Shown one piece after another: positions 1 to 64,000 of a DNA stretch of 64,000 nt; position 1 is the stretch's first letter, and each line of letters starts with the position of its first letter. Both the position numbers and the translations under genes were made by a program. The stretch covers positions 1,984,001 to 2,048,000 of the forward strand of contig CP159990.1 in assembly GCA_040702975.1 (NCBI GenBank), in the 5' to 3' direction. This stretch comes from Roseburia hominis (lineage in GTDB: Bacteria > Bacillota > Clostridia > Lachnospirales > Lachnospiraceae). The notes under the pieces are model-generated. The model made no database searches. It was given only the letters and a program-made list of their open reading frames with translations, and had not been told where the DNA came from.

Positions 1-939
1 CGGGAGATTGGCTTCTACGATGCGCTTTTGGCGGCAAAAGGGATACCCGGAATCGGAAGAAGCGCCGGAAAGCTGGAATCCTTTGCGGCGCTCATCGAGC
101 ATTTTAAGGCGGAGAGCGCGCATATGAGCCTGAGTGAGCTGATGGAGGAAATCCTTGATACCACGGCTTACTTAGAGGAACTAAAGGCGGACTCTGACAT
201 CGAGGCGGAGAGCCGGATCGAAAATGTCGAAGAATTGAAGAATAAAATCGCGGCATATGAGGAAAGCTGTGAAGAGGAGGGAGCAAAACCGACCCTGTCC
301 GGTTTCCTGGAAGAGGTCGCGCTGGTGGCAGATATCGACAGCCTGGATGAAACCACGGATTATGTGGTGCTGATGACGCTCCACAGTGCCAAGGGGCTGG
401 AATTTCCGCACGTGTATCTGGCAGGGCTGGAGGACGGACTGTTCCCCAGTTATATGTCGATTTCGGGAGACGATCCTTTGGAAGTGGAGGAAGAGAGAAG
501 GCTCTGTTACGTGGGAATCACGCGGGCGAAGGAAGAACTGACGCTGACCTGTGCAAGGCGCAGAATGGTAAGAGGACAGATGCAGTACAATGCAATGTCC
601 AGATTTTTGAAAGAAGTGCCTCTGGAGCTTTTGTCTACCGGAGAGATTTTTGTCCATGAAGTGGAAAAGGAGGCGCCCCGGATTTCCACATACAGACAGG
701 CACAGCAGAATTTCCACAAGAAAGCGTTCGATACGGGAAAACCGGTACAGCAGTTTCCTGTTAAAAAAGGCGGTGGTCTGGACTACGAAGTAGGAGACCG
801 CGTAAGACATATGAAATTCGGGGAGGGTCTTGTGACCAAGATTGTCGAAGGCGGCAGAGATTACGAAGTCACTGTGGAATTCGACAGAGCCGGTGTGAAG
901 AAAATGTTTGCTATGTTCGCAAAATTGGAAAAGGTATAG
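1..939 (+). CDS. pcrA: ATP-dependent DNA helicase PcrA/UvrD, C-terminal part (5' end outside window)
   Basis: This frame is open from the first base, so it is the last 312 residues of a superfamily 1 helicase that unwinds DNA in repair and replication. Helicase motif V (TLHSAKGLEF, about residues 125-135) and motif VI (LCYVGITRAKEEL, about 168-180) are intact. The C-terminus from about residue 260 (YEVGDRVRHMKFGEG) is the Tudor-like RNA-polymerase-binding fold typical of Firmicutes PcrA. The true start lies upstream of the window. Its pairing with the following small acidic membrane protein and rlmD is common in Lachnospiraceae. Confidence 0.93.
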   Translation, partial: REIGFYDALLAAKGIPGIGRSAGKLESFAALIEHFKAESAHMSLSELMEEILDTTAYLEELKADSDIEAESRIENVEELKNKIAAYEESCEEEGAKPTLSGFLEEVALVADIDSLDETTDYVVLMTLHSAKGLEFPHVYLAGLEDGLFPSYMSISGDDPLEVEEERRLCYVGITRAKEELTLTCARRRMVRGQMQYNAMSRFLKEVPLELLSTGEIFVHEVEKEAPRISTYRQAQQNFHKKAFDTGKPVQQFPVKKGGGLDYEVGDRVRHMKFGEGLVTKIVEGGRDYEVTVEFDRAGVKKMFAMFAKLEKV

Positions 940-1140
940 GGAGCACCTTGATGTTTTATGCGATCGGAATAACGAAATGTAGAGTGCACCTGTTACGAAA
1001 AAAGTGGAAAAAGTGAATTTGAGAATTTGTCAGAATAATAGTAGCAATTTGTGAGAAGGAATGATATAATTGTTCTAGAGATTAATGCGAGATATGAACA
1101 GGTAATGAATCCTGAATCAGGCAAGAAAGGATGTGGAAGC

Positions 1141-1389
1141 ATGAGCAAATTTGAAGAAATGCTTGCAGCAAGCAAATTGAATGAATTAGTTCATAAAAAA
1201 GATGAGGATGATAAAGTTCAGAAGACAGTTCTCTGGGTTCTGGCAATCGTTGGTGCGGTTGCAGCAGTAGCAGCGATCGCATATGCAGTGTACTGTTTCT
1301 TTACTCCGGATTATCTGGAAGATTTTGAAGAAGACTTCGATGATGATCTCGGCGACGAGTTTTTCAGCGACGAAGACGAAGTACAATAA
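1141..1389 (+). CDS. small single-pass membrane protein with acidic tail
   Basis: An 82-residue protein beginning MSKFEEMLAASKLNELVHKK. A short amphipathic N-terminus is followed by one transmembrane segment (about residues 29-50, rich in Val and Ala) and a strongly acidic tail with runs of Asp and Glu. The start at 1141 is preceded by AAAGGATG at a sensible distance; longer in-frame starts upstream have no ribosome binding site. Similar proteins sit next to pcrA in Lachnospiraceae, but no function is known to me. It ends at a rho-independent terminator. Confidence 0.75.
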   Translation: MSKFEEMLAASKLNELVHKKDEDDKVQKTVLWVLAIVGAVAAVAAIAYAVYCFFTPDYLEDFEEDFDDDLGDEFFSDEDEVQ

Positions 1390-1409
1390 TTGCAGGAAAA
1401 GAACATGAT

Positions 1410-1441
1410 GAGACAGGGATTTATGATTCCTGTCTCGTTTT
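1410..1441 (+). terminator. rho-independent terminator after the small membrane protein
   Basis: An 8-bp perfect stem, GAGACAGG (1410-1417) with CCTGTCTC (1429-1436), is followed by GTTTTAT. It lies 20 bases after the stop codon of the small membrane protein gene. Confidence 0.8.
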
Positions 1442-1457
1442 ATGTTGCCAGGCATGC

Positions 1458-1531
1458 CTAAGTGAACATCCAGTGGATGTTCATCTCGGTTGCGTGTGTC
1501 CAGCAAAGCTGGACCACACTTGCTTAGTTTT
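1458..1531 (+). repeat. structured intergenic element, predicted three-way junction
   Basis: An outer stem CTAAG/CTTAG (1458-1462 with 1523-1527) encloses two perfect hairpins: a 9-bp stem TGAACATCC (1463-1471 with 1475-1483, 3-base loop) and a 7-bp stem GTCCAGC (1498-1504 with 1508-1514, AAA loop). It ends in TTTT just before the rlmD ribosome binding site. It may be a dispersed palindromic repeat or an RNA leader; no second copy was found in the window. Confidence 0.55.
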
Positions 1532-1551
1532 AGGGTTAGGAAGGATTTGGA

Positions 1552-2916
1552 ATGAAAAAGGGACAGATATTAGAAGGACGAATTAAAAATGTAGAATTTC
1601 CAAATAAAGGGATTGCAGTGGTAGAAGGAGAAGAGGGAAGTGTAATCGTGAAAAATACCGTTCCCGGGCAGAAGGTTCGTTTTGCCGTTAACAAGATTCG
1701 CAAAGGCCAGGCAGAGGGGCGGCTTCTCGAAGTGCTGGAGGCGTCTCCCGAGGAGATTTCACCGGAATGTCCGCATTTTGGCGAGTGCGGAGGCTGTACG
1801 TATCAGAACCTTTCCTATGAGACGCAGATTCAGATGAAGGAGGAGCAGATCAGGAAAATGATGGACGCGGCCGTTGAGGGCGAGTACATCTGGGAGGGCG
1901 TGAAGGAAAGTCCTGCCCGTCAGGCATATCGAAATAAGATGGAATTTACCTTTGGCGATGAGTACAAGGACGGACCGCTGGCGTTGGGAATGCATAAAAG
2001 AGGCAGTTTTCACGATATTGTAAATGTACATTCCTGCCGGATCGTAGATGAAGATTACCGGAAAATTCTTGCGGCAACTTTGGAGTTTGCCAAGGAAACG
2101 GGATATCCCTATTACCATCGTATGCGTCATACCGGATTTTTCCGTCATCTTCTTGTGCGCAAGGCAGTAAAAACAGGAGAGATTCTTGTGGATGTGATCA
2201 CGACATCGGAGCAGGAACTGGATGGCCAAAAGTGGGTGAAATCACTTTTGGAATTGGAGCTTACCGGAAAAATAGTCGGCATTTTGCACACGAAAAATGA
2301 TAGCCTGGCAGATGTGGTGAAAGATGAAGGAACAGAAGTGCTTTATGGACAGAACTATTTTTATGAAGAGCTTCTGGGACTGAAATTTAAAATCACTCCA
2401 TTTTCATTTTTCCAGACGAACTCATTAGGGGCGGAGGTTCTTTACGAGAAGGCGAGGGAGTATATTGGAGAGACGAGGGATAAGGTGATTTTCGACCTGT
2501 ACAGTGGGACTGGCACGATCGCACAGATCCTGGCACCGGTGGCAAAAAGAGTGGTCGGTGTGGAGATTGTTGAGGAAGCGGTGGAAGCTGCACGGGAGAA
2601 TGCGAAGCTGAATGGGCTTAATAATTGTACGTTCTGGGCTGGCGACGTGTTGAAGGTGATCGATGAGCTGGGGGAGGTGCCGGATCTGATTGTGTTGGAC
2701 CCGCCACGGGATGGCGTACACCCGAAGGCTTTGATGAAAATTCTGGATTTTGGCGTGGAGAGAATGGTCTATATTGCATGTAAGCCTACCAGCTTGGCAA
2801 GAGATTTGGAGATGATTCAGGGGAGAGGGTATAAGGTGGAGAGGATTGCTTGTATTGATTTGTTCCCGGGGACTTATCATGTTGAGACAATTGCGCTCCT
2901 TCAGAAGAGTAACTGA
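1552..2916 (+). CDS. rlmD: 23S rRNA (uracil-C5)-methyltransferase RlmD/RlmCD
   Basis: A 454-residue RumA/TrmA-family enzyme that methylates C5 of uridine in 23S rRNA using S-adenosylmethionine. An N-terminal TRAM domain (about 1-60) is followed by four iron-sulfur cysteines at C73, C79, C82 and C162, with the same spacing as E. coli RlmD. The SAM-binding motif FDLYSGTGT is near 314-322, DPPRDG near 383-388, and the catalytic cysteine is C410 in YIACKP. The start has AGGAAGGA upstream. In Firmicutes a single enzyme of this type often modifies both U747 and U1939, so the exact target is inferred. Confidence 0.92.
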   Translation: MKKGQILEGRIKNVEFPNKGIAVVEGEEGSVIVKNTVPGQKVRFAVNKIRKGQAEGRLLEVLEASPEEISPECPHFGECGGCTYQNLSYETQIQMKEEQIRKMMDAAVEGEYIWEGVKESPARQAYRNKMEFTFGDEYKDGPLALGMHKRGSFHDIVNVHSCRIVDEDYRKILAATLEFAKETGYPYYHRMRHTGFFRHLLVRKAVKTGEILVDVITTSEQELDGQKWVKSLLELELTGKIVGILHTKNDSLADVVKDEGTEVLYGQNYFYEELLGLKFKITPFSFFQTNSLGAEVLYEKAREYIGETRDKVIFDLYSGTGTIAQILAPVAKRVVGVEIVEEAVEAARENAKLNGLNNCTFWAGDVLKVIDELGEVPDLIVLDPPRDGVHPKALMKILDFGVERMVYIACKPTSLARDLEMIQGRGYKVERIACIDLFPGTYHVETIALLQKSN

Positions 2917-2918
2917 AA

Positions 2919-3010
2919 ATGCGCGAGCAATGAGCCAAAGTCGGAGCTGGCTCCAGATCTTGGGAATGTCGCGACACCGCACTGAAGCAAACGCGAAAAA
3001 GCGCATTTTT
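2919..3010 (+). other. folded region downstream of rlmD, possible terminator
   Basis: AAAATGCGC (2919-2927) pairs with GCGCATTTT (3001-3009), enclosing smaller palindromes including GAGCC/GGCTC, and a T run follows. It begins two bases after the rlmD stop codon, so it may end rlmD transcription. The fold is inferred by eye. Confidence 0.4.
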
Positions 3011-3129
3011 TGCTGAAACTCAAGACTGAAACTCAAGAAGAACAGGGTTGTTTCATGAAGAATAATTCAAATGATTAAGCATACTGTTTTTACGGGGGTT
3101 ATGGAAATTATACATTTTTTTCATAACCC

Positions 3130-3190
3130 TCGACTTTTTTCTCTTGTAGAGGTATAATGTCTATATAGTATAGGTATGCTCTACCTATAC
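3130..3190 (+). promoter_or_regulatory. promoter and palindrome of the ISAs1 element
   Basis: A -10 box TATAAT at 3153-3158 has a weak -35 (TCGACT, 3130-3135) 17 bp upstream. A perfect 9-bp palindrome, GTATAGGTA (3168-3176) with TACCTATAC (3182-3190), covers the expected transcription start and stops two bases before the AAAGGAGG of the first gene. It could be an operator or an RNA hairpin. Confidence 0.55.
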
Positions 3191-3205
3191 AGAAAGGAGG
3201 ATATT

Positions 3206-3787
3206 ATGCCAGTAACAGAGAAAAAATATCCTGACTGGGTGCAGGAGAAACGGACCAGGGGAACCACCGTCAAAAAGAAAGGTGATACTTATTATCTCTA
3301 TAAACGCACTTCCAGGCGTGTTCCCGGGAAAAAATACCCACAGCCGGTAGATACTTATATCGGCATCATAACTCCGGAAGGAGTCATAAAAAGTGAAAAG
3401 AAAAAAATATCCCTGGGAGGGATAGAAGTGAGGGAGTATGGATTCTCCAGGGCAGTATGGCAGCTGTGCCCGGAGGGATGGAAGAAACCTCTGGGGAATG
3501 ACTGGGAGGATGTCCTTTCGGTTATTCTGAAAAAATGGTCACCAGAGACCTACCTTGCGAAAGAAAGAGAGATAAAAACGGAGCAGGAATTTCACTATCA
3601 GTTTAATGCCCAGGCAGCATCCCTGAGCAGACGGATTTATAAAGAGCACGGAGTAGAACTTCAAAAACTGCAGATATTGAAAAGTATTTATCTGCTGTAT
3701 TTTGAAAAAGAAAGGGTGATATCAAAGATTAGTACAGAACAGGAGGAACTGTTAGAAAAAACAGGGGTGGAACTTTCCGTGTGCTGA
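3206..3787 (+). CDS. ISAs1 passenger or accessory protein, unknown function
   Basis: A 193-residue basic protein starting MPVTEKKYPDWVQEK, with AAAGGAGG ending six bases before the ATG. The N-terminus (KKKGDTYYLYKRTSRR...DTYIGIITPEG, about 20-60) resembles the short N-terminal strands seen in some IS1634/IS4-type transposases. No DDE residues or other catalytic motif is visible. It lies inside the terminal inverted repeats and ends 19 bases before the transposase start, so it is part of the element and may assist transposition. The function is not known. Confidence 0.7.
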   Translation: MPVTEKKYPDWVQEKRTRGTTVKKKGDTYYLYKRTSRRVPGKKYPQPVDTYIGIITPEGVIKSEKKKISLGGIEVREYGFSRAVWQLCPEGWKKPLGNDWEDVLSVILKKWSPETYLAKEREIKTEQEFHYQFNAQAASLSRRIYKEHGVELQKLQILKSIYLLYFEKERVISKISTEQEELLEKTGVELSVC

Positions 3788-3806
3788 GAATGGCTTTCGG
3801 ACAAAA

Positions 3807-5072
3807 ATGCTTCTGGAATATATGAGGATGGTGCCGGATCCACGATGCGGCCGGGAGACAAAGCATGACTCTGCGGAAGTGCTGGTATGTCTGGTGACCG
3901 GTTTTCTGGCAGGAAAGACAACTATACGCAGGAGCCTTAGATGGTGTAACAAACATCTGGAAGAGCTGCGGGAATATCTTCTATTAAAGAAGGGTATCGC
4001 ATCCCCGGCAACAGCATGCCGGATCCTATGGGGGATTGACGTGGAACTGTTTGCGCTGGCATTCATGGAATGGATCGGGGAGATTGTAAGCACGAAAGGA
4101 ATCCATATATCAATTGACGGAAAGGCACTGCGGGCAGCAATGGAGAAAGTGAAGGATTTCAGGGCCCCGATGATCCTGAATGCGATAGATGCGGTAACGG
4201 GACTGGTGATCGCGCAGATGCCCATTCAGAATAAAGACTGTGAGATTAAGGCGATACCGGAGCTGTTGAAACTGCTTGATATCCAGGGAAGTACAGTCAC
4301 AACAGATGCAATTGGGACACAGACGCAGATCATGGAGCAGATCCTTTCCCAGGGGGGACATTTTGTGCTGATGGTAAAAAAGAACCAGCCACAGTCCTAT
4401 GATGAGATCGTGAAATATTTCGGAGAGATGGCAGAAGACCACAAAAAGATGAAAAAAGACAGTAACTACAGGGCAAGGTATCCGGAAATGCAGGAAAAAT
4501 ATGAGGAAGTGTGCCAGCAGGAAAGGAACCGTGACAGGCAGGAATACCGATGGTACAGCGTTTGTGGGGAATGCAGCCTCCTGACAAAGACACAGAAAGA
4601 ATGGCCTTTTGTAAAAACAGTGGGATTAGCCCGTCAGATACGGATACCGGTTGAACGGGATCCTAAGGGAAATGATATCACACCAGATGTGAGGACATTT
4701 CTGGAAAAGGGTTCAAGAAGAAGGCCCAGACCAGTCCAGGATGAGGAAAGGCCAAAGGATATACAGAAAACAGGAATGATCTCGGATATGGAACTGACAG
4801 CGGAAGAAATGGGACGTATAAAAAGGGAGCACTGGTCGGTCGAAAACCGACTTCACCATGTGTTAGACGATACGTTCCGTGAAGACAGGTCCCCGGCGAA
4901 AAAATCAAAGATCAATCTGGCCCTGATCAGGAAGTTTGCCTATAACATCCTGCGGATAGCTATGCTGGCCGGGGACTGTTCGGAGATCATGACAGAAGCT
5001 ATGGACGAGTTCAGTGATGATCCATTCTTAAGAAAGAAATATGTCTTCAACGGGATAGCCAGTTTCTATTGA
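3807..5072 (+). CDS. ISAs1-family DDE transposase
   Basis: A 421-residue transposase. The N-terminal DDE-associated region contains the family signature VPDPRCGRETKH (about 9-20). The catalytic triad reads D104 (SIDGKALR), D167 (VTTDAIGTQ) and E346 (HWSVENRLHH). The length is normal for the family and no frameshift is seen. No strong ribosome binding site precedes the ATG, so translation may be coupled to the upstream gene, which ends 19 bases earlier. It is enclosed by perfect 18-bp inverted repeats. Confidence 0.93.
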   Translation: MLLEYMRMVPDPRCGRETKHDSAEVLVCLVTGFLAGKTTIRRSLRWCNKHLEELREYLLLKKGIASPATACRILWGIDVELFALAFMEWIGEIVSTKGIHISIDGKALRAAMEKVKDFRAPMILNAIDAVTGLVIAQMPIQNKDCEIKAIPELLKLLDIQGSTVTTDAIGTQTQIMEQILSQGGHFVLMVKKNQPQSYDEIVKYFGEMAEDHKKMKKDSNYRARYPEMQEKYEEVCQQERNRDRQEYRWYSVCGECSLLTKTQKEWPFVKTVGLARQIRIPVERDPKGNDITPDVRTFLEKGSRRRPRPVQDEERPKDIQKTGMISDMELTAEEMGRIKREHWSVENRLHHVLDDTFREDRSPAKKSKINLALIRKFAYNILRIAMLAGDCSEIMTEAMDEFSDDPFLRKKYVFNGIASFY

Positions 5073-5282
5073 TATAAAATAAGTATAAGTTATTTTGAAA
5101 AAAGTGTAAATAAGATATAGGGATATTTTGCGCCTTTTTAGAGGGCAAACATCTTGGATGCGGGTAAGGAATTGCAAAGGATGCGTTTAGAAAGATTCTG
5201 ATCTGAATAATAGAGGGGTTATAACAAATGAAGCTGTTTGGGAAGATTCATGAAACAACCCTGTCAAGAAGAATAATATATC

Positions 5283-5311
5283 TTGTATTGATATTCCGAT
5301 AGTGATACAAT
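5283..5311 (+). promoter_or_regulatory. predicted promoter of the hybrid kinase gene
   Basis: TTGTAT (5283-5288), a 17-bp spacer and TACAAT (5306-5311) lie 80 bp before the kinase start and just outside the ISAs1 target duplication. A second overlapping reading, TTGATA-N17-TTATAT, is also possible. Confidence 0.5.
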
Positions 5312-5389
5312 TATATAATATGAAGTTTTGCAGATGAAGCTTCAAATTCCAAAAAAATTAAAGAATATTATAAGTACGGGGTAATATAA

Positions 5390-8300
5390 GTGAAAACGAG
5401 AGAATATGAACTGATACTGGATTCACTTCAGATGACGGCGGTTTATGTCATACGGGAAGATAATCATAAAATTTTATACTACAACAAACGGGTAAGAGAG
5501 GTTGCACCGAATATTGAGGAAGGCATGGTTTGCCATGAATTATGGAAAGGTACCTGTGACAATTGTCCGCTGTTGTATATCGGAGATAAAAATGAAGCAC
5601 GTAGCGTTAATTATGACGATCCTTTTGGTAAGGCAGTGGAGATTGCGGCCACTCGTATTCTGTGGGAGGAAACGATTCCGGCATTTATGATTACGGTTAC
5701 GCCTTATGCAGAGGTGGCAAATCATATATACCATAAGGTTTTGCGGGGAAACTTAAGTACGGATAGTTTCTCTATCGTAAAAGTGGATGAGGAAGAGATT
5801 CAGGAAATGCGTGAATATATGACTTCTCTTACTGATTGGTTTTTTGGTATTTCCAAATCTGGTTATGTTTATGAGGAGGATATAGAACGATATGAGAAGT
5901 TTGTCCATTTTGAGAATGTGAAAAATGAATTGAAAAAAGGCGCAAAAAAGCTGAGTTGTATTTATCGCCGCAAAGCCGGTAACGGATATAGATGGCACCA
6001 TCTGGAAATTGTTCCGGATTTTGATTATTCTGATGATAATCAGAAGGTCATGATTTGCCTTAAGGATATCCATGATACGTTCAAGGAGGGACTTTCAAGA
6101 GAAGAGGCTAATATCTGGAATCAGGAGATTATTAACTCGTTGGGAGAGACAAATTTTGCTATTTACGTTGTAGATCTGCAAAGCGGCGGTGTAAATATAG
6201 TGCGGACTACGGAAAAGGTAAGACAGGCCCTGAACACAGAAATTTATATGTGGGACAATACTTTTAAAGGCAGCGGCGCCGGTTACATATCACCTGAGGA
6301 TCAGGAGAATGTATACAATCAGCTTTCTCTGGAGTCGATGAGAACAGCGTGGAAGAACGGAGAAAAGAAAAAGACAATTCTGTGTCGGATGTTTCTGTAT
6401 GGTGAGTGGCGCTATATTTCCATATCAGCATATTTTAAGGAGAACAGAAAACAGGGTGGTAATGCAATCCTGGCTTTTCAGGATGTGGATGAACAGACGA
6501 AAAGAGACATGGAGCGGATGCGGAATGACCAGAGAATGTCAGCAATTATCAGATCAAGGTACAGTATATTAAATACCATAGATCTGGAAACCGGAATATG
6601 TGAGAGAGTCTATCTGAGGGAAGGCATTACGGGCAGGCGTGAGGAAGGTGATTATGATCATTATGTCAGGAAAGCATTCGAGGAAACGGTTGTAGAAGCG
6701 GACAAGGAAGAGTTTAAAAAAATGTTATTTCTCGAAAACCTCCGGAAAAATGCGGAAACGGTACAGGATTATCGCGAAGATATATGCCAGTACAGACACA
6801 AGGGCGCAGATCTGTTGTGGACAGAGGAGCATGTGCTTTATATACGACAGGGAGAAAAAACAGTTGTTAATATACTGGGACGTGATATTACATCAGAAAA
6901 GCTGGCGGAAGAGTATGCATACAGAGAGTCAATAGAAAAGGCATCTATCATAAACAGCTTAAGCAGTATGTTTTTTGCAACATATTATATTGACCTTGAA
7001 AATGATACACTCAGACCTGTAAGGCAGAAGGCGGTGGTCAGTAGCGTCTTGGGAGATGAAAGAAATTATACCCAGGCGATTCATCTGTATGCCGAAAACT
7101 TTATTTCTACTGATGACAGGGAGGAATATCTGGAGCATGTTAGCTATCAGAAACTACTGAATAGCCTGAGTATAAAACAGCCGATGGTTGCTTTTGAATA
7201 TCGTATGGTGCCGGATGAGAATCATCGGAGAGCATGGATTCGCGCCAGTATCGTATTGGCTGAGACAACAAGCGACGGCAGACCAAAACGGGCATTATAT
7301 GTGGCACAGGATGTGACGGAAAGTAAGTTAAGGGAAGAGCAGGAGCGGCAGGCATTAAAAGAAGCCTGTGAAGCTGCCAATTACGCAAATGCAGCCAAAA
7401 GTGATTTTATGTCAAGAATGAGTCATGACATCAGAACTCCGATGAATGCGATCATCGGAATGACAGCAATTGCAGGAAGATATTTGGAGGATAAGGAGCG
7501 TGTTGAAGATTGCCTGAGAAAGATTACTGTCTCCAGCAGACATCTTCTGTCACTGATCAATGAAGTTCTTGATATGAGCAAGATTGAATCGGGAAAAATA
7601 GATTTAGCGGAGGAGGAAGTTAATTTATCCGACCTGATCGGAAATCTGGTAACCATGATTCGGCCTTCCATGCAGGAAAGAAAGCATAATTTTGATGTGC
7701 ACATTACGAACGTGGAGCATGAGCGTGTAATCGGTGACACCATGAGAATGCAGCAGATTTTTATGAATATATTGGGAAATTCAGTAAAATACACGAATCC
7801 GGGCGGAAATATTGAGATGGAAATTAACGAGAAGGCATCCAATATGCCCGGCTATGGCTGTTATGAATTTGTTTTCCGTGATAACGGAATCGGTATGAGT
7901 AAGGAGTTTCAGGAAAAGCTGTTTGAGCCATTCAGCCGTGCGGAGGATTCAAGGGTAAGCAAGATTGAGGGGACAGGACTTGGAATGACCATTGCAAGGA
8001 ATATTGCCCGCAGAATGAATGGTGATATTGTAGTAGACAGTGAGATAGGAAAAGGAACGCAATTTGTTGTAACGCTGATCCTTAAGCTTGAGGATACGGA
8101 AACGCCGAATACGGAGAAGCTTATGGATTTGCCGGTGCTGGTGGTAGATGATGATAAAAATGCCAGTGAGATGACATGCCTGATTCTTGAGAACATCGGA
8201 ATGAAGGGCGAATATGTTCTTAGCGGAAGGGAAGCCGTGCAAAGGGTATGGGAGCATCACCGGAGAAATCAGGATTATTTTGCCGTGATTTTGGACTGGA

Positions 8301-8944
8301 AGATGCCGGAAATGGACGGTATTGAGACCGCGCGGGCGATTCGTGAAAGGGTTGGTTCTGACGTACCGATTATTATTTTGTCGGCATATGATTGGAGCAG
8401 TGTGGAAGAAGAAGCACGCCGTGCAGGTGTAAACGGTTTTATATCCAAACCGCTGTTTAAGTCTCGTCTGGTATATCTTTTTAATCAGATTGCAGAAAAG
8501 GATAAGAGTAAGGAACTGCCGGAGACGGATTCGTTTGCTGAAATGGATCTGAACGGAAAAAGAATTCTTTTAGTAGAGGATAATGAGCTGAATCGGGAAA
8601 TAGCCGAAGCAATTATCGGTGAGACCGGAGTGACGGTAGAAAGTGCTGAAGACGGTCGAGAGGCATTGGAAAAATTTGAAAAAACGGACGAGAACTACTA
8701 CGATATGATATTGATGGATATTCAGATGCCGATTATGAACGGGTATGAAGCTACTGAGGCAATCAGAAAGCTTCCGCGTAAGGACGCTGCTGAAATTCCG
8801 ATTATTGCTATGACCGCGAATGCTTTTACGGAAGATATACAGCGGAGTAAGAATGCCGGAATGAATGAGCACCTTACAAAACCACTGGATATTGGGCAGT
8901 TGATGAAGTGTCTGGCAACATGGATTGGAGAAAAAAGGATTTAA
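5390..8944 (+). CDS. PAS-domain hybrid sensor histidine kinase with two receiver domains
   Basis: A 1184-residue cytoplasmic signalling protein with no evident membrane segments. The first 640 residues contain several PAS-like sensory repeats. HisKA carries the phospho-acceptor H679 in MSHDIRTPMN, followed by a HATPase domain with DNGIGMS and GTGLGM. Two receiver domains follow, with phospho-acceptors D969 (ILDWKMPEMDG) and D1110 (LMDIQMPIMNG). No output domain is present, so the phosphate probably passes to another protein. The GTG start at 5390 has only a weak ribosome binding site. The signal sensed is unknown. Confidence 0.88.
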   Translation: MKTREYELILDSLQMTAVYVIREDNHKILYYNKRVREVAPNIEEGMVCHELWKGTCDNCPLLYIGDKNEARSVNYDDPFGKAVEIAATRILWEETIPAFMITVTPYAEVANHIYHKVLRGNLSTDSFSIVKVDEEEIQEMREYMTSLTDWFFGISKSGYVYEEDIERYEKFVHFENVKNELKKGAKKLSCIYRRKAGNGYRWHHLEIVPDFDYSDDNQKVMICLKDIHDTFKEGLSREEANIWNQEIINSLGETNFAIYVVDLQSGGVNIVRTTEKVRQALNTEIYMWDNTFKGSGAGYISPEDQENVYNQLSLESMRTAWKNGEKKKTILCRMFLYGEWRYISISAYFKENRKQGGNAILAFQDVDEQTKRDMERMRNDQRMSAIIRSRYSILNTIDLETGICERVYLREGITGRREEGDYDHYVRKAFEETVVEADKEEFKKMLFLENLRKNAETVQDYREDICQYRHKGADLLWTEEHVLYIRQGEKTVVNILGRDITSEKLAEEYAYRESIEKASIINSLSSMFFATYYIDLENDTLRPVRQKAVVSSVLGDERNYTQAIHLYAENFISTDDREEYLEHVSYQKLLNSLSIKQPMVAFEYRMVPDENHRRAWIRASIVLAETTSDGRPKRALYVAQDVTESKLREEQERQALKEACEAANYANAAKSDFMSRMSHDIRTPMNAIIGMTAIAGRYLEDKERVEDCLRKITVSSRHLLSLINEVLDMSKIESGKIDLAEEEVNLSDLIGNLVTMIRPSMQERKHNFDVHITNVEHERVIGDTMRMQQIFMNILGNSVKYTNPGGNIEMEINEKASNMPGYGCYEFVFRDNGIGMSKEFQEKLFEPFSRAEDSRVSKIEGTGLGMTIARNIARRMNGDIVVDSEIGKGTQFVVTLILKLEDTETPNTEKLMDLPVLVVDDDKNASEMTCLILENIGMKGEYVLSGREAVQRVWEHHRRNQDYFAVILDWKMPEMDGIETARAIRERVGSDVPIIILSAYDWSSVEEEARRAGVNGFISKPLFKSRLVYLFNQIAEKDKSKELPETDSFAEMDLNGKRILLVEDNELNREIAEAIIGETGVTVESAEDGREALEKFEKTDENYYDMILMDIQMPIMNGYEATEAIRKLPRKDAAEIPIIAMTANAFTEDIQRSKNAGMNEHLTKPLDIGQLMKCLATWIGEKRI

Positions 8945-9020
8945 AATCATCTTTATTTAACAGGTACCGAGAAGATATATGGCATAACAGAGCGTGAGTA
9001 AAGCTGAGAGGAGTTCACAT

Positions 9021-9911
9021 ATGGAAATTAGAGTTCTTCGCTATTTTTTGACTGTGGTCAGGGAAGAAAGTATTACAAAAGCCTCAGAGGTTTTGCATAT
9101 CACACAGCCGACACTTTCTCGCCAGCTTGCACAAATGGAGGAAGAAATTGGTGTAAAACTGTTTGACAGAGGTACACGAAAAATCAAATTAACCAACGAG
9201 GGTATTCTGCTTCGGCGCCGCGCAGAAGAAATTTTGCAGCTTGTTGATAAGACAGAAAAAGAACTGATCGAGCAGGAGGAGCAGGTGGAAGGTAAGATTT
9301 CTATTGGCTGTGGAGAAATTGCGTCAGTACAGTTGCTTCCAGAGCTATTCAGGAATTTTCATCAGAAATATCCTCGTGTTACTTTTGATATTTTTACAGC
9401 AACTGCGGATTTGGTAAAAGAGCAGATGGATAAAGGACTTCTTGATCTCGGTCTGCTTTTGGAACCGATAGACATGGAGAAATATGATTTTGTCCGGATG
9501 GATATGAAAGAAAGGTGGATTGTTCTTATGCCGCCGAATGCTCCGCTTGCAGAAAAAGAATTTGTTACAGCAAGTGATTTGTCAGAAGTGCCCTTGATCC
9601 TTCCAAGACGTTTGCAGGTGCAGAGTGAACTTGCGAGTTGGTTTGGTGATTATTACAAAAATTTGAACATCATGTTTACCAGCAATCTGAGTACCAACGC
9701 TGCAGTAATGGTAAAGGAAGGTCTGGCATATTCGCTGGTCATTGAGGGAGCAGTACCTTTTTGGGATTTATCAAAAATAACTTATCGGCCATTGTATCCG
9801 GAACTTTTGGCAACGAGCGTTTTGGCGTGGAAACGTGGACAGCCATTTAGTCTGGCAGCAACAAAATTTATTGAATTTTCAAAATGCTTTTTGAGCATGA
9901 GTGAGGCATAA
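9021..9911 (+). CDS. LysR-family transcriptional regulator
   Basis: A 296-residue regulator. The winged helix-turn-helix lies at about residues 2-60 (MEIRVLRYFLTVVREESITK, then TQPTLSRQLAQMEEEIGVKLFDR), followed by a LysR substrate-binding domain from about 90. The ATG at 9021 is chosen because GAGAGGAG ends eight bases before it; the upstream GTG has no such site. It is the first gene before a run of flavodoxin-type lipoproteins and an iron alcohol dehydrogenase on the same strand, an arrangement that suggests it controls that redox operon. The effector is unknown. Confidence 0.88.
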   Translation: MEIRVLRYFLTVVREESITKASEVLHITQPTLSRQLAQMEEEIGVKLFDRGTRKIKLTNEGILLRRRAEEILQLVDKTEKELIEQEEQVEGKISIGCGEIASVQLLPELFRNFHQKYPRVTFDIFTATADLVKEQMDKGLLDLGLLLEPIDMEKYDFVRMDMKERWIVLMPPNAPLAEKEFVTASDLSEVPLILPRRLQVQSELASWFGDYYKNLNIMFTSNLSTNAAVMVKEGLAYSLVIEGAVPFWDLSKITYRPLYPELLATSVLAWKRGQPFSLAATKFIEFSKCFLSMSEA

Positions 9912-9950
9912 AAACTAAGTATTTGATATAAAACAAATGCGTAAGTATAA

Positions 9951-10004
9951 TGTAAGTGCAAGAAAGGGGCAGCCTGCTCCATAATTGCACTTACATTTTT
10001 TTTG
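9951..10004 (+). terminator. strong rho-independent terminator after lysR
   Basis: An 11-bp perfect stem, TGTAAGTGCAA (9951-9961) with TTGCACTTACA (9985-9995), is followed by nine T residues (9996-10004). The loop contains a smaller GGGGCAG/TGCTCC pairing. The T run directly abuts the ribosome binding site of the next gene, so the hairpin could also act as an attenuator of the downstream operon. Confidence 0.88.
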
Positions 10005-10025
10005 AGGAGGGAGTGCTGCTATTTG

Positions 10026-10226
10026 ATGAAACCGGATACTTATTCTCTTGCTAAAGCCGGACTTGGCAAAGAAGAAATCGATGAAATCTTGGGATGTGAA
10101 GATAGAGGAAGGCAAATACAGATGTTGCGAAAATGTCGATACAGATTATTGGATGAAATACATGGAAAGCAGCAATCTCTCGATGAAATTGATTATATGA
10201 TCAGTAAAATGAAAGAATGGAGGTAA
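10026..10226 (+). CDS. small hypothetical protein of the flavodoxin operon
   Basis: A 66-residue protein starting MKPDTYSLAKAGLGKEEIDE and ending in a helical, charged segment (LLDEIHGKQQSLDEIDYMIS). GAGGAGGG lies upstream at 10004-10011; a TTG three bases before the ATG is an alternative start. Small proteins of this kind accompany LysR-flavodoxin operons in Clostridia. It ends three bases before the next gene, so the two are probably cotranscribed. No function is known. Confidence 0.6.
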   Translation: MKPDTYSLAKAGLGKEEIDEILGCEDRGRQIQMLRKCRYRLLDEIHGKQQSLDEIDYMISKMKEWR

Positions 10227-10229
10227 TCT

Positions 10230-10925
10230 ATGAGGCAATTTTTATTAGTGCTGTTTACTGCACTCTTGGGGCTTTCGCTTACTGCCTGTAATGGAGCAGC
10301 AAAACCTTCCTGGAAAAACAGTGAATCAAATACAGACACATCTTCCCAGGAGGAAAATACTTTGGATTCAGAGGGGATTTTTGAAGAGGAAAATATAGAA
10401 TCCAATCTAAGCACAAGCAATATTCTGATTGTCTATTTCTCACGTTGGGGAAATACAGAATATCCCTCTGATGTGGATGCCACAACTTCGGCAAGCATCG
10501 TGGTGGATGGTGATATTCGTTACGGAACAACGGAGTATATCGCCAATATGATAGCGGAGAAAGTGGGCGGAGACCTGCACCGGATCGAGACGGTTACTCC
10601 ATATACGACAGACTTTGATGAATTACGGGATGTAAACCATGATGAAATGAACCGTAATTATCTGCCGGAGCTTAAAAAAGGTGATCTGGATATTTCCGCT
10701 TATGATACGGTGTTTGTGGGTTATCCGGTATGGGCAACTGATGTTCCGCAGGCAGTGTTATCCTTTTTGAATGAGTATGATTTAACCGGAAAAACGGTCA
10801 TCCCATTTTGTACCCATGATGGCTATGGGGCGGGCGGCAGTTATCAGACTATCGCAGAAGCAAGCCATGCAGCAGTTTCTTTGGATGGCATTGCGATTGA
10901 GGCAAAGGATGTTCCGAATGCATAG
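10230..10925 (+). CDS. flavodoxin-like lipoprotein, ended by an in-frame amber codon
   Basis: The protein starts with a lipoprotein signal peptide (MRQFLLVLFTALLGLSLTAC, lipobox LTAC with Cys20), then a Ser/Glu-rich linker and a flavodoxin fold (ILIVYFSRWGNTEYP, FVGYPVWATDVP, IPFCTHDGYGAGGS). It stops at TAG (10923-10925), in the last helix of the flavodoxin domain where related proteins read QDTV. The same frame continues without interruption to 11345 as a cyclophilin-like domain. The TAG is one transition from CAG, so a nonsense mutation is the simplest reading. It may still yield a nearly complete flavodoxin, probably FMN-binding and anchored outside the membrane. Confidence 0.82.
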   Translation: MRQFLLVLFTALLGLSLTACNGAAKPSWKNSESNTDTSSQEENTLDSEGIFEEENIESNLSTSNILIVYFSRWGNTEYPSDVDATTSASIVVDGDIRYGTTEYIANMIAEKVGGDLHRIETVTPYTTDFDELRDVNHDEMNRNYLPELKKGDLDISAYDTVFVGYPVWATDVPQAVLSFLNEYDLTGKTVIPFCTHDGYGAGGSYQTIAEASHAAVSLDGIAIEAKDVPNA

Positions 10926-11345
10926 GATACCGTAGCAGCATGGCTCACGGATATAGGAATATCCGAATCTAAGGAGCGAACAGAAACGCCTATCAGGATT
11001 ACGATTGGTGATGTTACCTTAGATGGAGTCCTATACGATACAGAACTGGCAGAAGAAATCAAAGCGTATTTTCCGTTGACAATTTCTATGGTGGGTTACG
11101 GCGGCAGAGAGTACTATGGAGGAGTTGATTTCTACCCGGAACATGTGGAAGGCGGCCAGAAGAATTTTGAGAATGGTGATATTACCTATTGCGAGGCGCA
11201 CCATAATATGGCCATTTTTTACGCACAGACGGACAACCCAAATCTTTCTGTTGATGTTATCCCCATTGGCAGGGTCACTTCCGACCTTTCTGTATTTGAC
11301 AGCCTTGACAGCCGGGAAGAAATCACCTTCTCGCTGGCAGAATAA
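10926..11345 (+). pseudogene. cyclophilin-like C-terminal domain cut off by the amber codon
   Basis: In the same frame as the preceding flavodoxin the reading continues DTVAAWLTDIGISES, completing its last helix. A domain of about 110 residues follows (RITIGDVTLDGVLYDTELA, then GDITYCEAHHNMAIFYAQ and IPIGRVTSDLSVF), which matches the cyclophilin-like fold found fused to flavodoxins in Clostridia. It has no signal peptide or good ribosome binding site of its own, so it is probably expressed only by readthrough or is lost. The domain call is from pattern recognition. Confidence 0.75.
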
Positions 11346-11467
11346 AAAATAGTTGAGCCGTCAGGCGAAACTATTTGCTACGCAAACGGAGCAAAGCGGA
11401 GTTCGCGTTTCCCGTCTCATTTTTTATGGAAAGAGGGACGAACGTAATAAAAAATCAGGAGGTTTTA

Positions 11468-12184
11468 ATGATGAAAAAAACAATCGCTGTCTTACTTTCG
11501 TTGGTTATAATTTTTGGGCTTGTAGCCTGCGGAAATTCTGCAAGCCAGACAGAGCAGCCGTCCACGGAAGAAAATTCTGTGGAAAGCACGTCAAACATTG
11601 AAGAAACTACAGAAAACAGCAGTACGGACGTGGAGAATATGGATGTTCCTGAAAGCCAGCCGGAAGAATCGGATGCTCCCGATGATATACAGGAGAGCAA
11701 AGTTCTGGTTGCTTACTTCTCTGCGACGGGTACTACGCAGGGCGTAGCGGAACATATCGCAAACGGCCTGAATGCAGATATTTACGAGATTGTTCCTGAA
11801 GATCCCTACACGGATGCAGATCTTGATTACAACGATAACAACAGCCGTACTACTATTGAAATGAATGATCCTGATGCCCGTCCTGCTATTTCTGGCAGCG
11901 TGGAGAACATGGAACAGTATGACATTGTATTCATTGGCTATCCCATCTGGTGGGGAGAAGCGCCGAGAATCGTCAGCACTTTTGTGGAGAGTTATGATTT
12001 CTCTGGCAAAACCATCGTGCCTTTCTGCACTTCTGGCGGCAGCGGTACGGGTTCCAGCGCAACCAATCTGGAACAGCTAACAGGCGGAGCAGAGTGGCTT
12101 TCCGGCGAACGTTTAAGCGGCAGCGATTCCCAGGATACCGTGATGGAATGGGTAAATAGCCTTGGTTTGAACTTTAAAGAATAA
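11468..12184 (+). CDS. flavodoxin-like lipoprotein
   Basis: A 238-residue exported flavodoxin. A signal peptide with lipobox LVAC (about residue 20) is followed by a roughly 50-residue Ser/Thr/Glu-rich spacer and a complete flavodoxin domain: LVAYFSATGTTQGVAEHIAN (phosphate-binding loop), FIGYPIWWGEAPRIV, IVPFCTSGGSGTGSSATNL and a final QDTVMEWVNSLGL helix. AGGAGG at 11457-11462 serves ATG 11468 or 11471. It is the intact counterpart of the amber-interrupted gene just upstream. Likely an FMN electron carrier or quinone/thiol-linked reductase at the outer membrane face. Confidence 0.88.
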   Translation: MMKKTIAVLLSLVIIFGLVACGNSASQTEQPSTEENSVESTSNIEETTENSSTDVENMDVPESQPEESDAPDDIQESKVLVAYFSATGTTQGVAEHIANGLNADIYEIVPEDPYTDADLDYNDNNSRTTIEMNDPDARPAISGSVENMEQYDIVFIGYPIWWGEAPRIVSTFVESYDFSGKTIVPFCTSGGSGTGSSATNLEQLTGGAEWLSGERLSGSDSQDTVMEWVNSLGLNFKE

Positions 12185-12234
12185 TCAGCATATCAGACAG
12201 CGGACTTATGACCAAAGGAAGGAGGAGATGTTAT

Positions 12235-12942
12235 TTGAAGCCAAAAATAAAAATTAAAATGGGAATTGACTTCCTGATGACAGTGATGCTCCTTCTTCTG
12301 ATGGCCTATCAAATTACCGGGCAGGAGCTTCATGAGTGGCTTGGAGGAGGAATGCTTGTGCTGTTTCTGTTGCATAACATTCTGAACATCAGGTGGTATG
12401 GAAACCTGTTCAAAGGGAAATATACCCTGCTGCGAGTGATGCAGGTGATCATCAATATCAGTGTGCTTGCTTCGATGTTGTGTTTGGGATTCAGCGGGAT
12501 TGTGATGTCCCGTCATGTCTTTGTAGAACTTTCCATTCATGGGCCAATGGCAACAGCGAGAACCATGCACCTGGCGGCGTCCTATTGGGGATTTGTGCTG
12601 ATGAGTATTCATTTGGGCTTTCACTGGAGCATGGTCCTTGGAATGTTCCGCAGACTTTGGGGCAGAAAGAAAACACCTACTGCATTTGTATGGCTGATAC
12701 GTTTTATAGCAATTTTTATTGCAGGGTATGGAGCGTACTGTTTCCATAAGGAAAATATTGTCTCCTATATGTTCCTTAAACAGGAGTTTGTGTTCTTTGA
12801 TTTTGAACAGAGTGTGGTATCCGTATTTGCAGGGTATATCGCCATGATGGGATTATGGGTTTTTATCAGCTTTTATGCCGTGAAAGGGATCAGAAAGAGG
12901 AGGATAGGGCATGGATCAGCAAACAACTTTGTTTTCAAATAA
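12235..12942 (+). CDS. DUF4405 integral membrane protein, possible heme b-type redox protein
   Basis: A 235-residue protein with about five transmembrane segments. Histidines recur in or near membrane helices (ELHEWLGG, FLLHNILN, MHLAASYWG, SIHLGFHWS), as expected of cytochrome b561-like DUF4405 proteins, so it may pass electrons to the exported flavodoxins. The TTG at 12235 is preferred because AAGGAGGAG ends eight bases upstream; an ATG at 12208 lies before that site. It overlaps the start of the MATE remnant by 32 bp. Confidence 0.75.
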   Translation: MKPKIKIKMGIDFLMTVMLLLLMAYQITGQELHEWLGGGMLVLFLLHNILNIRWYGNLFKGKYTLLRVMQVIINISVLASMLCLGFSGIVMSRHVFVELSIHGPMATARTMHLAASYWGFVLMSIHLGFHWSMVLGMFRRLWGRKKTPTAFVWLIRFIAIFIAGYGAYCFHKENIVSYMFLKQEFVFFDFEQSVVSVFAGYIAMMGLWVFISFYAVKGIRKRRIGHGSANNFVFK

Positions 12943-13527
12943 GAATTTGAAGGCAATGATTGTTCCCCTGTTTTTAGAGCAACTGCTTGTGATGCGGCAA
13001 ATGGCGTTGCACAAAGCATCTGGTCGCTGGCCGCCCTGGCGGGAGTTGCTATGGGGCCTGTGTTCATAACGGTCATTGGACAGTGCATGGGAAATGGGGA
13101 TACAAAGGCTGCGGACGATTATTTTAAGAAATTGACAAGGATCACAATTTTGCTTTCGTCCGCATGGAATCTTCTGATTTTTCTTCTGACCCCATTATTT
13201 ATGAGATTTTATGCTTTGGAACCGGAAACAAAGCGACTTGTGATCCTGCTGGTTCTGATTCATAACCTGTTTAATGCCGCAGCATATCCCTTTTCCGGTG
13301 CGCTCAGCAATGGGCTGCGGGCTGCAGGTGATGTGAAATTTACCATGTATGTTTCGGTTATATCTACGATAGCGGTGCGTCTGCTGTTGTCATGGCTCTT
13401 CGGAATTGTCCTGCAGATGGGCGTGATTGGGATTGCCATTGCAATGGTTTGTGACTGGATCATTCGGGCGGTCATTTTCTTCTGGCGGCAGAAATCCGGG
13501 AAGTGGAAAACATTTCGGGTGATATAA
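12911..13527 (+). pseudogene. MATE efflux transporter with a large internal deletion and frameshift
   Basis: The ATG at 12911 begins a normal MATE N-terminus (MDQQTTLFSNKNLKAMIVPL, then FLEQLLVM), but after about 28 residues the frame runs into unrelated codons and stops at 13069. From about 12990 in another frame, the second half of a MATE protein follows (GVAQSIWSLAALAGVA, GPVFITVIGQCMGNGD, then six helices to 13527). About 200 residues between are missing. The joint lies near 12990. This is a deletion pseudogene of a Na+- or H+-coupled drug exporter. Confidence 0.85.
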
Positions 13528-13544
13528 CCATGGAGGATGTGTGT

Positions 13545-13615
13545 ATGAAGAAACGGATCGCCGGATTTCTGGCGCTCGCTATGCTGTGTTTTGTTACTGC
13601 TTGTGGTTCACAGGA
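13545..13615 (+). pseudogene. flavodoxin lipoprotein gene, 5' part, split by a transposon
   Basis: The ATG at 13545 starts a lipoprotein signal peptide (MKKRIAGFLALAMLCFVTAC, lipobox VTAC with Cys20). After codons for GSQ the Mu-like transposon begins at 13616. The rest of the gene resumes at 17178 beyond the 5-bp duplication CAGGA. Joining the halves gives a continuous 234-residue flavodoxin lipoprotein. As it stands, translation runs into the transposon end and stops at 13664 after 39 residues. Confidence 0.9.
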
Positions 13616-13658
13616 TGTTGGACGGCAAATTGAAGGAGACATAAACGGCGAATTATTT
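13616..13658. repeat. left transposon end with two binding-site-like repeats
   Basis: TGT at 13616-13618 is followed by GGCAAATTGAAG (13624-13635) and GGCGAATTATTT (13647-13658), 23 bp apart. The same motif family appears inverted at the other end. Repeats of this sort are the usual transposase-binding sites of Tn7/Tn5053-like elements. Confidence 0.75.
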
Positions 13659-13815
13659 TTCTGATTTTTATCCCGTTGACTGCGCAGTGCAACCTGCAAA
13701 TGCATTCTTCTATCAAAAACGCGGCACGCTGTTGGCAACAGGGAGACTGCTCTGAAATACAAAGAGCTGTGGAATCCATTGTGGGATCCACAGCCCATGT
13801 AAAATTCGTAATCTT

Positions 13816-14130
13816 TCAAATATTATCAGCCAGGGCAGGCAGATACACCAGGGCGGTGGCCACGGTTACTGCGTCTACCTTCCGCATCAGACTGCGGAGC
13901 CTTTCTTCGTTCCAGAAGATATCGGAGAAATCAGATAATTCGCACCCGATATCATGGTTGGGGATGCACAGGTAATTCCCATATTTATGCCGCCCGGCAA
14001 GGATGTGGAAGTAAGTCCCTCTCCCGCTGATTTCTGCTTCGTACTGGCCGGGAAGTTTCCGCAGCAGCGTAAGTTTTCCAGTCCAGCATTCTTTCCGTGA
14101 ACCGTGCCTGAGAATACAGGTGTATTCCAT
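13816..14130 (-). CDS. DUF6618-like small transposon protein
   Basis: A 104-residue protein starting MEYTCILRHGSRKECWTGKL. GGAGGGG lies just upstream of its ATG, which rules out the longer frame. It appears to be a beta-rich domain (ISGRGTYFHILAGRHKYGNY) with no catalytic motif that I recognise. It is the last gene of the minus-strand transposon operon, 19 bases after the ATPase gene. It resembles the DUF6618 proteins that accompany such transposases; its role is unknown. Confidence 0.65.
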   Translation of the reverse strand: MEYTCILRHGSRKECWTGKLTLLRKLPGQYEAEISGRGTYFHILAGRHKYGNYLCIPNHDIGCELSDFSDIFWNEERLRSLMRKVDAVTVATALVYLPALADNI

Positions 14131-14149
14131 AAACAGTACCCCTCCTTCC

Positions 14150-14956
14150 TTAGCCGAGGTTCTGGCTGCTGACGGAAGCCAGGATGACCTCTGTATCAAT
14201 GACCTTCTTTTCCATCTGTGCCCCAAGTGTCAGCGCGTTGGTCATCAGGTTATCAACAAGCCTGGGACTGCCCTGGGAGTGGCTGTGGACAGCACACAGG
14301 GCTGCATGGTCAATAATGGAGGAAGCTCCGCCAGCACAGGCGATCTTGTGGAGGACATACTGCCCGACTTCCGAATCGGAGAGCCCGGAGAAGTTATAGT
14401 GGACGGTAACACGCTGCCGCAGTGCCTCATGGACGGGCTTTTTGAGCGTATTGTTCAGATGGGGCTCCCCACAGAGTATGAGAGTAAAGCAGTTGAGGGA
14501 ATCATAGCCGTAATTCATGAGCATCTTGATATCCTCCAGAATGCCGGTAGAGAGATACTGTGCCTCATCGATGGCAAGGAGGAGGGGCTGCTTCTTTTCA
14601 CGGTAGAGATAGAGGACCTGCTCCTGGATCGCCCGGAACATGCCGGGTTTGCCGCCTTTGGGTTCTATACCAAGCGTAGAACAGAACTGGCGGTAGAACT
14701 CCATGACACTGACGGTAGAGAGGCAGAGATACTCCATGTGGTAAAGATTCGGGTTCAGGCTTTTGGCAAAACAGCGCAGTGCGAAGGACTTGCCCATGCC
14801 GGGGCGTGCGGTGAACAGCCCGATGCCCCTGGTATCCTTGAGGTAGTCCAGCCGTGAGAGCATCTCCGAGATGTCTTTCGAGAGGAAACGGTCCTTCTCA
14901 GAGGCCATCTGTTTGTCAAAAGGGTTGAAGGCCAGCCCATAGTAAGTGCGGAACAT
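14150..14956 (-). CDS. AAA+ ATPase of the transposon (ExeA/TniB/MuB-like)
   Basis: A 268-residue ATPase starting MFRTYYGLAFNPFDKQM, the N-terminal pattern of ExeA/TniB proteins. Walker A is FTARPGMGKSF (about 48-58) and Walker B is LLLAIDEAQYL (D130, E131). A sensor region CGEPHLNNTL and an arginine in QGSPRLVDNL follow. In related elements such ATPases bind target DNA and activate the transposase. Its ATG overlaps the transposase stop codon as ATGA, with AGGAGGTG upstream, so the two are translationally coupled. Confidence 0.88.
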   Translation of the reverse strand: MFRTYYGLAFNPFDKQMASEKDRFLSKDISEMLSRLDYLKDTRGIGLFTARPGMGKSFALRCFAKSLNPNLYHMEYLCLSTVSVMEFYRQFCSTLGIEPKGGKPGMFRAIQEQVLYLYREKKQPLLLAIDEAQYLSTGILEDIKMLMNYGYDSLNCFTLILCGEPHLNNTLKKPVHEALRQRVTVHYNFSGLSDSEVGQYVLHKIACAGGASSIIDHAALCAVHSHSQGSPRLVDNLMTNALTLGAQMEKKVIDTEVILASVSSQNLG

Positions 14957-16224
14957 CAGCAGGCACCTCCTATCTTTGAATAATCAATAGAAGGGGTGTT
15001 GTTACGTTTTGTCCTGCAGTTTTCATTTTTATCTGTCGGCCGGATGGGATAATGCTCCCCCTCATAAAGGATGTAGGCAGAGGACATATCGTCGGGAAGG
15101 AAGCGGATCTCAACTTTGGATGAGATGAACTGCATGGGGACGTCATAGGAGACCTTGTCGATGGAGACAGTGGAATCCTTATTCACCTTCCTGTTGATGC
15201 GGTTTAAGAAACATTCCTCCAGCCATTCCCTGGACTTTGGCATCTGTATGGCACAGCGCGTCTTCTGGTAACGTTCCATGGGGGTACAGCCGATGCCGGA
15301 ATGCATGGAAGTATTGTAGGTGCGGATATAGTCCCGCAGGAGGGAATTGAACTGTGCCAGGGACGTGATGGAATCCATGTCCAGCGTATAAAGCCAGGTC
15401 TCCTTGAATGTCCTGAACTGGCGTTCGATCTTGGCCTTGCTGGCGCCGTCCCGCACTTTTGTATGAAGGAGGACCGTGCCGATGGAGCCGCAGATCAGGG
15501 AGAGCTGTTCATTTGAGTAGCTGCAGCCATTGTCGACATAGAGTTTCGCCGGAATGCCGTGGGAGGCAACTGCGTTTTTTAAAACTTTCTGGAAGTTATA
15601 GGCGTTATCGTTATAAAAAAGGCCGCCGCCCACCAGGAAACGCGAGTGGTCATCAATGATCATAATGCAGTAAACCCTCCTGCGCTGCCCGCCTTCCGTG
15701 ATATAAGGGAGGTAACAGGTATCCGCCTGCCACATTTTCCCAAAGGCATCTTCCTCAAAAGCTTTCCTGTCCCTCATAGATGGATTGCGCGCCGACTTCA
15801 GGTCATGCTTTTTCACGAAGCGCTGGACGGCGCAGACGCTGACAGAGGCGGGGATAAAAGCTTCCTCCACAAGATGGCGGTGGATCTGGGTTGCGTTTAA
15901 GCGTGGGAAAGCCTCTTTCAGCCGGTAGATCTCTTCAATGGCCGTGTCCGGCAAGGCGCGTGTGGAGCCTTTGTCGGAACGTTCCCGGGGCATGAGCGCG
16001 TCAATGCCGCCATTCTGGTAAAGAGAGGCCCACTTGCTGAGGGTCTTGGGGCTGTACTGGAATACAGAGCCGTCAGGCAGGGTGAGGGGTTTTTCCGTTA
16101 CCCGCTGGTAATAGGCGTTTCTGGACGCATCCGGATAAAGGCCATGGATGACCGGTGCAATGAGTGCGAGCCGGAACTGTGCCATAGCAGATGCGTCTGA
16201 AAAGTTTTTGGTGTTGTAATGCAT
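14956..16224 (-). CDS. DDE transposase of the Mu/Tn5053-like transposon
   Basis: A 422-residue transposase. N-terminal helix-turn-helix regions (LSKWASLYQNGGIDALMPRE, about 62-81) are followed by an integrase core with D168 (MWQADTCYLPYI), D231 (KLYVDNGCSYSN) and E267 (SKAKIERQFRTFK). A Mu-transposase-type C-terminal beta domain follows (VSIDKVSYDVPMQF). The start has AAAGGAGG upstream. It is the catalytic gene of the element and is coupled to the ATPase gene. The frame is intact. Confidence 0.92.
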   Translation of the reverse strand: MHYNTKNFSDASAMAQFRLALIAPVIHGLYPDASRNAYYQRVTEKPLTLPDGSVFQYSPKTLSKWASLYQNGGIDALMPRERSDKGSTRALPDTAIEEIYRLKEAFPRLNATQIHRHLVEEAFIPASVSVCAVQRFVKKHDLKSARNPSMRDRKAFEEDAFGKMWQADTCYLPYITEGGQRRRVYCIMIIDDHSRFLVGGGLFYNDNAYNFQKVLKNAVASHGIPAKLYVDNGCSYSNEQLSLICGSIGTVLLHTKVRDGASKAKIERQFRTFKETWLYTLDMDSITSLAQFNSLLRDYIRTYNTSMHSGIGCTPMERYQKTRCAIQMPKSREWLEECFLNRINRKVNKDSTVSIDKVSYDVPMQFISSKVEIRFLPDDMSSAYILYEGEHYPIRPTDKNENCRTKRNNTPSIDYSKIGGAC

Positions 16225-16313
16225 AAAAAAATCCTCCTTTACTGTTTTCTATCAGCATATAGGAAGAACAGCCTGGAGACCATCCCTGTGTTATGTGGTG
16301 TCTGGGAAACGGT

Positions 16314-16907
16314 TCAGGGGCCGAACTGCTGTTGGCAGTAAGCCGCCGGATTTCTGTGGGACTGGAGGAAGGAGACAGAGAAGCGGCGGACAAAACCGGA
16401 TGCAAAGCCGGAATAAGCGGGCATCCGAAAAAGGCCTTTCAGGAAAGAGAGGCCGGAGGACTCCCTGGAAGAGAGAAGGCCCAGCCACTCTTCCTTCTGC
16501 TTTTTGAACAGGGAAAGCCAATGGTAGAGCTGGTTTTGGTTAATACAGAAGCGTGCGCAGATTTTTTCTACGGAAGCAAGCCGAAGGAAATATTCCGCCA
16601 GGACACGGAGGATAAAGAAAAGGCCGTAGGAGGAATAAGGGATGATGAAATCCGGAAGGATGGCATGGGTATGGCCGCAGGAACAGACAAGGCGCAGGAT
16701 ACAGAGGCTGTGCCAGACAGGCTTTCCACCAACGAAATCAGCCAGGGAACGTTCATAATAGGCATGGACGGAACAAGCTCCCTTTGCCCCACAACAGGGG
16801 CAGGTCTGTAGTTCAGGCCGGAAACCGTCCATGAAGGAGTCAAAAAGCTTTTTTGATGAAGATTTTATACGAATTAACTTGCAAAACAGGGAATTATTTC
16901 TTATCAT
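16314..16907 (-). CDS. DUF6431-like zinc-finger protein of the transposon
   Basis: About 197 residues if started at MIRNNSLFCKL; a start at 17030 would be longer, and neither has a good ribosome binding site. A zinc-ribbon-like CPCCG...C motif and CSCGHTHAILPDFI lie in the first 90 residues. A helix-turn-helix-like segment follows (VEKICARFCINQNQLYHWLS). DUF6431 proteins accompany this transposase type. By analogy with the zinc-ribbon plus helix-turn-helix build of TniQ, a role in target selection is possible but unproven. Confidence 0.65.
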   Translation of the reverse strand: MIRNNSLFCKLIRIKSSSKKLFDSFMDGFRPELQTCPCCGAKGACSVHAYYERSLADFVGGKPVWHSLCILRLVCSCGHTHAILPDFIIPYSSYGLFFILRVLAEYFLRLASVEKICARFCINQNQLYHWLSLFKKQKEEWLGLLSSRESSGLSFLKGLFRMPAYSGFASGFVRRFSVSFLQSHRNPAAYCQQQFGP

Positions 16908-17121
16908 AATAAATGTCAGTGATGCCAAAGCCTCATGAGTGGGACATGATCCCGTATATGGCAGGTATGCTGGTGTATGAGAGAAAGAACGAACTGTAGG
17001 AGGGGCTGTTCTTTCTCTTTTTTGTTCCATAAAAACTATACTGGAATAGAGCAGGATGGTCAAGATAAAAGTGTGCTGTTTTTTACTGCACGCTGACATA
17101 GATAATAATTAAATGTTGAGA

Positions 17122-17177
17122 TTTTAATTTGCTGTATTTGTGCAGGAGACAGGAACTTTAATTTGCTGGCTGACACA
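17122..17177. repeat. right transposon end with two binding-site-like repeats
   Basis: Read inward from the end at 17177, TGTGTCAGCC is followed by AGCAAATTAAAG (plus-strand 17156-17167) and AGCAAATTAAAA (17122-17133). Both match the repeats at the left end in inverted orientation. Confidence 0.75.
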
Positions 17178-17816
17178 CAGGAATCCAGCGATATTTCAAT
17201 ACCGGAAACATATTTATCAGAAGATGCGACAGAAACAGAGTCTGCTGACAGTGCAGATGGGCAGCAAGTGTCAGAACATAAGAAAATTCTGATTGCCTAT
17301 TTTACATGGGTAGAAAATGCGGCGGATACTTCAGAAGTTGATGCCACCACATCAGCCAGCGTACAGCTCCCAGGAAATGTTGCGCAGATGGCAGCGTGGA
17401 TTCATCAGGAGGTTGGAGGGGAATTATTCTCTATCCGGGTAGAAGAACCGTATCCGGCGGATTATGATGCGTGTCTTGACCGGGCGGCGGATGAAAAGGC
17501 GGAAAATGCAAGGCCAAAGCTGGTGGAAAAGGTTTCAGACCTTTCAGAGTATGACGTGGTGTTTTTAGGGTATCCAAACTGGTGGTACAGCGCACCGATG
17601 GCTGTTTTTTCTTTCTTGGAGGAAAATGACCTTAGCGGCAAGAAGGTTGTGCTATTTTGCTCCCACGGGACAGGAGGGCTTGCATCCAGCGTGAAAGATA
17701 TTTCTGCTGTGCTTCCAGACAGTCAGATCGAAAGCAATGTGTTGGGTGTGTACCGTGATGATATATCGCAGTCACAGGAAACGATACAAAACTGGCTGGA
17801 AGAAATCGGCTATTGA
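17178..17816 (+). pseudogene. flavodoxin lipoprotein gene, 3' part, beyond the transposon
   Basis: This is the body of the gene that starts at 13545. It resumes with QESSDISIPETYLSED, a Glu/Ser-rich linker, then a flavodoxin domain (ILIAYFTWVENAADTSEVDA, VFLGYPNWWYSAPMA, VVLFCSHGTGGLASS) and ends with ETIQNWLEEIGY. The frame is otherwise undamaged. Without a start or signal peptide it is probably silent, although a TTG at 17163 inside the transposon end could start a cytoplasmic form. Confidence 0.9.
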
Positions 17817-17828
17817 AGGGATAAGGCA

Positions 17829-18005
17829 TATTTCCAGATTCATTTTGGGGCAAATTATGAAACAGGAGTTTATGGCTGGACAAAAAAACTGGATACCATT
17901 AAAGACAGTTGGTTTTCGCATCTGTCAGTTGAAGTTCCCGGTGAGAACGGTTCCAATGAGTGACTGGAAGCGGTAGATGATGGAACATATAACAGTCTGA
18001 AGTAA
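17829..18005 (+). pseudogene. decayed coding remnant, unidentified
   Basis: One frame reads as a plausible protein tail (FQIHFGANYETGVYGWTKKL, then SVEVPGENGSNE), meets a TGA near 17960, and continues DDGTYNSLK to a stop near 18005. It has no start codon or ribosome binding site. I do not recognise the family. Confidence 0.35.
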
Positions 18006-18046
18006 TGTCCGGTTCAGAGAAGATAAAGAAGAAGGAGGAGAAAATC

Positions 18047-19213
18047 ATGTTAGGAAATTTTACATATTCAAACCCAACAAAAATTTATTTTGGGGAGGAT
18101 TCCCTGCAGTATTTGGGCGAGGAACTTTCTAAATACGGGAAGACCGTTCAGTTGATTTACGGAGGCGGTTCTATCAAGAAAAATGGCATTTACGACCAGG
18201 TTATGGAACTGCTGAAGGAAAGTGGCAAGGTGGTCATTGAGGATGGCGGCGTGATGCCGAATCCTACCGTAGAGAAACTGCGGGAGGGTGTTCGGATTGC
18301 CAGAGAGAATCATGTGGATTTTCTGCTGGCTGTGGGCGGCGGCTCCTGTTGCGATTATGCTAAGGCGGTTTCCGTGTCTGTTCACTGTGATGAAGATCCA
18401 TGGGAAAAGTATTACATCCGTTTTGAGGAACCGGACTGTGAGATTGTCCCTGTTGGTTGTATACTGACAATGGTGGGTACTGGCAGCGAGATGAACGGCG
18501 GCGCAGTCATTACCAATCATGACCAAAAGCTGAAAATCGGCCATGTATTTGGGGATCAGGTGATGCCGAAGTTTGCAATTCTGAATCCTAAATTTACCTT
18601 TACCCTGCCGAGACGGCAGATGGTGGCGGGTATCTACGATATTTTCAATCACATCTGCGAGCAGTATTTCTCCGGCGAGGATGACAATACCAGCGATTAT
18701 ATCAGCGAGGCGTTGATGAAATCAGTGGTTCATAGTTCCCGAATCGCCATCCAGAATCCGGAGGATTATGAGGCAAGGTCGAATATCATGTGGGCGGCAA
18801 CCTGGGCGCTTAACACGCTTGTTTCCAGAGGAAAAAGCACAGACTGGATGGTTCATATGCTCGGGCAGTCTGTGGGCGCATATACCGATGCGACTCACGG
18901 AATGACGCTTTCCGCGGTTTCTCTGTCTTATTATCGGTACATCATGCCTTATGGCCTTGACAAGTTTCGCCGTTTCGCAGTGAATGTGTGGGAAGTTGAT
19001 ACCGACGGAAAATCCGATGAACAGATTGCCGAAGAAGGTCTTTCCCGCATGGAAGGCTGGATGAAGGAACTGGGTCTTGTGATGAATCTTGGTGAGCTGG
19101 GAGTAACAGAAGAAATGCTGGACCGCATCGCAGATGGGACGCTTATTATGGAGGGCGGATATAAGGTGTTGAATCATGATGAGGTGCTGGATATTTTGAA
19201 GATTAGTATGTGA
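18047..19213 (+). CDS. iron-containing alcohol dehydrogenase (YqhD/BDH type)
   Basis: A 388-residue group III alcohol dehydrogenase that should reduce aldehydes with NAD(P)H. The nucleotide-binding GGGS is at 97-100. The metal ligands are D198 and H202 (YDIFNHICEQ), H269 (MVHMLGQ) and H283 (DATHGMT), all present. GAAGGAGGAG ends six bases before the ATG at 18047. It closes the LysR-flavodoxin operon. YqhD-type enzymes are often tied to detoxification of reactive aldehydes, which fits the redox theme; the physiological substrate is unknown. Confidence 0.92.
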   Translation: MLGNFTYSNPTKIYFGEDSLQYLGEELSKYGKTVQLIYGGGSIKKNGIYDQVMELLKESGKVVIEDGGVMPNPTVEKLREGVRIARENHVDFLLAVGGGSCCDYAKAVSVSVHCDEDPWEKYYIRFEEPDCEIVPVGCILTMVGTGSEMNGGAVITNHDQKLKIGHVFGDQVMPKFAILNPKFTFTLPRRQMVAGIYDIFNHICEQYFSGEDDNTSDYISEALMKSVVHSSRIAIQNPEDYEARSNIMWAATWALNTLVSRGKSTDWMVHMLGQSVGAYTDATHGMTLSAVSLSYYRYIMPYGLDKFRRFAVNVWEVDTDGKSDEQIAEEGLSRMEGWMKELGLVMNLGELGVTEEMLDRIADGTLIMEGGYKVLNHDEVLDILKISM

Positions 19214-19417
19214 GCAGGCAAGTGAAAAAAATCAGAAAAGGCTTGAATTTGAAGCGAGCGAATATTTTAAGGAGCGGATAAAAGATCTGGCACTGGATTG
19301 AAGAAAAGGATGGGGAATTATTGTAGAAGAGAAGAGGTCTTTGGGGTGGCACGGTTGGGTAATCAACAGAGTCATAACAAATTTTCTTCCTTTCTACGAT
19401 CAGTTCAGGCGATCCAG

Positions 19418-19520
19418 TGCCAGAGAGACATTCTGCTGGCACGCGCTATGATTACCCAGTACGGCATGAGTGATGATTTCAGTATGGTCGCTATGGAAAC
19501 CATCACTGGTGAAGCATTAA
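19418..19520 (+). pseudogene. FtsH metalloprotease C-terminal remnant
   Basis: About 30 codons (RDILLARAMITQYGMSDDFS, then MVAMETITGEA) match the conserved segment near the C-terminus of the FtsH M41 peptidase domain. Nothing of the ATPase or HEXXH region is present. The stretch before it (19214-19417) holds only another coding-like tail ending near 19300. This looks like a deletion scar next to the metal transporter gene. Confidence 0.6.
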
Positions 19521-19534
19521 TTGTGACAGTTTCA

Positions 19535-20461
19535 TCACTCGTCCGTTTGGGCTGAATTTACATGCACCATGATATGTTTTACCTTTTGAAAATTCTTTTC
19601 AATATCCTCATGGACTTCTTCCGCAATTTTATGAGATTTCTCCAGAGTATAAGAACCATTCACTGCAATTTCTATATCTATATATATTTTGTTTCCAAAA
19701 ATACGCGTATGAAGCGAATCTATCCCCATAACTGCTTCGTTTCTCATAACGCGTTCATAAATTTGCCTTTCTGTTTCCTCGTCACAGGAATGATCCACCA
19801 ATTTATTGACAGCATCCTTAAAAATGTCATATGCAGCTTTAATGATAAATACAAAAATCACTAAACTTGCAATGGAATCCATAACTGGAAAGCCAAGCCT
19901 TGCTCCCGCAATTCCTATCAAAGCCCCTACAGAGGAAAACGCATCTGAACGGTGGTGCCATGCATCTGCCAGCAGTGCACTGGAGTCAATTCTTGCTGCA
20001 TTGACTTTTGTATACCAAAACATAGCCTCTTTGCTTACAATGGAAACGATTGCTGCAACCAGCGCTAAAATCCCCGGTATCTGCAAATCGCCATAATTGC
20101 CGGACAGAATATTTTTCAATGCTTCCATCCCAATGCCAAGTCCTGTCATAAACAGAATCATTGCTAGTATAATGGCCGCCACACATTCCATACGCTCATG
20201 CCCATAAGGATGTTCCTTATCTGCTTCCTTTGAAGCAAGTCTGATCCCGATAATTACCACTACTGTACTAAACACGTCCGATGCAGAATGAATAGCATCA
20301 CTAATCATCGCATTGGAATGAGCCACAATGCCCGATATAAGCTTAAACACAGACAATATCAAATTGCCTGTAATGCTCACGATTGACACTCTGTCTGCGA
20401 CTCTCTGGAAATTATTGTCCGGATCAACATATACTTTTTTCGTCATTCGACTTCCCCACAT
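19535..20461 (-). CDS. czcD: cation diffusion facilitator, probable Co/Ni/Zn exporter (CzcD-like)
   Basis: A 308-residue CDF transporter with six predicted transmembrane helices. The metal-site motifs of helices II and V are present: SDAIHSASDVFS (HxxxD) and ADAWHHRSDAFSS (HxxxD). A cytoplasmic C-terminal domain with HTRIFGNKIYIDIEI follows. GGAGG lies eight bases before the ATG. The mRNA leader contains a NiCo riboswitch, so the physiological role is probably export of cobalt and nickel in exchange for protons. The gene symbol is by analogy. Confidence 0.9.
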   Translation of the reverse strand: MWGSRMTKKVYVDPDNNFQRVADRVSIVSITGNLILSVFKLISGIVAHSNAMISDAIHSASDVFSTVVVIIGIRLASKEADKEHPYGHERMECVAAIILAMILFMTGLGIGMEALKNILSGNYGDLQIPGILALVAAIVSIVSKEAMFWYTKVNAARIDSSALLADAWHHRSDAFSSVGALIGIAGARLGFPVMDSIASLVIFVFIIKAAYDIFKDAVNKLVDHSCDEETERQIYERVMRNEAVMGIDSLHTRIFGNKIYIDIEIAVNGSYTLEKSHKIAEEVHEDIEKNFQKVKHIMVHVNSAQTDE

Positions 20462-20542
20462 ACTAAGTACCTCCTAAATGTTAGATAGCTCTATGACACC
20501 AATATATGTGGGGATTTATTATATTACCTTTATAAAAAAGTA

Positions 20543-20586
20543 TAAAAAATACCCACGAACCAGTATTAGCAACTACTGTCCCGTGG
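20543..20586 (-). terminator. riboswitch-controlled terminator upstream of czcD
   Basis: On the minus strand CCACGGGACAGTA can pair with TACTGGTTCGTGG, followed by GTATTTTTT. The 5' arm of this hairpin includes the 3' conserved GGGACAGT of the aptamer, so folding of the aptamer and of the terminator exclude each other. Metal binding should therefore prevent termination and switch the exporter on. Confidence 0.8.
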
Positions 20587-20653
20587 ATAGAAGATTCCAC
20601 TGCCACTCATGTGACCCGACTCCATGACCTATGGTCACGGTCTGTTCAGTTTG
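20570..20653 (-). promoter_or_regulatory. NiCo (czcD) riboswitch aptamer
   Basis: The minus strand reads ACTGAACAGACC, a TGACC/GGTCA hairpin, GGAGTCGGG, a GTCAC/GTGGC hairpin, GCAGTGGA/TCCAC and GGGACAGT. This follows the four-way junction layout and conserved joining bases of the published NiCo riboswitch class, which binds Co2+ or Ni2+ cooperatively. It lies in the leader of a CDF exporter gene, the usual context, with an overlapping intrinsic terminator. The match was made by eye against the remembered consensus. Confidence 0.85.
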
Positions 20654-20689
20654 TACTGTAGATTTATATGCAGTGCAAAGAGTGTTTAT

Positions 20690-20718
20690 AGATTAACATA
20701 GGTATCAAATATTGTCAA
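20690..20718 (-). promoter_or_regulatory. promoter of the riboswitch-czcD transcript
   Basis: On the minus strand a consensus -35 TTGACA (20718-20713) is followed after 17 bp by TAATCT (20695-20690). Transcription would start near 20683, about 30 bases before the aptamer. Both boxes lie in the left copy of the 426-bp repeat that flanks the IS1634 element; the other copy at 23116 carries the same boxes. Confidence 0.65.
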
Positions 20719-20793
20719 GCTGAAATGTGGAAAGTACCGCGGTAAACCTACAAAATTTGGGAAGTACCTTTCAAGGTTTGATGGGGACTAATA

Positions 20794-20853
20794 ATGAGAT
20801 TGTTGATTTATGGGGCAGGAGTTATTGGGTGTTTATATGCAACACTATTTTAG
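20794..20853 (+). pseudogene. ketopantoate reductase (PanE/ApbA) N-terminal remnant
   Basis: The 19 codons MRLLIYGAGVIGCLYATLF form the NAD(P)-binding GxGxxG start of a 2-dehydropantoate 2-reductase, then a TAG. The rest of the gene is missing and an unrelated fragment follows. The same remnant recurs in the right repeat copy at 23220-23279. Confidence 0.6.
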
Positions 20854-20861
20854 GAGGTCAA

Positions 20862-21004
20862 GGCCGGGGCAGGAGAAACTTGTAACAGTGGACATTGCAA
20901 GAAGAGAAGACGGATTTCTGATTATTATGGAATTTGGAGACGGGCAGGTCTCAGGATTGCAGCAGCTTGAGGCAGAGAGATTCTACAGGGCATTCAGAAT
21001 TTGA
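20862..21004 (+). pseudogene. ATP-grasp protein C-terminal remnant
   Basis: A frame ending at 21004 reads KLVTVDIARREDGFLIIMEF, then GDGQVSGLQQLEAERFYRAF. This is the C-terminal metal- and ATP-binding strand pattern of ATP-grasp (R2K-like) proteins. The N-terminal three quarters are absent. It is repeated at 23288-23430. Confidence 0.5.
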
Positions 21005-21038
21005 AAAAGGACAGGTGTGAGAAGCCTGTCCCTTTTTC
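21003..21038 (+). terminator. rho-independent terminator in the left repeat
   Basis: A long stem GAAAAAGGACAGG with CCTGTCCCTTTTTC can form, with a T run on either strand, so it may work in both directions. The same hairpin occurs in the right repeat copy at 23429-23464, where it would end the GGDEF/EAL transcript on the minus strand. Confidence 0.8.
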
Positions 21039-21115
21039 AAAGTTGCTCAGAGGGTAACACAAAGCAGTCCGAGATGCTTGAATCCTGTTACCGGTTGCCG
21101 CTCCCTCCTTTGCTC

Positions 21116-23115
21116 GGGAGTTTGACAGTTAAATAATGGAAAAAGTACTTGCAGGCCCCATAAAGCCTGTATTTTTTTGTCAAATCTTATTCGTTTTGTT
21201 GTGGCTATTTGTAGCTATATGTGGTATAATAAGGATTAGGAGGTGTTTGCCATGAAACTTACAGTAAGCAAATCGAAAAATTCTGCATCCTTTTATGTAC
21301 AGAAAACAATCCGAAAACCAGATGGCCGTGTGACCACTGTCACAGTTGAAAAACTTGGCAACCTGACAGAAGTCACCGCAAAAGCCGGTGGTAAGGATCC
21401 CTATGTATGGGCACAGGAGTATGTCAATGAATTAAATCGCAAAGAGTATGATGAGAACAAAGAAATCCTTATCAGCTATTCTCCTTCAAAGCTCCTGAAG
21501 AAAAATGAACAGAAGCTTTTTAACTGCGGTTATCTCTTCCTGCAGAACATTTATTATAGTTTGGGGCTGGACAAAATATGCAGGGATATTTCCTCCCGTC
21601 ATTCTTTTGCTTATGATTTGAATGATGTCCTTTCGAAGCTTATTTATACAAGAATTCTTTATCCATCTTCAAAACTGTCCTCCAACAGACAGGCCACGAA
21701 ATTTATTGAGCAGCCCACATTCGAACTGCATGACATCTACAGGACCCTTTCTGTCCTTTCGGAAGAAAATGATCTTATACAGGCACAGCTTTATAAAAAC
21801 AGCCAGAAGGTCTGCGAACGCAGGAAAGATGTCCTTTATTATGACTGTACGAATTACTTCTTTGAGATTGAAGAGGCAGATGATCTGCGCCGCTATGGAA
21901 AATCCAAACAGCACCAGCCCCTCCCTATCGTTGGTATGGGACTGTTCATGGATCACGACGGCATTCCGCTGGCCTTCGATATTTATCCCGGAAACAAAAA
22001 TGAACAGCCCACTTTGAAACCACTGGAGCAAAAAGTACTCCGCGATTACGGACTTGACCAGATCATCGTCTGTACAGATGCAGGGCTTTCTTCCAAGACA
22101 AACCGGAAGTTCAATGACAGAAAGATTAATGGTGTACAGCTCCGTAGTTTTATTACCATACAATCCATAAAACAGCTGCCTGACTATCTCAAGGATTTTG
22201 CACTTGATCCAGACGGATGGCACCTGCCAGGTTCTGATGAAACCTTTAATCTCAACGAGATCGATGAAGCAAAGAATTATAAAAACATTTTTTATAAGGA
22301 TCGCTGGATCAAAGAGGACCTCTCCCAACGGAAGATCAAAAAAGGAGCCCAGCCATTAGAACAACATCTGGTCGTTTCTTTTTCTCCAAAATATAAAGCT
22401 TATCAGAGGAAGATCCGGAACGGGCAGGTCGAGCGTGCACAGCAGCTTATTAATGATGGGAAGTATAAACAGCGTCCCAAGAACCAGAATGACCCGCACA
22501 GATTTATCTCCAGAGAGAAAGCAACCAAAGATGGAGAAGTCTGCTCAGAAGAGATCGTGTATCTTAATACAGATGCAATCCGGGAAGAAGAACGTTATGA
22601 TGGTTTCTATGCTGTATGCACGAACCTGGATGATATGAGTGTAGAAGAGATCGTAAGAATCAACAAGAAGCGCTGGGAGATTGAAGAATGTTTCCGGGTC
22701 ATGAAAACGGAATTCAGGGCCCGCCCCGTATACCTTCAGACAGAAGACCATATCCGTGCCCATTTCATCACTTGTTTTATAGCACTTGTTATCTACAGGA
22801 TTCTGGAAAAGGAACTCAAAGAAGCCTATACATGTGAGGAAATCATAGATACTTTAAAGAACATGATGATGGCCCGCCCCGGTGAGAAACTGGGGTACAC
22901 ACCCGTTTATACAAGGACGGATCTGACGGACAGACTACACGAAACAGCCGGATTCCGTACCGATTATCAAATCATAACTGATGTAAATATGAGGAAAATA
23001 ATACGAGCCTCAAAGAAGAAAAAGTAATAATATATAGCTACATTTTGAACAACAAAAAAATCCGTAGAAAGCTTGATTTTACAGCAATCTACGGATTTTT
23101 ACTGTCAAAGATGGG
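21116..23115 (+). mobile_element. IS1634-family insertion sequence, 2000 bp, with 426-bp flanking duplication
   Basis: The element carries one DDE transposase gene and near-terminal inverted repeats, TTTGACAGT at 21121-21129 and ACTGTCAAA at 23101-23109, with five or six extra bases outside them on each side. The flanking DNA is duplicated over 426 bp with one mismatch. IS1634 itself was described as making long, variable-length direct repeats, so the repeats are read here as one target duplication. Confidence 0.88.
21252..23027 (+). CDS. IS1634-family DDE transposase
   Basis: A 591-residue transposase. The N-terminal domain has KNSASFYVQKTIRKPDG and VTVEKLGNL. The catalytic residues read D198 (VLYYDCTNYFF), D276 (IIVCTDAGLS) and E478 (KRWEIEECFRVMK), with FDIYPGNKNEQPTL between the first two. 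All motifs are typical of the IS4-related IS1634 family. AGGAGGT lies eight bases before the ATG at 21252. The frame is intact, so the element may be active. Confidence 0.92.
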   Translation: MKLTVSKSKNSASFYVQKTIRKPDGRVTTVTVEKLGNLTEVTAKAGGKDPYVWAQEYVNELNRKEYDENKEILISYSPSKLLKKNEQKLFNCGYLFLQNIYYSLGLDKICRDISSRHSFAYDLNDVLSKLIYTRILYPSSKLSSNRQATKFIEQPTFELHDIYRTLSVLSEENDLIQAQLYKNSQKVCERRKDVLYYDCTNYFFEIEEADDLRRYGKSKQHQPLPIVGMGLFMDHDGIPLAFDIYPGNKNEQPTLKPLEQKVLRDYGLDQIIVCTDAGLSSKTNRKFNDRKINGVQLRSFITIQSIKQLPDYLKDFALDPDGWHLPGSDETFNLNEIDEAKNYKNIFYKDRWIKEDLSQRKIKKGAQPLEQHLVVSFSPKYKAYQRKIRNGQVERAQQLINDGKYKQRPKNQNDPHRFISREKATKDGEVCSEEIVYLNTDAIREEERYDGFYAVCTNLDDMSVEEIVRINKKRWEIEECFRVMKTEFRARPVYLQTEDHIRAHFITCFIALVIYRILEKELKEAYTCEEIIDTLKNMMMARPGEKLGYTPVYTRTDLTDRLHETAGFRTDYQIITDVNMRKIIRASKKKK

Positions 23116-23541
23116 AGATTAACATAGGTATCAAATATTGTCAAGCTGAAATGTGGAAAGTACCGCGGTAAACCTACAAAATTTGGGAAGTACCTTTCAA
23201 GGTTTGATGGGGACTAATAATGAGATTGTTGATTTATGGGGCAGGAGTTATTGGGTGTTTATATGCAACACTATTTTAGGAGGTCAAGGCCGGGGCAGGA
23301 GAAACTTGTAACAGTGGACATTGCAAGAAGAGAAGACGGATTTCTGATTATTATGGAATTTGGAGACGGGCAGGTCTCAGGATTGCAGCAGCTTGAGGCA
23401 GAGAGATTCTACAGGGCATTCAGAATTTGAAAAAGGACAGGTGTGAGAAGCCTGTCCCTTTTTCAAAGTTGCTCAGAGGGTAACACAAAGCAGTCCGAGA
23501 TGCTTGAATCCTGTTACCGGTCGCCGCTCCCTCCTTTGCTC
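23116..23541 (+). repeat. 426-bp direct repeat, right copy
   Basis: Matches 20690-21115 with one mismatch. Its right end is the true 3' end of the minus-strand GGDEF/EAL gene, so this copy keeps the original junction on that side, while the left copy keeps the original junction with the riboswitch promoter. Confidence 0.93.
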
Positions 23542-26351
23542 TTCTTTTCCATTAAGAAAGCCTTCAGGTCTCCGGCAAGCAAGGGTTTAGAGAAATAGTA
23601 TCCCTGGCAGGAGGTGGCACGGAAGCCTTTGAGGTATTCGTAGGTCTCCCGGTCCTCTATCCCCTCCAGGCAGCTTTGATAGCCCATGCGACGGGTCGCT
23701 TCCACGATGGAGCCGACAAAGACTTGATTTGCTTCTCGGGCGCGAATATCTGTAATAAAAGTCTTATCCAGCTTGATCTCATCCACGGGGAGAGCGAGCA
23801 GCATATTCAGCGAAGAGAAACCAGTTCCCACATCATCCAGGGCGACCTGAATGCCAAAATTGTGAAAGAAGTCAATCTGGGCTTTGAGAAAATCAAAATC
23901 CAGCTCACGACACCGTTCGGTCAGCTCCAGGCAGAGCTGAGACGGCGGAAATCCGCTCTCCCGCAGCGCCTCCACCACCATTGTGTTGAAGCGCTCGTCC
24001 TCCAGCTGGAGAACGGTGATGTTGACGTTGATTACAAAATCGGGCACAACCGAGAGCATTTCCCGGGCGTCCAGAAGGGCTTTTTGAAGAATCCAGCGTC
24101 CTACCTGGTAGAAACATGGGTCGTTTTCCAGCCAGGGGACAAACTGCCCCGGTCCTACTTTGCCGAATTGCTCGTCCTGCCACCGCAGAAGCGCCTCCGC
24201 ACCGATAACCTCCTCGTTATCCATTCGGAGGAGGGGCTGATATTCCAAATAGAAGCCTTTTCGCTCGGTCACCGCGTCCTGATGGATGGCGGCCAGCAGC
24301 CGGAAGTCCCCTTCCGTCCCGTCCGGCGTCGGATCGTTGTAGAAAATGAGCCTTCCGTGACTTTCCTGCTTGGAACGCTCCAGAGCATGGGTCAGATTAT
24401 TCCGAATGGCAGCGATACCGCCGGTAAAGTGTCTGTCCATAATAAAGGCTCCTCCCGCCAGGCGGAGGGGAATGACCATCGTATTTATCAATATCTCATG
24501 GCTGGCAGCGTTTTGCAGGGCCTTGTAAAGCCTCTGGACATCCTCCGCCTCCATCTCCGTCATACACAGAAAGAACTTAGTGCCTCCCATGCGGAAAATC
24601 CGGCCTTTCCCGTCCAGAAGCCGCTTCACAATCCCTGCGAACTGGCTCAGTAGTTGGTCTCCGTTTTTGTAGCCGTACAATAGATTGATTCGGCTAAACG
24701 TAAAAATTCCCACCGATAGGAAGGATACCCGCACGCCCTCCCGGATTAACCCTTCCACGTAAGGAATCAGGGCCTGCTCGTTATGAAGCCCGGTGACCGG
24801 ATCAATGTTCTCAGCGATTCCGTGATTGGTGATCGTGGCAGCGAACAGATCGGGGGCGCCGTTTTTGCCCCTCAGGATCGAGCCACGGCATGTGCAGATT
24901 ACATATTCTCCTCGCTTATTGCGTGCGCGGTATTCCATATCATGCTCCTTTTTGACCCCGTCAAACACATCACTGATGTCTGCCCAGTAGTCAGCCCGGT
25001 CATCCGGGTGGATATACTCCAGCCAAACGGTACCGCCGTCAAAAATAAACTCGCCGGGCAGGTCAAAATAGTCTACCGCAGACTTAGACCACCGCGAGAC
25101 ATTGGTGGACAGATTGTGCAAGGTGAGATAGTTCCGGTCACCTGTGGCGGCAAAGACATCAAAGATGCGGTCAGTCAGGCCGGTCAGGTTTAGTTTCTGT
25201 CCGTCTTTCGACAGGAAGGCTGCCGCTTTCTTCATATCGGCCTTGTTTTTATACATGAGATAATCGGCCACTCGCAACACACTGCGCAAAGTGGCGTATT
25301 CTTTCCCGGATACGGCGTAGCCAATGGCGACACTCATCCGATAGGGCAGCTCCCCGGACCTGGTCTCGCAGTCCGCGTTGACCCGGCTAATCTCCAGCTG
25401 GATATCCGTCTCATCTGCGCCGCGATATACTGCCAGAAATTCGTCTCCGCCCATACGATAAATGCTTTCCGCGCTCCGAAGATTTTTCATCAGGATTTGA
25501 GCGATATGGCCGATATAGGAATCGCCTTCCAGGTGGCCGTGTTCATCGTTGACTGCCTTGAGGTTATTGAGGTCGCAGAAAACCAGCCCAAATTGGATAT
25601 TCCGGTTTCGGGCATACTCCGCCTCCATCTGCTGGATATCAATCTCGTAGCTGTGGCGGCTCTTTACGCCGGTGAGCGCGTCGATTAATAATTTCTGTTT
25701 AAACACATCCGCCGGGTTTTCCAGCGAGAAGAAAAATCCCACTGCAACGATGGTGGCTGCTCCACCTGTGAACAGAAGCTCAGGCACCAAGATCTGGATG
25801 CACTCCGCCGTTATCAGCATGGCCAGCATGGGAATCAAGGCCATCCGTACATGGGGCGCCAGCTTCTTGTAATTCATGCCCAGGATTACCCCGCTGCTGA
25901 TAAAGAAAGCCATGGCCAGTCCGTACCCCACAAAGGCTGCCGGCCCCAGGCTATAATTGGTCCCATTGCCCCGGAGGTACACGATAGGCAGAACGGGTAA
26001 AAGGATTAAATAGACCGTCAGCAGGCAAAAGCTGCTGGTCCTCACCATTTTCTGTATCCGTTTCCCATAGGATAGTGCAATCACATAGCAAAAGAACTCC
26101 TGAGAAAACAGGATGGCGAACAGGTAAAAGATCACATGAACGATGAAATTGAACCACATGGGGACTTTGTCCAGATTGTTCACTGTCAGCACTGTGACGA
26201 TATCAAAGACAACATGGCCAATGGCGTAGACCAGCATTCTCTGAAAGCTGCCATGATCCTTCCCCATCTTATAAAAATGCCCGTTGATCCAGAAAAATAT
26301 CAAGATGATTAAACAAACGATTTCTTCACGCACAATCAACAATGGATACAT
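23514..26351 (-). CDS. membrane GGDEF-PAS-GGDEF-EAL protein (c-di-GMP turnover)
   Basis: A 945-residue protein with about seven N-terminal membrane helices (1-210). A first GGDEF domain has an intact GGDEF at 301-305 (YRMGGDEFLAVY); no RxxD inhibitory site precedes it. A PAS-like domain (about 400-530) and a second, degenerate GGDEF (RMGGTKFF) follow. The C-terminal EAL domain keeps AEALLRW, LELTE, DDVGTG, KLDKTFI, EGIED and CQGYYFSKPL, so phosphodiesterase activity is likely. It may both make and break c-di-GMP. The last 26 bases lie in the 426-bp repeat. Confidence 0.9.
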   Translation of the reverse strand: MYPLLIVREEIVCLIILIFFWINGHFYKMGKDHGSFQRMLVYAIGHVVFDIVTVLTVNNLDKVPMWFNFIVHVIFYLFAILFSQEFFCYVIALSYGKRIQKMVRTSSFCLLTVYLILLPVLPIVYLRGNGTNYSLGPAAFVGYGLAMAFFISSGVILGMNYKKLAPHVRMALIPMLAMLITAECIQILVPELLFTGGAATIVAVGFFFSLENPADVFKQKLLIDALTGVKSRHSYEIDIQQMEAEYARNRNIQFGLVFCDLNNLKAVNDEHGHLEGDSYIGHIAQILMKNLRSAESIYRMGGDEFLAVYRGADETDIQLEISRVNADCETRSGELPYRMSVAIGYAVSGKEYATLRSVLRVADYLMYKNKADMKKAAAFLSKDGQKLNLTGLTDRIFDVFAATGDRNYLTLHNLSTNVSRWSKSAVDYFDLPGEFIFDGGTVWLEYIHPDDRADYWADISDVFDGVKKEHDMEYRARNKRGEYVICTCRGSILRGKNGAPDLFAATITNHGIAENIDPVTGLHNEQALIPYVEGLIREGVRVSFLSVGIFTFSRINLLYGYKNGDQLLSQFAGIVKRLLDGKGRIFRMGGTKFFLCMTEMEAEDVQRLYKALQNAASHEILINTMVIPLRLAGGAFIMDRHFTGGIAAIRNNLTHALERSKQESHGRLIFYNDPTPDGTEGDFRLLAAIHQDAVTERKGFYLEYQPLLRMDNEEVIGAEALLRWQDEQFGKVGPGQFVPWLENDPCFYQVGRWILQKALLDAREMLSVVPDFVINVNITVLQLEDERFNTMVVEALRESGFPPSQLCLELTERCRELDFDFLKAQIDFFHNFGIQVALDDVGTGFSSLNMLLALPVDEIKLDKTFITDIRAREANQVFVGSIVEATRRMGYQSCLEGIEDRETYEYLKGFRATSCQGYYFSKPLLAGDLKAFLMEKKSKGGSGDR

Positions 26352-26559
26352 ATTCCCAACCCCCAGACAACTCTATCATATACATTAACAATACTATCAG
26401 ATGTTTTCTAAAAACACAAGATAAAGAATTCCCTGCAGGGTTGTTAGAAGATTTACAATATAAAAATAGTTGACAAAGGGGGCTTGTAAGTTATTATAAA
26501 GTCATATTTTTAAGAAAGAGCAGGTATGTGCATGTTAATTGTTTCTGTAGTGGCAAAAA

Positions 26560-26820
26560 ACAACTAAACCCCCATGTCCGCACGCCTGACACCACCATAA
26601 ATGAAACTATGCAGACGACAGGTTATTGAATTTATCTTTGACGCAACTTATACTGGTATTAACGGCAAAGATCGATTTAACTTTGGGCTTGTAGCCCGCT
26701 AACTAAACTGATTTCAGGTTTCCTCATTTGCACCACCATCTGTCCAGCTGCTTGCGGCAAAAGGACGTACAGTAAAATGATAACAGACAGGAAACCGTGC
26801 CGTAAATTTCCCACGGAGGT
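26560..26820 (+). ncRNA. candidate IS110 bridge RNA region
   Basis: The 260 bases before the IS110 transposase hold no gene but several paired segments: GGGC/GCCC around 26684-26697, and GGTTTCCT pairing with AGGAAACC across about 26717-26796. IS110-group elements are known to encode a bridge RNA with target- and donor-binding loops in this position. The RNA limits and loop sequences cannot be fixed by eye. Confidence 0.45.
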
Positions 26821-26826
26821 ATCATG

Positions 26827-28062
26827 ATGGATAAAATTTACGACAATTGTTGTGGTATTGATGTGCACAAAAAACTCATCGTTGCCTGCCTTAGAAAAGG
26901 CAACAGGCAGGAAGTTCGTGAGTTTGGTGCAACAACCAGAGAACTTCTCATGCTGGCTGACTGGCTCAAAGACAGCGGCTGTGAAATGACCGCAATGGAG
27001 AGCACCGCTTCGTATTGGAAGCCTCTGTATAACATCCTTGAATCTTCTGACCTGAAAGCCATGGTGGTAAATGCCCGCCATATGAAGGCTGTTCCCGGGA
27101 GAAAAACGGATGTAAAGGATGCTGAATGGATTGCTGACCTTCTTCAGCATGGTCTGTTACGGCCCAGCTATATCCCAGATAAAGACCAGCGGGAACTGCG
27201 GGAGCTTGTCCGCTACCGCAAAAGCCTTGTCGCAGAGCGAACCCGGGAACTGAACCGGCTCCAAAAGATGCTGGAAGGTGCAAATATCAAGCTTTCCGGA
27301 ACTGTCACCGATATCAATGGTAAAAGCGCACGCAGTATCCTCGAATATCTGCTCACGGGTAAATCCATTGACGGTGCAAAGTACGATGAAATGTATGACA
27401 AAAAAATTATTGCGCATAATCTCAAAGCAACAAAGGAGCAGATTGTGGACGACCTCAATGGTTTCATGTCCCCGCTTCAGCGCAGGATGATGAAGGAACT
27501 CCTGAACCATCTGGATGAATTGAATATCCATATCAAGAATCTTGATGGTGAGATAGACAATTTTATGAAGCCGGAGGAAAAGGAAGCATCAGCTGCCATT
27601 CAGGATGTTACCGGGATTGGAAATACCAGCGCTCAGGCAATCATTTCCGTGATCGGCACAGACATGGAACGTTTTCCCACGGATGCCCATATTTCTTCAT
27701 GGGCAGGCCTATGTCCCGGAGACAATGAAAGCGCAAAGAAGCGAAAATCCGGTAAAACAAGGAAAGGGAATGCCCTTCTCCGAACCACCTTAATTACCTG
27801 TGCGCATGCAGCTGTTAAGAATAAAAAGTCCTACTTTTATGCGCAATTTATGCGGATCAGTTCACATCGGGGACCGAAACGTGCCTACGTTGCTGTCGCT
27901 CATTCCATGCTGATAGCAATTTATCATATCCTCAAGGATAGTGTAGTTTTCAAAGATCTCGGTGCCGAATACTATAATCAGTTCAATAAGGAACGTAAAA
28001 TCAATGCGTACCTGAAAAAGTTAAAAGCACTTGGCTGGGAGGCTCCTGTAGTTGCCACATAG
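26827..28062 (+). CDS. IS110-family DEDD transposase (bridge-RNA recombinase type)
   Basis: A 411-residue recombinase. The RuvC-like DEDD residues are D12 (GIDVHKK), E58 (TAMESTASYW), D95 and D98 (RKTDVKDAEW). The C-terminal transposase-20 domain has VTGIGNTSAQAI, ISSWAGLCPGDNES and RKSGKTRKGN; the serine of DNES is the expected nucleophile region. CGGAGG precedes two adjacent ATGs (26824 and 26827). The frame is intact. The element ends could not be defined because the family lacks clear inverted repeats; the non-coding left side suggests IS110 rather than IS1111 type. Confidence 0.9.
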   Translation: MDKIYDNCCGIDVHKKLIVACLRKGNRQEVREFGATTRELLMLADWLKDSGCEMTAMESTASYWKPLYNILESSDLKAMVVNARHMKAVPGRKTDVKDAEWIADLLQHGLLRPSYIPDKDQRELRELVRYRKSLVAERTRELNRLQKMLEGANIKLSGTVTDINGKSARSILEYLLTGKSIDGAKYDEMYDKKIIAHNLKATKEQIVDDLNGFMSPLQRRMMKELLNHLDELNIHIKNLDGEIDNFMKPEEKEASAAIQDVTGIGNTSAQAIISVIGTDMERFPTDAHISSWAGLCPGDNESAKKRKSGKTRKGNALLRTTLITCAHAAVKNKKSYFYAQFMRISSHRGPKRAYVAVAHSMLIAIYHILKDSVVFKDLGAEYYNQFNKERKINAYLKKLKALGWEAPVVAT

Positions 28063-28222
28063 ACCTGTCTACTAAGTTCAAAATGAATGTTTAATAGCTT
28101 GATAGGGGCAGTTTGCGCTTTTTGGCTACCCGGAAGTTAATGTTTCACAGTAAATTTTATAAGAGGGTAAGTATTGTGCGTAGTGTTTTATTTGTGTTAC
28201 CCTTTTCACATTTTGAAATGCT

Positions 28223-28726
28223 GGTTGTTTCTGTCATACAGAATACTGCATACACCGGGAATATGAAGAAAAAATTGCAGTAAATGCTTTTGATATGGAG
28301 GTGGATGAGGGTGAATTTATAGGTCTGATCGGGCCGAACGGGGCTGGAAAAACAACCCTGGTAAAGATGTTGACGGGTATTATTGCGCCGACAGACGGTA
28401 AGATACAGGTCATGGGTTTTTATCCAAACAAATTAGAGAAAGCATTTAAACAGCAGTATGCGGTTGTTATGGGACAAAAGAGCCAGTTGTTTTTCGAACT
28501 GACAGCGGAGGATATGTTGAGGTTGTTTAAAGAAATATATCGTATCCCGGAAGATGAATATAGGAGGAACAAGGACTTTTTTGTGGATTTGTTCCAGGTA
28601 CGGGAGCTTATGAATGTACAGGTAAGGACTTTATCACTGGGAGAACGGATGAAAATGGAACTGATTGTTGCATTGCTTCATAATCCCAAAATATTGTTTT
28701 TGGATGTAAACTGGTGCAAGGGTTAG
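28223..28726 (+). pseudogene. ABC transporter ATPase fragment, both ends missing
   Basis: The open frame reads HREYEEKIAVNAFDMEVDEG, then Walker A IGPNGAGKTT and the signature LSLGERMKMELI, and stops being ABC-like at ILFLD, where Walker B should continue with EPT; after VNWCKG it ends. The N-terminal 40 or so residues are also absent. It resembles the exporter ATPases that carry a long N-terminal extension. The right end of the IS110 element lies close upstream. Confidence 0.82.
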
Positions 28727-28774
28727 GATGGTGTATGGCGTGTCTTGTGTTGAAAATAATGGAATATAAGTACA

Positions 28775-28807
28775 TGATACACAAAGTATAGGAAAAAATG
28801 TGTATCA
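28775..28807 (+). other. 9-bp perfect palindrome in a gene-free stretch
   Basis: TGATACACA (28775-28783) and TGTGTATCA (28799-28807) form a perfect inverted repeat with a 15-base spacer. The surrounding 28727-29008 has no gene that I can support. It could be an operator or a hairpin. Confidence 0.4.
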
Positions 28808-28828
28808 AGTAGAGAGAGAATGTAGGAT

Positions 28829-28868
28829 GACTGGTAAGGGAAATGGAATCTCTTTGACCGGTCTTTTA
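28829..28868 (+). terminator. possible rho-independent terminator
   Basis: GACTGGT (28829-28835) pairs with ACCGGTC (28857-28863) with one G-T pair, followed by TTTTATT. It follows the truncated ATPase gene. Confidence 0.5.
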
Positions 28869-29008
28869 TTATGTGGATTGCACAATCTGTCGCAGGGGTT
28901 CTTGGCGCATTCTGTGAATAGCTTTCTTTGGAAAAAGTGATATAGTGTAATACTTGGTAAAACATAAAATGTCAAAATGTGAAAGGATATGAGTTGGGAG
29001 GAAAAGTA

Positions 29009-29193
29009 ATGAGTGTTGTGACAGTTATTATTCCTGTTTATATGGCTGCAAATTTGTTCCTATTACCAATATTGTACCGTGTTTATAAAAAATCGGAGAT
29101 AAAATAGATGAAATATCACAGCAAACGAAAATTCTACAAATTATAGTTACTCTGGTTGTTGCTGTTTGTGCTTGTATGCTGCTATCGGTATGA
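29009..29193 (+). pseudogene. small membrane protein gene with a frame break at an A6 run
   Basis: The ATG at 29009 (GGGAGG upstream) starts a hydrophobic peptide, MSVVTVIIPVYMAANLFLLP, ending YRVYKKSEIK at 29107. Slipping back one base at the six-A run near 29090 continues as KKIGDKIDEISQQTKILQII, then a second hydrophobic segment to 29193. The sense of the joined protein (helix, charged linker, helix) suggests either a one-base deletion or a slippage site. Its last part runs into the duplicated permease sequence. Confidence 0.45.
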
Positions 29194-29453
29194 GTGCCAC
29201 GTTATTGGCGGGCGGCATTAGCTTACCGTGTGCCTATCTGTTTGATCCGGAAAAATCTCAAATTATTTTTATGATGTCTTTTATGGCGTCAACAGGGATT
29301 ATTGTTGGGCTTGTGCTTCTCACGAATCTCTTTATTTCTGTAAAAAACAATATCATGTTGACTTTTAATATCGTGCTTATAATTTCTGTTGCCTGGTTTT
29401 TTATCTCTCATCAAATTGCAGCAACGATATATCAAAATCGGGATATCGTTTGA
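29158..29453 (+). pseudogene. duplicated C-terminal fragment of the ABC permease at 42340
   Basis: About 95 codons (AAIGMSATLLAGGISLPCAY, then LFDPEKSQIIFMMSFMAST, to NRDIV) match the last 95 residues of the permease gene ending at 42969 nearly base for base, and the similarity runs on about 55 bases past the stop codon. The joint is at TTTGTGCTT near 29157. The N-terminal half is missing, so this is a duplication scar. Confidence 0.88.
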
Positions 29454-29645
29454 CAATGCAGCAGCAAGCCCAGCCGAGCCAGCGGGCGGTCAAGATGAAC
29501 AGGCTTCGCTCACCGCCCTCAGCCCCGCCGGGTTTTGCAATTAGGCAGTCAAGGAGCGACAGCCTAAAGTGCTGCCGCCCCTTACTATCATAAAAAGAAA
29601 CTACCAACCAGCCACAGCCTTTTTGGGAGGAAAGGGGGATTTTCC

Positions 29646-29729
29646 ATGACCTGCACAGAAGAATACCGGGAACATATCGAGTACACTTTCCATACCTCTT
29701 GCAAAGTCGTTATCTCCCTTTTACCTTAA
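29646..29729 (+). pseudogene. integrative-element sigma-factor-like N-terminal remnant
   Basis: After GGGAGGAAAGGGGG, 27 codons read MTCTEEYREHIEYTFHTSCK, then VVISLLP and a stop. This resembles the start of the small sigma-70-like proteins of Clostridia conjugative elements. The rest is lost. The surrounding 29454-29842 otherwise holds only a GGGCGGT/ACCGCCC hairpin near 29490 and no gene. Confidence 0.5.
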
Positions 29730-29842
29730 GTGTTGCTGGTATTAAACTCCGTCGATTTCACCAAAGGACTTAATAAATATGTAGTCTTACCTCCAACCTT
29801 GAAATAGACAAGAAATATTAAGGAATAAATTTAGATAAGAAG

Positions 29843-30427
29843 GTGATTTACATAGAGCCAATAAATCTATTGAGTGTCATAAACCGTGATGAATTGCGAG
29901 TTTGGCTTGAAAAATATCATAAGACAGAAAAAGAATGCTGGGTTATAGTGAGGCGTGGACGGCCAAAGGATGATGGTACTTTTTGGTATATAGATGCAGT
30001 AGAGGAAGCAATGTGTTTTGGGTGGATAGACAGCACAACAAAAACACTTGATAATGGCATAACTGCACAAAAGCTGGCGCCAAGAAGAAAAGGAAGCCTT
30101 TGGTCTGAATTAAATAAAGAACGTTGCCGCAGAATGGAAAAACTTGGACGAATGACAGATGCAGGGCGTGCTGTACTACCAGATATGTCACCAGCAGGTT
30201 TTATCATAGATAAAGAAATTCTGAAAGCATTACAAACTGATAAAGAAGTGTGGGAGAATTTTCTTAAATTCCCATCTCTTTATCAGAGGGTACGCATAGA
30301 TACTATACAAATAAAAAAGAAACAACCACAACTTTTTCAAAGTAGATTGCAAAAGTTAATTGAAAATACGAAAAGAGGAATAATGTATGGGGAATGGAAT
30401 GATAATGGGCGATTATTAGACTATTAG
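29843..30427 (+). CDS. YdeI/OmpD-associated family protein
   Basis: About 194 residues. The family pattern is clear: a strand-rich N-terminus (RDELRVWLEKYHKTEKECWV), then IDAVEEAMCFGWIDSTTKTL, LAPRRKGSLWSELNKERCRR and a C-terminal helical region. Members are linked to bacteriocin or antimicrobial-peptide protection. The only classical start is GTG at 29843. However AAGGTGA lies seven bases before an ATA at 29852, where an ATG would be expected, so the normal start may have mutated. It sits at the edge of the peptide-resistance island. Confidence 0.8.
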   Translation: MIYIEPINLLSVINRDELRVWLEKYHKTEKECWVIVRRGRPKDDGTFWYIDAVEEAMCFGWIDSTTKTLDNGITAQKLAPRRKGSLWSELNKERCRRMEKLGRMTDAGRAVLPDMSPAGFIIDKEILKALQTDKEVWENFLKFPSLYQRVRIDTIQIKKKQPQLFQSRLQKLIENTKRGIMYGEWNDNGRLLDY

Positions 30428-30467
30428 CTCCGGCAACCACGTTTTCGGATAATATAATGCCAATTCT

Positions 30468-30560
30468 ATTTAACTCAAGGACAGTTCGGCAGGAAAAAAC
30501 ACCTCTGAGTTAAATACAATCATAGAGCAATTACGGGAAAACGAGTTAAACACAATCATA
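30468..30560 (+). repeat. inverted and direct repeats in a decayed region
   Basis: ATTTAACTCA (30468-30477) is inverted at 30506-30515. GAGTTAAATACAATCATA (30507-30524) is repeated with one change at 30543-30560, 36 bp apart. One frame reads ELNTIIEQLRENELNTII, so the direct repeat may come from a former coding sequence. No gene is supported in 30428-30602. Confidence 0.5.
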
Positions 30561-30602
30561 ACGGGTTGTATATCCGGCCTCTTATCCGTGTAATCAGAGT
30601 AA

Positions 30603-30956
30603 GGAGGCGGATATCATGATGGCCATCACATGAAGGACGGATCCATGTTTCACGGACTAATGGAGTACAAAAGTCAGGAGTATTATGATGAACATCCAAC
30701 CGCACTGTTCCTGACGCCGGATGCCAATTATGAGGTGAAGATTTTTGCCGGGTATGTGGCCAGCGTGGATACGGATGCCTGGACAGTTGGGTTTTCCTCA
30801 GACTTGGAATTTGAAGAGTGGCTCCGGAGAGCTAAAGAACGCTCCTGTTTTACAAGCAAGATTACTCCTGCAGTCACAGACCGGATTCTTACGCTGTCCA
30901 CCTGCAGCTATGAATTCAATAATGCGAGGTTTGTGCTGCATGGAGTAATGCAGTAA
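30603..30956 (+). pseudogene. class B sortase, C-terminal part
   Basis: The frame is open from just after a TAA at 30600 and reads YHDGHHMKDGSMFHGLMEYK, the catalytic histidine region of SrtB. The middle (FAGYVASVDTDAW) and the catalytic cysteine with its arginine partner (TLSTCSYEFNNARFVLHG) are intact. The N-terminal half, with signal anchor and first strands, is missing. SrtB-type sortases are common cargo of Clostridia integrative elements. Confidence 0.82.
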
Positions 30957-31134
30957 ATCTAAAATTCCTGTGTACTTTACTGGAACTTCATATTTTCTAC
31001 TATGGAAATGGACTTCACAATCTGACTTTTTTGTGATCTCTATGGAATCTTCAAAATTATACCCTAATGTGACAGGGCAACTATCTTATTGTTGGTAGCC
31101 GCTCTTGTCATTCCTGGGCTGTGGCCTGTTTTAA

Positions 31135-31247
31135 GCGTTCCGAAGGAACGCGCAGCCGTCACCGCAGGTGGCGATCTCAGGGGTTTGGGGACATGTCACC
31201 AACAAGCATTTTAGAGGGTTTCACGGCAACGGGAAATCCTCTAAAAT
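31135..31247 (+). other. two hairpins of integrative-element type
   Basis: GCGTTCC (31135-31141) pairs with GGAACGC (31145-31151) around GAA. ATTTTAGAGG (31208-31217) pairs with CCTCTAAAAT (31238-31247) around 20 bases. They lie in the 430-base gap between the sortase fragment and the next operon and are probably debris of a conjugative element. Confidence 0.45.
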
Positions 31248-31337
31248 ACGCAATCTTACGGAAGATTGCATTGCTTGCCAGTAGTGTACTTTCTCTTATA
31301 ATCATAAAAAATTCAGAGAATGTTCACCCTCAACCTA

Positions 31338-31366
31338 TTGTATTCTTCGAGCAAACGAAATATAAT
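31338..31366 (+). promoter_or_regulatory. promoter of the first two-component operon
   Basis: TTGTAT (31338-31343), a 17-bp spacer and a consensus TATAAT (31361-31366) lie 23 bp before the start codon of the helix-turn-helix gene. Confidence 0.7.
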
Positions 31367-31388
31367 ATTCTTATGCTGGAGGTGCGAT

Positions 31389-31598
31389 ATGGATTATATG
31401 ACGCTGAAACAAGCAAGTGAAAAATGGGGTATCTCTCCCCGCATGATAAACTATTACTGTTCAGAGGGGCGCATTGTTGGTGCGGAAAAGGCTGGGACAG
31501 TTTGGCTGATACCAAAAGATTCTCAAAAGCCGATTGACGGCAGAACAAAACAGGGAAAGGTGCAGAAAGATGGAAAAAATACTTTATGTGGAAGATGA
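31389..31598 (+). CDS. excisionase-like helix-turn-helix protein
   Basis: A 69-residue protein (MDYMTLKQASEKWGISPRMI, then NYYCSEGRIVGAEKAGTVWL) with a MerR/Xis-type winged helix and the tail IPKDSQKPIDGRTKQG. GGAGGTG lies just upstream. It overlaps the response regulator gene by 29 bp, so it is the first gene of that operon. Close relatives are at 46196, with C-terminal remnants at 43063 and 44012, always before a two-component system or its promoter. Confidence 0.8.
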   Translation: MDYMTLKQASEKWGISPRMINYYCSEGRIVGAEKAGTVWLIPKDSQKPIDGRTKQGKVQKDGKNTLCGR

Positions 31599-32250
31599 TT
31601 TGAGTTTAATCGACGGTTTGAAATATACACTGGAAACCAGCGGATATTTAGTGGACAATGCTCGAACCGTAAGGCAAGCGTTGACTTTATACAAGAACAA
31701 CCAATATGATTTGCTTTTGCTGGATGTCACTCTGCCAGACGGAACGGGATTTGATATTTGCAGAGAAGTGAGAAATGCGTCTACCATACCTATTATTTTT
31801 TTGACAGCCTCCGATCAGGAAATCAGCATTGTCAGGGGGCTTGATATGGGAGGCGACGATTATATTACAAAGCCTTTCAAGTTAAATGAGCTGCTTTCCA
31901 GAATTAAGGCTCTGCTCCGACGCTCTACACAATTTTCAAGGTCAGAGATTTTAGAGGCAAACGGTATAAAAATAGATTTGATGGAACGTCTTGTTTGGAA
32001 AGACGATGTACTGCTCGACCTTCCTCTTGTTGAATACAAACTGCTTTGCCTTTTTCTGCAAAACCCAAACCACCTGTTATCGCGGGAAATGATATTAGAC
32101 CGTATGTGGGATGGATATGGAAACTATGTAGATGATAATACCTTGTCGGTTTATATTCGCCGCTTGCGGAATAAAATTGAGGAAAACCCCAATGCGCCAA
32201 AATATCTGTTGACGGAACGCGGATTCGGCTACAAGTGGGTCGTGGAGTAG
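31570..32250 (+). CDS. OmpR-family response regulator (peptide-antibiotic type)
   Basis: A 226-residue regulator starting MEKILYVEDDLSLIDG. The receiver has D9-D10, the phospho-acceptor D52 (LLLLDVTLPDG), T in FLTAS and K in YITKPF. The C-terminal winged helix (VEYKLLCLFLQNPNHLLSRE, DNTLSVYIRRLRNKIE, ERGFGYKW) is complete. It is followed after four bases by its kinase gene and then by a MacB/FtsX-type transporter, the usual context for sensing peptide antibiotics. The 22-bp direct repeats at 33490 and 36629 are its likely targets. Confidence 0.88.
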   Translation: MEKILYVEDDLSLIDGLKYTLETSGYLVDNARTVRQALTLYKNNQYDLLLLDVTLPDGTGFDICREVRNASTIPIIFLTASDQEISIVRGLDMGGDDYITKPFKLNELLSRIKALLRRSTQFSRSEILEANGIKIDLMERLVWKDDVLLDLPLVEYKLLCLFLQNPNHLLSREMILDRMWDGYGNYVDDNTLSVYIRRLRNKIEENPNAPKYLLTERGFGYKWVVE

Positions 32251-32254
32251 AAAT

Positions 32255-33493
32255 ATGATGTGGAAAAAAGGAAAAGAGACAAGGGGCCTTTTGTATGGAA
32301 TATCTGCCGTCTGCGTGCTTGCTTTGCTTTTGGCTTATGGTATTTCCAATATTTTGGCAAAGGACTTTCAGAGAGAAATGATCACACACGACTACGGCGT
32401 AGCGGGCTATCTCGTAAATCATACGGATTCGCTTGAAATTTCAGCGTTTACCGCTGCAAAAAGCACAGAGGATATAGCATACGGAAGCAGCCTTCTATCA
32501 TCTATCGGATATGATGAAACTGCCCCCATTCATCTGCTGCCCGAAGTTTCCTCTTATCGTAATAGGGTCATGCTTTCTCTCTCCCTGCTACTGCTGTTTG
32601 TTTTTGGTACTATATACCTGCTGTTATTTTCCTATTTGCGCCGACAGCACAAGACCATACAGAAAGCAGAAAATTCTATTCGTGATTTTTTGGACGGGAA
32701 TACCATGTCACGCATAGAAAGTGCGGAAACTGGGGATTGGTATAGTCTTTTCCATAAGATCAACGAGCTTTCCTCTATTTTGTCGGCTCATGCAGAAAAT
32801 GAACGGCAGACAAAAGAATTTTTGCAGGATATTATATCTGATGTATCACATCAAATAAAAACGCCCCTTTCTGCCTTAAAAATGTATCAGGAGATTATGG
32901 ATAACCGGCGTTCCGATACAGAAGCCATTAGCAGCTTTTCCGGGAAGTCTTTGAGAGAAATTAAGCGAATTGAGGATGTTGTTTATACTCTATTGAAATT
33001 GGCCCAGCTTGACGCAGGAATTATCCAAATGAAAAAAACGCATGAGAATATTTCTGCTCTTATGCAAGATGTTTTAGAGCGATTTGAAATGTTGGCCGAG
33101 CAGGAAAGTAAAACGATAACCTTATCCGGGGAGGCAGATGTTACCCTTTTCTGCGACGCATTATGGATCTCGGAGGCACTTGGAAACCTTGTAAAAAATG
33201 CCTTAGAACATACTGCGGCAGGAGGTCAAATCAGCATACGCTGGGAGCAAAATGCTTTGATGACGCAGATTGTGATAGAGGACAATGGAACGGGCATACA
33301 TCCAGAGGACTTGTATAATATCTTTAAGAGATTTTATCGCAGTCGGTTTTCACAGAATACCCACGGCATTGGTTTAGGACTGCCTCTTGCAAAAACGATC
33401 GTAGAAATCCACGGGGGAACCATTTCCGTAACCAGCAAGCTCGATGTGGGAACTGTGTTTACCTTGAATTTTTATAACCTTACAGATAAGTAA
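32255..33493 (+). CDS. membrane sensor histidine kinase
   Basis: A 412-residue kinase with two transmembrane helices (about 11-32 and 103-126) enclosing a roughly 70-residue external loop. HisKA carries H199 (ISDVSHQIKTPLSAL). The ATPase domain has N (GNLVKNALEHT), DNGTGI and HGIGLGLPLAK. The short external loop suggests that the transporter may help sensing, as in BceS-type systems, although this kinase has a longer loop than BceS. It is the partner of the preceding regulator. Confidence 0.88.
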   Translation: MMWKKGKETRGLLYGISAVCVLALLLAYGISNILAKDFQREMITHDYGVAGYLVNHTDSLEISAFTAAKSTEDIAYGSSLLSSIGYDETAPIHLLPEVSSYRNRVMLSLSLLLLFVFGTIYLLLFSYLRRQHKTIQKAENSIRDFLDGNTMSRIESAETGDWYSLFHKINELSSILSAHAENERQTKEFLQDIISDVSHQIKTPLSALKMYQEIMDNRRSDTEAISSFSGKSLREIKRIEDVVYTLLKLAQLDAGIIQMKKTHENISALMQDVLERFEMLAEQESKTITLSGEADVTLFCDALWISEALGNLVKNALEHTAAGGQISIRWEQNALMTQIVIEDNGTGIHPEDLYNIFKRFYRSRFSQNTHGIGLGLPLAKTIVEIHGGTISVTSKLDVGTVFTLNFYNLTDK

Positions 33494-33532
33494 GATAGAT
33501 GTCACCGGGAAGTAAGTTGGAGGAGGTATCAT
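33490..33532 (+). promoter_or_regulatory. regulator-type direct repeat and -10 box before the ABC ATPase
   Basis: GTAAG at 33490 and again at 33512 (22 bp apart, two helical turns) lie in AGTAAGATAGATGTCAC...GTAAG, followed after 10 bp by TATCAT (33527-33532). There is no -35 box. The same arrangement recurs at 36629 before the phosphoesterase gene. This is the layout of an OmpR-type activated promoter; the regulator at 31570 is the likely binder. Confidence 0.6.
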
Positions 33533-33555
33533 GTATTTGTAAGGAGGTACTGACT

Positions 33556-34239
33556 ATGAATATTCTTGAAGTACAAGACCTGTGCAAAACCTATGGCACG
33601 GGCGAAACAGAAGTCAATGCACTGAACCATGTGTCCTTTTCCGTGCGGAAAGGTGAGTTTATCGCTATTGTCGGTGAATCTGGTTCGGGCAAAAGCACGT
33701 TATTGAATGTTGTTGGGGCATTGGACAATCCCACATCAGGAAAGGTCTGGATTGATGGAAGGGATATTTTTTCCATGTCCGAAAAGAAGCTCACTGTATT
33801 TCGTCGGCAACACATCGGCTTTATTTTCCAGTCATTCAATTTGATACCCGAATTGAATGTGGAGCAGAATATCACATTTCCGCTTTTGTTGGATTATAAA
33901 AAGCCGGATCAGAAATATATAAATGAGCTGCTGAGCGTTTTAGGATTGATAGAACGCAGAAACCATTTACCCAGCCAGCTATCTGGAGGACAGCAGCAGC
34001 GTGTGGCGATTGGTCGGGCCTTGGCTACTCGTCCAGCCTTAATTATGGCCGATGAACCAACAGGAAATCTCGACAGCAAGAACAGTCAGGAGGTAATAGC
34101 TCTCCTGCAATCCATGTCGCAAAAGTATCAGCAGACGATTTTGATGATTACCCACAATGAAAATCATGCAAGTGCCGCTGACCGTGTTTTCCGTATGTCG
34201 GATGGCGTACTGAAGGATTTGGGGGTGTCGTCACGGTGA
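33556..34239 (+). CDS. ABC transporter ATP-binding protein (MacB/BceA-like)
   Basis: A 227-residue ATPase starting [20 protein letters not shown]. Walker A is [10 protein letters not shown], the Q-loop is [11 protein letters not shown], the signature is [15 protein letters not shown] and Walker B is [20 protein letters not shown] lies eight bases before the ATG at 33556. Its stop codon overlaps the GTG of the permease gene (GTGA). Together they should form a peptide-antibiotic sensing or detoxifying transporter. Confidence 0.9.
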
Positions 34240-36563
34240 AAAGCTATCTTGATCTTGTCCCTCAATATGAAAAAGTACACCGAAAAAACAGCAGAATATC
34301 CGTCCTTTGTATTGTTATTTCAGTTCTGCTGGTAACGACAATCTTTAGTATGGCAGATATGGCTCTCCGTGCGCAAAAAGGCTATTTTATAAAAACAAAT
34401 GGAGAATATCATATCAGCTTAAAGGATATTGACGAGCAAACCGCTGAAATGGCAGGTTCAAGGATTGATGTTTCAGTATGTGGATGGACATATCAGGGCA
34501 GCACCGGGATGATCGGGGAAAAACCTGTAATTTTTGCCGGAGCAAATGAAAATGCTTTTTCCTCTTTGACAGAAATGAATATGCAAAGCGGGGTATATCC
34601 CGCACAGGCGGATGAAGCGTTGCTCAATCAAGCGGCTTTAGAGCAATCAGGTCTGGCCGTTGGCGACACGGTTACTGTTACGGTGCCGGATGGTTCCAGG
34701 AAGGATTACCTAATTACCGGGGTACTCGAAAATATGGGAAGCCTGCTTAAAGCGGATGTGTACGGCATGGTATTAACCGAAGATGGGTTTCGTGAGATTG
34801 CCGATAAAAATGCAAAGGAAGGAAGTACCTTTCGTATTCAGTTCAAAAGTGGTGTAAATATTCAGGCAGCTATCCGGCAGATCAAAGAGGCATACGGACT
34901 GAATGATGGTCAGGTTGCAGAGAATGCGGCGTTGTTGGGCTTAATGGGCCAAAGTGAAAACAGCACCATGCAATCCCTTTACATTGTAGCGGCCTTTCTT
35001 GTCCTTTTGGTGCTGATTGCGGGTACAGTAATGATTGCCGCCAGCTTCAACACAAATGTTCTTGAGAGAGTTCAATTCTATGGGCTGCTGCGGTGCCTGG
35101 GCGCTTCTAAAAAGCAGGTGAAGCACTTTGTAATTTTGCAGGGATTACGGCAAAGTATGAAAGCGGTGCCGTTTGGCCTGATTATTGGTCAAATCCTTAC
35201 ATGGTGCGCTTGCCTGTTACTGAAATCTATCAGCGGGGAGCGATTTTCTGAAATCCCCCTCTTTCAATTCAGCATAGTCGGATTGATTGTCGGAACAGTG
35301 ATCGGTTTCCTAATCGTACTTCTTGCCTCTTTGTCACCGGCAAAGAAAGCGGCAAAGGTATCGCCTGTAACTGCTATCAGCGGAAATACACAGCTTACAC
35401 AGAATAAAAAGGCGGCAAATACGAAGCTGTTCCGTGTAGAAACCAGTATGGGAATTTTCCATGCGTTATCCGTCAAGAAAAATATGTTCCTTATGACCTG
35501 TTCCTTTGCTATCAGCATTATGATGTTCCTGTCGTTTCAAGTCATGGTTACTTTTTTGGATCAGGGAATGCCTGCTCTTGCCCCCTCTGCTGCAGATGTG
35601 TCTATTGCTATGGGAGCCACCTCATTAGACAGGACATTGAGTGATGAAATCAGCAAGGTAGATGGGGTTGATAAAGTGTTTGGCAGAATGGAACAAACGG
35701 GCGTATCTGCTTCTTATGGGAGTGACACAGGCACATTTACATTGGTTTCTTATACCGACAAGCAATTCCAATGGGCGAAGCAGGATTTGAACAAGGGGAG
35801 TATTACATCGGTCCAGAACGAAAACGGATACGCACTGATAACCTATCGTGACGGGCTTAATTGGAATGTTGGCGATACTGTAACGCTCCATACTTCCGCA
35901 GGCGATAAGCAGATAACAATAGGCGGAATAGTAACTACTACCAATGCAGCGAATAGTGCCGGCAGTTATGGCTATATGATCTGTTCCGAACAAACATTTA
36001 TTGAAATCGCCGGGGATTTAGGATATACAACCATTGACGTGCAGCTTACTAATGCGGGGGATGACAATACGGTTTCTGCAATACGCGGTCTAATTCCGGC
36101 TGATAGCAATGTATCGGATAAACGCCTGACAAATTCCGAAGCACAAAGCTCTTATTATACGGGAGCCGTGTTTATTTATGGTTTCCTCATTATCATTGCT
36201 TTAATTACTGTGTTCAATATTTTTAACAGCATGAACGCAAGCGTCGCCTCACGGACGAAGCAATATGGTATTATGCGCTCTATTGGCATGGGAGCAAACC
36301 AGCTCTACAAGATGATAGCAGCCGAGGCATTTACCTATGCCATACTTGGATGTGCGGTAGGATGTGCTTTAGGTTTACCGTTGAATAGAGCAATGTTCCA
36401 GTTCCTGATTGCGGATAAGTGGGGTGTTGGGTGGACAGTTCCAATAGCTTCACTTTTGCTGATTGTCTTGCTTTGCCTCATTTCGGCGGCAATCGCGATT
36501 AGGCGGCCTATAAAGCAAATCAGTAAAATGGCTATTGTAGATACAATTAAGCTCCAACAATAA
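34236..36563 (+). CDS. FtsX-family ABC permease
   Basis: A 775-residue permease with a GTG start overlapping the ATPase stop. It has an N-terminal transmembrane helix, a large external domain (about 45-240), three helices, a second helix near 415, a second external domain and three more helices, that is, two FtsX units. This is the MacB/LolC-like build rather than the 10-helix BceB pattern. It likely removes or senses lipid II-targeting peptides. It ends before a strong terminator. Confidence 0.87.
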   Translation: MKSYLDLVPQYEKVHRKNSRISVLCIVISVLLVTTIFSMADMALRAQKGYFIKTNGEYHISLKDIDEQTAEMAGSRIDVSVCGWTYQGSTGMIGEKPVIFAGANENAFSSLTEMNMQSGVYPAQADEALLNQAALEQSGLAVGDTVTVTVPDGSRKDYLITGVLENMGSLLKADVYGMVLTEDGFREIADKNAKEGSTFRIQFKSGVNIQAAIRQIKEAYGLNDGQVAENAALLGLMGQSENSTMQSLYIVAAFLVLLVLIAGTVMIAASFNTNVLERVQFYGLLRCLGASKKQVKHFVILQGLRQSMKAVPFGLIIGQILTWCACLLLKSISGERFSEIPLFQFSIVGLIVGTVIGFLIVLLASLSPAKKAAKVSPVTAISGNTQLTQNKKAANTKLFRVETSMGIFHALSVKKNMFLMTCSFAISIMMFLSFQVMVTFLDQGMPALAPSAADVSIAMGATSLDRTLSDEISKVDGVDKVFGRMEQTGVSASYGSDTGTFTLVSYTDKQFQWAKQDLNKGSITSVQNENGYALITYRDGLNWNVGDTVTLHTSAGDKQITIGGIVTTTNAANSAGSYGYMICSEQTFIEIAGDLGYTTIDVQLTNAGDDNTVSAIRGLIPADSNVSDKRLTNSEAQSSYYTGAVFIYGFLIIIALITVFNIFNSMNASVASRTKQYGIMRSIGMGANQLYKMIAAEAFTYAILGCAVGCALGLPLNRAMFQFLIADKWGVGWTVPIASLLLIVLLCLISAAIAIRRPIKQISKMAIVDTIKLQQ

Positions 36564-36574
36564 TTACTTCAAGA

Positions 36575-36609
36575 GCTGGCCTACAACTTTTCAGTAGGCC
36601 AGCTTTTTT
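36575..36609 (+). terminator. rho-independent terminator after the permease gene
   Basis: A 10-bp perfect stem, GCTGGCCTAC (36575-36584) with GTAGGCCAGC (36594-36603), is followed by six T residues. It ends the 31389-36563 operon. Confidence 0.9.
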
Positions 36610-36611
36610 GT

Positions 36612-36670
36612 ACCTATCTTACAAATGAGTAAGATAGGTGTCACTTGGATGTAAGGAGCATCGCGTAAAA
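36612..36670 (+). promoter_or_regulatory. regulator-type direct repeat and promoter of the phosphoesterase gene
   Basis: GTAAG at 36629 and 36651 (22 bp apart) lie within AGTAAGATAGGTGTCAC, nearly identical to the site at 33490. TAAAAT (36665-36670) follows nine bases later. The first half-site is also part of a palindrome, ACCTATCTTAC...GTAAGATAGGT (36612-36639). No -35 box is present, which fits an activated promoter. Confidence 0.6.
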
Positions 36671-36771
36671 TGTTAATGGGAAAATATAACGGGAAACGAT
36701 GAAATTTGAGAACACATACAGAACGTATGGAAGTTTGAAATTTGTTTATCTCATTCTGAAAGGTGGCTCTT

Positions 36772-37647
36772 ATGAAAAGAAATAACTCTAAAAAGAAAAA
36801 AGCGCTTTTCCTATGTCTCGGACTAATAAGTGCCACTCTTGTTTTTTGGACTATATGGGGCAACACGGCACTGATGGTAAGTGAGATTTTAATTTCCAGT
36901 GACCGCTTGCCAACTTCTTTTTCTGGCTACCGTATCGCCCATGTGTCCGATCTTCACAATACAGAGTTTGGCGAAGATAACGTAACCCTGCTACAAATGC
37001 TGTCCGAGAGCCAGCCGGATATTATCGTGATAACCGGCGATCTTATAGATGCCCAACATACAGATATAGAAATTGCGCTTAGCTTCACACAAGAAGCTAT
37101 GAAAATTGCACCGACTTACTATGTAACAGGCAACCATGAGGCAAGCAGCTCTCAATATAACACTTTGAAAATCGGGCTTAAAGATGCGGGCGTTACCGTA
37201 CTGGAGGACGGAATTATCTATTTAGAGCGGGGCGATGATGTAATAGCACTTCTTGGATTAGCTGATCCGAATTATACCATTAAGGGAGATTTGTTCGGTG
37301 AAACCCCTGCAATGGTTAGCACAAAGCTGAAGAATATGCTCGAACAGGACAATGTGTATTCTGTTCTGCTCTCACATAGGCCAGAGCTATTTGAAACCTA
37401 TGCTGCCTGCGGTGTTGACTTGGTATTAAGCGGTCATGCTCATGGCGGACAGTTCCGACTGCCATTTGTCGGGGGACTGATTGCGCCAGACCAAGGGCTG
37501 TTCCCCAAATATGACGCTGGCCTTTACACTGACGGCAATACAAACATGATCGTGAGCCGTGGGCTGGGTAATAGTGTAATCCCCATCCGATTTAACAATC
37601 GCCCGGAGATTATTCTGATCGAGTTGCAGGCAGGTGATACAGTGTGA
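36772..37647 (+). CDS. membrane-anchored metallophosphoesterase (YkuE/YaeI-like)
   Basis: A 291-residue protein with one N-terminal membrane anchor (about 11-33). The calcineurin-type metal ligands are present: D60 and H62 (HVSDLHNTEFG), D90 (VITGDLID), N121 and H122 (VTGNHEASS), SHRPE and GHAHGGQ. GAAAGGTGG precedes the ATG at 36772. Related enzymes act on UDP-sugar or phospholipid head groups outside the cell. Its promoter site matches that of the peptide ABC operon, so it may modify the envelope in the same response. Confidence 0.88.
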   Translation: MKRNNSKKKKALFLCLGLISATLVFWTIWGNTALMVSEILISSDRLPTSFSGYRIAHVSDLHNTEFGEDNVTLLQMLSESQPDIIVITGDLIDAQHTDIEIALSFTQEAMKIAPTYYVTGNHEASSSQYNTLKIGLKDAGVTVLEDGIIYLERGDDVIALLGLADPNYTIKGDLFGETPAMVSTKLKNMLEQDNVYSVLLSHRPELFETYAACGVDLVLSGHAHGGQFRLPFVGGLIAPDQGLFPKYDAGLYTDGNTNMIVSRGLGNSVIPIRFNNRPEIILIELQAGDTV

Positions 37648-37648
37648 A

Positions 37649-37813
37649 ATGAAAAAGAAAGCTGTTAGAAAAGTTTTGTCTTACGCTGTTCTAAGTGTTG
37701 GTATAGGATTCATTGGAATACTGCTAATACCTACTGATATTTTGTTTTTGCTGATATATGCAGCATGGAGCATTACCGATAGGATTCTTCGCTTGTTAGA
37801 AAAAAACACATAA
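37649..37813 (+). CDS. small membrane protein
   Basis: A 54-residue peptide (MKKKAVRKVLSYAVLSVGIG, then a hydrophobic stretch FIGILLIPTDILFLLIYAA and a charged tail). It starts two bases after the phosphoesterase stop codon and is probably cotranscribed. The ribosome binding site is weak. One or two transmembrane helices are expected. The function is unknown. Confidence 0.55.
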   Translation: MKKKAVRKVLSYAVLSVGIGFIGILLIPTDILFLLIYAAWSITDRILRLLEKNT

Positions 37814-37831
37814 GAATAGATGGAGGGTGTA

Positions 37832-38182
37832 ATGAAAACATTTCTGATTGTGGATGATAATGAAGAATTTTTAGGGCTTTTGTCCCTTGTTTTGCAGCGA
37901 CACTTCAAAATCTATAAGGCCACGGGAGTACAAGATGCAGTCAAATTACTTGAAAGTATTGCAGTCGATGCTATTTGCTCAGACTACAATATGCGCGACG
38001 GTACAGGCTTAGAGCTTCTTAAAATGTTACGCCAACAGGACAGAAAAATCCCTTTTATGCTTATGTCTGCCAGTGACGATAGATACCTTACAAATGAGGC
38101 ACAAAGTTGGGGAGCTTCGTTCTGCTGCAAAACTGACTATGACCTGATTGCAAAAATCAAGGGTCTGGCAAATGAGGTGTAA
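37832..38182 (+). CDS. stand-alone receiver domain protein
   Basis: A 116-residue CheY-like receiver (MKTFLIVDDNEEFLGLLSLV) with acidic pair D8-D9, phospho-acceptor D51 (AICSDYNMRDG) and S/A-rich switch MSASD. The conserved Lys is present (CCKTD), but the following Pro is missing. There is no output domain. TGGAGGGTG precedes the start. The next gene is a DNA-binding domain without a receiver, so the two may work as a split regulator. Confidence 0.75.
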   Translation: MKTFLIVDDNEEFLGLLSLVLQRHFKIYKATGVQDAVKLLESIAVDAICSDYNMRDGTGLELLKMLRQQDRKIPFMLMSASDDRYLTNEAQSWGASFCCKTDYDLIAKIKGLANEV

Positions 38183-38231
38183 ACTGATTATTTGCCGAAA
38201 AATCAGGAGGTGATGACATGGGAAAATAGCA

Positions 38232-38714
38232 ATGCTCGATGTATCAGAGAGCGGACGGCAAATTGGTGAAAAGTTGTTTGCTGTTCTTAATTCAGAGCAG
38301 AAAAAGGAATTAACGCAGTATATTTTTGAGCGGGATAGTCAAAGCGATATAGATAATCCTATTGTCATTATCCCAAATCACGATCCACGGGAACATCAAG
38401 AACGCCCTTTGACTAAGATACACGAAGGCGACCTCTATTTTTGTCTGGAACAGCGAATGGTTTGTGTCCGCAGCCAGGAAGTTGAATTGACTGCAAAGGA
38501 ATTTGACATACTCGCTCTATTGATAATGAACCCTAAGCGTGTATTCACCTATGAAATGATTATAGACATCGTATGGCATGAGGACTGCGACTATTATTCC
38601 CGGAAAGCCATCAACAACCATGTCAGTAACCTTCGTAAAAAGCTCAAAGTTGAGCCGGATGTGCCTGATTACATTAAGAGCGTTCACAGCGTTGGCTATA
38701 AATTTGATATTTGA
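38232..38714 (+). CDS. winged-helix DNA-binding protein without receiver, start disturbed
   Basis: A 160-residue protein with an N-terminal helical region and a C-terminal OmpR-type winged helix (LTAKEFDILALLIMNPKRVF, RKAINNHVSNLRKKLK, VHSVGYKFDI). The strong site AGGAGGTGATG at 38206 serves an ATG at 38218 that reads only MGK and stops, because an A run appears one base short. With one more A the protein would start MGKIAMLDVSES. The internal ATG at 38232 may be used weakly. Confidence 0.75.
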   Translation: MLDVSESGRQIGEKLFAVLNSEQKKELTQYIFERDSQSDIDNPIVIIPNHDPREHQERPLTKIHEGDLYFCLEQRMVCVRSQEVELTAKEFDILALLIMNPKRVFTYEMIIDIVWHEDCDYYSRKAINNHVSNLRKKLKVEPDVPDYIKSVHSVGYKFDI

Positions 38715-38863
38715 CGATTTGTGGCGAATTTAAGATGAATGTCATTTAGCCGGTCGGTATGTGACGAAACTTGCGATATTCCATGCTGAAAGCAGGAATT
38801 TTCGGGAAAATCAAAGGAAATCTCCCCGATATAATTCTCTCTAAAAAAGGAGGCAGATAACTA

Positions 38864-38965
38864 AACGTGTTTCCTGATGCTCCAAGTGCAGAAGCCTGGA
38901 CGGTGGAACCGAGTCTGGAAGATTTATTCTTATATCATTTTGGCGAAGAACAGGAGGAACAGTGA
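38864..38965 (+). pseudogene. ABC ATPase C-terminal stub
   Basis: After AAAGGAGGCAGATAA near 38845, where a start codon would be expected, the sequence continues in frame as NVFPDAPSAEAWTVEPSLED, then LFLYHFGEEQEEQ and a stop. This is the usual C-terminus of ATPases paired with ABC-2 permeases such as the next gene. The whole nucleotide-binding domain is deleted, leaving the permease without its ATPase. Confidence 0.7.
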
Positions 38966-38966
38966 T

Positions 38967-40193
38967 ATGCTCATTAAATATGAATTTTTAAAAATACTGC
39001 GTAAAAAATCGACCTTGATTGTAATGGCAATCAGCCTGATTTTAACAGGCTTTCTTTTCGGACTGCCTATTATGCAATTCCAAACCTATAATCAGAATGG
39101 TGTAATAAAAGGTTCAGCAGGTATTGCTTATGAAAAAGAGCAGTATGAAAAACTGTCTGTTCCGTTAACAGAAGAATATGTTACTAATGCAATAAAAGAA
39201 GTTCAGGAGCTTTTTGAAAATCCTGATAATGTCGGATATGACGGAAACGAGAAGTTTTTAATCGGTGATGCCTATTGGAATGGCATTGCACCAAAAGAAA
39301 AGCTGCTGAATATGATTGCAAGTACCTACAGTGCGCCGAATGAATTTTTAGCCTATAACGATCTTGCTGATTTGGATATAACAGACGGAGCGAATTTCTA
39401 TCAGGCAATGGAAGCGAAGAATAACGCATTACTGAATGCTTCGGCTCGTGAATTAACGGATAATCAAAAGGAATATTGGAGCAGTATGCAAAGCAAAGTT
39501 GATACACCGCTGCAATATGGATATTATGAAGGTTGGGATATCATTATAAGCAGTTTTGAACTGCTTATGTTTGCGATACTTGCTATCTGTATTGTAATTG
39601 CACCTGTTTTTGCAGATGAATACCAGACGGGAACGGATGCAGTAATTTTGTCTGCTAAGTATGGAAAAACAAAGCTTACGACGGCAAAAATCACAGCATC
39701 ACTTTTGTTCGCAACACTTGCTTTTGCACTCAATCTTATTGTTGCGTGCGGATTACCGCTTGCAGCATTTGGCACGGAAGGTTGGAATTTACCGCTTCAG
39801 ATTGCAAATACAACAGTTCCGTATTCTTTAACATTCCTTCAGGCAACGCTTATCAGCATCGGTGTAATCTATTTGGTACTGCTTGGAATGATTGGCTTAA
39901 CACTCTTTTTGTCATCAAAAATGAAAAGTCCTTATCTTGTACTTATTGTGCTTGTACCAGTGCTTTTCATACCTATGTTCCTTACACCAAATGGTACGAC
40001 AGGCGTATATAATTTGATTTTATTCTTGCTGCCATACCGTGCAACCATGCCGGAACTAGGCAAGTATATTTCCTATTCGTTCGGCGGTTTGGTTTTGGAT
40101 GCATTTTCTGTTAGGGCAATCTTGTACGCGTTGTTGACAGTAATTATGCTGCCGTTAGCAAGATTAGGCTTTAAGAAGCACCAGGTTGCATAA
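38967..40193 (+). CDS. ABC-2 type permease
   Basis: A 408-residue permease: an N-terminal helix (about 18-38), an external domain of about 140 residues and five or six C-terminal helices. AGGAGG lies nine bases before the ATG at 38967. The typical upstream ATPase is reduced to a stub. It may borrow another ATPase or be inactive. It is followed by a small anchored protein that probably belongs to the same unit. Confidence 0.8.
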   Translation: MLIKYEFLKILRKKSTLIVMAISLILTGFLFGLPIMQFQTYNQNGVIKGSAGIAYEKEQYEKLSVPLTEEYVTNAIKEVQELFENPDNVGYDGNEKFLIGDAYWNGIAPKEKLLNMIASTYSAPNEFLAYNDLADLDITDGANFYQAMEAKNNALLNASARELTDNQKEYWSSMQSKVDTPLQYGYYEGWDIIISSFELLMFAILAICIVIAPVFADEYQTGTDAVILSAKYGKTKLTTAKITASLLFATLAFALNLIVACGLPLAAFGTEGWNLPLQIANTTVPYSLTFLQATLISIGVIYLVLLGMIGLTLFLSSKMKSPYLVLIVLVPVLFIPMFLTPNGTTGVYNLILFLLPYRATMPELGKYISYSFGGLVLDAFSVRAILYALLTVIMLPLARLGFKKHQVA

Positions 40194-40205
40194 GGAGGTA
40201 AAAGG

Positions 40206-40577
40206 ATGAAAAAGAGAAAGTTAATGCTTATAGGTGTTATTGCTGTGGTGTTAATTGCTGTTTTAGGAATAGTTGCAGTAAGTCAGTCATCAAAAATGTC
40301 TGAAAGGTCATTTGACGCAGTTGTTCAGGAAGTTGTAACACAGAATGACGGCGAGGTTAGAATAATTGTTGAACGAACAACTGAAATCTATGGCGACCCG
40401 CTCAATTCTCTTGGCATCAGTGAAGATACAAAATTACTTGATGCAGACGGAAATGAAATATCAATTAAAGATTTTCGGCAAGATAGCAAAGTAACAGTAA
40501 AACTAAAAGATGCATTTACCGAAGAAACGCCATATTATTATCCGACTGTGTATGAGATAAAACTTACTAATCGTTAG
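40206..40577 (+). CDS. anchored extracytoplasmic small protein
   Basis: A 123-residue protein with one N-terminal helix (MKKRKLMLIGVIAVVLIAVL) and a soluble beta-rich domain outside (VVQEVVTQNDGEVRIIVERT, then SVKVTVKLKDAF-like strands). AGGAGGT precedes the ATG. It follows the ABC-2 permease by 12 bases and ends before a strong terminator. It may be an accessory protein of that transporter. The family was not recognised. Confidence 0.65.
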   Translation: MKKRKLMLIGVIAVVLIAVLGIVAVSQSSKMSERSFDAVVQEVVTQNDGEVRIIVERTTEIYGDPLNSLGISEDTKLLDADGNEISIKDFRQDSKVTVKLKDAFTEETPYYYPTVYEIKLTNR

Positions 40578-40588
40578 ATACCAAAAAA

Positions 40589-40636
40589 ACTGCTGCGCGA
40601 CGGCAAAAGAAAAAAGCCGTCGCGCAGCAGTCCTTT
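40589..40636 (+). terminator. strong rho-independent terminator
   Basis: A 16-bp stem, ACTGCTGCGCGACGGC with GCCGTCGCGCAGCAGT, is followed by CCTTTT. It ends the permease operon. Confidence 0.9.
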
Positions 40637-40740
40637 TAACATACCTATACGAACAGCGAAAGGTGGTAGTGACATGGGAAATTATCCGCTTTACTTAATT
40701 GGAGACATTCTAATTTGGCGGGAACAGAAACAACTTTTAT

Positions 40741-40950
40741 TCTCGCACCGTCCTGTCCTCTGCCGTTTCATATAAGGACTTCTCCGGGAAACTGTTGTAA
40801 CAGGGCGTGACCGTCAAGGAGAGCCGCGGGAGATTGAGTTACCTCACGCCGGACAGGTCGAAGCCCATAACCGCCCGGAAACTGGGTGATGATTTTGACC
40901 TTGCCGCCGTGTTGGAAACACTCACCCAATACTCATGTGCGATAAAGTAA
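40741..40950 (+). pseudogene. relaxase (mobilization nuclease) C-terminal remnant
   Basis: The frame reads KDFSGKLL, a TAA at 40798, then QGVTVKESRGRLSYLTPDRS and ITARKLGDDFDLAAVLETL before a stop at 40950. This is the central motif block of relaxases of Clostridia conjugative elements. The in-frame TAA probably replaces GAA. Together with the sigma-like and sortase fragments it shows that the island was carried by an integrative element. Confidence 0.75.
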
Positions 40951-41002
40951 CACACAAAAATTTGATAGGCAGGCAGTCCACTATTTCAAACTTCCCAATA
41001 CA

Positions 41003-41042
41003 GAAAAAGCGGAACAAACATAATCGTTTGCTCTGCTTTTTC
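41003..41042 (+). terminator. hairpin terminator before the gntR promoter
   Basis: AAAAAGC...ACAAAC pairs with GTTTG...GCTTTTT with small mismatches, giving an A run and a T run on either side. It could work in both directions. It lies directly before the -35 box of the following gene. Confidence 0.6.
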
Positions 41043-41044
41043 AA

Positions 41045-41073
41045 TTGACAACTGACTTATTGTGTGATATACT
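41045..41073 (+). promoter_or_regulatory. promoter of the gntR-ABC operon
   Basis: A consensus -35 TTGACA (41045-41050) is followed after 17 bp by TATACT (41068-41073), 39 bp before the TTG start of the regulator. Confidence 0.8.
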
Positions 41074-41111
41074 GTACTTGTCTATATGATACAGCAAAAG
41101 GCGGTGAGCAT

Positions 41112-41486
41112 TTGGAGATTATTGTAAGTAACAAGACGAGTCGCCCTCTATATGAGCAAATTTCAACGCAAGTTAAGGCGCAGATTATGAGTGGCGAACT
41201 GAAAGCCGGAGACGCACTTCCCTCTATTCGTTCTCTTGCAAAATCATTGCAAATCAGCGTTTTAACAGTACAAAAGGCATACGACCTTTTGCAGGCAGAT
41301 GGTTTTATTGAAACAACAGCCGGAAAAGGCTGTTATGTATCAGCACAAAACCAAGACTTTTATCTGGAAGAACAACAAAAGAAGATAGAGGGGTGTTTTA
41401 ATGAGGCTATCGAAATAGCCCGTACAAGTGGAATATCACTTGACAAACTAATTAACTTATTAAAACTACTGTATGAGGAGGATTGA
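41112..41486 (+). CDS. GntR-family (YtrA-like) regulator
   Basis: A 124-residue regulator. The winged helix reads SRPLYEQISTQVKAQIMSGE, then LPSIRSLAKSLQISVLTVQK and GFIETTAGKGCYV. A short C-terminal helical tail follows, as in the YtrA subfamily. The TTG at 41112 is preferred because GGTGAG precedes it and the upstream in-frame ATG lies at the promoter. YtrA-type proteins repress an adjacent ABC operon that responds to cell-wall antibiotics. Its stop codon is three bases before the ATPase ATG. Confidence 0.85.
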   Translation: MEIIVSNKTSRPLYEQISTQVKAQIMSGELKAGDALPSIRSLAKSLQISVLTVQKAYDLLQADGFIETTAGKGCYVSAQNQDFYLEEQQKKIEGCFNEAIEIARTSGISLDKLINLLKLLYEED

Positions 41487-41488
41487 CA

Positions 41489-42343
41489 ATGACTGATGCT
41501 TTGACTATTTCAGGGCTTACCAAAACCTATAAAGATTTTGTTTTGGATAACGTTTCATTTACCGTTCCAAACGGTACGATTGTCGGACTGATCGGAGAGA
41601 ACGGCGCGGGTAAAAGCACAACAATCAATGCTGTTTTAGGACTTATCCAAAAAGAAGCCGGTCATGTTTCGATATTAGGAAAAGATGAGATGGATAATGA
41701 AACAAAAGAACAGATTGGCGTAGTCTTTGACGGGAGCAACTACCCGGAAATTCTTTCTCCCAGGAAAATCAATCGGATAATGAAGAATATCTATGACTCA
41801 TGGGACGAGCAAGCCTATTTTCGGTTGCTGAAGCAGTTTTCCTTGCCCCTTGATAAACAGATCAAACAGTTTTCCAAGGGCATGAAAATGAAACTGGCTA
41901 TTTCCGTAGCCCTTTCGCACCATTCTAAGCTGCTGATTTTAGACGAAGCCACCAGCGGGCTTGACCCTGTTATCCGGGACGATATTCTGGATATGCTATT
42001 GGGTTTTGTGCAAGACGAAGAACACTCCATACTGGTATCTTCCCACATCACCAGCGATTTAGAAAAAATTGCTGATTACATCGTTTTTATCCATGAGGGA
42101 AAGGTTGTGTTTTTTAAGACGAAAGATGAACTGATTGAACAATATGGGGTTATAAAATGCGGAGCGGCACAATTTGACGCATTGGATAAATCGGATATTA
42201 TTGTGTACCGGAAAATGGACTATGAATGGCAAGTTTTGGTTTCAGAACGGGATAAAATGCAGAAAAAATATCCGAAAGCTTTAATTATACCAGCAACGAT
42301 TGATGAAATTATGCTTCTCTATGTAAAGGGGGAAAGAGGATGA
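41489..42343 (+). CDS. ABC transporter ATPase (YtrB-like)
   Basis: A 284-residue ATPase. Walker A is IGENGAGKST, the signature position reads FSKGMKMKLAISVAL and Walker B is LLILDEATSGLDP. A C-terminal extension of about 70 residues follows, as in YtrB and BcrA. GAGGAGG lies eight bases before the ATG at 41489. Its stop codon overlaps the permease start. With the regulator upstream it forms a YtrA-YtrB-type unit. Confidence 0.88.
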   Translation: MTDALTISGLTKTYKDFVLDNVSFTVPNGTIVGLIGENGAGKSTTINAVLGLIQKEAGHVSILGKDEMDNETKEQIGVVFDGSNYPEILSPRKINRIMKNIYDSWDEQAYFRLLKQFSLPLDKQIKQFSKGMKMKLAISVALSHHSKLLILDEATSGLDPVIRDDILDMLLGFVQDEEHSILVSSHITSDLEKIADYIVFIHEGKVVFFKTKDELIEQYGVIKCGAAQFDALDKSDIIVYRKMDYEWQVLVSERDKMQKKYPKALIIPATIDEIMLLYVKGERG

Positions 42344-42969
42344 AAGGCGTTTTACTAAAAGACCTCTATATTGCAAAGAGCAATATTCTTGTAACGATTG
42401 TCAGCTTGATTGTTTTGGGATTTGGGTTATCCTTTTTACTGGAAACAAGCGCGCTTTTGGTTTTAGCCCCGGTAGCTTCTACAACAGCGGTTTTTATTAG
42501 TATCACAAGCGATGCAGGCTCGAAATGGAATAAAAATGTGATTACCATGCCCATATCAAGAAATCAGATCATCAGCGAGAAGTTTATCTTTTACATTTTG
42601 CTTGCGGTAGTTGGACTGATTACAGCCCTTATTCCATGTATTGTGCTTATGCTGGTGGGAGCGGCTATAACAGTTCATTCTTTGTGCTTATATGCTGCTA
42701 TCGGTATGAGTGCCACTCTATTGGCGGGCGGTATTAGCTTACCGTGTGCCTATCTGTTTGATCCGGAAAAATCTCAAATTGTTTTTATGATGTCTTTTAT
42801 GGCGTCAACAGGGATTATTGTTGGGCTTGTGCTTCTCACGAATCTCTTTATTCCTGTAAAAAACAATATCATGTTGACTTTTAATATCGTGCTTATAATT
42901 TCTGTTGCCTGGTTTTTTATCTCTCATCAAATTGCAGCAGCGGTATATCAAAATCGGGATATCGTTTGA
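42340..42969 (+). CDS. ABC-2 family permease
   Basis: A 209-residue permease with about six transmembrane helices (KDLYIAKSNILVTIVSLIVL first, SVAWFFISHQIAAAVY last). Its ATG overlaps the ATPase gene by four bases. It should complete the transporter with the YtrB-like ATPase. The last 95 codons and about 55 bases downstream are duplicated at 29158-29510, a sign of recombination within the island. Confidence 0.82.
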   Translation: MKGVLLKDLYIAKSNILVTIVSLIVLGFGLSFLLETSALLVLAPVASTTAVFISITSDAGSKWNKNVITMPISRNQIISEKFIFYILLAVVGLITALIPCIVLMLVGAAITVHSLCLYAAIGMSATLLAGGISLPCAYLFDPEKSQIVFMMSFMASTGIIVGLVLLTNLFIPVKNNIMLTFNIVLIISVAWFFISHQIAAAVYQNRDIV

Positions 42970-43062
42970 CAATGTAATAGCAAACCCAGCCGAGCCAGCG
43001 GGCGGTCAGGATGAACTTATCTTCGCCCGCTGCCCTGTTATTCTTGCCGGAGAATAGGGTGG

Positions 43063-43131
43063 CTTATTCCCCAAAATGCAGAAAAGCCAGCAGATGGCCG
43101 TAAAAAAGAAAATAAAAATCGTCCGCTGTAA
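43063..43131 (+). pseudogene. C-terminal remnant of an excisionase-like protein
   Basis: Twenty-two codons read LIPQNAEKPADGRKKENKNR plus PL and a stop, matching the tail of the small helix-turn-helix proteins at 31389 and 46196. The TAA stop runs into the operator at 43131. A second remnant with the same tail is at 44012. The rest of 42970-43350 holds no supportable gene. Confidence 0.7.
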
Positions 43132-43159
43132 CATTTCGCGGACATTTGGGTTTTACAAT
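43131..43159 (+). promoter_or_regulatory. shared operator-promoter, copy 1
   Basis: ACATTTCGCGGACATTT (43131-43147), a direct repeat with 11-bp period, is followed after six bases by TACAAT (43154-43159). The first half-site sits 17 bp before the -10 box, in the place of a -35 box. No intact gene follows at once; the next is the truncated P-loop gene at 43351. Confidence 0.72.
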
Positions 43160-43350
43160 AGCCTTATGGACAGATTGGAGTATCAATTATAAATTTGTAC
43201 ACAAAGACAAATTTTGGAAAAGGATTAACCCAAAAGCCGATAAAAGAAGCAAGATTGATTGGTGATATTCTTGGGTATAGTCAACTTGGAGTTGGAGACT
43301 AGTGGTATGCAAATATGAAATATTTGCCGAAAAGGAGAGATAAACAGGAA

Positions 43351-43653
43351 ATGAATATATACTATATCGGCGGGTCGCCTTGTGCCGGAAAGAGTAGCGT
43401 GGCTGAGATCCTCTCGCAGAAATACGGCTTATACTATTTTAAAGTAGATGATTATCTGGACGGATATATACAGGCAGGGGCACAAAGAGGGTATCCCATC
43501 TGTAAGAAAACAGTTGGGATGAATGCGGAGCAGATCTGGATGAGGGAACCGTGGCTCCAATGCAGGGAGGAACTTGACATCTACAGGGAAATCTTTGAAT
43601 TTGTCGGAAAGAACAGCATATCATCACAGAGCCGGAGGGAATGGCTATGTTGA
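43351..43653 (+). CDS. P-loop kinase-like protein, probably truncated
   Basis: A 100-residue protein starting MNIYYIGGSPCAGKSSVAEI with a Walker A motif (GGSPCAGKSS) and YYFKVDDYLDGYIQAG. Related small-molecule-kinase-like proteins are about twice as long. The last residues (NSISSQSRREWLC) look like a frameshifted tail, and the next frame reads IITEPEG, similar to the family continuation. So it is probably a 3'-damaged gene. AAAAGGAGAG lies upstream. Confidence 0.55.
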   Translation: MNIYYIGGSPCAGKSSVAEILSQKYGLYYFKVDDYLDGYIQAGAQRGYPICKKTVGMNAEQIWMREPWLQCREELDIYREIFEFVGKNSISSQSRREWLC

Positions 43654-43874
43654 AAAAAATAAATAATATTTTGAACATATTCGTTAGCTCATTCATCGGG
43701 GTTTTCATTGGACATAGTATATATGTATTCTGGGATTACAAAACACATCCCGACTTGTATGCTATGATGTCAGCGCCATGGTACACGAGCATTTTAATTT
43801 ATCTCAAATTTACGATTGTTCTTTTGGCAGCAGCTTCTATTATAAAATTGGTAATTCGGAGGAGGCTAAAGTAA
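43647..43874 (+). CDS. small two-helix membrane protein of the peptide-resistance module
   Basis: A 75-residue protein (MLKKINNILNIFVSSFIGVF, then IGHSIYVFWDYKTHPDLYAM and a second hydrophobic segment with an RRRLK end). GGAGGG at 43634 favours the ATG at 43647; another ATG is at 43641. Small proteins like this lie beside two-component/ABC peptide-resistance operons in Clostridia. The function is unknown. Confidence 0.65.
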   Translation: MLKKINNILNIFVSSFIGVFIGHSIYVFWDYKTHPDLYAMMSAPWYTSILIYLKFTIVLLAAASIIKLVIRRRLK

Positions 43875-44011
43875 ATTCCGGTTTGTCGGCATAAAGGAAA
43901 AAAGAAATTAGAAAAACTCCGGCTGGCGTTTTTTCGACTCAGCTTTGTGCTTACATTTTTTGAAATGTTCGAGCATTGTAACGTTACTGTAAAGTTAGAC
44001 GAATCGCTGGA

Positions 44012-44098
44012 GCAGTAAAGATAGCGGGCGTCTGGCTGATACCAAAAGCAGCACTAAAGTCTTACCGTAAAAAAGAAAATAAAAATCGTCCGCTGTAA
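44012..44098 (+). pseudogene. C-terminal remnant of an excisionase-like protein, second copy
   Basis: The frame AVKIAGVWLIPKAALKSYRK, then KENKNRPL and a stop, matches the tail of the small helix-turn-helix proteins. Its stop codon TAA touches operator copy 2. The original gene order was therefore helix-turn-helix gene, operator, response regulator. Confidence 0.65.
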
Positions 44099-44126
44099 CA
44101 TTTCGCGGACATTTGCCTGTTATACT
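44098..44126 (+). promoter_or_regulatory. shared operator-promoter, copy 2, before the response regulator
   Basis: The same 17-bp direct repeat ACATTTCGCGGACATTT (44098-44114) is followed after six bases by TATACT (44121-44126). It lies 29 bp before the regulator start at 44155, so this two-component system may control itself. Confidence 0.78.
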
Positions 44127-44154
44127 ATCTGCAAAAAGCAAAGGAAGTGAGGAC

Positions 44155-44847
44155 ATGAAGCAGATTTTAATTGTTGAGGACGACAGCTTTCTGAATAAGA
44201 TGTTAGCCTATAACCTGACCGCAGACGGTTACAGCGTGACCTCTGCCTTAAATGCCAGAACCGCCGCCGAAGCTCTGCGTCAGCGGGAATTTGATTTAGT
44301 GCTGCTGGACATTAACCTGCCGGACGGCAACGGGTATGACCTATGCAAGCTCATTAAGCCGGAACAACCGGACACCATTGTGATTTTCCTGACCGCCAAC
44401 GATCAGGAGAGCGACCAGATACGCGGTTACGAAGTAGGCGCGGTTGACTACATCACAAAGCCCTTTGTGATCGGGGCCTTGCAGCGGAAAATCAAAGCCA
44501 TGTTCGCCATGCTGGAACATCACAAACCGGCCAAGGACATTTACGATGACGGACGGCTGTTTCTGGACTTCTCGGAGCAAACGGCCTCCTTAAACGGCAA
44601 GCCCCTGACCCTATCCCCGATGGAGTACAAAATGCTGAACCTGTTCCGCAAAAATCCCCGGCAAGTGCTGACCCGTGGGCAGCTTTTGGAAAAGCTGTGG
44701 GATATAGACGAGAGGTTTGTGGACGAACACACCCTGACAACCTCCATCAGCCGGATTCGCAGCAAGATTGAATCCGACGGCGGCGCACCTTACATTAAGA
44801 CTGTTTACGGCATGGGCTATCAATGGACGGGAGGCGAGGCAAAATGA
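44155..44847 (+). CDS. OmpR-family response regulator
   Basis: A 230-residue regulator starting MKQILIVEDDSFLNKML. Receiver residues are D9-D10, D52 (LVLLDINLPDG), T in FLTAND and K in YITKPF. The winged helix includes LSPMEYKMLNLFRKNPRQVL, DEHTLTTSISRIRSKIE and VYGMGYQW. GAAGTGAGG precedes the ATG. The kinase gene starts at its stop codon (ATGA). The ACATTT-type operator lies before it and before three other positions in the window, making it the likely binder. Confidence 0.88.
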   Translation: MKQILIVEDDSFLNKMLAYNLTADGYSVTSALNARTAAEALRQREFDLVLLDINLPDGNGYDLCKLIKPEQPDTIVIFLTANDQESDQIRGYEVGAVDYITKPFVIGALQRKIKAMFAMLEHHKPAKDIYDDGRLFLDFSEQTASLNGKPLTLSPMEYKMLNLFRKNPRQVLTRGQLLEKLWDIDERFVDEHTLTTSISRIRSKIESDGGAPYIKTVYGMGYQWTGGEAK

Positions 44848-45875
44848 AACTTAAAGACCTTTCGGTGAAGCGGCTGTTTGGCTGGATAGCACTGGGACTT
44901 GTCCTCTCCATGTCTGGGATCACCATAGCCCTGTTTCTTGTGACAAAACAGACGGCAGTGCTGCTGACTGGCGGGGCGCTACTGCTGTGCGCCCTTGTGG
45001 GAATTTTTGTACTGACGCTTATCTTTGGAAAACGGCTGTCACAGTTTACCGCTAATCTGTGCCAGACCTTAGATTACATGATCGCCGGGAATGAAGCACC
45101 AAAACGCCCAGAGGACAGCGAAACTCAGCTTGCCAGAATCGGACACCGGCTGGCAAGGCTCTATCAGATCATGCAGGAGAACCGCCGCAGGGTGGACGAG
45201 GAACGGCAGGAGTTACAGACCCTTGTATCAGATATTTCCCATCAGGTGAAAACGCCGGTAAGCAATCTGAAAATGGCGACAGACACCCTGCTGGGAAAGC
45301 CCATGACCGAGGCGGAGCGCACCGACTTTATCCGGGGAATCCACACACAGACGGATAAACTGGACTTTCTGTTTCAGGCCCTTGTGAAAACCTCCCGACT
45401 GGAAACGGGCGTGATCCAGTTGGATAAGAAACCGGGCCGCCTCTTTGATACCGTGGCGCAGGCCATGAGTGGAATTGTGTATGCAGCAGAGAAAAAGGAA
45501 ATCGCCGTGTCCGTGGACTGCCCGGAAGATTTGACCTTTTCTCATGACAGCAAGTGGACATCCGAAGCCCTCTTTAACCTGCTGGACAATGCGGTGAAGT
45601 ACACCCCGGCAGGCGGGAAGATCACGGTGTCGGTGGTGCTGTGGGAAATGTATGCGGAGATCAAAGTAGCCGATACCGGCAAGGGCATTTCCGAAAGCAA
45701 TCAGGCCGCTATCTTCCGGCGCTTCTATCGTGAGGAAGAAGTACACGAACAGCAGGGCGTGGGCATTGGCCTGTATCTGGCCCGCGAGATCGTAACGCGG
45801 CAGGGCGGCTATATCAAAGTGGTTTCGGAGCTGGGCAAGGGTTCGCAATTTTCCATTATGCTGCCTACAAAATAG
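44844..45875 (+). CDS. membrane sensor histidine kinase
   Basis: A 343-residue kinase with two closely spaced transmembrane helices (about 13-33 and 38-60) and almost no external loop, as in BceS-type intramembrane kinases that sense through an ABC transporter. HisKA carries H133 (SDISHQVKTPVSNL). The ATPase domain has NLLDNAVKYTPAGG, DTGKGIS and GVGIGLYLAR. The last 250 bases and the following promoter are repeated at 49863-50345. Confidence 0.88.
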   Translation: MKLKDLSVKRLFGWIALGLVLSMSGITIALFLVTKQTAVLLTGGALLLCALVGIFVLTLIFGKRLSQFTANLCQTLDYMIAGNEAPKRPEDSETQLARIGHRLARLYQIMQENRRRVDEERQELQTLVSDISHQVKTPVSNLKMATDTLLGKPMTEAERTDFIRGIHTQTDKLDFLFQALVKTSRLETGVIQLDKKPGRLFDTVAQAMSGIVYAAEKKEIAVSVDCPEDLTFSHDSKWTSEALFNLLDNAVKYTPAGGKITVSVVLWEMYAEIKVADTGKGISESNQAAIFRRFYREEEVHEQQGVGIGLYLAREIVTRQGGYIKVVSELGKGSQFSIMLPTK

Positions 45876-45978
45876 AACGCGGCGGACGGCCATTTCCGGT
45901 TGCCCGCCGTAAATTTATTGAAATGTCCGAGCATTGTAACATTTCACCCCGATTTAATATAATTCTTTGACTGCTGTA

Positions 45979-46007
45979 ACATTTCGCGGACATTTGGGTT
46001 TTACAAT
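45979..46007 (+). promoter_or_regulatory. shared operator-promoter, copy 3
   Basis: ACATTTCGCGGACATTT (45979-45995) and, after six bases, TACAAT (46002-46007). Upstream lies GAAATGT...ACATTTC (from about 45920), a further pairing shared with the region before copy 4. It once drove an ABC ATPase gene, now only a stub, and may now drive the module starting at 46196. Confidence 0.78.
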
Positions 46008-46048
46008 GACCTTATCAACAGGCAGGAAGTCTTGAAGGAGTTTTGAAT

Positions 46049-46144
46049 ATGAGCGTTTTACAGACGATTGACTTGAAAAAGTATTATGGCACAGAGCCGA
46101 ACATCAAAGGCAAAATTAAAAGATGCACACCCTATTATATATAG
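46049..46144 (+). pseudogene. ABC ATPase N-terminal stub
   Basis: Nineteen codons (MSVLQTIDLKKYYGTEPNI) match the start of the intact ATPase at 50289, then unrelated codons lead to a stop at 46144. The break at 46105 marks where the helix-turn-helix/two-component/BcrAB-like module was joined in. Confidence 0.85.
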
Positions 46145-46195
46145 ATATCCATTGGCGCACCTTCTCACTGGCTTGCGTATGGCTGGAGGTGCAAT

Positions 46196-46387
46196 ATGGA
46201 TTATATGACATTGAAAGAAACTGGTGAAATGTGGGGTGTGACCCCTCAATGGATAAATTATTATAGTTCTACAGACTGTATTTCCGGCGTTATAAAAATG
46301 GAGACCGTCTGGTTAATTCAAAAGAACGCCAAAAAGTCTATTGATGGAAGAACGAAAAGAGCAAGGGGCAATCGCAATGGAAAATAA
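46196..46387 (+). CDS. excisionase-like helix-turn-helix protein
   Basis: A 63-residue protein (MDYMTLKETGEMWGVTPQWI, then NYYSSTDCISGVIKMETVWL) closely related to the one at 31389, with the same IDGRTK tail. GGAGGTG lies upstream. It overlaps the next regulator gene by 11 bp and heads that operon. It may regulate transcription of the operon; a role in excision is not supported by any nearby integrase. Confidence 0.75.
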   Translation: MDYMTLKETGEMWGVTPQWINYYSSTDCISGVIKMETVWLIQKNAKKSIDGRTKRARGNRNGK

Positions 46388-47069
46388 GATTATATTGATT
46401 GAAGATGATGAAGAGATCAGAAACATCGTAAAAGACTATTTATCAGGAGAATTTGAGGTATTCTCTTTCGGTAATGGAAAAACGGCTATTCAGACTATCA
46501 AAAACTACGATGAATATTCGCTTGCCCTCATAGACCTTATGTTGCCGGATATGAGTGGCGTGGAAATTATTAAGGTCATTCGACAGGCCAGCATTATTCC
46601 CATTATCATAATCACAGCGAAAGACAATGATACTGATAAATCGTTAGGTCTGAATTTGGGGGCAGATGACTATGTTGTAAAGCCGTTTTCTCTGATCGAA
46701 CTTACAGCAAGGATCAAAGCCAACATTAGACGAGCCAGAACCTATCAAGCCATACCAGGCGATATGTGTGTCAAGATTAAAGATTTAGAGATAGACCCGG
46801 TAAGCCATACAGTCAGCCGTCAGGGAACCCTTATAGATTTAACCCCAATAGAATTTGAAATTCTATATCTGCTGGCGACCCATCCGGGGCAGGCTTTTTC
46901 AAAAGAACGCCTGTACGAACTTATTTGGAAAGAGCCTTATTTCAGTAATGAAAATGTGCTGAATACACATATCAATCGCTTGCGTCTGAGGCTGAAAAAC
47001 GATGCAGAAGATACGACGACCTATATTAAGACCTTATGGGGAATAGGATACAAGATGGAGGATAAATAA
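46377..47069 (+). CDS. OmpR-family response regulator
   Basis: A 230-residue regulator starting MENKIILIEDDEEIRNIV. The phospho-acceptor is D53 (LALIDLMLPDMSG), with T in IITAKD and K in YVVKPF. The winged helix (LTPIEFEILYLLATHPGQAF, NVLNTHINRLRLRLK, LWGIGYKM) is complete. It is followed directly by its kinase and then by a BcrA/BcrB-like transporter, the layout of lantibiotic and bacitracin immunity units. The direct repeat at 47984 is its likely target. Confidence 0.88.
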   Translation: MENKIILIEDDEEIRNIVKDYLSGEFEVFSFGNGKTAIQTIKNYDEYSLALIDLMLPDMSGVEIIKVIRQASIIPIIIITAKDNDTDKSLGLNLGADDYVVKPFSLIELTARIKANIRRARTYQAIPGDMCVKIKDLEIDPVSHTVSRQGTLIDLTPIEFEILYLLATHPGQAFSKERLYELIWKEPYFSNENVLNTHINRLRLRLKNDAEDTTTYIKTLWGIGYKMEDK

Positions 47070-47990
47070 ATGTGTGTTCTGTTTGCTGTGCTTTCAGCCG
47101 CTTTGCTGCTCACTTTAATTTGGCAGCGAATACAGTACAAGAAGCTGCTAAGAGAAATTAACTATATCAGTAACCGGCTGGAAACACTTTCTATTACTTC
47201 TGAAAATGGTTTCGTGCTTCTTCCCACTGACTGCACTTGTATGAAAAAACTGGGAGCTGTGCTTAATACATTGCTTCAAGACTTTTATACAAGTAAGGCG
47301 GAATTTGAGCAGACTCAAAAAGCAATGGCACAGTTTCTCACGAATATTTCACATGATATTCGCACCCCACTCACTGTGCTAAAAGGAAATAGTGAAATGT
47401 TGGCGGCCAAAGCAGACGAATTATCTGTGCTGGAAAATATTCATACTATGGCCGTTAAAATCGACCGAAAAGCCGATGATTTGATAACAACGATCAACGA
47501 TTATTTTACAATGTCAAAAATTGCTTCCGGTGATCTTCCGCTAAAATTGCAAAAGGAAAATATTTCAAGGCTATGCCACGATACCATTTTGGAGTATTAC
47601 GATTTACTTGAAAAGCAGCAATTTGAAGTAGATCTACAGATACCAGATACACCAATCTTTGCTTATACAGACAGGGACGCATTGCAGCGTATTTTGAAAA
47701 ATCTGATAGACAATGCAATCCGTTATGGAAGTGACGGCCAATATCTTTCTCTGCGCCTCAATGCGGTAAAGGAAAAAAGTGTTGTCGAAATAGAGGATCA
47801 CGGAAAAGGAATGTCACCACAACAGCAGAAGCAGATTTTTACACGGAATTATACGACTGCTCCAAAATCATCAGGCAGCGGCTTAGGGCTGGCGATTTCA
47901 AAGCATCTTGCTTCACAAATAGGGGCAGAACTACGAGTTCAAAGCATACCAAATGAGCAAACGGTTTTCTCGATCATTATGAAAAGTTAG
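47070..47990 (+). CDS. sensor histidine kinase with one N-terminal helix
   Basis: A 306-residue kinase with a single N-terminal hydrophobic helix (about 2-18). HisKA carries H95 (LTNISHDIRTPLTVL). The ATPase domain has NLIDNAIRYG, DHGKGMS and GSGLGLAISKHL. It starts at the base after the regulator stop codon. With so little outside the membrane it probably senses in the membrane or through the adjacent transporter. Confidence 0.87.
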   Translation: MCVLFAVLSAALLLTLIWQRIQYKKLLREINYISNRLETLSITSENGFVLLPTDCTCMKKLGAVLNTLLQDFYTSKAEFEQTQKAMAQFLTNISHDIRTPLTVLKGNSEMLAAKADELSVLENIHTMAVKIDRKADDLITTINDYFTMSKIASGDLPLKLQKENISRLCHDTILEYYDLLEKQQFEVDLQIPDTPIFAYTDRDALQRILKNLIDNAIRYGSDGQYLSLRLNAVKEKSVVEIEDHGKGMSPQQQKQIFTRNYTTAPKSSGSGLGLAISKHLASQIGAELRVQSIPNEQTVFSIIMKS

Positions 47991-48039
47991 AAAAAAGTTA
48001 GATTTCAGGCAGAGAAAAGAGAAGTCTGTTTTGTATAAT
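47984..48039 (+). promoter_or_regulatory. direct-repeat site and -10 box before the BcrA-like gene
   Basis: AAGTTAG at 47984 and 47995 (11-bp period) overlaps the end of the kinase gene. TATAAT follows at 48034-48039, with no good -35 box. The layout fits activation of the transporter by the regulator at 46377. Confidence 0.55.
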
Positions 48040-48064
48040 GGTAGCCGTACAGGAGGCATACAAA

Positions 48065-48976
48065 ATGGATTACATTATGGAAACCATAGGGCTGCGAAAG
48101 TCCTATAAGGGAAATGTCGTTGTAAACGATGTGAATATTCATATCCCCAAAGGGGCAATTTATGGCTTTGTTGGGCCAAATGGTGCCGGCAAAAGCACAG
48201 TAATGAAAATGATTTTGAACCTAATCCAGCCAGATGCCGGAGAAGTTCAGCTTTTTGGTGAGAAAGTCACCGATCACAGTTACGAAATATTCAAAAAAGT
48301 GGGCTCCATCATTGAAAATCCGTACTTTTACGAAAAAATGACAGCCCGCCAGAATTTGGAACTGCATTGCGAGTATATGGGCTTTCCTAATAAGGAGCGG
48401 ATTGATGAAGTCCTCAAACTGGTTGATTTGCAAAATGCCTGGAGCAAACAAATCCGTCATTACTCATTGGGCATGAAGCAGCGCTTGGCTATCGCAAGGG
48501 CAATTCTTGCAAGACCGGAATTTTTAATCTTGGATGAGCCAATTAATGCATTAGACCCCGAAGGCATTCGTGAAATGAGGAACCTGTTTCAGCGGCTGAA
48601 CCAAGAAGATGGAACGACCATTTTTATTTCCAGTCACATTTTGTCTGAAGTTGATCTGATCGCTGATACGATTGGGATTATTCAGCACGGGAAGCTCTTA
48701 TCAGAACTGCCTATTGAGGAAATTCACAAACATCAGACAGAATATATACGTTTGCAGGTTGATGATGTGACCCATGCGGCAGCCCTGCTTGAACAAATGG
48801 GCATTACAGAATTTAGCGTATTGGACAAAGAGTATATCCGTATCTATGGTTCCGATGTTTCAGGTAAAGTCCTTTCAAAAACCCTTATAGAGAATGGTGT
48901 CGGTTTGGAGAGTTTAGGACGTAAACACGACACACTGGAAGATTATTTCTTCAAACTCACAGAGGAGGGAAAATGA
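48065..48976 (+). CDS. ABC ATPase, BcrA/lantibiotic-immunity type
   Basis: A 303-residue ATPase. Walker A is VGPNGAGKST, the Q-loop region reads IIENPYFYEKMTARQNL, the signature is YSLGMKQRLAIARAIL and Walker B is FLILDEPINALDP. The E-loop variant (INALDP) and the C-terminal extension are typical of bacitracin and lantibiotic immunity ATPases. ACAGGAGGC precedes the ATG at 48065. The permease follows by one base. Confidence 0.9.
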   Translation: MDYIMETIGLRKSYKGNVVVNDVNIHIPKGAIYGFVGPNGAGKSTVMKMILNLIQPDAGEVQLFGEKVTDHSYEIFKKVGSIIENPYFYEKMTARQNLELHCEYMGFPNKERIDEVLKLVDLQNAWSKQIRHYSLGMKQRLAIARAILARPEFLILDEPINALDPEGIREMRNLFQRLNQEDGTTIFISSHILSEVDLIADTIGIIQHGKLLSELPIEEIHKHQTEYIRLQVDDVTHAAALLEQMGITEFSVLDKEYIRIYGSDVSGKVLSKTLIENGVGLESLGRKHDTLEDYFFKLTEEGK

Positions 48977-48977
48977 T

Positions 48978-49670
48978 ATGGCACATCTGATCAAATTGGA
49001 ATTGAAAAAGTTTGGGATAACACGAAATATTATAGTTACTCTCGCAGCAATCCTTTTTAGCATACTTTTTATTACAGTATCATTAGTGGACAGTATGAAA
49101 GACCCGGAACAGACAAAGGACACTTTTGAAAGTACATTTCTTGTTATTGGCCTATTGATGTCATTTATTTTCATTGTGTACTCGTCAGTTTTAACCGCAC
49201 GGTTGATTATTGGAGAATATAATCAGCGGACAATAACAATCATGTTTTCCTATCCTTTGAACCGAAGGCAACTGATTGCCAGTAAGCTGATTATTATAAT
49301 GGTCTACACGGCAATTTCGATAACGATTGGATACATCTGTTGCAGTGGTTATATTATATTGGCTGATAAATATTTCGATATGTTGGATGGCGTATTTCAA
49401 ATTTCTTTCTTTCAAATATGGATACCGATGGCCGTTATTACCGTAATAGTGTGTACAATTTTGTCGCTCTGGCCGTTTATCATTGGCATGATCCGGAAAT
49501 CTGTGCCTGCAACAATCGTAACTTCGTTGTTTGTTATTGTCTTTCGACAAGTGATTATCAGCAAGAATGCAAGCAATCAGGAGTCTTGGCTGCAAATTTT
49601 CTTAGTTGTTGTAATCACATTTGCTACGGCTCTGTTTATTTTCAAAAAGAAAGTTTCAGAACTATATTGA
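48978..49670 (+). CDS. ABC-2 permease, BcrB/lantibiotic-immunity type
   Basis: A 230-residue permease with six transmembrane helices (NIIVTLAAILFSILFITVSL first, FLVVVITFATALFIFKKK last) and the TIMFSYPLNRRQLIASK loop common in BcrB-like proteins. It follows the ATPase directly. The pair should expel or protect against a peptide antibiotic at the membrane. After its stop, 49671-49800 holds a short coding remnant (DYEYLLGECDVYVRQFGGKI) that I do not recognise. Confidence 0.85.
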   Translation: MAHLIKLELKKFGITRNIIVTLAAILFSILFITVSLVDSMKDPEQTKDTFESTFLVIGLLMSFIFIVYSSVLTARLIIGEYNQRTITIMFSYPLNRRQLIASKLIIIMVYTAISITIGYICCSGYIILADKYFDMLDGVFQISFFQIWIPMAVITVIVCTILSLWPFIIGMIRKSVPATIVTSLFVIVFRQVIISKNASNQESWLQIFLVVVITFATALFIFKKKVSELY

Positions 49671-49809
49671 TTTTATCTGCGAATGAAGGCAAAAGGAAAA
49701 AGATGATTATGAGTACCTGCTTGGAGAATGTGATGTCTATGTGCGGCAGTTTGGCGGAAAGATACGGGGCGAGGTGAATTACCAGAAATGGTAGGCTACC
49801 ATAGGGTAT

Positions 49810-50112
49810 CATGCAGGAAAACCGCCGGAAGGTAGATGGGGAGCGGCAGGAGGAAACATTTCCGTATCGGTGATGAAATGGGAAATGTATGTGGAGATCA
49901 AAGTGGCCGACACCGGCAAGGGCATTTCCGAAAGCAATCAGGCGGCCATTTTCCGGCGTTTCTATCGTGAAGAAGAAGTACACGAACAGCAGGGCGTGGG
50001 CATTGGTCTGTATCTGACCCGCGAGATCGTAACGCGGCAGGGCGGCTATATCAAAGTAGTTTCGGAGCTGGGCAAGGGTTCGGAATTTTCCATCATGCTT
50101 CCTGCAAAATAG
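49810..50112 (+). pseudogene. histidine kinase remnant with internal deletion
   Basis: ATCATGCAGGAAAACCGCC to the GAGCGGCAGGAG stretch (49810-49853) matches the kinase at 44844 around 45166-45213. After a deletion of about 400 bp it resumes at 49863 and runs to the kinase end (VADTGKGISESNQAAIFRRF, GVGIGLYLTREIV, SIMLPAK). It is the 3' relic of a second copy of that two-component system. Confidence 0.85.
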
Positions 50113-50216
50113 AACGCGGCGGACAGCCATTCCCAGCTGCCCGCCGTAAATTTTTGAAATGTCCGAGCGTTGTAACATTTCACCCCGGTTTTCAATGAAA
50201 TTTTGGGGCCGCTGTA

Positions 50217-50245
50217 ACATTTCGCGGACATTTGGGTTTTACAAT
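50217..50245 (+). promoter_or_regulatory. shared operator-promoter, copy 4, before the ABC operon
   Basis: ACATTTCGCGGACATTT (50217-50233) and TACAAT (50240-50245) six bases later. It lies 44 bp before the ATPase start. This copy drives an intact ABC operon and is the strongest functional candidate. Confidence 0.8.
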
Positions 50246-50288
50246 ACCCTTATCAATAGGCGGGAAGCCTTGAAAGGAGTTTTTGAAT

Positions 50289-50954
50289 ATGAGTGTTTTA
50301 CAGACCATCGACCTGAAAAAGTATTATGGCACAAAGCCGAACATCACCCGCGCCCTTGACGGCGTGAACTTCTCCGTGGAGGACGGCGAGTTTGTGGCCG
50401 TTGTGGGAACCTCCGGCAGCGGCAAATCCACCTTGCTTCACATGATGGGCGGGCTGGACACTCCCACCAGCGGAACCGTGATCGTCCGGGGCGAAGAACT
50501 GGCAAAGAAGAACGATGAACAGCTTACCATCTTCCGCCGCCGCAACATAGGCTTCATCTTCCAGAATTACAATTTGGTCCCCATTCTGAACGTGTATGAA
50601 AATATCGTCCTGCCGGTGGAGCTGGACGGGGACACGGTGGATCAGAAGTTTTTGGACGAGATCGTTCACTTGCTGGGGCTGGAAGATAAACTGAAAAATA
50701 TGCCGAACAATCTTTCCGGCGGACAGCAGCAGCGTGTGGCGATTGCCCGCGCCTTGATTACCAAACCGGCTATCGTACTGGCCGACGAGCCTACTGGCAA
50801 CCTTGACAGCAAGACCAGCGCCGAGGTGCTGGGGCTGATCAAGCGCACCAGCGCGGAGTTCCGGCAAACCGTAGTCATGATTACCCACAACAACGACATT
50901 GCCCGCCTTGCAGATCGGATTGTCCGCATTGAGGATGGCAAGATTGTGGAATAA
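50289..50954 (+). CDS. ABC transporter ATP-binding protein (BceA/MacB-like)
   Basis: A 221-residue ATPase. Walker A is VGTSGSGKST, the Q-loop is IFQNYNLVPIL, the signature is [15 protein letters not shown] and Walker B is [19 protein letters not shown] lies ten bases before the ATG. It is followed by two and a half FtsX-type permease genes. It is paired with the RR-HK system at 44155 through a shared operator. Confidence 0.9.
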   Translation: MSVLQTIDLKKYYGTKPNITRALDGVNFSVEDGEFVAVVGTSGSGKSTLLHMMGGLDTPTSGTVIVRGEELAKKNDEQLTIFRRRNIGFIFQNYNLVPILNVYENIVLPVELDGDTVDQKFLDEIVHLLGLEDKLKNMPNNLSGGQQQRVAIARALITKPAIVLADEPTGNLDSKTSAEVLGLIKRTSAEFRQTVVMITHNNDIARLADRIVRIEDGKIVE

Positions 50955-50968
50955 GGAGGTGGCAGACT

Positions 50969-53356
50969 ATGACATGGCCTTTTGAGAATGACACCAGTGC
51001 AGTTGTCCGCAGGCTGTCAGACGCCCGGCTCAGGCAAAGCCGTTTCAGAAATAATCTGATCGGCATCATAATCTTTATGGCTGCGGCTATTATGGCTTTT
51101 GTTTCTTCCTATGCCTATAATATTGCAAATGACTATGCGGCATCAACTGCTTATCAGGGGATTTTCCAAAATCTCTCCCAGGAGGATATTCCCCTGTTGA
51201 AAGCAGATTCCCGTATTGAGGACGTCGGCGTGTACCAATCCATCGGTATGACAGAGCAGGGGAACGGCATCACGATGGGCCTCGTGTGTTCGGATGAAAC
51301 AACCATGCAGCTTTCCAATATCACCCTGGCTGAAGGACATATGCCTCAAACGGCAAATGAGCTGCTTGTGGAAAAGGGGTATTTAGACGCGCTGAACCTG
51401 AATGCGGGGATCGGTGATACAATATCAGTGCATTATCGCAGCCTGGCAAGCCGTCAATTAGAGACAAAGGATTTTCAGATTACAGGGTTTATTCAGACGT
51501 CTGCTGAAAATGACAGGAACCGGGTTGCGTATAACGCAATTGTTTCGCAGAATTTTGCGCAAGAGGATCCCGCTTTTTCTGCCGGGCCTGTATCAGCCAT
51601 GTTTTCTGTTCGTAATGTCACAAAATATACCAATCAGGAACTGAAGGAATTAATACGGAACATTGGGCAGGATTGCGGGATTTCCGCAGACAACATTCAA
51701 GTAAATAATTTGTATATTGACAGCAACAATCTATCAAAAGAGACGATATTTACCGTGTTGCTCGTTGGTATGGTCTTAATAGGTGTATGCTCCCTGGTTG
51801 TCTACAATATTTTTTTCATTTCCGTAATGAATGATGTGATATCCTTTGGACAGCTGCGCACGCTTGGCACAACGAGGAAGCAGATAAAGCGAATTATTTC
51901 AAAGGAAGGAAACTGTCTGGCCCTTCGGTTTATCCCGTTTGGGTGTGTTGCAGGCGGAATGCTGTCCTTCCTGATAGACAGAAATGCTTTTCAGCTGATT
52001 CCCAGCGTTATAATCGTGCTTTTGTCCGGCGCGGCTGTATTTGTCTGTGTAAGGCTGTCCATTTTGAAACCGGCTAAAATTGCAATGTCGGTTTCACCCA
52101 TGGAAGCGTTCCGTTACACCTGCTATGACGGCACGAAAAAAACAAGAAAGAGCAGGAAACATCTTACGCCATTTTCACTGGCGGCTATGAATCTGCTGCG
52201 AAACCGAAAACGGAGCATATTAACCTTTACCTCTCTCGTTTTGAGTGGAGTGCTGTTTGTGGGGATATCCTCCCTACTGACCTCGCTTGATCCCGTGCAA
52301 AGAGCAAAACAGAGCTTCCCTTATGAGGGAGCCTATGTGGTAGAACTGAACCGGGCATTGGTTACGCCTTCATTTTCCCTTACAGAGTTACAGGAGGACA
52401 ATCTTCTGACAGATGAATTGAAACAGGAGATTTTGTCGTTAGACGGCGTAGAGGGAATTGCCTGCCAACAGGAGATCTGCGTTACGCTGGACGGAATGGA
52501 AACGGCGATCCGGAGCATGAACGCAGAGGATCATGAAGCATTAAGGGAACAAGTGCTGGCCGGAGTTCTGCCGGAGTTTGACCATACTGGGGAAAACGCT
52601 CTTGTGGTCAACATGGGCAGCCCAGAATTAGAATATCTGCAAAAGAGCTATGAAGTTGGTGATACAGTCACTTTTTCACAATTTAGAAACGGCCTGCAAG
52701 ACAGCTTTACCTATGTGGTTGCCGCTGTGATCTTTGATAAAAACAGTGCATCCAGTTTTATTTTGCCCGCAGGTGAAATGAACCGGGCAGTCCCCTATAA
52801 CGCAAACAGCGCATTCGTTATCCAGGCAAAGACTGACAACTGTATTGAAATTGAGCATGAACTATACTCGCTGGTTTCAGTAAGCGACGATTTGCGCCTA
52901 AAGACACTAAAAGATATGACGATGCAGTATAAAAGCGTTTTTAGCACGATTTCCGCTGCGGCCTACGCACTGTTAACTGTTGTTATCATATTCAGTATTA
53001 TCAATTTGGCCAATACCAGCATAACCAATATTATTTCCAGAAGAAAAGAACTGGGGCTGTTTTGTGCGGTTGGTCTGGACGGCAAGCAGCTTTGCCATAT
53101 GATTGGCGCTGAGATCGCATTTCAAACCCTTGGCAGTTTTGCTGCCTCTGTTGTCTGTGGATTGTTCATCGGAAAAGCAATATGCTCTGCTGTAGGAAAT
53201 ATTCCCGGCTTTAGCTTTGTAGATTACAGTTTCCCGGCTGTATCCGTTCTTTTTTACGGTTTGCTGATTTTTATGCTTCAAATCTCTCTTACAAAATGGG
53301 CAGGCCTGTATTGCAAGAAAACAACGGTGGTTGAGCAGCTTCGCGCGGCGGAATAG
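50969..53356 (+). CDS. FtsX-family ABC permease
   Basis: A 795-residue permease starting MTWPFENDTSAVVRRLSDAR. It has an N-terminal helix, an external domain (about 50-240), three helices, a second half with a helix near 420, a second external domain and three helices. AAGGAGGTG precedes the ATG. It shares its unusual WPFENDT start with the next gene and with a third truncated copy, so the three arose by tandem duplication. It probably works with the ATPase at 50289. Confidence 0.88.
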   Translation: MTWPFENDTSAVVRRLSDARLRQSRFRNNLIGIIIFMAAAIMAFVSSYAYNIANDYAASTAYQGIFQNLSQEDIPLLKADSRIEDVGVYQSIGMTEQGNGITMGLVCSDETTMQLSNITLAEGHMPQTANELLVEKGYLDALNLNAGIGDTISVHYRSLASRQLETKDFQITGFIQTSAENDRNRVAYNAIVSQNFAQEDPAFSAGPVSAMFSVRNVTKYTNQELKELIRNIGQDCGISADNIQVNNLYIDSNNLSKETIFTVLLVGMVLIGVCSLVVYNIFFISVMNDVISFGQLRTLGTTRKQIKRIISKEGNCLALRFIPFGCVAGGMLSFLIDRNAFQLIPSVIIVLLSGAAVFVCVRLSILKPAKIAMSVSPMEAFRYTCYDGTKKTRKSRKHLTPFSLAAMNLLRNRKRSILTFTSLVLSGVLFVGISSLLTSLDPVQRAKQSFPYEGAYVVELNRALVTPSFSLTELQEDNLLTDELKQEILSLDGVEGIACQQEICVTLDGMETAIRSMNAEDHEALREQVLAGVLPEFDHTGENALVVNMGSPELEYLQKSYEVGDTVTFSQFRNGLQDSFTYVVAAVIFDKNSASSFILPAGEMNRAVPYNANSAFVIQAKTDNCIEIEHELYSLVSVSDDLRLKTLKDMTMQYKSVFSTISAAAYALLTVVIIFSIINLANTSITNIISRRKELGLFCAVGLDGKQLCHMIGAEIAFQTLGSFAASVVCGLFIGKAICSAVGNIPGFSFVDYSFPAVSVLFYGLLIFMLQISLTKWAGLYCKKTTVVEQLRAAE

Positions 53357-53369
53357 GAGGTAACAAACG

Positions 53370-55763
53370 ATGATTTGGCCTTTTGAAAATGATACCAATG
53401 CCATTGTAAAAAAATTAGCGGCGGCACAATTAAAAAAAGAGCATTTAAAAAAAGTATTTACCATGATTGCAATTTCATTGGCAGCATTCTTGATGTCATC
53501 CGTATTGCTTTTAATTTCTGGAATCATTGCCGTGAACCAAAATGGCGGCAATAACATGACTGGTTCTTATCATGCCCTTATTTCGGGCGTGGAAGAAGGA
53601 CAATATCGAAAAATGTCTGAGGATGTACGGGTAGAATTTTCTGGACTTACAGTCTCCCTTGGCAGTATCAAATCAGGAAATGACCGCCTTGCCATTTCCT
53701 ATTCCAATCAAGATGCGCTTACCTTAAACGGGCTGTCTGTTTCCGAGGGCAAAATGCCTGAAAAGGAAAATGAGATCATGATTGAGAAAGAATATCTGAT
53801 CAGCCAAAAAATAAATGCAGGAATTGGAGATACCATTTTATTACCCGTTCCGGACGGAAGCGGACAAAAATCTTTTGTGATAACAGGATACTTAAAAACA
53901 GGTACAAAAGGAACAGACCGTTCTTTATATGCTGCCATTGTCTCAGAAGAATACTTTTTAGCTGTAGGTGGATGGAACTCGTTTTCCCCGGCGGCAATGC
54001 TTCGTGTTCATTCTGGTGCCTCAACAAATTCTGGGGATATAAGAAGCCAAATATCCCAAATCGTTCTTGATGCTGGATGTGAAAAGTCCCCATCTTATAA
54101 TGAAGCCTATTTGAACCTCAGTCAGCCATCTGTTCTGATGATAGTAGCAGCAGTTGCAGGATTGATGATCATAGCAATTGCCGGTATATTGGTAATCTAT
54201 AATATTTTTTATATTTCCATCATCAATTCGATCAAGAGTTATGGGCAACTACGCACGATTGGTATGACAGCGAAGCAAGTTCAAAAGCTCGTGTTCAGAG
54301 AAGGAACGCTGCTGATGCTGCCATCTATTCCTGCAGGGTTAATCGGAGGATTGTTACTATCTTATTTTTTAATTCCCCATGGTTTTGAATGGAAGAATGT
54401 GTTGTGGATATTCCCTGTCGTTGTTATATTAACCTATGTTACCGTGCGTTTGTCTATCCGGAAACCAGCAAAAATAGCAGCGGCTGTTTCTCCCATAGAG
54501 GCGTCCCGGTATGAACAGGACAATCGCCTGTATGGCAAGCACAAGCAGCGAAGGTTAACACCGGGTTCTTTGGCCATCCATCAGGTTATGCGTTATAAGA
54601 AAAAGAATCTGCTTACAGTGACTTCCCTGTTGTTGACCGGGATTTTGCTGTTAGGTCTGTCCTCTGTGCTTTCGTCCGTCAATGCAAGGGATATGTCCTT
54701 ATCAGGATTTGTAAGAGGACAATTTGTTCTGAGAATTTCAAATCAGGAGCTGATGGCGAATCCATTAGAATCAGTGCAGAAATCAAGCCCTTTTACCGAT
54801 GAAGTGTATGAGAAATTGACGCTGCTGTCTGGTGTAGACAAAATTATGATCGATCAGCATCTTCCTGTATCAAGGGATTTACAGGCACTTGAGTCAGATG
54901 CTGAAATTGTAAGTTTTGAGCAGGAAGATATAGATTTGCTGCAAAGCTGCATTTCGGACGGGACGCTGCCTGATTATAAGCAAATGGCTTCTAAAAATCA
55001 AATTGTCATAGGCAGGCCAAAGGACTTTGAAGAATATTTTGGTATTCAGCCGGAGGCTGGCTCATCTGTGACATTAAAGGTTTTTGATGGAGGCCATGTA
55101 CTGAATATATCCTTTGATATTGCAGCGGTTCTTGATGAAAGCAAAATTGGAAATAACGGTGATAAAATAGACATGCTGCTATTGCCTGTTGATTCTATGC
55201 AAAATATCGCACATAGTAATTTGATTTATCAGTATGTTGTTCGGGTGGACGATTCCTTTGAACAACAGGCAGAAAGTGAACTGGACCAGATCATTGCAAA
55301 CAACCCACGCCTCAGTATAGATTCTCTTTCCGCCGCGATTGCCCAAAATGAAAATTTTCTGCAGGGGACACAATTTGCACTTACTGCCGCAATTATTTTA
55401 ATCGGCTGCTTTTCTGTGATGAATCTTCTAAATACTGTCATAACAGGCATTATTGTAAGGCATAAGGAATTTTCACTCATGCGTTCGGTTGGAATGTCCC
55501 TGAAGCAATTATCTGCAATGGTCCATAAGGAGGGACTGATTGTAGTGGGTATGGGGCTCGTTTTGTCCGTAATCATTGGCGGTGGAATCGGATTTGCTCT
55601 CTGCTCTTTTTTGAAAAGCAGTCTGATGAACTATTTGCATTATAATTTCCCGTTTGGGACTACCATTTTATATTGCACGGTTATTCTGCTGTGCAGTGCG
55701 GCGATTTCAGCAGGGGCCTTAAAGCAGCAGAGCAAAGCGCCATTGATGGAATCACTTCGTTAA
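53370..55763 (+). CDS. FtsX-family ABC permease, second paralogue
   Basis: A 797-residue permease starting MIWPFENDTNAIVKKLAAAQ, with the same layout as the preceding protein but clearly diverged in the external domains. TAGGAGGT precedes the ATG. The two permeases may form a heterodimer served by one ATPase, as in CprABC-like peptide-resistance transporters; this is inference from gene order. Confidence 0.88.
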   Translation: MIWPFENDTNAIVKKLAAAQLKKEHLKKVFTMIAISLAAFLMSSVLLLISGIIAVNQNGGNNMTGSYHALISGVEEGQYRKMSEDVRVEFSGLTVSLGSIKSGNDRLAISYSNQDALTLNGLSVSEGKMPEKENEIMIEKEYLISQKINAGIGDTILLPVPDGSGQKSFVITGYLKTGTKGTDRSLYAAIVSEEYFLAVGGWNSFSPAAMLRVHSGASTNSGDIRSQISQIVLDAGCEKSPSYNEAYLNLSQPSVLMIVAAVAGLMIIAIAGILVIYNIFYISIINSIKSYGQLRTIGMTAKQVQKLVFREGTLLMLPSIPAGLIGGLLLSYFLIPHGFEWKNVLWIFPVVVILTYVTVRLSIRKPAKIAAAVSPIEASRYEQDNRLYGKHKQRRLTPGSLAIHQVMRYKKKNLLTVTSLLLTGILLLGLSSVLSSVNARDMSLSGFVRGQFVLRISNQELMANPLESVQKSSPFTDEVYEKLTLLSGVDKIMIDQHLPVSRDLQALESDAEIVSFEQEDIDLLQSCISDGTLPDYKQMASKNQIVIGRPKDFEEYFGIQPEAGSSVTLKVFDGGHVLNISFDIAAVLDESKIGNNGDKIDMLLLPVDSMQNIAHSNLIYQYVVRVDDSFEQQAESELDQIIANNPRLSIDSLSAAIAQNENFLQGTQFALTAAIILIGCFSVMNLLNTVITGIIVRHKEFSLMRSVGMSLKQLSAMVHKEGLIVVGMGLVLSVIIGGGIGFALCSFLKSSLMNYLHYNFPFGTTILYCTVILLCSAAISAGALKQQSKAPLMESLR

Positions 55764-55802
55764 TGTTCGACTGAACAAGATCCAAAAAGGAGGCGGCAAG
55801 CC

Positions 55803-55910
55803 ATGACCTGGCCTTTTGAAAACGACACCGACGCTATTATAAAAAAGTTGGCGGCGGCTCAATTAAAGAAAGGATATTTGTGGTATATTTCTATGCGTTT
55901 TGGCGCGTAA
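55803..55910 (+). pseudogene. third FtsX permease, N-terminal stub
   Basis: After AAAAGGAGG, codons for MTWPFENDTDAIIKKLAAAQ and LKK match the two preceding permeases; then the sequence changes to GYLWYISMRFGA and stops. The rest of the gene has been lost at about 55876. Confidence 0.88.
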
Positions 55911-55944
55911 TACGCTCAACAAATTCTTTAGGTTAGAATCGATG

Positions 55945-56004
55945 ATGGGGTAAACGAAAAAGCAGTTTTGACATTGCAGGGAACTGCCCCTTCGTTTACA
56001 CCAT
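55945..56004 (+). repeat. imperfect 60-bp palindrome
   Basis: ATGGGGTAAACGAA (55945-55958) is inverted at 55991-56004 with one mismatch, and an inner AAGCAGTT/AACTGCC pairing extends the stem. It lies in the 290-base gap between the permease stub and the IS91-type genes. It could be a transposon end, a small palindromic repeat or a hairpin. The rest of 55911-56200 shows no gene. Confidence 0.5.
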
Positions 56005-56200
56005 TTTCGATTTGACCTAATTGAACAAAGTGAGCGTCCGGTTAGCCACTACATATGGACTTTCAATCTTTTGTTCTTACCCATGATTATACAGGATTTT
56101 CTGTGCAGAAGCTACAGAAATCAAGTATTTCCAGATAAATAGGTACGACAATATAACCTCAAACTTTGAGGCTTCAGAAAACGTATGAAAGAATAAGATT

Positions 56201-57352
56201 TTAACATCTTTGTGGTATTCGAAGCTGTGGTTTTCCAAGATGCCCACCACAGGATTTACACACACAAATGTTTATCTCATAAAGCTGTTTTAATATTTCC
56301 GGCATCTCCTTATCCCGAAGCTTTGAGAGATACTTTTGACATCCAAGGAGATTCCGGCATAAAGTAAGCTTCTTTCGTTTACTGCGGGAACAAAGAAGCC
56401 CGTAATGCCGAATCCTGACAAAACGTTTTGGCGGCACATGCATTAAAAAACGCCGAATAAACTCAACGCCGAAGATGGTCAGATCTTTCCACTGTCCTTT
56501 GTTCCGGTAATCTTTCACTGAAAAAGTAACGGTTTCCTCATCCATATGGATGATACGGTGATTGCTAATGGCAATCCGATGAGTGTATTTTCCCAGATAG
56601 TCAATCACAGACTGTGCACCGTTAAAAGTTTTTTTGCAATACGGAATCCAATCCGTAGCATAACAGGAATCAAGCAGTTCTTTAAATGCATAATGGTTGC
56701 GGTATTTTTCAGCAGTTCCATGAAACTCAAGCTGATCGGCTTTCCAGAGATTTTTCAATTCTTCCATGTATTTTCCACGGAATACTTTGGAAATGATCTG
56801 AATTGGCAGGAAAAATTCAGTCCCATTATCTTTCCATTTGTTTTTAGATGTCAGTCCGCCGCCGAGCAGTATTGTATGGATATGAGGATGAAAGTTCATT
56901 TCAGAACCCCATGTATGGAGAATACAGATATATCCGACAGTAGCTCCAAGATGCTCCGGATTGGCAGCCAGCTCACTGATAGTCGCAGAAGCAGCATGAT
57001 ATAAGGTATCATACAACAGTTTTTGGTTACTGTAGATAAGCGAATTCAGGCTATCTGGAACTGTAAACACCAGATGAAAGTAAGGTGCATCAAGCACATC
57101 CTCTCTGCGGGCATCCATCCACATTTCCTTTGGAACAGCCTGACACATGGGACAACAACGGTTGCGGCAGGAATTATAGTGAATCTGAACAGCACCACAG
57201 TCTTCACATACACTGACGTTTGCACCATAGGCTCCGGTTTTGCAGTTCAAGATGTTCCGGGCAACTTTTGCCTGTTCTGGAGAAGGAGAATACTTTTCAA
57301 GGTATGCCGGATAAAAACACCGGAAAATATCCTGAATGGTGGGCTTATTCAT
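56201..57352 (-). CDS. IS91-family HUH transposase
   Basis: A 383-residue rolling-circle transposase. An N-terminal zinc-binding region (CEDCGAV, CRNRCCPMCQ, about 49-71) is followed by the HUH metal site HPHIH (155-159) and the catalytic tyrosine region DYLGKYTHRI (Y252, Y256). GAAAGAAGGTG precedes the chosen start, and the gene overlaps the recombinase gene upstream by eight bases. IS91 elements move by peel-and-paste without target duplication. The element ends were not located. Confidence 0.9.
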   Translation of the reverse strand: MNKPTIQDIFRCFYPAYLEKYSPSPEQAKVARNILNCKTGAYGANVSVCEDCGAVQIHYNSCRNRCCPMCQAVPKEMWMDARREDVLDAPYFHLVFTVPDSLNSLIYSNQKLLYDTLYHAASATISELAANPEHLGATVGYICILHTWGSEMNFHPHIHTILLGGGLTSKNKWKDNGTEFFLPIQIISKVFRGKYMEELKNLWKADQLEFHGTAEKYRNHYAFKELLDSCYATDWIPYCKKTFNGAQSVIDYLGKYTHRIAISNHRIIHMDEETVTFSVKDYRNKGQWKDLTIFGVEFIRRFLMHVPPKRFVRIRHYGLLCSRSKRKKLTLCRNLLGCQKYLSKLRDKEMPEILKQLYEINICVCKSCGGHLGKPQLRIPQRC

Positions 57353-58196
57353 AATCAGCACCTTCTTTCCTGTCAAATGGACTTTGGATTCCCATGAGGG
57401 ATTTGTTGCTGACATGAAGATAAACTTCCGTGGATTTTGGGTCACGGTGTCCAAGCAGTGCCTGAATATTTTGCCGTTCTACTCCCTGCTCCATCAGATG
57501 AGTTGCAAAGCTATGACGGAGACAGTGTGGAGTTGCTTCCTTTGGAAGTTCAGCATCGGATACGGCACGGCGCATCACCTGCTCCAGTGTACTGACTGTC
57601 AGGTAATTACCGGTGAATTTATTAGGAAACAGGATTTCGCGGGGACGTCCTTTCTCAAACCAGTATTGTGTAAGGATATCAAGACACCGCTTGGAAAGGA
57701 TTGTATAGCGGTCCATCCGGTTCTTTGTATCCCGGACATGAATCTGCATATTTGAGCGGGAAATATCATCATAATGCAGATGAATGACTTCAGAAACACG
57801 CATTCCGGAAGAATACATCGTTGCAAACATAGCTTTATATTTGATGTCGTCAACAGCTTCTAACAGGCGGTCGATTTCATCAACAGTCAGTACTGTTGGA
57901 AGCTTGTGTTCCAGAATCATACGTGGAACCGTGATATCATCCCAAAGGATGTGCAGGACATACCGGTAGAAAAAACGGATGGCAGAATTATAAAGATTCA
58001 GAGTTGTGGCTTTCAGCCCTTCATCTTTTTTTGCAAGCAAAAAAGTCCTGACATCCTGGCAGGTAAGTTCTTCAGGACTCTTACCCTGATATTTCAGAAA
58101 GTAAGAAACATAGTTTTTATAGCAGTTGATGGAACGTTCTTTGAGGTTACGGATTTTTCCGGCTTCCTCAAGCTGTTCTAAATATTTTTCATACAT
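57345..58196 (-). CDS. tyrosine recombinase of the IS91-type element
   Basis: A 283-residue site-specific recombinase. A SAM-like core-binding domain (about 1-90) is followed by the catalytic domain with R133 (SGMRVSEV), K158 (DTKNR), H224 and R227 (HCLRHSFATHL), H250 (LLGHRDPKSTE) and Y259 (EVYLHVS). It is XerC/D-like. GGAGG ends eight bases before the ATG at 58196. Such a gene is a known companion of some IS91-type transposases and overlaps the transposase gene here, so both form one operon. Confidence 0.9.
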   Translation of the reverse strand: MYEKYLEQLEEAGKIRNLKERSINCYKNYVSYFLKYQGKSPEELTCQDVRTFLLAKKDEGLKATTLNLYNSAIRFFYRYVLHILWDDITVPRMILEHKLPTVLTVDEIDRLLEAVDDIKYKAMFATMYSSGMRVSEVIHLHYDDISRSNMQIHVRDTKNRMDRYTILSKRCLDILTQYWFEKGRPREILFPNKFTGNYLTVSTLEQVMRRAVSDAELPKEATPHCLRHSFATHLMEQGVERQNIQALLGHRDPKSTEVYLHVSNKSLMGIQSPFDRKEGADYE

Positions 58197-58252
58197 AATA
58201 AAATCCTCCATGTAAAATCAGTAGTATCAAAAAACATTGCTTTACACGGAGG
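58197..58252 (-). promoter_or_regulatory. hairpin that can hide the recombinase ribosome binding site
   Basis: On the minus strand CCTCCGTGTAAA (58252-58241) can pair with TTTACATGGAGG (58216-58205) with one G-T or A-C mismatch. The second arm is the GGAGG ribosome binding site of the recombinase gene. Transcripts that enter from outside would fold and block translation, a known way for insertion sequences to avoid expression by readthrough. Confidence 0.6.
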
Positions 58253-58409
58253 TGCATTTGGGTCATAAAACCGCTTGCCAACCAAGCGGAAGGATGGTAT
58301 TCTTTTCATAGGCAGTGGGAAGGTCGATCCTGTTTGATTGTTTCGTTGTGGTGACTTAACAATACTACTTTTAGGACTTGCTTTCCACTGCTTTTGTTAT
58401 AAAAAACAG

Positions 58410-58459
58410 AAAATCGCTATGCCACAGCCTTGGCAGGCCATCGCGCAGCGATTTTGTTC
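58410..58459. other. hairpin followed by GTTC, possible IS91 end
   Basis: AAAATCGCT (58410-58418) pairs with AGCGATTTT (58447-58455), followed by GTTC. IS91-family elements use GTTC/CTTG-type tetranucleotides at their insertion sites and carry hairpins at their ends, so this could be the element boundary. It could equally be a bidirectional terminator. Confidence 0.4.
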
Positions 58460-58587
58460 AATTCATATTTGTCGAGTTCTTTCAAACCTTATCGGTAGTG
58501 TAAAATAGTTTGTGTTTTTTGGTAAAAAATGGCTCCTTTTTGGTAAGAATTCAGATATGACAATTCTTATCGAAAAGGAGTATTTTT

Positions 58588-59802
58588 ATGGCAGTAGCAA
58601 AGGAACAAATTCGACAGATTATCTCAGAAAATAACATCAACAGCGTTGCAGATGTATATGCACTTCTCAAAGACAGTTTCAAAGACATCCTTCAGGAGCT
58701 TATGGAGGCTGAGTTGGATGCAACCCTCGGTTATGAAAAAAATCATAAAGGGGATTTGAGCACCGGCAATAAAAGAAATGGTTATTCTACGAAAAACCTG
58801 AAAAGTCAGTATGGTGAATTTCAAATTGATGTCCCGAGAGACCGCAATGGAGAGTTTGAGCCAAAACTGATTCCTAAATATCAACGGGACATTTCCGGGA
58901 TTGAAGAAAAAGTGATTTCTTTATATGCCCGTGGTATGAGTACACGTGATATTCATGACCAGCTTCAGGATCTTTATGGAATTGAATTATCAGCAGAAAT
59001 GGTCAGCAAGATTACTGATAAGATCCTCCCACAGGTCAAAGAATGGCAGTCTCGCCCTCTGAATCCGGTTTATCCTTTTGTTTTTATGGACTGCATCCAT
59101 TACAAGGTCAGGGAAGACGGAAGAATCTTAAGCCGTGCTGCCTATGTGGTCCTTGGGGTTACTGTGGAAGGTTATAAAGATATCCTGAGCATTACAGTAG
59201 GTGCCAATGAGACCAGCAAGTTCTGGCTGGGGATGCTGAATGATCTGAAAAATCGTGGGGTAAAAGATGTTCTCTTTTTCTGTGTAGATGGGTTGCCAGG
59301 ATTTAAAGAAGCAATACAGGCAGTCTATCCTCAGGCAGAGATCCAGAGATGTATCATCCATATGCTGCGTAATTCCTTCAAATATGTAAACTATAATGAT
59401 TTAAAAAAATTTTCCTCCGATTTCAAAGCAGTATATAATGCCCCAACTGAAGCAGCAGCTTTGTCAGAGCTTGATGCCATTAAAGAAAAATGGGGAAAGA
59501 AATATCCCTATGCAATCAGTAACTGGGAAAACAACTGGGAAGATTTGAGTTCCTTTTTCCAGTTTTCAAATGATATCCGACGGATCATGTACACAACGAA
59601 TATTATAGAGGGATTGAATCGGCAGTATCGGAAAGTCACGAAAACTAAAAGTGTATTCCCGAGCGATACGGCATTGGAAAAGATGTTATATCTTGCCAGT
59701 GAAAATGTAGTTAAGAAGTGGACACAGAGATATCGGAACTGGGATCAGGTATTGAATCAGCTGATTGTTTTATATGGAGAAAGGCTTACCGATTATCTGT
59801 AA
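58588..59802 (+). CDS. IS256-family transposase
   Basis: A 404-residue mutator-type transposase with D168 (VFMDCIHYKV), D234 (FFCVDGLPGF) and E341 (TTNIIEGLNRQYRK), plus the C-terminal YRNWDQVLNQL. AAAAGGAG precedes the ATG. The gene is intact. The candidate left end (GGTAGTGTAAAATAGTTTG near 58494) has no matching inverted copy downstream, so the right end may be lost. The 300 bases after the stop hold a hairpin, AGGCAGGAATGG/CCATTCCCGCCT, and no gene. Confidence 0.92.
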   Translation: MAVAKEQIRQIISENNINSVADVYALLKDSFKDILQELMEAELDATLGYEKNHKGDLSTGNKRNGYSTKNLKSQYGEFQIDVPRDRNGEFEPKLIPKYQRDISGIEEKVISLYARGMSTRDIHDQLQDLYGIELSAEMVSKITDKILPQVKEWQSRPLNPVYPFVFMDCIHYKVREDGRILSRAAYVVLGVTVEGYKDILSITVGANETSKFWLGMLNDLKNRGVKDVLFFCVDGLPGFKEAIQAVYPQAEIQRCIIHMLRNSFKYVNYNDLKKFSSDFKAVYNAPTEAAALSELDAIKEKWGKKYPYAISNWENNWEDLSSFFQFSNDIRRIMYTTNIIEGLNRQYRKVTKTKSVFPSDTALEKMLYLASENVVKKWTQRYRNWDQVLNQLIVLYGERLTDYL

Positions 59803-60099
59803 ATAGAAAAGGCAGGAATGGCAACGCTCCTGAAGCCCCCATTCCCGCCTCTCCTTTATTCCGTCGGCATTTGTATTATTGCCAAAAAATCCCAATCTTA
59901 TTCCAGAGGTCGGGTGTGGGCAGAGCCCACAAAAGAGCAATAAGCACAATGCCTTGTTTGCTATGCAAAAAATCAAAAAAGATGTATAAAATCTTGCCAA
60001 ATGGTTATATTATAAATAGAACAACTAATTCGACAACAGTAAAGGCATGAATTCGACAGCAAAATATTACATATCTAATTCTTATCAGAAAAATTCATT

Positions 60100-60489
60100 T
60101 TTTATAGACACAAGATTTTTTACGCCCTCACCTTATCTTCTTACCCTTTAATTAAGAAGCATCGTTCCCAAAAAACTCTAACGATGTTTTGTAACCAGAT
60201 GGTTGAAACCAATGGAGGAAAAGCGTATGGATATTCAGAAAAGATAGCCTTTTGCGGTACATAAGAGAACGGCTGGCTGCCTTGTATTGTTGCCGCAGTT
60301 TTGTCTGAACCTTCAGATAAAATTTTTATTTCCTTTTCCCAGGCAGCGGAGCTAACAGGATTGTCATTGGAGGGCGCAGGCAAAGGGGCTCCAGTGGGGA
60401 GCGTGAAAGATATTTTGCTGACAGTGCAGGGAGAGGACAATTACCAGAAGACGCTTTTATTATTTGAGAAACAAGAAAAAGTTGATTAG
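60100..60489 (+). pseudogene. unidentified gene remnant with in-frame TAA
   Basis: One frame reads MFCNQMVETNGGKAYGYSEK, IAFCGT, a TAA at 60262, then ENGWLPCIVAAVLSEPSDKI, SFSQAAELTGLSLEGAGKGA and ends QKTLLLFEKQEKVD. The sense on both sides of the stop is consistent, so this is a decayed gene lacking its 5' end. I do not recognise the family. The preceding 59803-60099 shows only short AATTCGACA repeats near 60030. Confidence 0.5.
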
Positions 60490-60540
60490 TAATTGGCGAT
60501 TTTTCATGTGGGATGGGACAAGCTGCGTTCACCCTACAAG

Positions 60541-60639
60541 AGATTCCCTTTGAGTATGCTATGATAGAAGGAGTCGGGTGCAGACTTGCAAAGCTGCATC
60601 CGACTTTTCCTGTTCTCTCCAGACCGAGAATGCCCTGAC
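60541..60639 (+). repeat. 98-bp direct repeat, left of the HipBA-like module
   Basis: AGATTCCCTTTGAGTATG... to ...GAATGCCCTGA matches 62263-62360 at about 85% identity. It contains a hairpin, GTCGGGTGCAG/CTGCATCCGAC plus TTTT (60572-60607), that should act as a terminator. The two copies bracket the toxin-antitoxin-like genes. Confidence 0.8.
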
Positions 60640-60752
60640 ATGAGTCGCGTTTCTATTGATTTCTTGCTGATTATCGTTGATGAACCTTACCCGCAGCGTA
60701 GCAAGGGGAGCGAGGTAAATACGGATTTTTTGTTAAGTTCCATGCAGTTCTC

Positions 60753-60781
60753 TTGACATTATTTCGGCATACCGATATAAT
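60753..60781 (+). promoter_or_regulatory. consensus promoter with palindrome, HipBA-like operon
   Basis: TTGACA (60753-60758), a 17-bp spacer and TATAAT (60776-60781) form a perfect consensus promoter. The spacer contains TCGG-CATA-CCGA, a small palindrome, which is where an antitoxin repressor could bind. Confidence 0.82.
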
Positions 60782-60805
60782 AATAACAGAGAGGATGTGA
60801 CAGGA

Positions 60806-61210
60806 ATGATGATTGAGAGCTTGCTGAAAAAGCGCAACATGACAAAATACAGATTAGCCGTAGACGCGGGAATCCCTCACGCTACGCTCAACGATATATG
60901 CAGCGGTAAGACAAAGCTTGAAAAATGCTCTGCTGAAACGGTGTATAAGCTGGCAAAGACGCTTGGCGTGACAATGGAGCTCTTGACTTCTGAGGGAATC
61001 CATCAGGCAGAAAAGGAACGCTCCTATGAGTACGGACTGCCTGCATATCTGCAGCATGATTTGGACGCATACAAGGACGGATTGAAAAACAAATCTCCTC
61101 TGCTTGACTGCCTATGGGGAGAACTCTATGGCAGTATCAATATTGCTGAGATCAACGACGGCGTAATCACAAAGGAGCATGCCGATTATCTCAGAGCAAA
61201 ATATCTTTAA
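60806..61210 (+). CDS. XRE-family helix-turn-helix protein, HipB-like antitoxin
   Basis: A 134-residue protein with an N-terminal helix-turn-helix (MTKYRLAVDAGIPHATLNDI, CSGKTKLEKCSAETVYKLAK, about 11-55) and a C-terminal helical region. GAGAGG lies 12 bases before ATG 60806; GTG 60797 and ATG 60809 are alternatives. It ends 14 bases before a HipA-like kinase gene and starts behind a strong promoter with a palindrome, so it likely represses its own operon and neutralises the kinase. Confidence 0.78.
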   Translation: MMIESLLKKRNMTKYRLAVDAGIPHATLNDICSGKTKLEKCSAETVYKLAKTLGVTMELLTSEGIHQAEKERSYEYGLPAYLQHDLDAYKDGLKNKSPLLDCLWGELYGSINIAEINDGVITKEHADYLRAKYL

Positions 61211-61224
61211 GGAAATGATGACGA

Positions 61225-62154
61225 ATGGCTGAAAAAATTGATTTTACAAACTGTCGGGTGGTACCCGGCAGAGCATACAACGGAGCAAACGGCAAGAAGA
61301 TCGCCGTAGAATATGACGGCACACTGTATATGCTGAAATTCCCACCCTCCGGCAAGAATAAGCCCACTGGGCTTTCCTATACCAATAGCTGTTTCAGCGA
61401 GTATATCGCAAGCAGTATCTTCAATCTGATCGGCGTAAGGGCGCACGAAACCATGCTTGGCACATTTAAGGTTGGCGGCAAGGAGAAGATTGTCTGTGCC
61501 TGCAAGGACTTTACAGCAGACGGAAAGAGATTTTTTGATTTCTGTTCCATCAAGAATACGATTTTGGAATCAGATTCAAATGGTACGGGAACAGAGCTTG
61601 AAGATATACTTGATACGATTGGAAAGCAGCAGTACGTTTCGCCGGAGGTGTTGGAACGGCACTTTTGGGATGTATTTGTTGTAGATGCCTTACTTGGAAA
61701 CTTCGACCGTCATAACGGAAATTGGGGATTCCTGTTTGATGAAATAACGGGAGAATCAAGCATTGCACCCATCTACGACTGCGGAAGCTGTCTGCTGCCG
61801 CAGGCTGACGAGAAGATCATGAATGAAGTGCTGTCAAACGAGGATGCGCTGCATTCGAGAGTTTATCTGTATCCGACCTCTGCCATAAAGCAGAACGACA
61901 GAAAAATTAACTACCGTGACTTTCTAATGAGTTCGGAATATGAAGGCTGCAGTGAGGCGGTCAAACGGATTGTTCACCGGATTGATATGGAAGTAATTAG
62001 TGAATTCATAGATTCCACACCGTATCTGTCGGATCTGCAAAGAGCCTTTTACAAGCACTATATAAAAGCGAGATACAATCTGATCCTTGTTCCGGCTTTT
62101 GATTTGGCAGTCAGTCTCGAACAGGAGCCGAACAAGCCGATAATGGGAATGTAA
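61225..62154 (+). CDS. HipA-like Ser/Thr kinase toxin (HipA C-domain type)
   Basis: A 309-residue protein. K38 (LYMLKFPPSG) is the likely ATP-binding lysine. The catalytic loop reads ALLGNFDRHNGNWGFL (D161, N164, N166 region) and the metal-binding D185 lies in PIYDCGSCLL. These are the motifs of the HipA/CtkA kinase fold. The usual HipA N-terminal subdomain is short or absent, as in split HipT or CtkA-like proteins. AAGGAAATG precedes the start. HipA toxins phosphorylate tRNA synthetases or translation factors; the target here is unknown. Confidence 0.82.
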   Translation: MAEKIDFTNCRVVPGRAYNGANGKKIAVEYDGTLYMLKFPPSGKNKPTGLSYTNSCFSEYIASSIFNLIGVRAHETMLGTFKVGGKEKIVCACKDFTADGKRFFDFCSIKNTILESDSNGTGTELEDILDTIGKQQYVSPEVLERHFWDVFVVDALLGNFDRHNGNWGFLFDEITGESSIAPIYDCGSCLLPQADEKIMNEVLSNEDALHSRVYLYPTSAIKQNDRKINYRDFLMSSEYEGCSEAVKRIVHRIDMEVISEFIDSTPYLSDLQRAFYKHYIKARYNLILVPAFDLAVSLEQEPNKPIMGM

Positions 62155-62262
62155 CAACAGAATACTTTATCAGAGGACGCTGAAAAACCGGCGAAAGAAA
62201 TATATGATTTGGATGTCTGCCGGGAGGAATATTGGAGTTAGCTTCGTCTCGGACTTTATAAT

Positions 62263-62360
62263 AGATTCCCTTTGAGTATGCCATGATAGAAGAAGTCGGG
62301 TGCAGCCTTGCAGGGCCGCATCCGATTTTTCTTGTTCTCTCCAGACTGAAAATGCCTTGA
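62263..62360 (+). repeat. 98-bp direct repeat, right of the HipBA-like module
   Basis: Matches 60541-60639 at about 85% identity, including the hairpin GTCGGGTGCAG...CCGCATCCGAT followed by TTTT. It ends shortly before the TetR promoter. Confidence 0.8.
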
Positions 62361-62393
62361 GAGAGCGGTGATTTTCTGCATTCAATGCCCGGC

Positions 62394-62436
62394 TTGTGTT
62401 TTCTAATCAAATAAGGTATAATACTTATTAGATTAG
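62394..62436 (+). promoter_or_regulatory. promoter and 13-bp operator of the tetR gene
   Basis: TTGTGT (62394-62399), a 17-bp spacer and TATAAT (62417-62422). An inverted repeat, CTAATCAAATAAG (62403-62415) with CTTATTAGATTAG (62424-62436; 12 of 13 bases paired), surrounds the -10 box with an 8-bp spacer. This is a typical TetR-family operator for autorepression. Confidence 0.8.
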
Positions 62437-62445
62437 GTTGGGGGG

Positions 62446-63021
62446 ATGGCTATGTCACGGATGAAAATTGGCAAAGATGCAATCATATGCAGAGCAGCGC
62501 AGATGGCAAATGAGTCTGGGGAACAGAGTATTTCACTGAAACTCCTGGCTCAGGATTTAGGAATTCAGCCTCCGTCATTGTACTACTATTTCAAAAGTCT
62601 GGACGACCTCAAGCGGGAACTGATGCGCTGTGGATGGCGGCAAATGGAGGAACAGTTGCTTCGCTCCATGATTGGGGTAAGCGGTTATGACGCGATCCGG
62701 GCGGTGTCCTATGCTTTTTACAGGTTCGCTGTCGATAATCCGGGTGTATTTAATGTGATGCTTTGGTACAACCAATATGAGGATGAGGAAACTTCAGAGA
62801 ATACCTCTGAACTGTTCGCCGCCCTGCATAGAATCATGGATTCGCTGAATATTTCTGAGGAAAGCCGCCTGCATCTGATCCGAACCGTAAGGGGCTTTCT
62901 GCAGGGGTTTATTCTGCTTGTCAACCACAAGGCTTTCGGAGATTCCCCCTCCATAGAGGACAGTTTTGAATTTTCGCTTAATGTTCTTATAGAGGGGATG
63001 AAATCGCTGGAGGGGAAATAG
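62446..63021 (+). CDS. TetR/AcrR-family regulator
   Basis: A 191-residue repressor. The N-terminal helix-turn-helix (LKLLAQDLGIQPPSLYYYFK, about 30-50) is followed by a TetR_C/WHG-type ligand domain with WRQMEEQLL and VRGFLQGFILLVNH. GGGGGG lies just before ATG 62446; ATG 62452 is also possible. It binds most likely to the palindrome at its own promoter. It ends 20 bases before a radical-SAM gene, possibly its regulated partner. Confidence 0.88.
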   Translation: MAMSRMKIGKDAIICRAAQMANESGEQSISLKLLAQDLGIQPPSLYYYFKSLDDLKRELMRCGWRQMEEQLLRSMIGVSGYDAIRAVSYAFYRFAVDNPGVFNVMLWYNQYEDEETSENTSELFAALHRIMDSLNISEESRLHLIRTVRGFLQGFILLVNHKAFGDSPSIEDSFEFSLNVLIEGMKSLEGK

Positions 63022-63041
63022 GAGCGGAAAGGGAGGATAAA

Positions 63042-63914
63042 ATGCACACTGTAAGAGCAAAAGGAATATTGTCAGCAAAAAATGGGATGAACCTGTACCG
63101 TGGATGTTCTCACGGGTGCATTTACTGTGACTCCCGGAGCAAATGCTATCACATGGAGCATGATTTTGAGGATATAGAAGTAAAGGAAAATGCCATAGAG
63201 CTTCTTGAAGCCGCCCTCAGATCAAAAAGAAAAAAGTGTATGATTGGGACAGGCTCCATGACAGATCCCTACATCCCTTTGGAAATGGAGCTTGGAAATG
63301 TCAGAAAAGCGTTGTCCTTAATAGATACGTATGGATTCGGATTTACGGTCATTACAAAATCAAACCGCATCCTTCGTGATATCGACCTGTTAAAAAAGAT
63401 CAATGAAAAAACAAAGTGCGTCGTTCAGATGACATTAACGACTTATGATGAAGCCCTTTGCAGGAAGCTGGAGCCGAATGTCAGTACAACGCAGGAACGC
63501 TTTGAGGTATTACTGGCATTGCGGGATGGGGGAATCCCCACAGTGGTCTGGCTTTCCCCCATACTGCCTTTTATCAATGATAATGAGCAAAACATCTCCG
63601 GTATTCTGGATATGTGCATCAAGGCCGGAGTTTATGGTGTTATATGCTTTGGCATGGGACTCACGCTCCGGGATGGGAACAGAGAATATTTCTATCAGCA
63701 GTTAGACAGGCTGTTTCCCGGTATGAAGGAGCGGTATATACAAACTTACGGAACAAGCTATATGCTGGGCAGTCCGAGAGGCAGGGAGCTTATGGGGCTG
63801 TTCCATGAAACCTGCGAAAGAAATGGGATTGTCCATGATAACGAACAGATCTTTTCCTATTTGCAGACGTTTGAAGAAAAACAGAATGGGCAGCAGCTCA
63901 GTTTATGGGATTAG
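63042..63914 (+). CDS. radical SAM protein, spore photoproduct lyase-like (SplB-related)
   Basis: A 290-residue protein with the radical-SAM cluster motif C22-x3-C26-x2-C29 (RGCSHGCIYCDSRS). It continues with GTGSMTDPYIPLE and ITKSNRILRDIDLL, features of the SPL/Rv2578c-like group of radical-SAM proteins. AAAGGGAGG precedes the ATG. It lies in the same direction behind the TetR gene. The substrate is unknown; DNA photoproduct repair is only one possibility. Confidence 0.87.
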   Translation: MHTVRAKGILSAKNGMNLYRGCSHGCIYCDSRSKCYHMEHDFEDIEVKENAIELLEAALRSKRKKCMIGTGSMTDPYIPLEMELGNVRKALSLIDTYGFGFTVITKSNRILRDIDLLKKINEKTKCVVQMTLTTYDEALCRKLEPNVSTTQERFEVLLALRDGGIPTVVWLSPILPFINDNEQNISGILDMCIKAGVYGVICFGMGLTLRDGNREYFYQQLDRLFPGMKERYIQTYGTSYMLGSPRGRELMGLFHETCERNGIVHDNEQIFSYLQTFEEKQNGQQLSLWD

Positions 63915-63935
63915 TATGAAAAGAAGGTGCTTTGA

Positions 63936-64000
63936 ATGAAGAATAAAATACTGTTGATTGATGATGAGAAAGATATTGTGGATCTGATTGCAGAAGCGTT
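63936..64000 (+). CDS. response regulator, N-terminal fragment (runs off the window)
   Basis: The start MKNKILLIDDEKDIVDLIAE is the beginning of a receiver domain, with the acidic pair in IDDE. AGAAGGTG lies upstream. The rest is outside the window, so the output domain is unknown. Confidence 0.8.
   Translation, partial: MKNKILLIDDEKDIVDLIAEA

Follow-up and report, generated by a model that had tools for sequence, protein, structure and literature searches.

The analysed window, a 64,000-nucleotide stretch of Roseburia hominis DNA (contig CP159990.1), carries a 3560-bp transposon on the minus strand (positions 13616–17175), whose genes are read from right to left. The boundaries were set by comparing 11 copies of the element. 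The initial annotation spanned 13611–17182; the transposon proved real, and comparison with the ten other copies put its right end at 17175 rather than 17177. The element is flanked by a 7-bp target-site duplication, CACAGGA, at 13609–13615 on the left and 17176–17182 on the right. A duplication of 5 bp, proposed earlier as CAGGA for this copy, was found at none of the 11 copies.

The 11 copies in the R. hominis chromosome are 99.94–100% identical over 3560–3561 bp, and each is flanked by matching duplications, of 7 bp in eight cases and 6 bp in three. Such near-identical copies with matching duplications indicate a transposon rather than a chance arrangement, and their sequences show recent multiplication of the element in this genome. 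Each element end was found in the genome solely at the 11 copies; solo-end derivatives were rejected, as searches with each end returned none. Across the empty site in the window, a reading frame of 248 codons from a GTG, or 234 from the ATG of MKKRIAG, was obtained, and the 3' part of this restored frame matched Flavodoxin_4 (E = 2.1e-23). Insertion into a flavodoxin gene was upheld, and the restored gene is unaffected by the corrected duplication because the element plus one duplication comprises the same 3567 bases either way.

Genes and ends of the element

The four minus-strand genes and the TGT...ACA ends were confirmed. The first gene encodes a DUF6431 zinc-ribbon/helix-turn-helix (HTH) protein of 197 aa (16314–16907, minus strand), placed by its conserved MIR start; the open frame continues to 17099. 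It is followed by a DDE transposase of 422 aa with rve and Mu-transpos_C profile matches (14956–16224, minus strand) and by a MuB/TnsC-like AAA+ ATPase of 268 aa, also assigned by profile matches (14150–14956, minus strand). The transposase stop and the ATPase start have one base in common (TGATG). The last gene encodes a DUF6618 protein of about 104 aa (13816–14130, minus strand), whose start was taken from homologues beginning MEYTC or MNYTC.

The paired GCAAATT-type repeats described earlier were recovered as two sites at each end. The downstream, DUF6618-side end (13616–13655, plus strand) begins with TGT and carries CAAATTG at 13626–13632 and CGAATTA at 13649–13655, with a spacing of 23. 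The upstream, DUF6431-side end (17125–17175, minus strand) begins with TGT and carries CAAATTA at 17159–17165 and again at 17125–17131, with a spacing of 34. Inside this end, a promoter-like TTGACC-17-TATAGT for the operon (17035–17063, minus strand) is also readable in four related loci (L121, L124, L132 and L139), although the promoter scan gave no more such sites than in shuffled sequence. Between it and DUF6431 lies a leader hairpin with an 11-bp stem (16980–17018, minus strand), the sequence of which is present in the same four relatives; the overall folding of the leader was no better than that of shuffles (z = -1.28; 20 of 200 shuffles as good).

The DDE residues D168, D231 and E267 of the transposase were invariant in 14/14 sequences. 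Its profile matched TnsB best in the PDB (E = 2.9e-24), with the IS5376 transposase as the second-best kind of match. The best match of the ATPase profile was 8xvb, an "ATP-dependent target DNA activator B" (E = 8.1e-10); TnsC was matched weakly (E = 0.006), and dynein, ORC1, Cdc6 and RuvB chains ranked between the two. Pfam AAA_22 scored above its cut-off, NCBIfam TIGR03015 scored under its cut-off, and no IstB model was among those listed for the ATPase in the Pfam and NCBIfam scans. No match to TnsA or TnsD/TniQ, and none to a resolvase, was found among the four element genes that the scans covered, in agreement with the initial annotation, which recognised neither TniQ nor a resolvase.

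Conservation in relatives and choice of targets

Among 80 related loci (L numbers), DUF6431 was present in 78 and the ATPase in 77. The gene order DUF6431–DDE transposase–MuB/TnsC-like ATPase was kept in relatives from Bacillota, Pseudomonadota and Actinomycetota, and DUF6431 was retained down to 31% transposase identity. By annotation or profile it was found in Streptomyces, Rhodococcus, Cupriavidus, Acidithiobacillus and Geobacillus plasmids. The loci without it were L155, whose contig starts within the transposase, and L157, in which the transposase is separated from the contig edge by an ORF that looks IS110-like on inspection by eye. Among loci L053–L081, 21 of 29 had DUF6431; those without it were at contig edges (L053, L065 and L076, with a remnant in the contig of L065), had short transposase pieces (L066, L072, L079 and L080) or had an IS110-like ORF upstream, by eye (L057). 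Other upstream ORFs were seen in L220 and L233. As a separate observation, L135 and L140 carry inserts, IS66-type by eye, in or beside their transposase genes.

DUF6618 was present in 27 of the 80 loci only and is therefore optional. Its candidacy as a core part was rejected, and the small protein suggested to act on the ATPase or the ends is not generally required: L085, L151, L181 and L200 have a duplication and no ORF of at least 35 codons behind the ATPase.

In the main branch, mostly Bacillota, the TGT...ACA ends carry a CAAATTA-type site at position 11, frequently followed further in by another, about 34 bp away at the DUF6431 end or 23–24 bp away at the other. The end matrix was built from ends partly picked by their duplications, so the position-11 site is circular and the inner sites are not. 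An end pair was called at 68 loci, and for 57 of these flanks were available (L109 and L146 are the same locus, entered twice). Among these 57, the duplication was 6 bp at 16 and 7 bp at 12; at 21 there was none, some of these being poor end calls and others unexplained. In none of six relatives from Pseudomonadota and Actinomycetota did the matrix detect such an end pair, and it did not reliably find the pattern in the second Bacillota branch; L203, L204 and L211–L214 are among the loci giving no pair. The present element has the gene order, the TGT...ACA two-site ends and the 6–7-bp duplication by which we propose to define a three-gene DUF6431 family.

The 11 R. hominis targets are unrelated sequences, nearly random except for a weak A/T centre. 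Target selection is not visible and the insertions show no site specificity, an argument against a site selector of the Tn7 type. With regard to target immunity, the smallest gap between copies is 11.3 kb, and a gap no larger occurs in 25% of random sets.

Role of DUF6431 and a model for transposition

C36, C39 and C75 were conserved in 41/41 DUF6431 proteins and C77 in 40/41. The dN/dS of DUF6431 was 0.15–0.26 and that of the transposase about 0.05, both rough values with dS near or above 1; these ratios indicate that DUF6431 is under purifying selection. The earlier proposal that DUF6431 substitutes for TniQ is supported as to its being a core part (78/80 loci) and has no backing from homology. 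A DUF6431 profile compared with a profile of four TniQ proteins, a shallow set, gave a probability of 0.4%; TniQ was absent among the 50 listed of 605 fold-search matches and among the 25 listed of 82 matched Pfam families, and TniQ homology was rejected. Foldseek returned no match with E <= 0.001 for DUF6431 or DUF6618. DUF6431 may substitute for TniQ, but homology does not support this, and the sequences of the 11 targets are unrelated. A zinc-ribbon/HTH protein probably binds DNA, and we read DUF6431 as an obligatory DNA-binding subunit, either a target adaptor or an end/transpososome factor.

Our best overall explanation, to which we assign a probability of about 0.6 from sequence comparison, is as follows. 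The transposase would bind the paired CAAATTA sites, pair the ends and join them to cuts staggered by 6–7 bp in target DNA to which an ATPase oligomer holds on. Since the element has neither TnsA nor a resolvase, replicative strand transfer is expected; movement is probably replicative, and host recombination would resolve the cointegrates. For DUF6431, our leading but tentative assignment is the target/ATPase step, where it would be a loading or adaptor factor and a functional stand-in for TniQ rather than a strict site selector. DUF6618 would be an optional modulator. A fair possibility, somewhat short of even odds, is that a pan-bacterial family of ~3-kb elements uses a compact zinc-ribbon/HTH protein, unrelated to TniQ, as a dedicated adaptor to engage a MuB/TnsC-type ATPase with its target, an independent solution to targeting.

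DUF6431 could instead bind the ends or take part in transpososome assembly, in the manner of a transposase DNA-binding module that has become a separate protein (compare the zinc ribbon and HTH of ISL3, or IS66 TnpA). Its gene adjoins the upstream end, 10 of 41 members match HTH_Tnp_1 and 8 of 41 Zn_ribbon_ISL3, IS66 TnpA is matched weakly (E = 0.0026), and ISCth4, the sole transposase high in the fold list, stands at rank 2 (E = 0.48). These weak links to transposase DNA-binding parts fit end binding as well. However, DUF6431 evolves much faster than the transposase (54% against 85% identity in L134) while the end motif is retained, an indication that DUF6431 does not recognise this motif, and HTH matches also occur in the transposase itself; we find this role rather doubtful. 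We consider it unlikely that DUF6431 regulates expression only, by binding the promoter or leader hairpin, as a conserved protein outside the machinery. It is first in the operon, behind the promoter-like site and hairpin recurring in four relatives, but its presence in nearly all loci to 31% transposase identity is unlike a typical optional regulator.

The element might also belong to a known group. It is very unlikely to be a Tn552-type transposon that has lost its resolvase, even though Tn552 has a resolvase besides its transposition genes p480 and p271, two in number, and its target repeats are of 6 bp (PMC3276174). In our transposase tree (one quick tree, midpoint-rooted, with no named Tn552 among its rows), the resolvase-linked transposases L216–L218 formed their own branch (support 99) beside the group of DUF6431 rows (support 88). 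No DUF6431 was called at these three loci, which appear Tn552-like from their resolvase, transposase and ATPase. Membership in Tn5053/Tn402, with a TniQ that has degenerated, would explain a DDE transposase, an ATPase and a third gene, with a TnsB as best PDB match, but we regard it as highly improbable given the 0.4% profile probability, the duplication of 6–7 rather than 5 bp and the lack of a resolvase; TniQ-linked TnsB rows also lie outside the DUF6431 group. 

The element and its family almost certainly form a distinct, insertion-sequence-like three-gene branch of the Mu/Tn7/Tn5053/Tn552 superfamily. The initial annotation is supported in that this is a Mu/Tn5053-like mobile system on which little has been written, and the family is hardly described in the literature searched, where DUF6431 has a single mention, within a table of annotations.

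Transposition and programmable insertion tools both depend centrally on TnsC/MuB-type ATPases and on the way in which these are loaded onto targets. The present transposon is small, has moved recently and seems to insert without site specificity; with its three core genes, defined ends and 11 native copies it offers a simple test object, and it could reveal how targets are located by elements of this kind that lack the usual targeting protein. DUF6431 would gain a function, and the annotation of some relatives, now entered under IS481 or as hypothetical proteins, would be put right.

Comparison with known systems

IS481 is a single-gene family. Some relatives are annotated as IS481, and our transposase has IS481 as its best named NCBIfam model, but at 179.3 bits, under the curated cut-off of 224, and a single-gene IS481 filing was rejected. 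The element also has an ATPase and DUF6431, which are not known from IS481. The Tn5053/Tn402 gene set is TniA-TniB-TniQ-TniR. Its core likewise comprises three proteins, a DDE transposase and an ATPase among them, and there are repeats inside both ends, but it includes the TniQ and resolvase that the present element lacks. To our knowledge Tn552 has no TniQ, and the present element also pairs a DDE transposase with an ATPase without TniQ.

Tn7-like transposons resemble the present element in the TnsB match, in the weak TnsC match and in their arrays of end sites (PMC8649781), but no TnsA or TnsD/TniQ was found among the element genes scanned, and the present targets are dispersed. For Tn7 and every element related to it, the duplication is given as 5 bp (PMC11406308), against 6–7 bp here. 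IS21 is likewise compact, with a DDE transposase, an AAA+ ATPase and multiple end repeats (PMC10122671), and IS5376 was a PDB match; unlike IS21 (IstA/IstB), the present element has a third gene and an ATPase without an IstB match. Tn552 and B3-type transposable phages likewise have a DDE transposase, an ATPase-type partner and subterminal repeat arrays (PMC8649781). Their duplications are of 6 bp (PMC3276174, PMC8705779; some Tn552 copies are flanked by 10-bp repeats, PMC3276174), the size seen at three of the 11 copies here. Tn552 carries a resolvase and cargo (PMC3276174), whereas the present element is without resolvase, has DUF6431 in a fixed place and falls on a separate branch of the quick transposase tree.

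Element copies, ends and target duplications

The host genome, a single contig of 4.26 Mb, carries 11 copies of the element (L011-L021), which are 99.94-100% identical and measure 3560 bp, except for a single copy of 3561 bp. By comparing these copies, we placed the whole element in the window (L018) at 13616-17175, with all four genes on the minus strand. The termini read TGTTGGACGG... at one end and ...GGCTGACA at the other. A 100-base probe for each end found exactly 11 sites in the genome, all of them in the 11 copies. The transposase is intact in 10 of 11; an indel splits its gene in L014, and L017 differs from the other copies by a single substitution. A 7-bp duplication flanks L011, L012, L014, L015, L016, L018, L020 and L021, and a 6-bp duplication flanks L013, L017 and L019. 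The initial annotation had proposed a 5-bp duplication, CAGGA, and an element end at 17177; the CA of the duplication had been counted as element, and the end is at 17175.

Duplications were also scored at 57 related loci with flanks. Lengths were 6 bp (16 loci), 7 bp (12), 5 bp (3), 8 bp (2), 4 bp (1) and 3 bp (2), and 21 loci had none. When flanks from different loci were paired as a control, duplications of 5 bp or longer appeared in 8 of 3192 pairings. The three 5-bp cases can be read as 6 bp if a terminal A is shared. Of the 21 loci without duplication, many have clearly called ends and a few have doubtful ones; L126, L127, L178, L193, L222 and others have good end scores. The missing duplications could be due to deletions, to intramolecular transposition or to recombination between copies.

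For the comparison of outer with inner sites, we used 47 distinct end pairs in which each end had a matrix score of 9 or more. A second CAAATTA-like site exceeded the 95% level of shuffled sequences in 30/47 upstream (DUF6431-side) ends, 28 of them at a spacing of 34, and in 32/47 downstream (DUF6618-side) ends, 31 of them at 23-24. We also examined 26 distinct elements whose ends are supported by duplications of 5 bp or longer. Here, 14 upstream ends carry a strict motif at 44-46, and 12 downstream ends carry one at 34-35. The two-site pattern extends through main-branch (mostly Bacillota) transposases down to about 30% identity. Matrix-based end calling detected no end pair in L203, L204 and L211-L214 (Pseudomonadota, Actinomycetota), and pairs were doubtful or absent in the second Bacillota branch (L093, L095, L096, L097 and L215).

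Gene content and relatives

DUF6431 matched Pfam PF20020 (E 3.2e-10, query from the conserved start) and DUF6618 matched PF20323. The transposase has rve, Mu-transpos_C and HTH_32 domains, and D168, D231 and E267 were invariant in 14/14 aligned proteins. The ATPase matched AAA_22, and its start overlaps the transposase stop by one base (TGATG). Against four relatives (88-92% transposase identity), the transposase and ATPase genes had a dN/dS of 0.04-0.07, DUF6618 one of 0.07-0.15 and DUF6431 one of 0.15-0.22, rough values given a dS of 0.9-2.1. These low ratios indicate that all four genes are kept as proteins. A promoter-like sequence was found close inside the right end; the scan gave 3 such sites versus 3.7 in shuffles, so it carries little weight taken alone. 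The same sequence, with a hairpin behind it, is readable in L121, L124, L132 and L139. Read on the gene strand, the loop of this leader hairpin (window 16980-17018) is rich in C; on the plus strand a T run follows the hairpin, so that it resembles a terminator of antisense transcription.

We analysed the 80 best of 540 related loci that a profile search of genome contigs gave. Of these 80, 78 have DUF6431, 77 the ATPase, 75 both genes and 27 DUF6618. The two loci lacking DUF6431 were L155, at a contig edge, and L157, where an ORF judged IS110-like by eye extends to the contig edge. At the level of sequence, these comparisons establish mobility, the ends, the duplication length and a three-gene core with an optional fourth gene. 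In distant relatives, other small proteins, not called DUF6618 by profile, occupy the fourth position (L202:6056-6313, L223:5550-5810, L214:5593-5829).

We built a quick, midpoint-rooted tree of 71 transposases, in which some branches are long and composition is uneven. One group (support 88) unites 62 rows linked to DUF6431 with three rows that lack it (L057, L220, L233); next to this group lie three rows linked to a resolvase and three TnsB rows linked to TniQ. Upstream ORFs without zinc cysteines occur at two in-group transposase-ATPase loci (L233:1744-2268, L220:2546-2857); by eye, the former may be a cysteine-poor DUF6431 relative.

Within the window's taxonomic family, 30/200 genomes had a DUF6431 match, 28/200 above the cut-off; in the phylum, 52/149 had a transposase match, a count that includes other IS481-like proteins. 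A gene annotated DUF6431 lies 5' of the transposase on plasmids of Acidithiobacillus (whose ATPase, missing from the gene table, was recovered by profile), Cupriavidus, Paraburkholderia, Streptomyces, Geobacillus and Metabacillus. The gene in this position also matched the DUF6431 profile on plasmids of Pandoraea, Rhodococcus (E 1e-4), Thermobacillus, Sporosarcina and Undibacterium (E 4e-4). In Undibacterium, one plasmid gene of 686 codons (L219:3375-5435), annotated 'ATP-binding protein', gives a match to the transposase profile, which raises the possibility of a transposase-ATPase fusion. Eubacterium plexicaudatum ASF492 (NZ_AQFT02000001.1) carries many copies (L123, L124, L126, L127, L129-L131, L133, L135, L136, L140, L173), with transposase identities of 86-92% (36% for L173), and is a natural resource well suited to the study of insertion sites.

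Target choice and the putative role of DUF6431

Ten of the 11 empty sites in the host lie within open frames of at least 59 codons, nine of these above 200 codons. The disrupted frames share no theme (by eye, flavodoxin, FMN-reductase-like, IS256-like transposase and ParA-like). Across 43 target sites, the centre of 7-bp sites was weakly biased towards A/T, and no consensus emerged. DUF6431 therefore does not make the element site-specific.

The ATPase partners IstB, MuB and TnsC capture target DNA and activate the transposase (PMC10122671 and PMC11208146). DUF6431 may work at the target/ATPase step. Its constant company with the ATPase, its zinc ribbon and helix-turn-helix, and its rapid change while the end sites stay the same all point this way. 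The broad target range argues against such a role, as do the weak resemblance of DUF6431 to DNA-binding modules of transposases and its lack of detected similarity to TniQ: its profile gave a probability of 0.4% against a profile of four TniQ proteins. The predicted DUF6431 structure (mean pLDDT 86.7, pTM 0.83) shows zinc-ribbon strands followed by helices, with no significant fold match in the PDB. The DUF6618 model (pLDDT 94.3) likewise had no significant structural match. The absence of TnsA and a resolvase from the element's genes suggests replicative movement.

Comparison with Mu- and Tn7-like systems

In the literature searched, which included few subscription journals, the lone mention of DUF6431 was in an annotation table in PMC12323340, and DUF6618 was not mentioned. 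Among the papers listed there, no title or abstract opening described such a system; ISfinder and TnCentral lay outside this coverage. A Tn7 target-selector survey (PMC10293859) lacks the terms 'DUF', 'zinc ribbon' and 'lack TniQ'.

Against the PDB, the transposase profile best matched TnsB (8rdu, 7svw; E 2.9e-24), from a CRISPR-associated transposon, followed by the IS5376 transposase (E 2.9e-15). The ATPase profile best matched 8xvb, 'ATP-dependent target DNA activator B' (MuB; E 8.1e-10); VchTnsC (E 0.006) was outranked by dynein, ORC1, Cdc6 and RuvB chains. The host chromosome also contains a Tn7-like gene run (G000:C1:704500-710500; L224:2000-7984). Its products are a match to the transposase profile (618 aa), a protein in the TnsC position (436 aa), a TniQ (491 aa; PF06527, E 4.1e-21; PDB match TnsD) and a further protein of 437 aa. 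The DUF6431 elements thus share their host with a true TniQ system.
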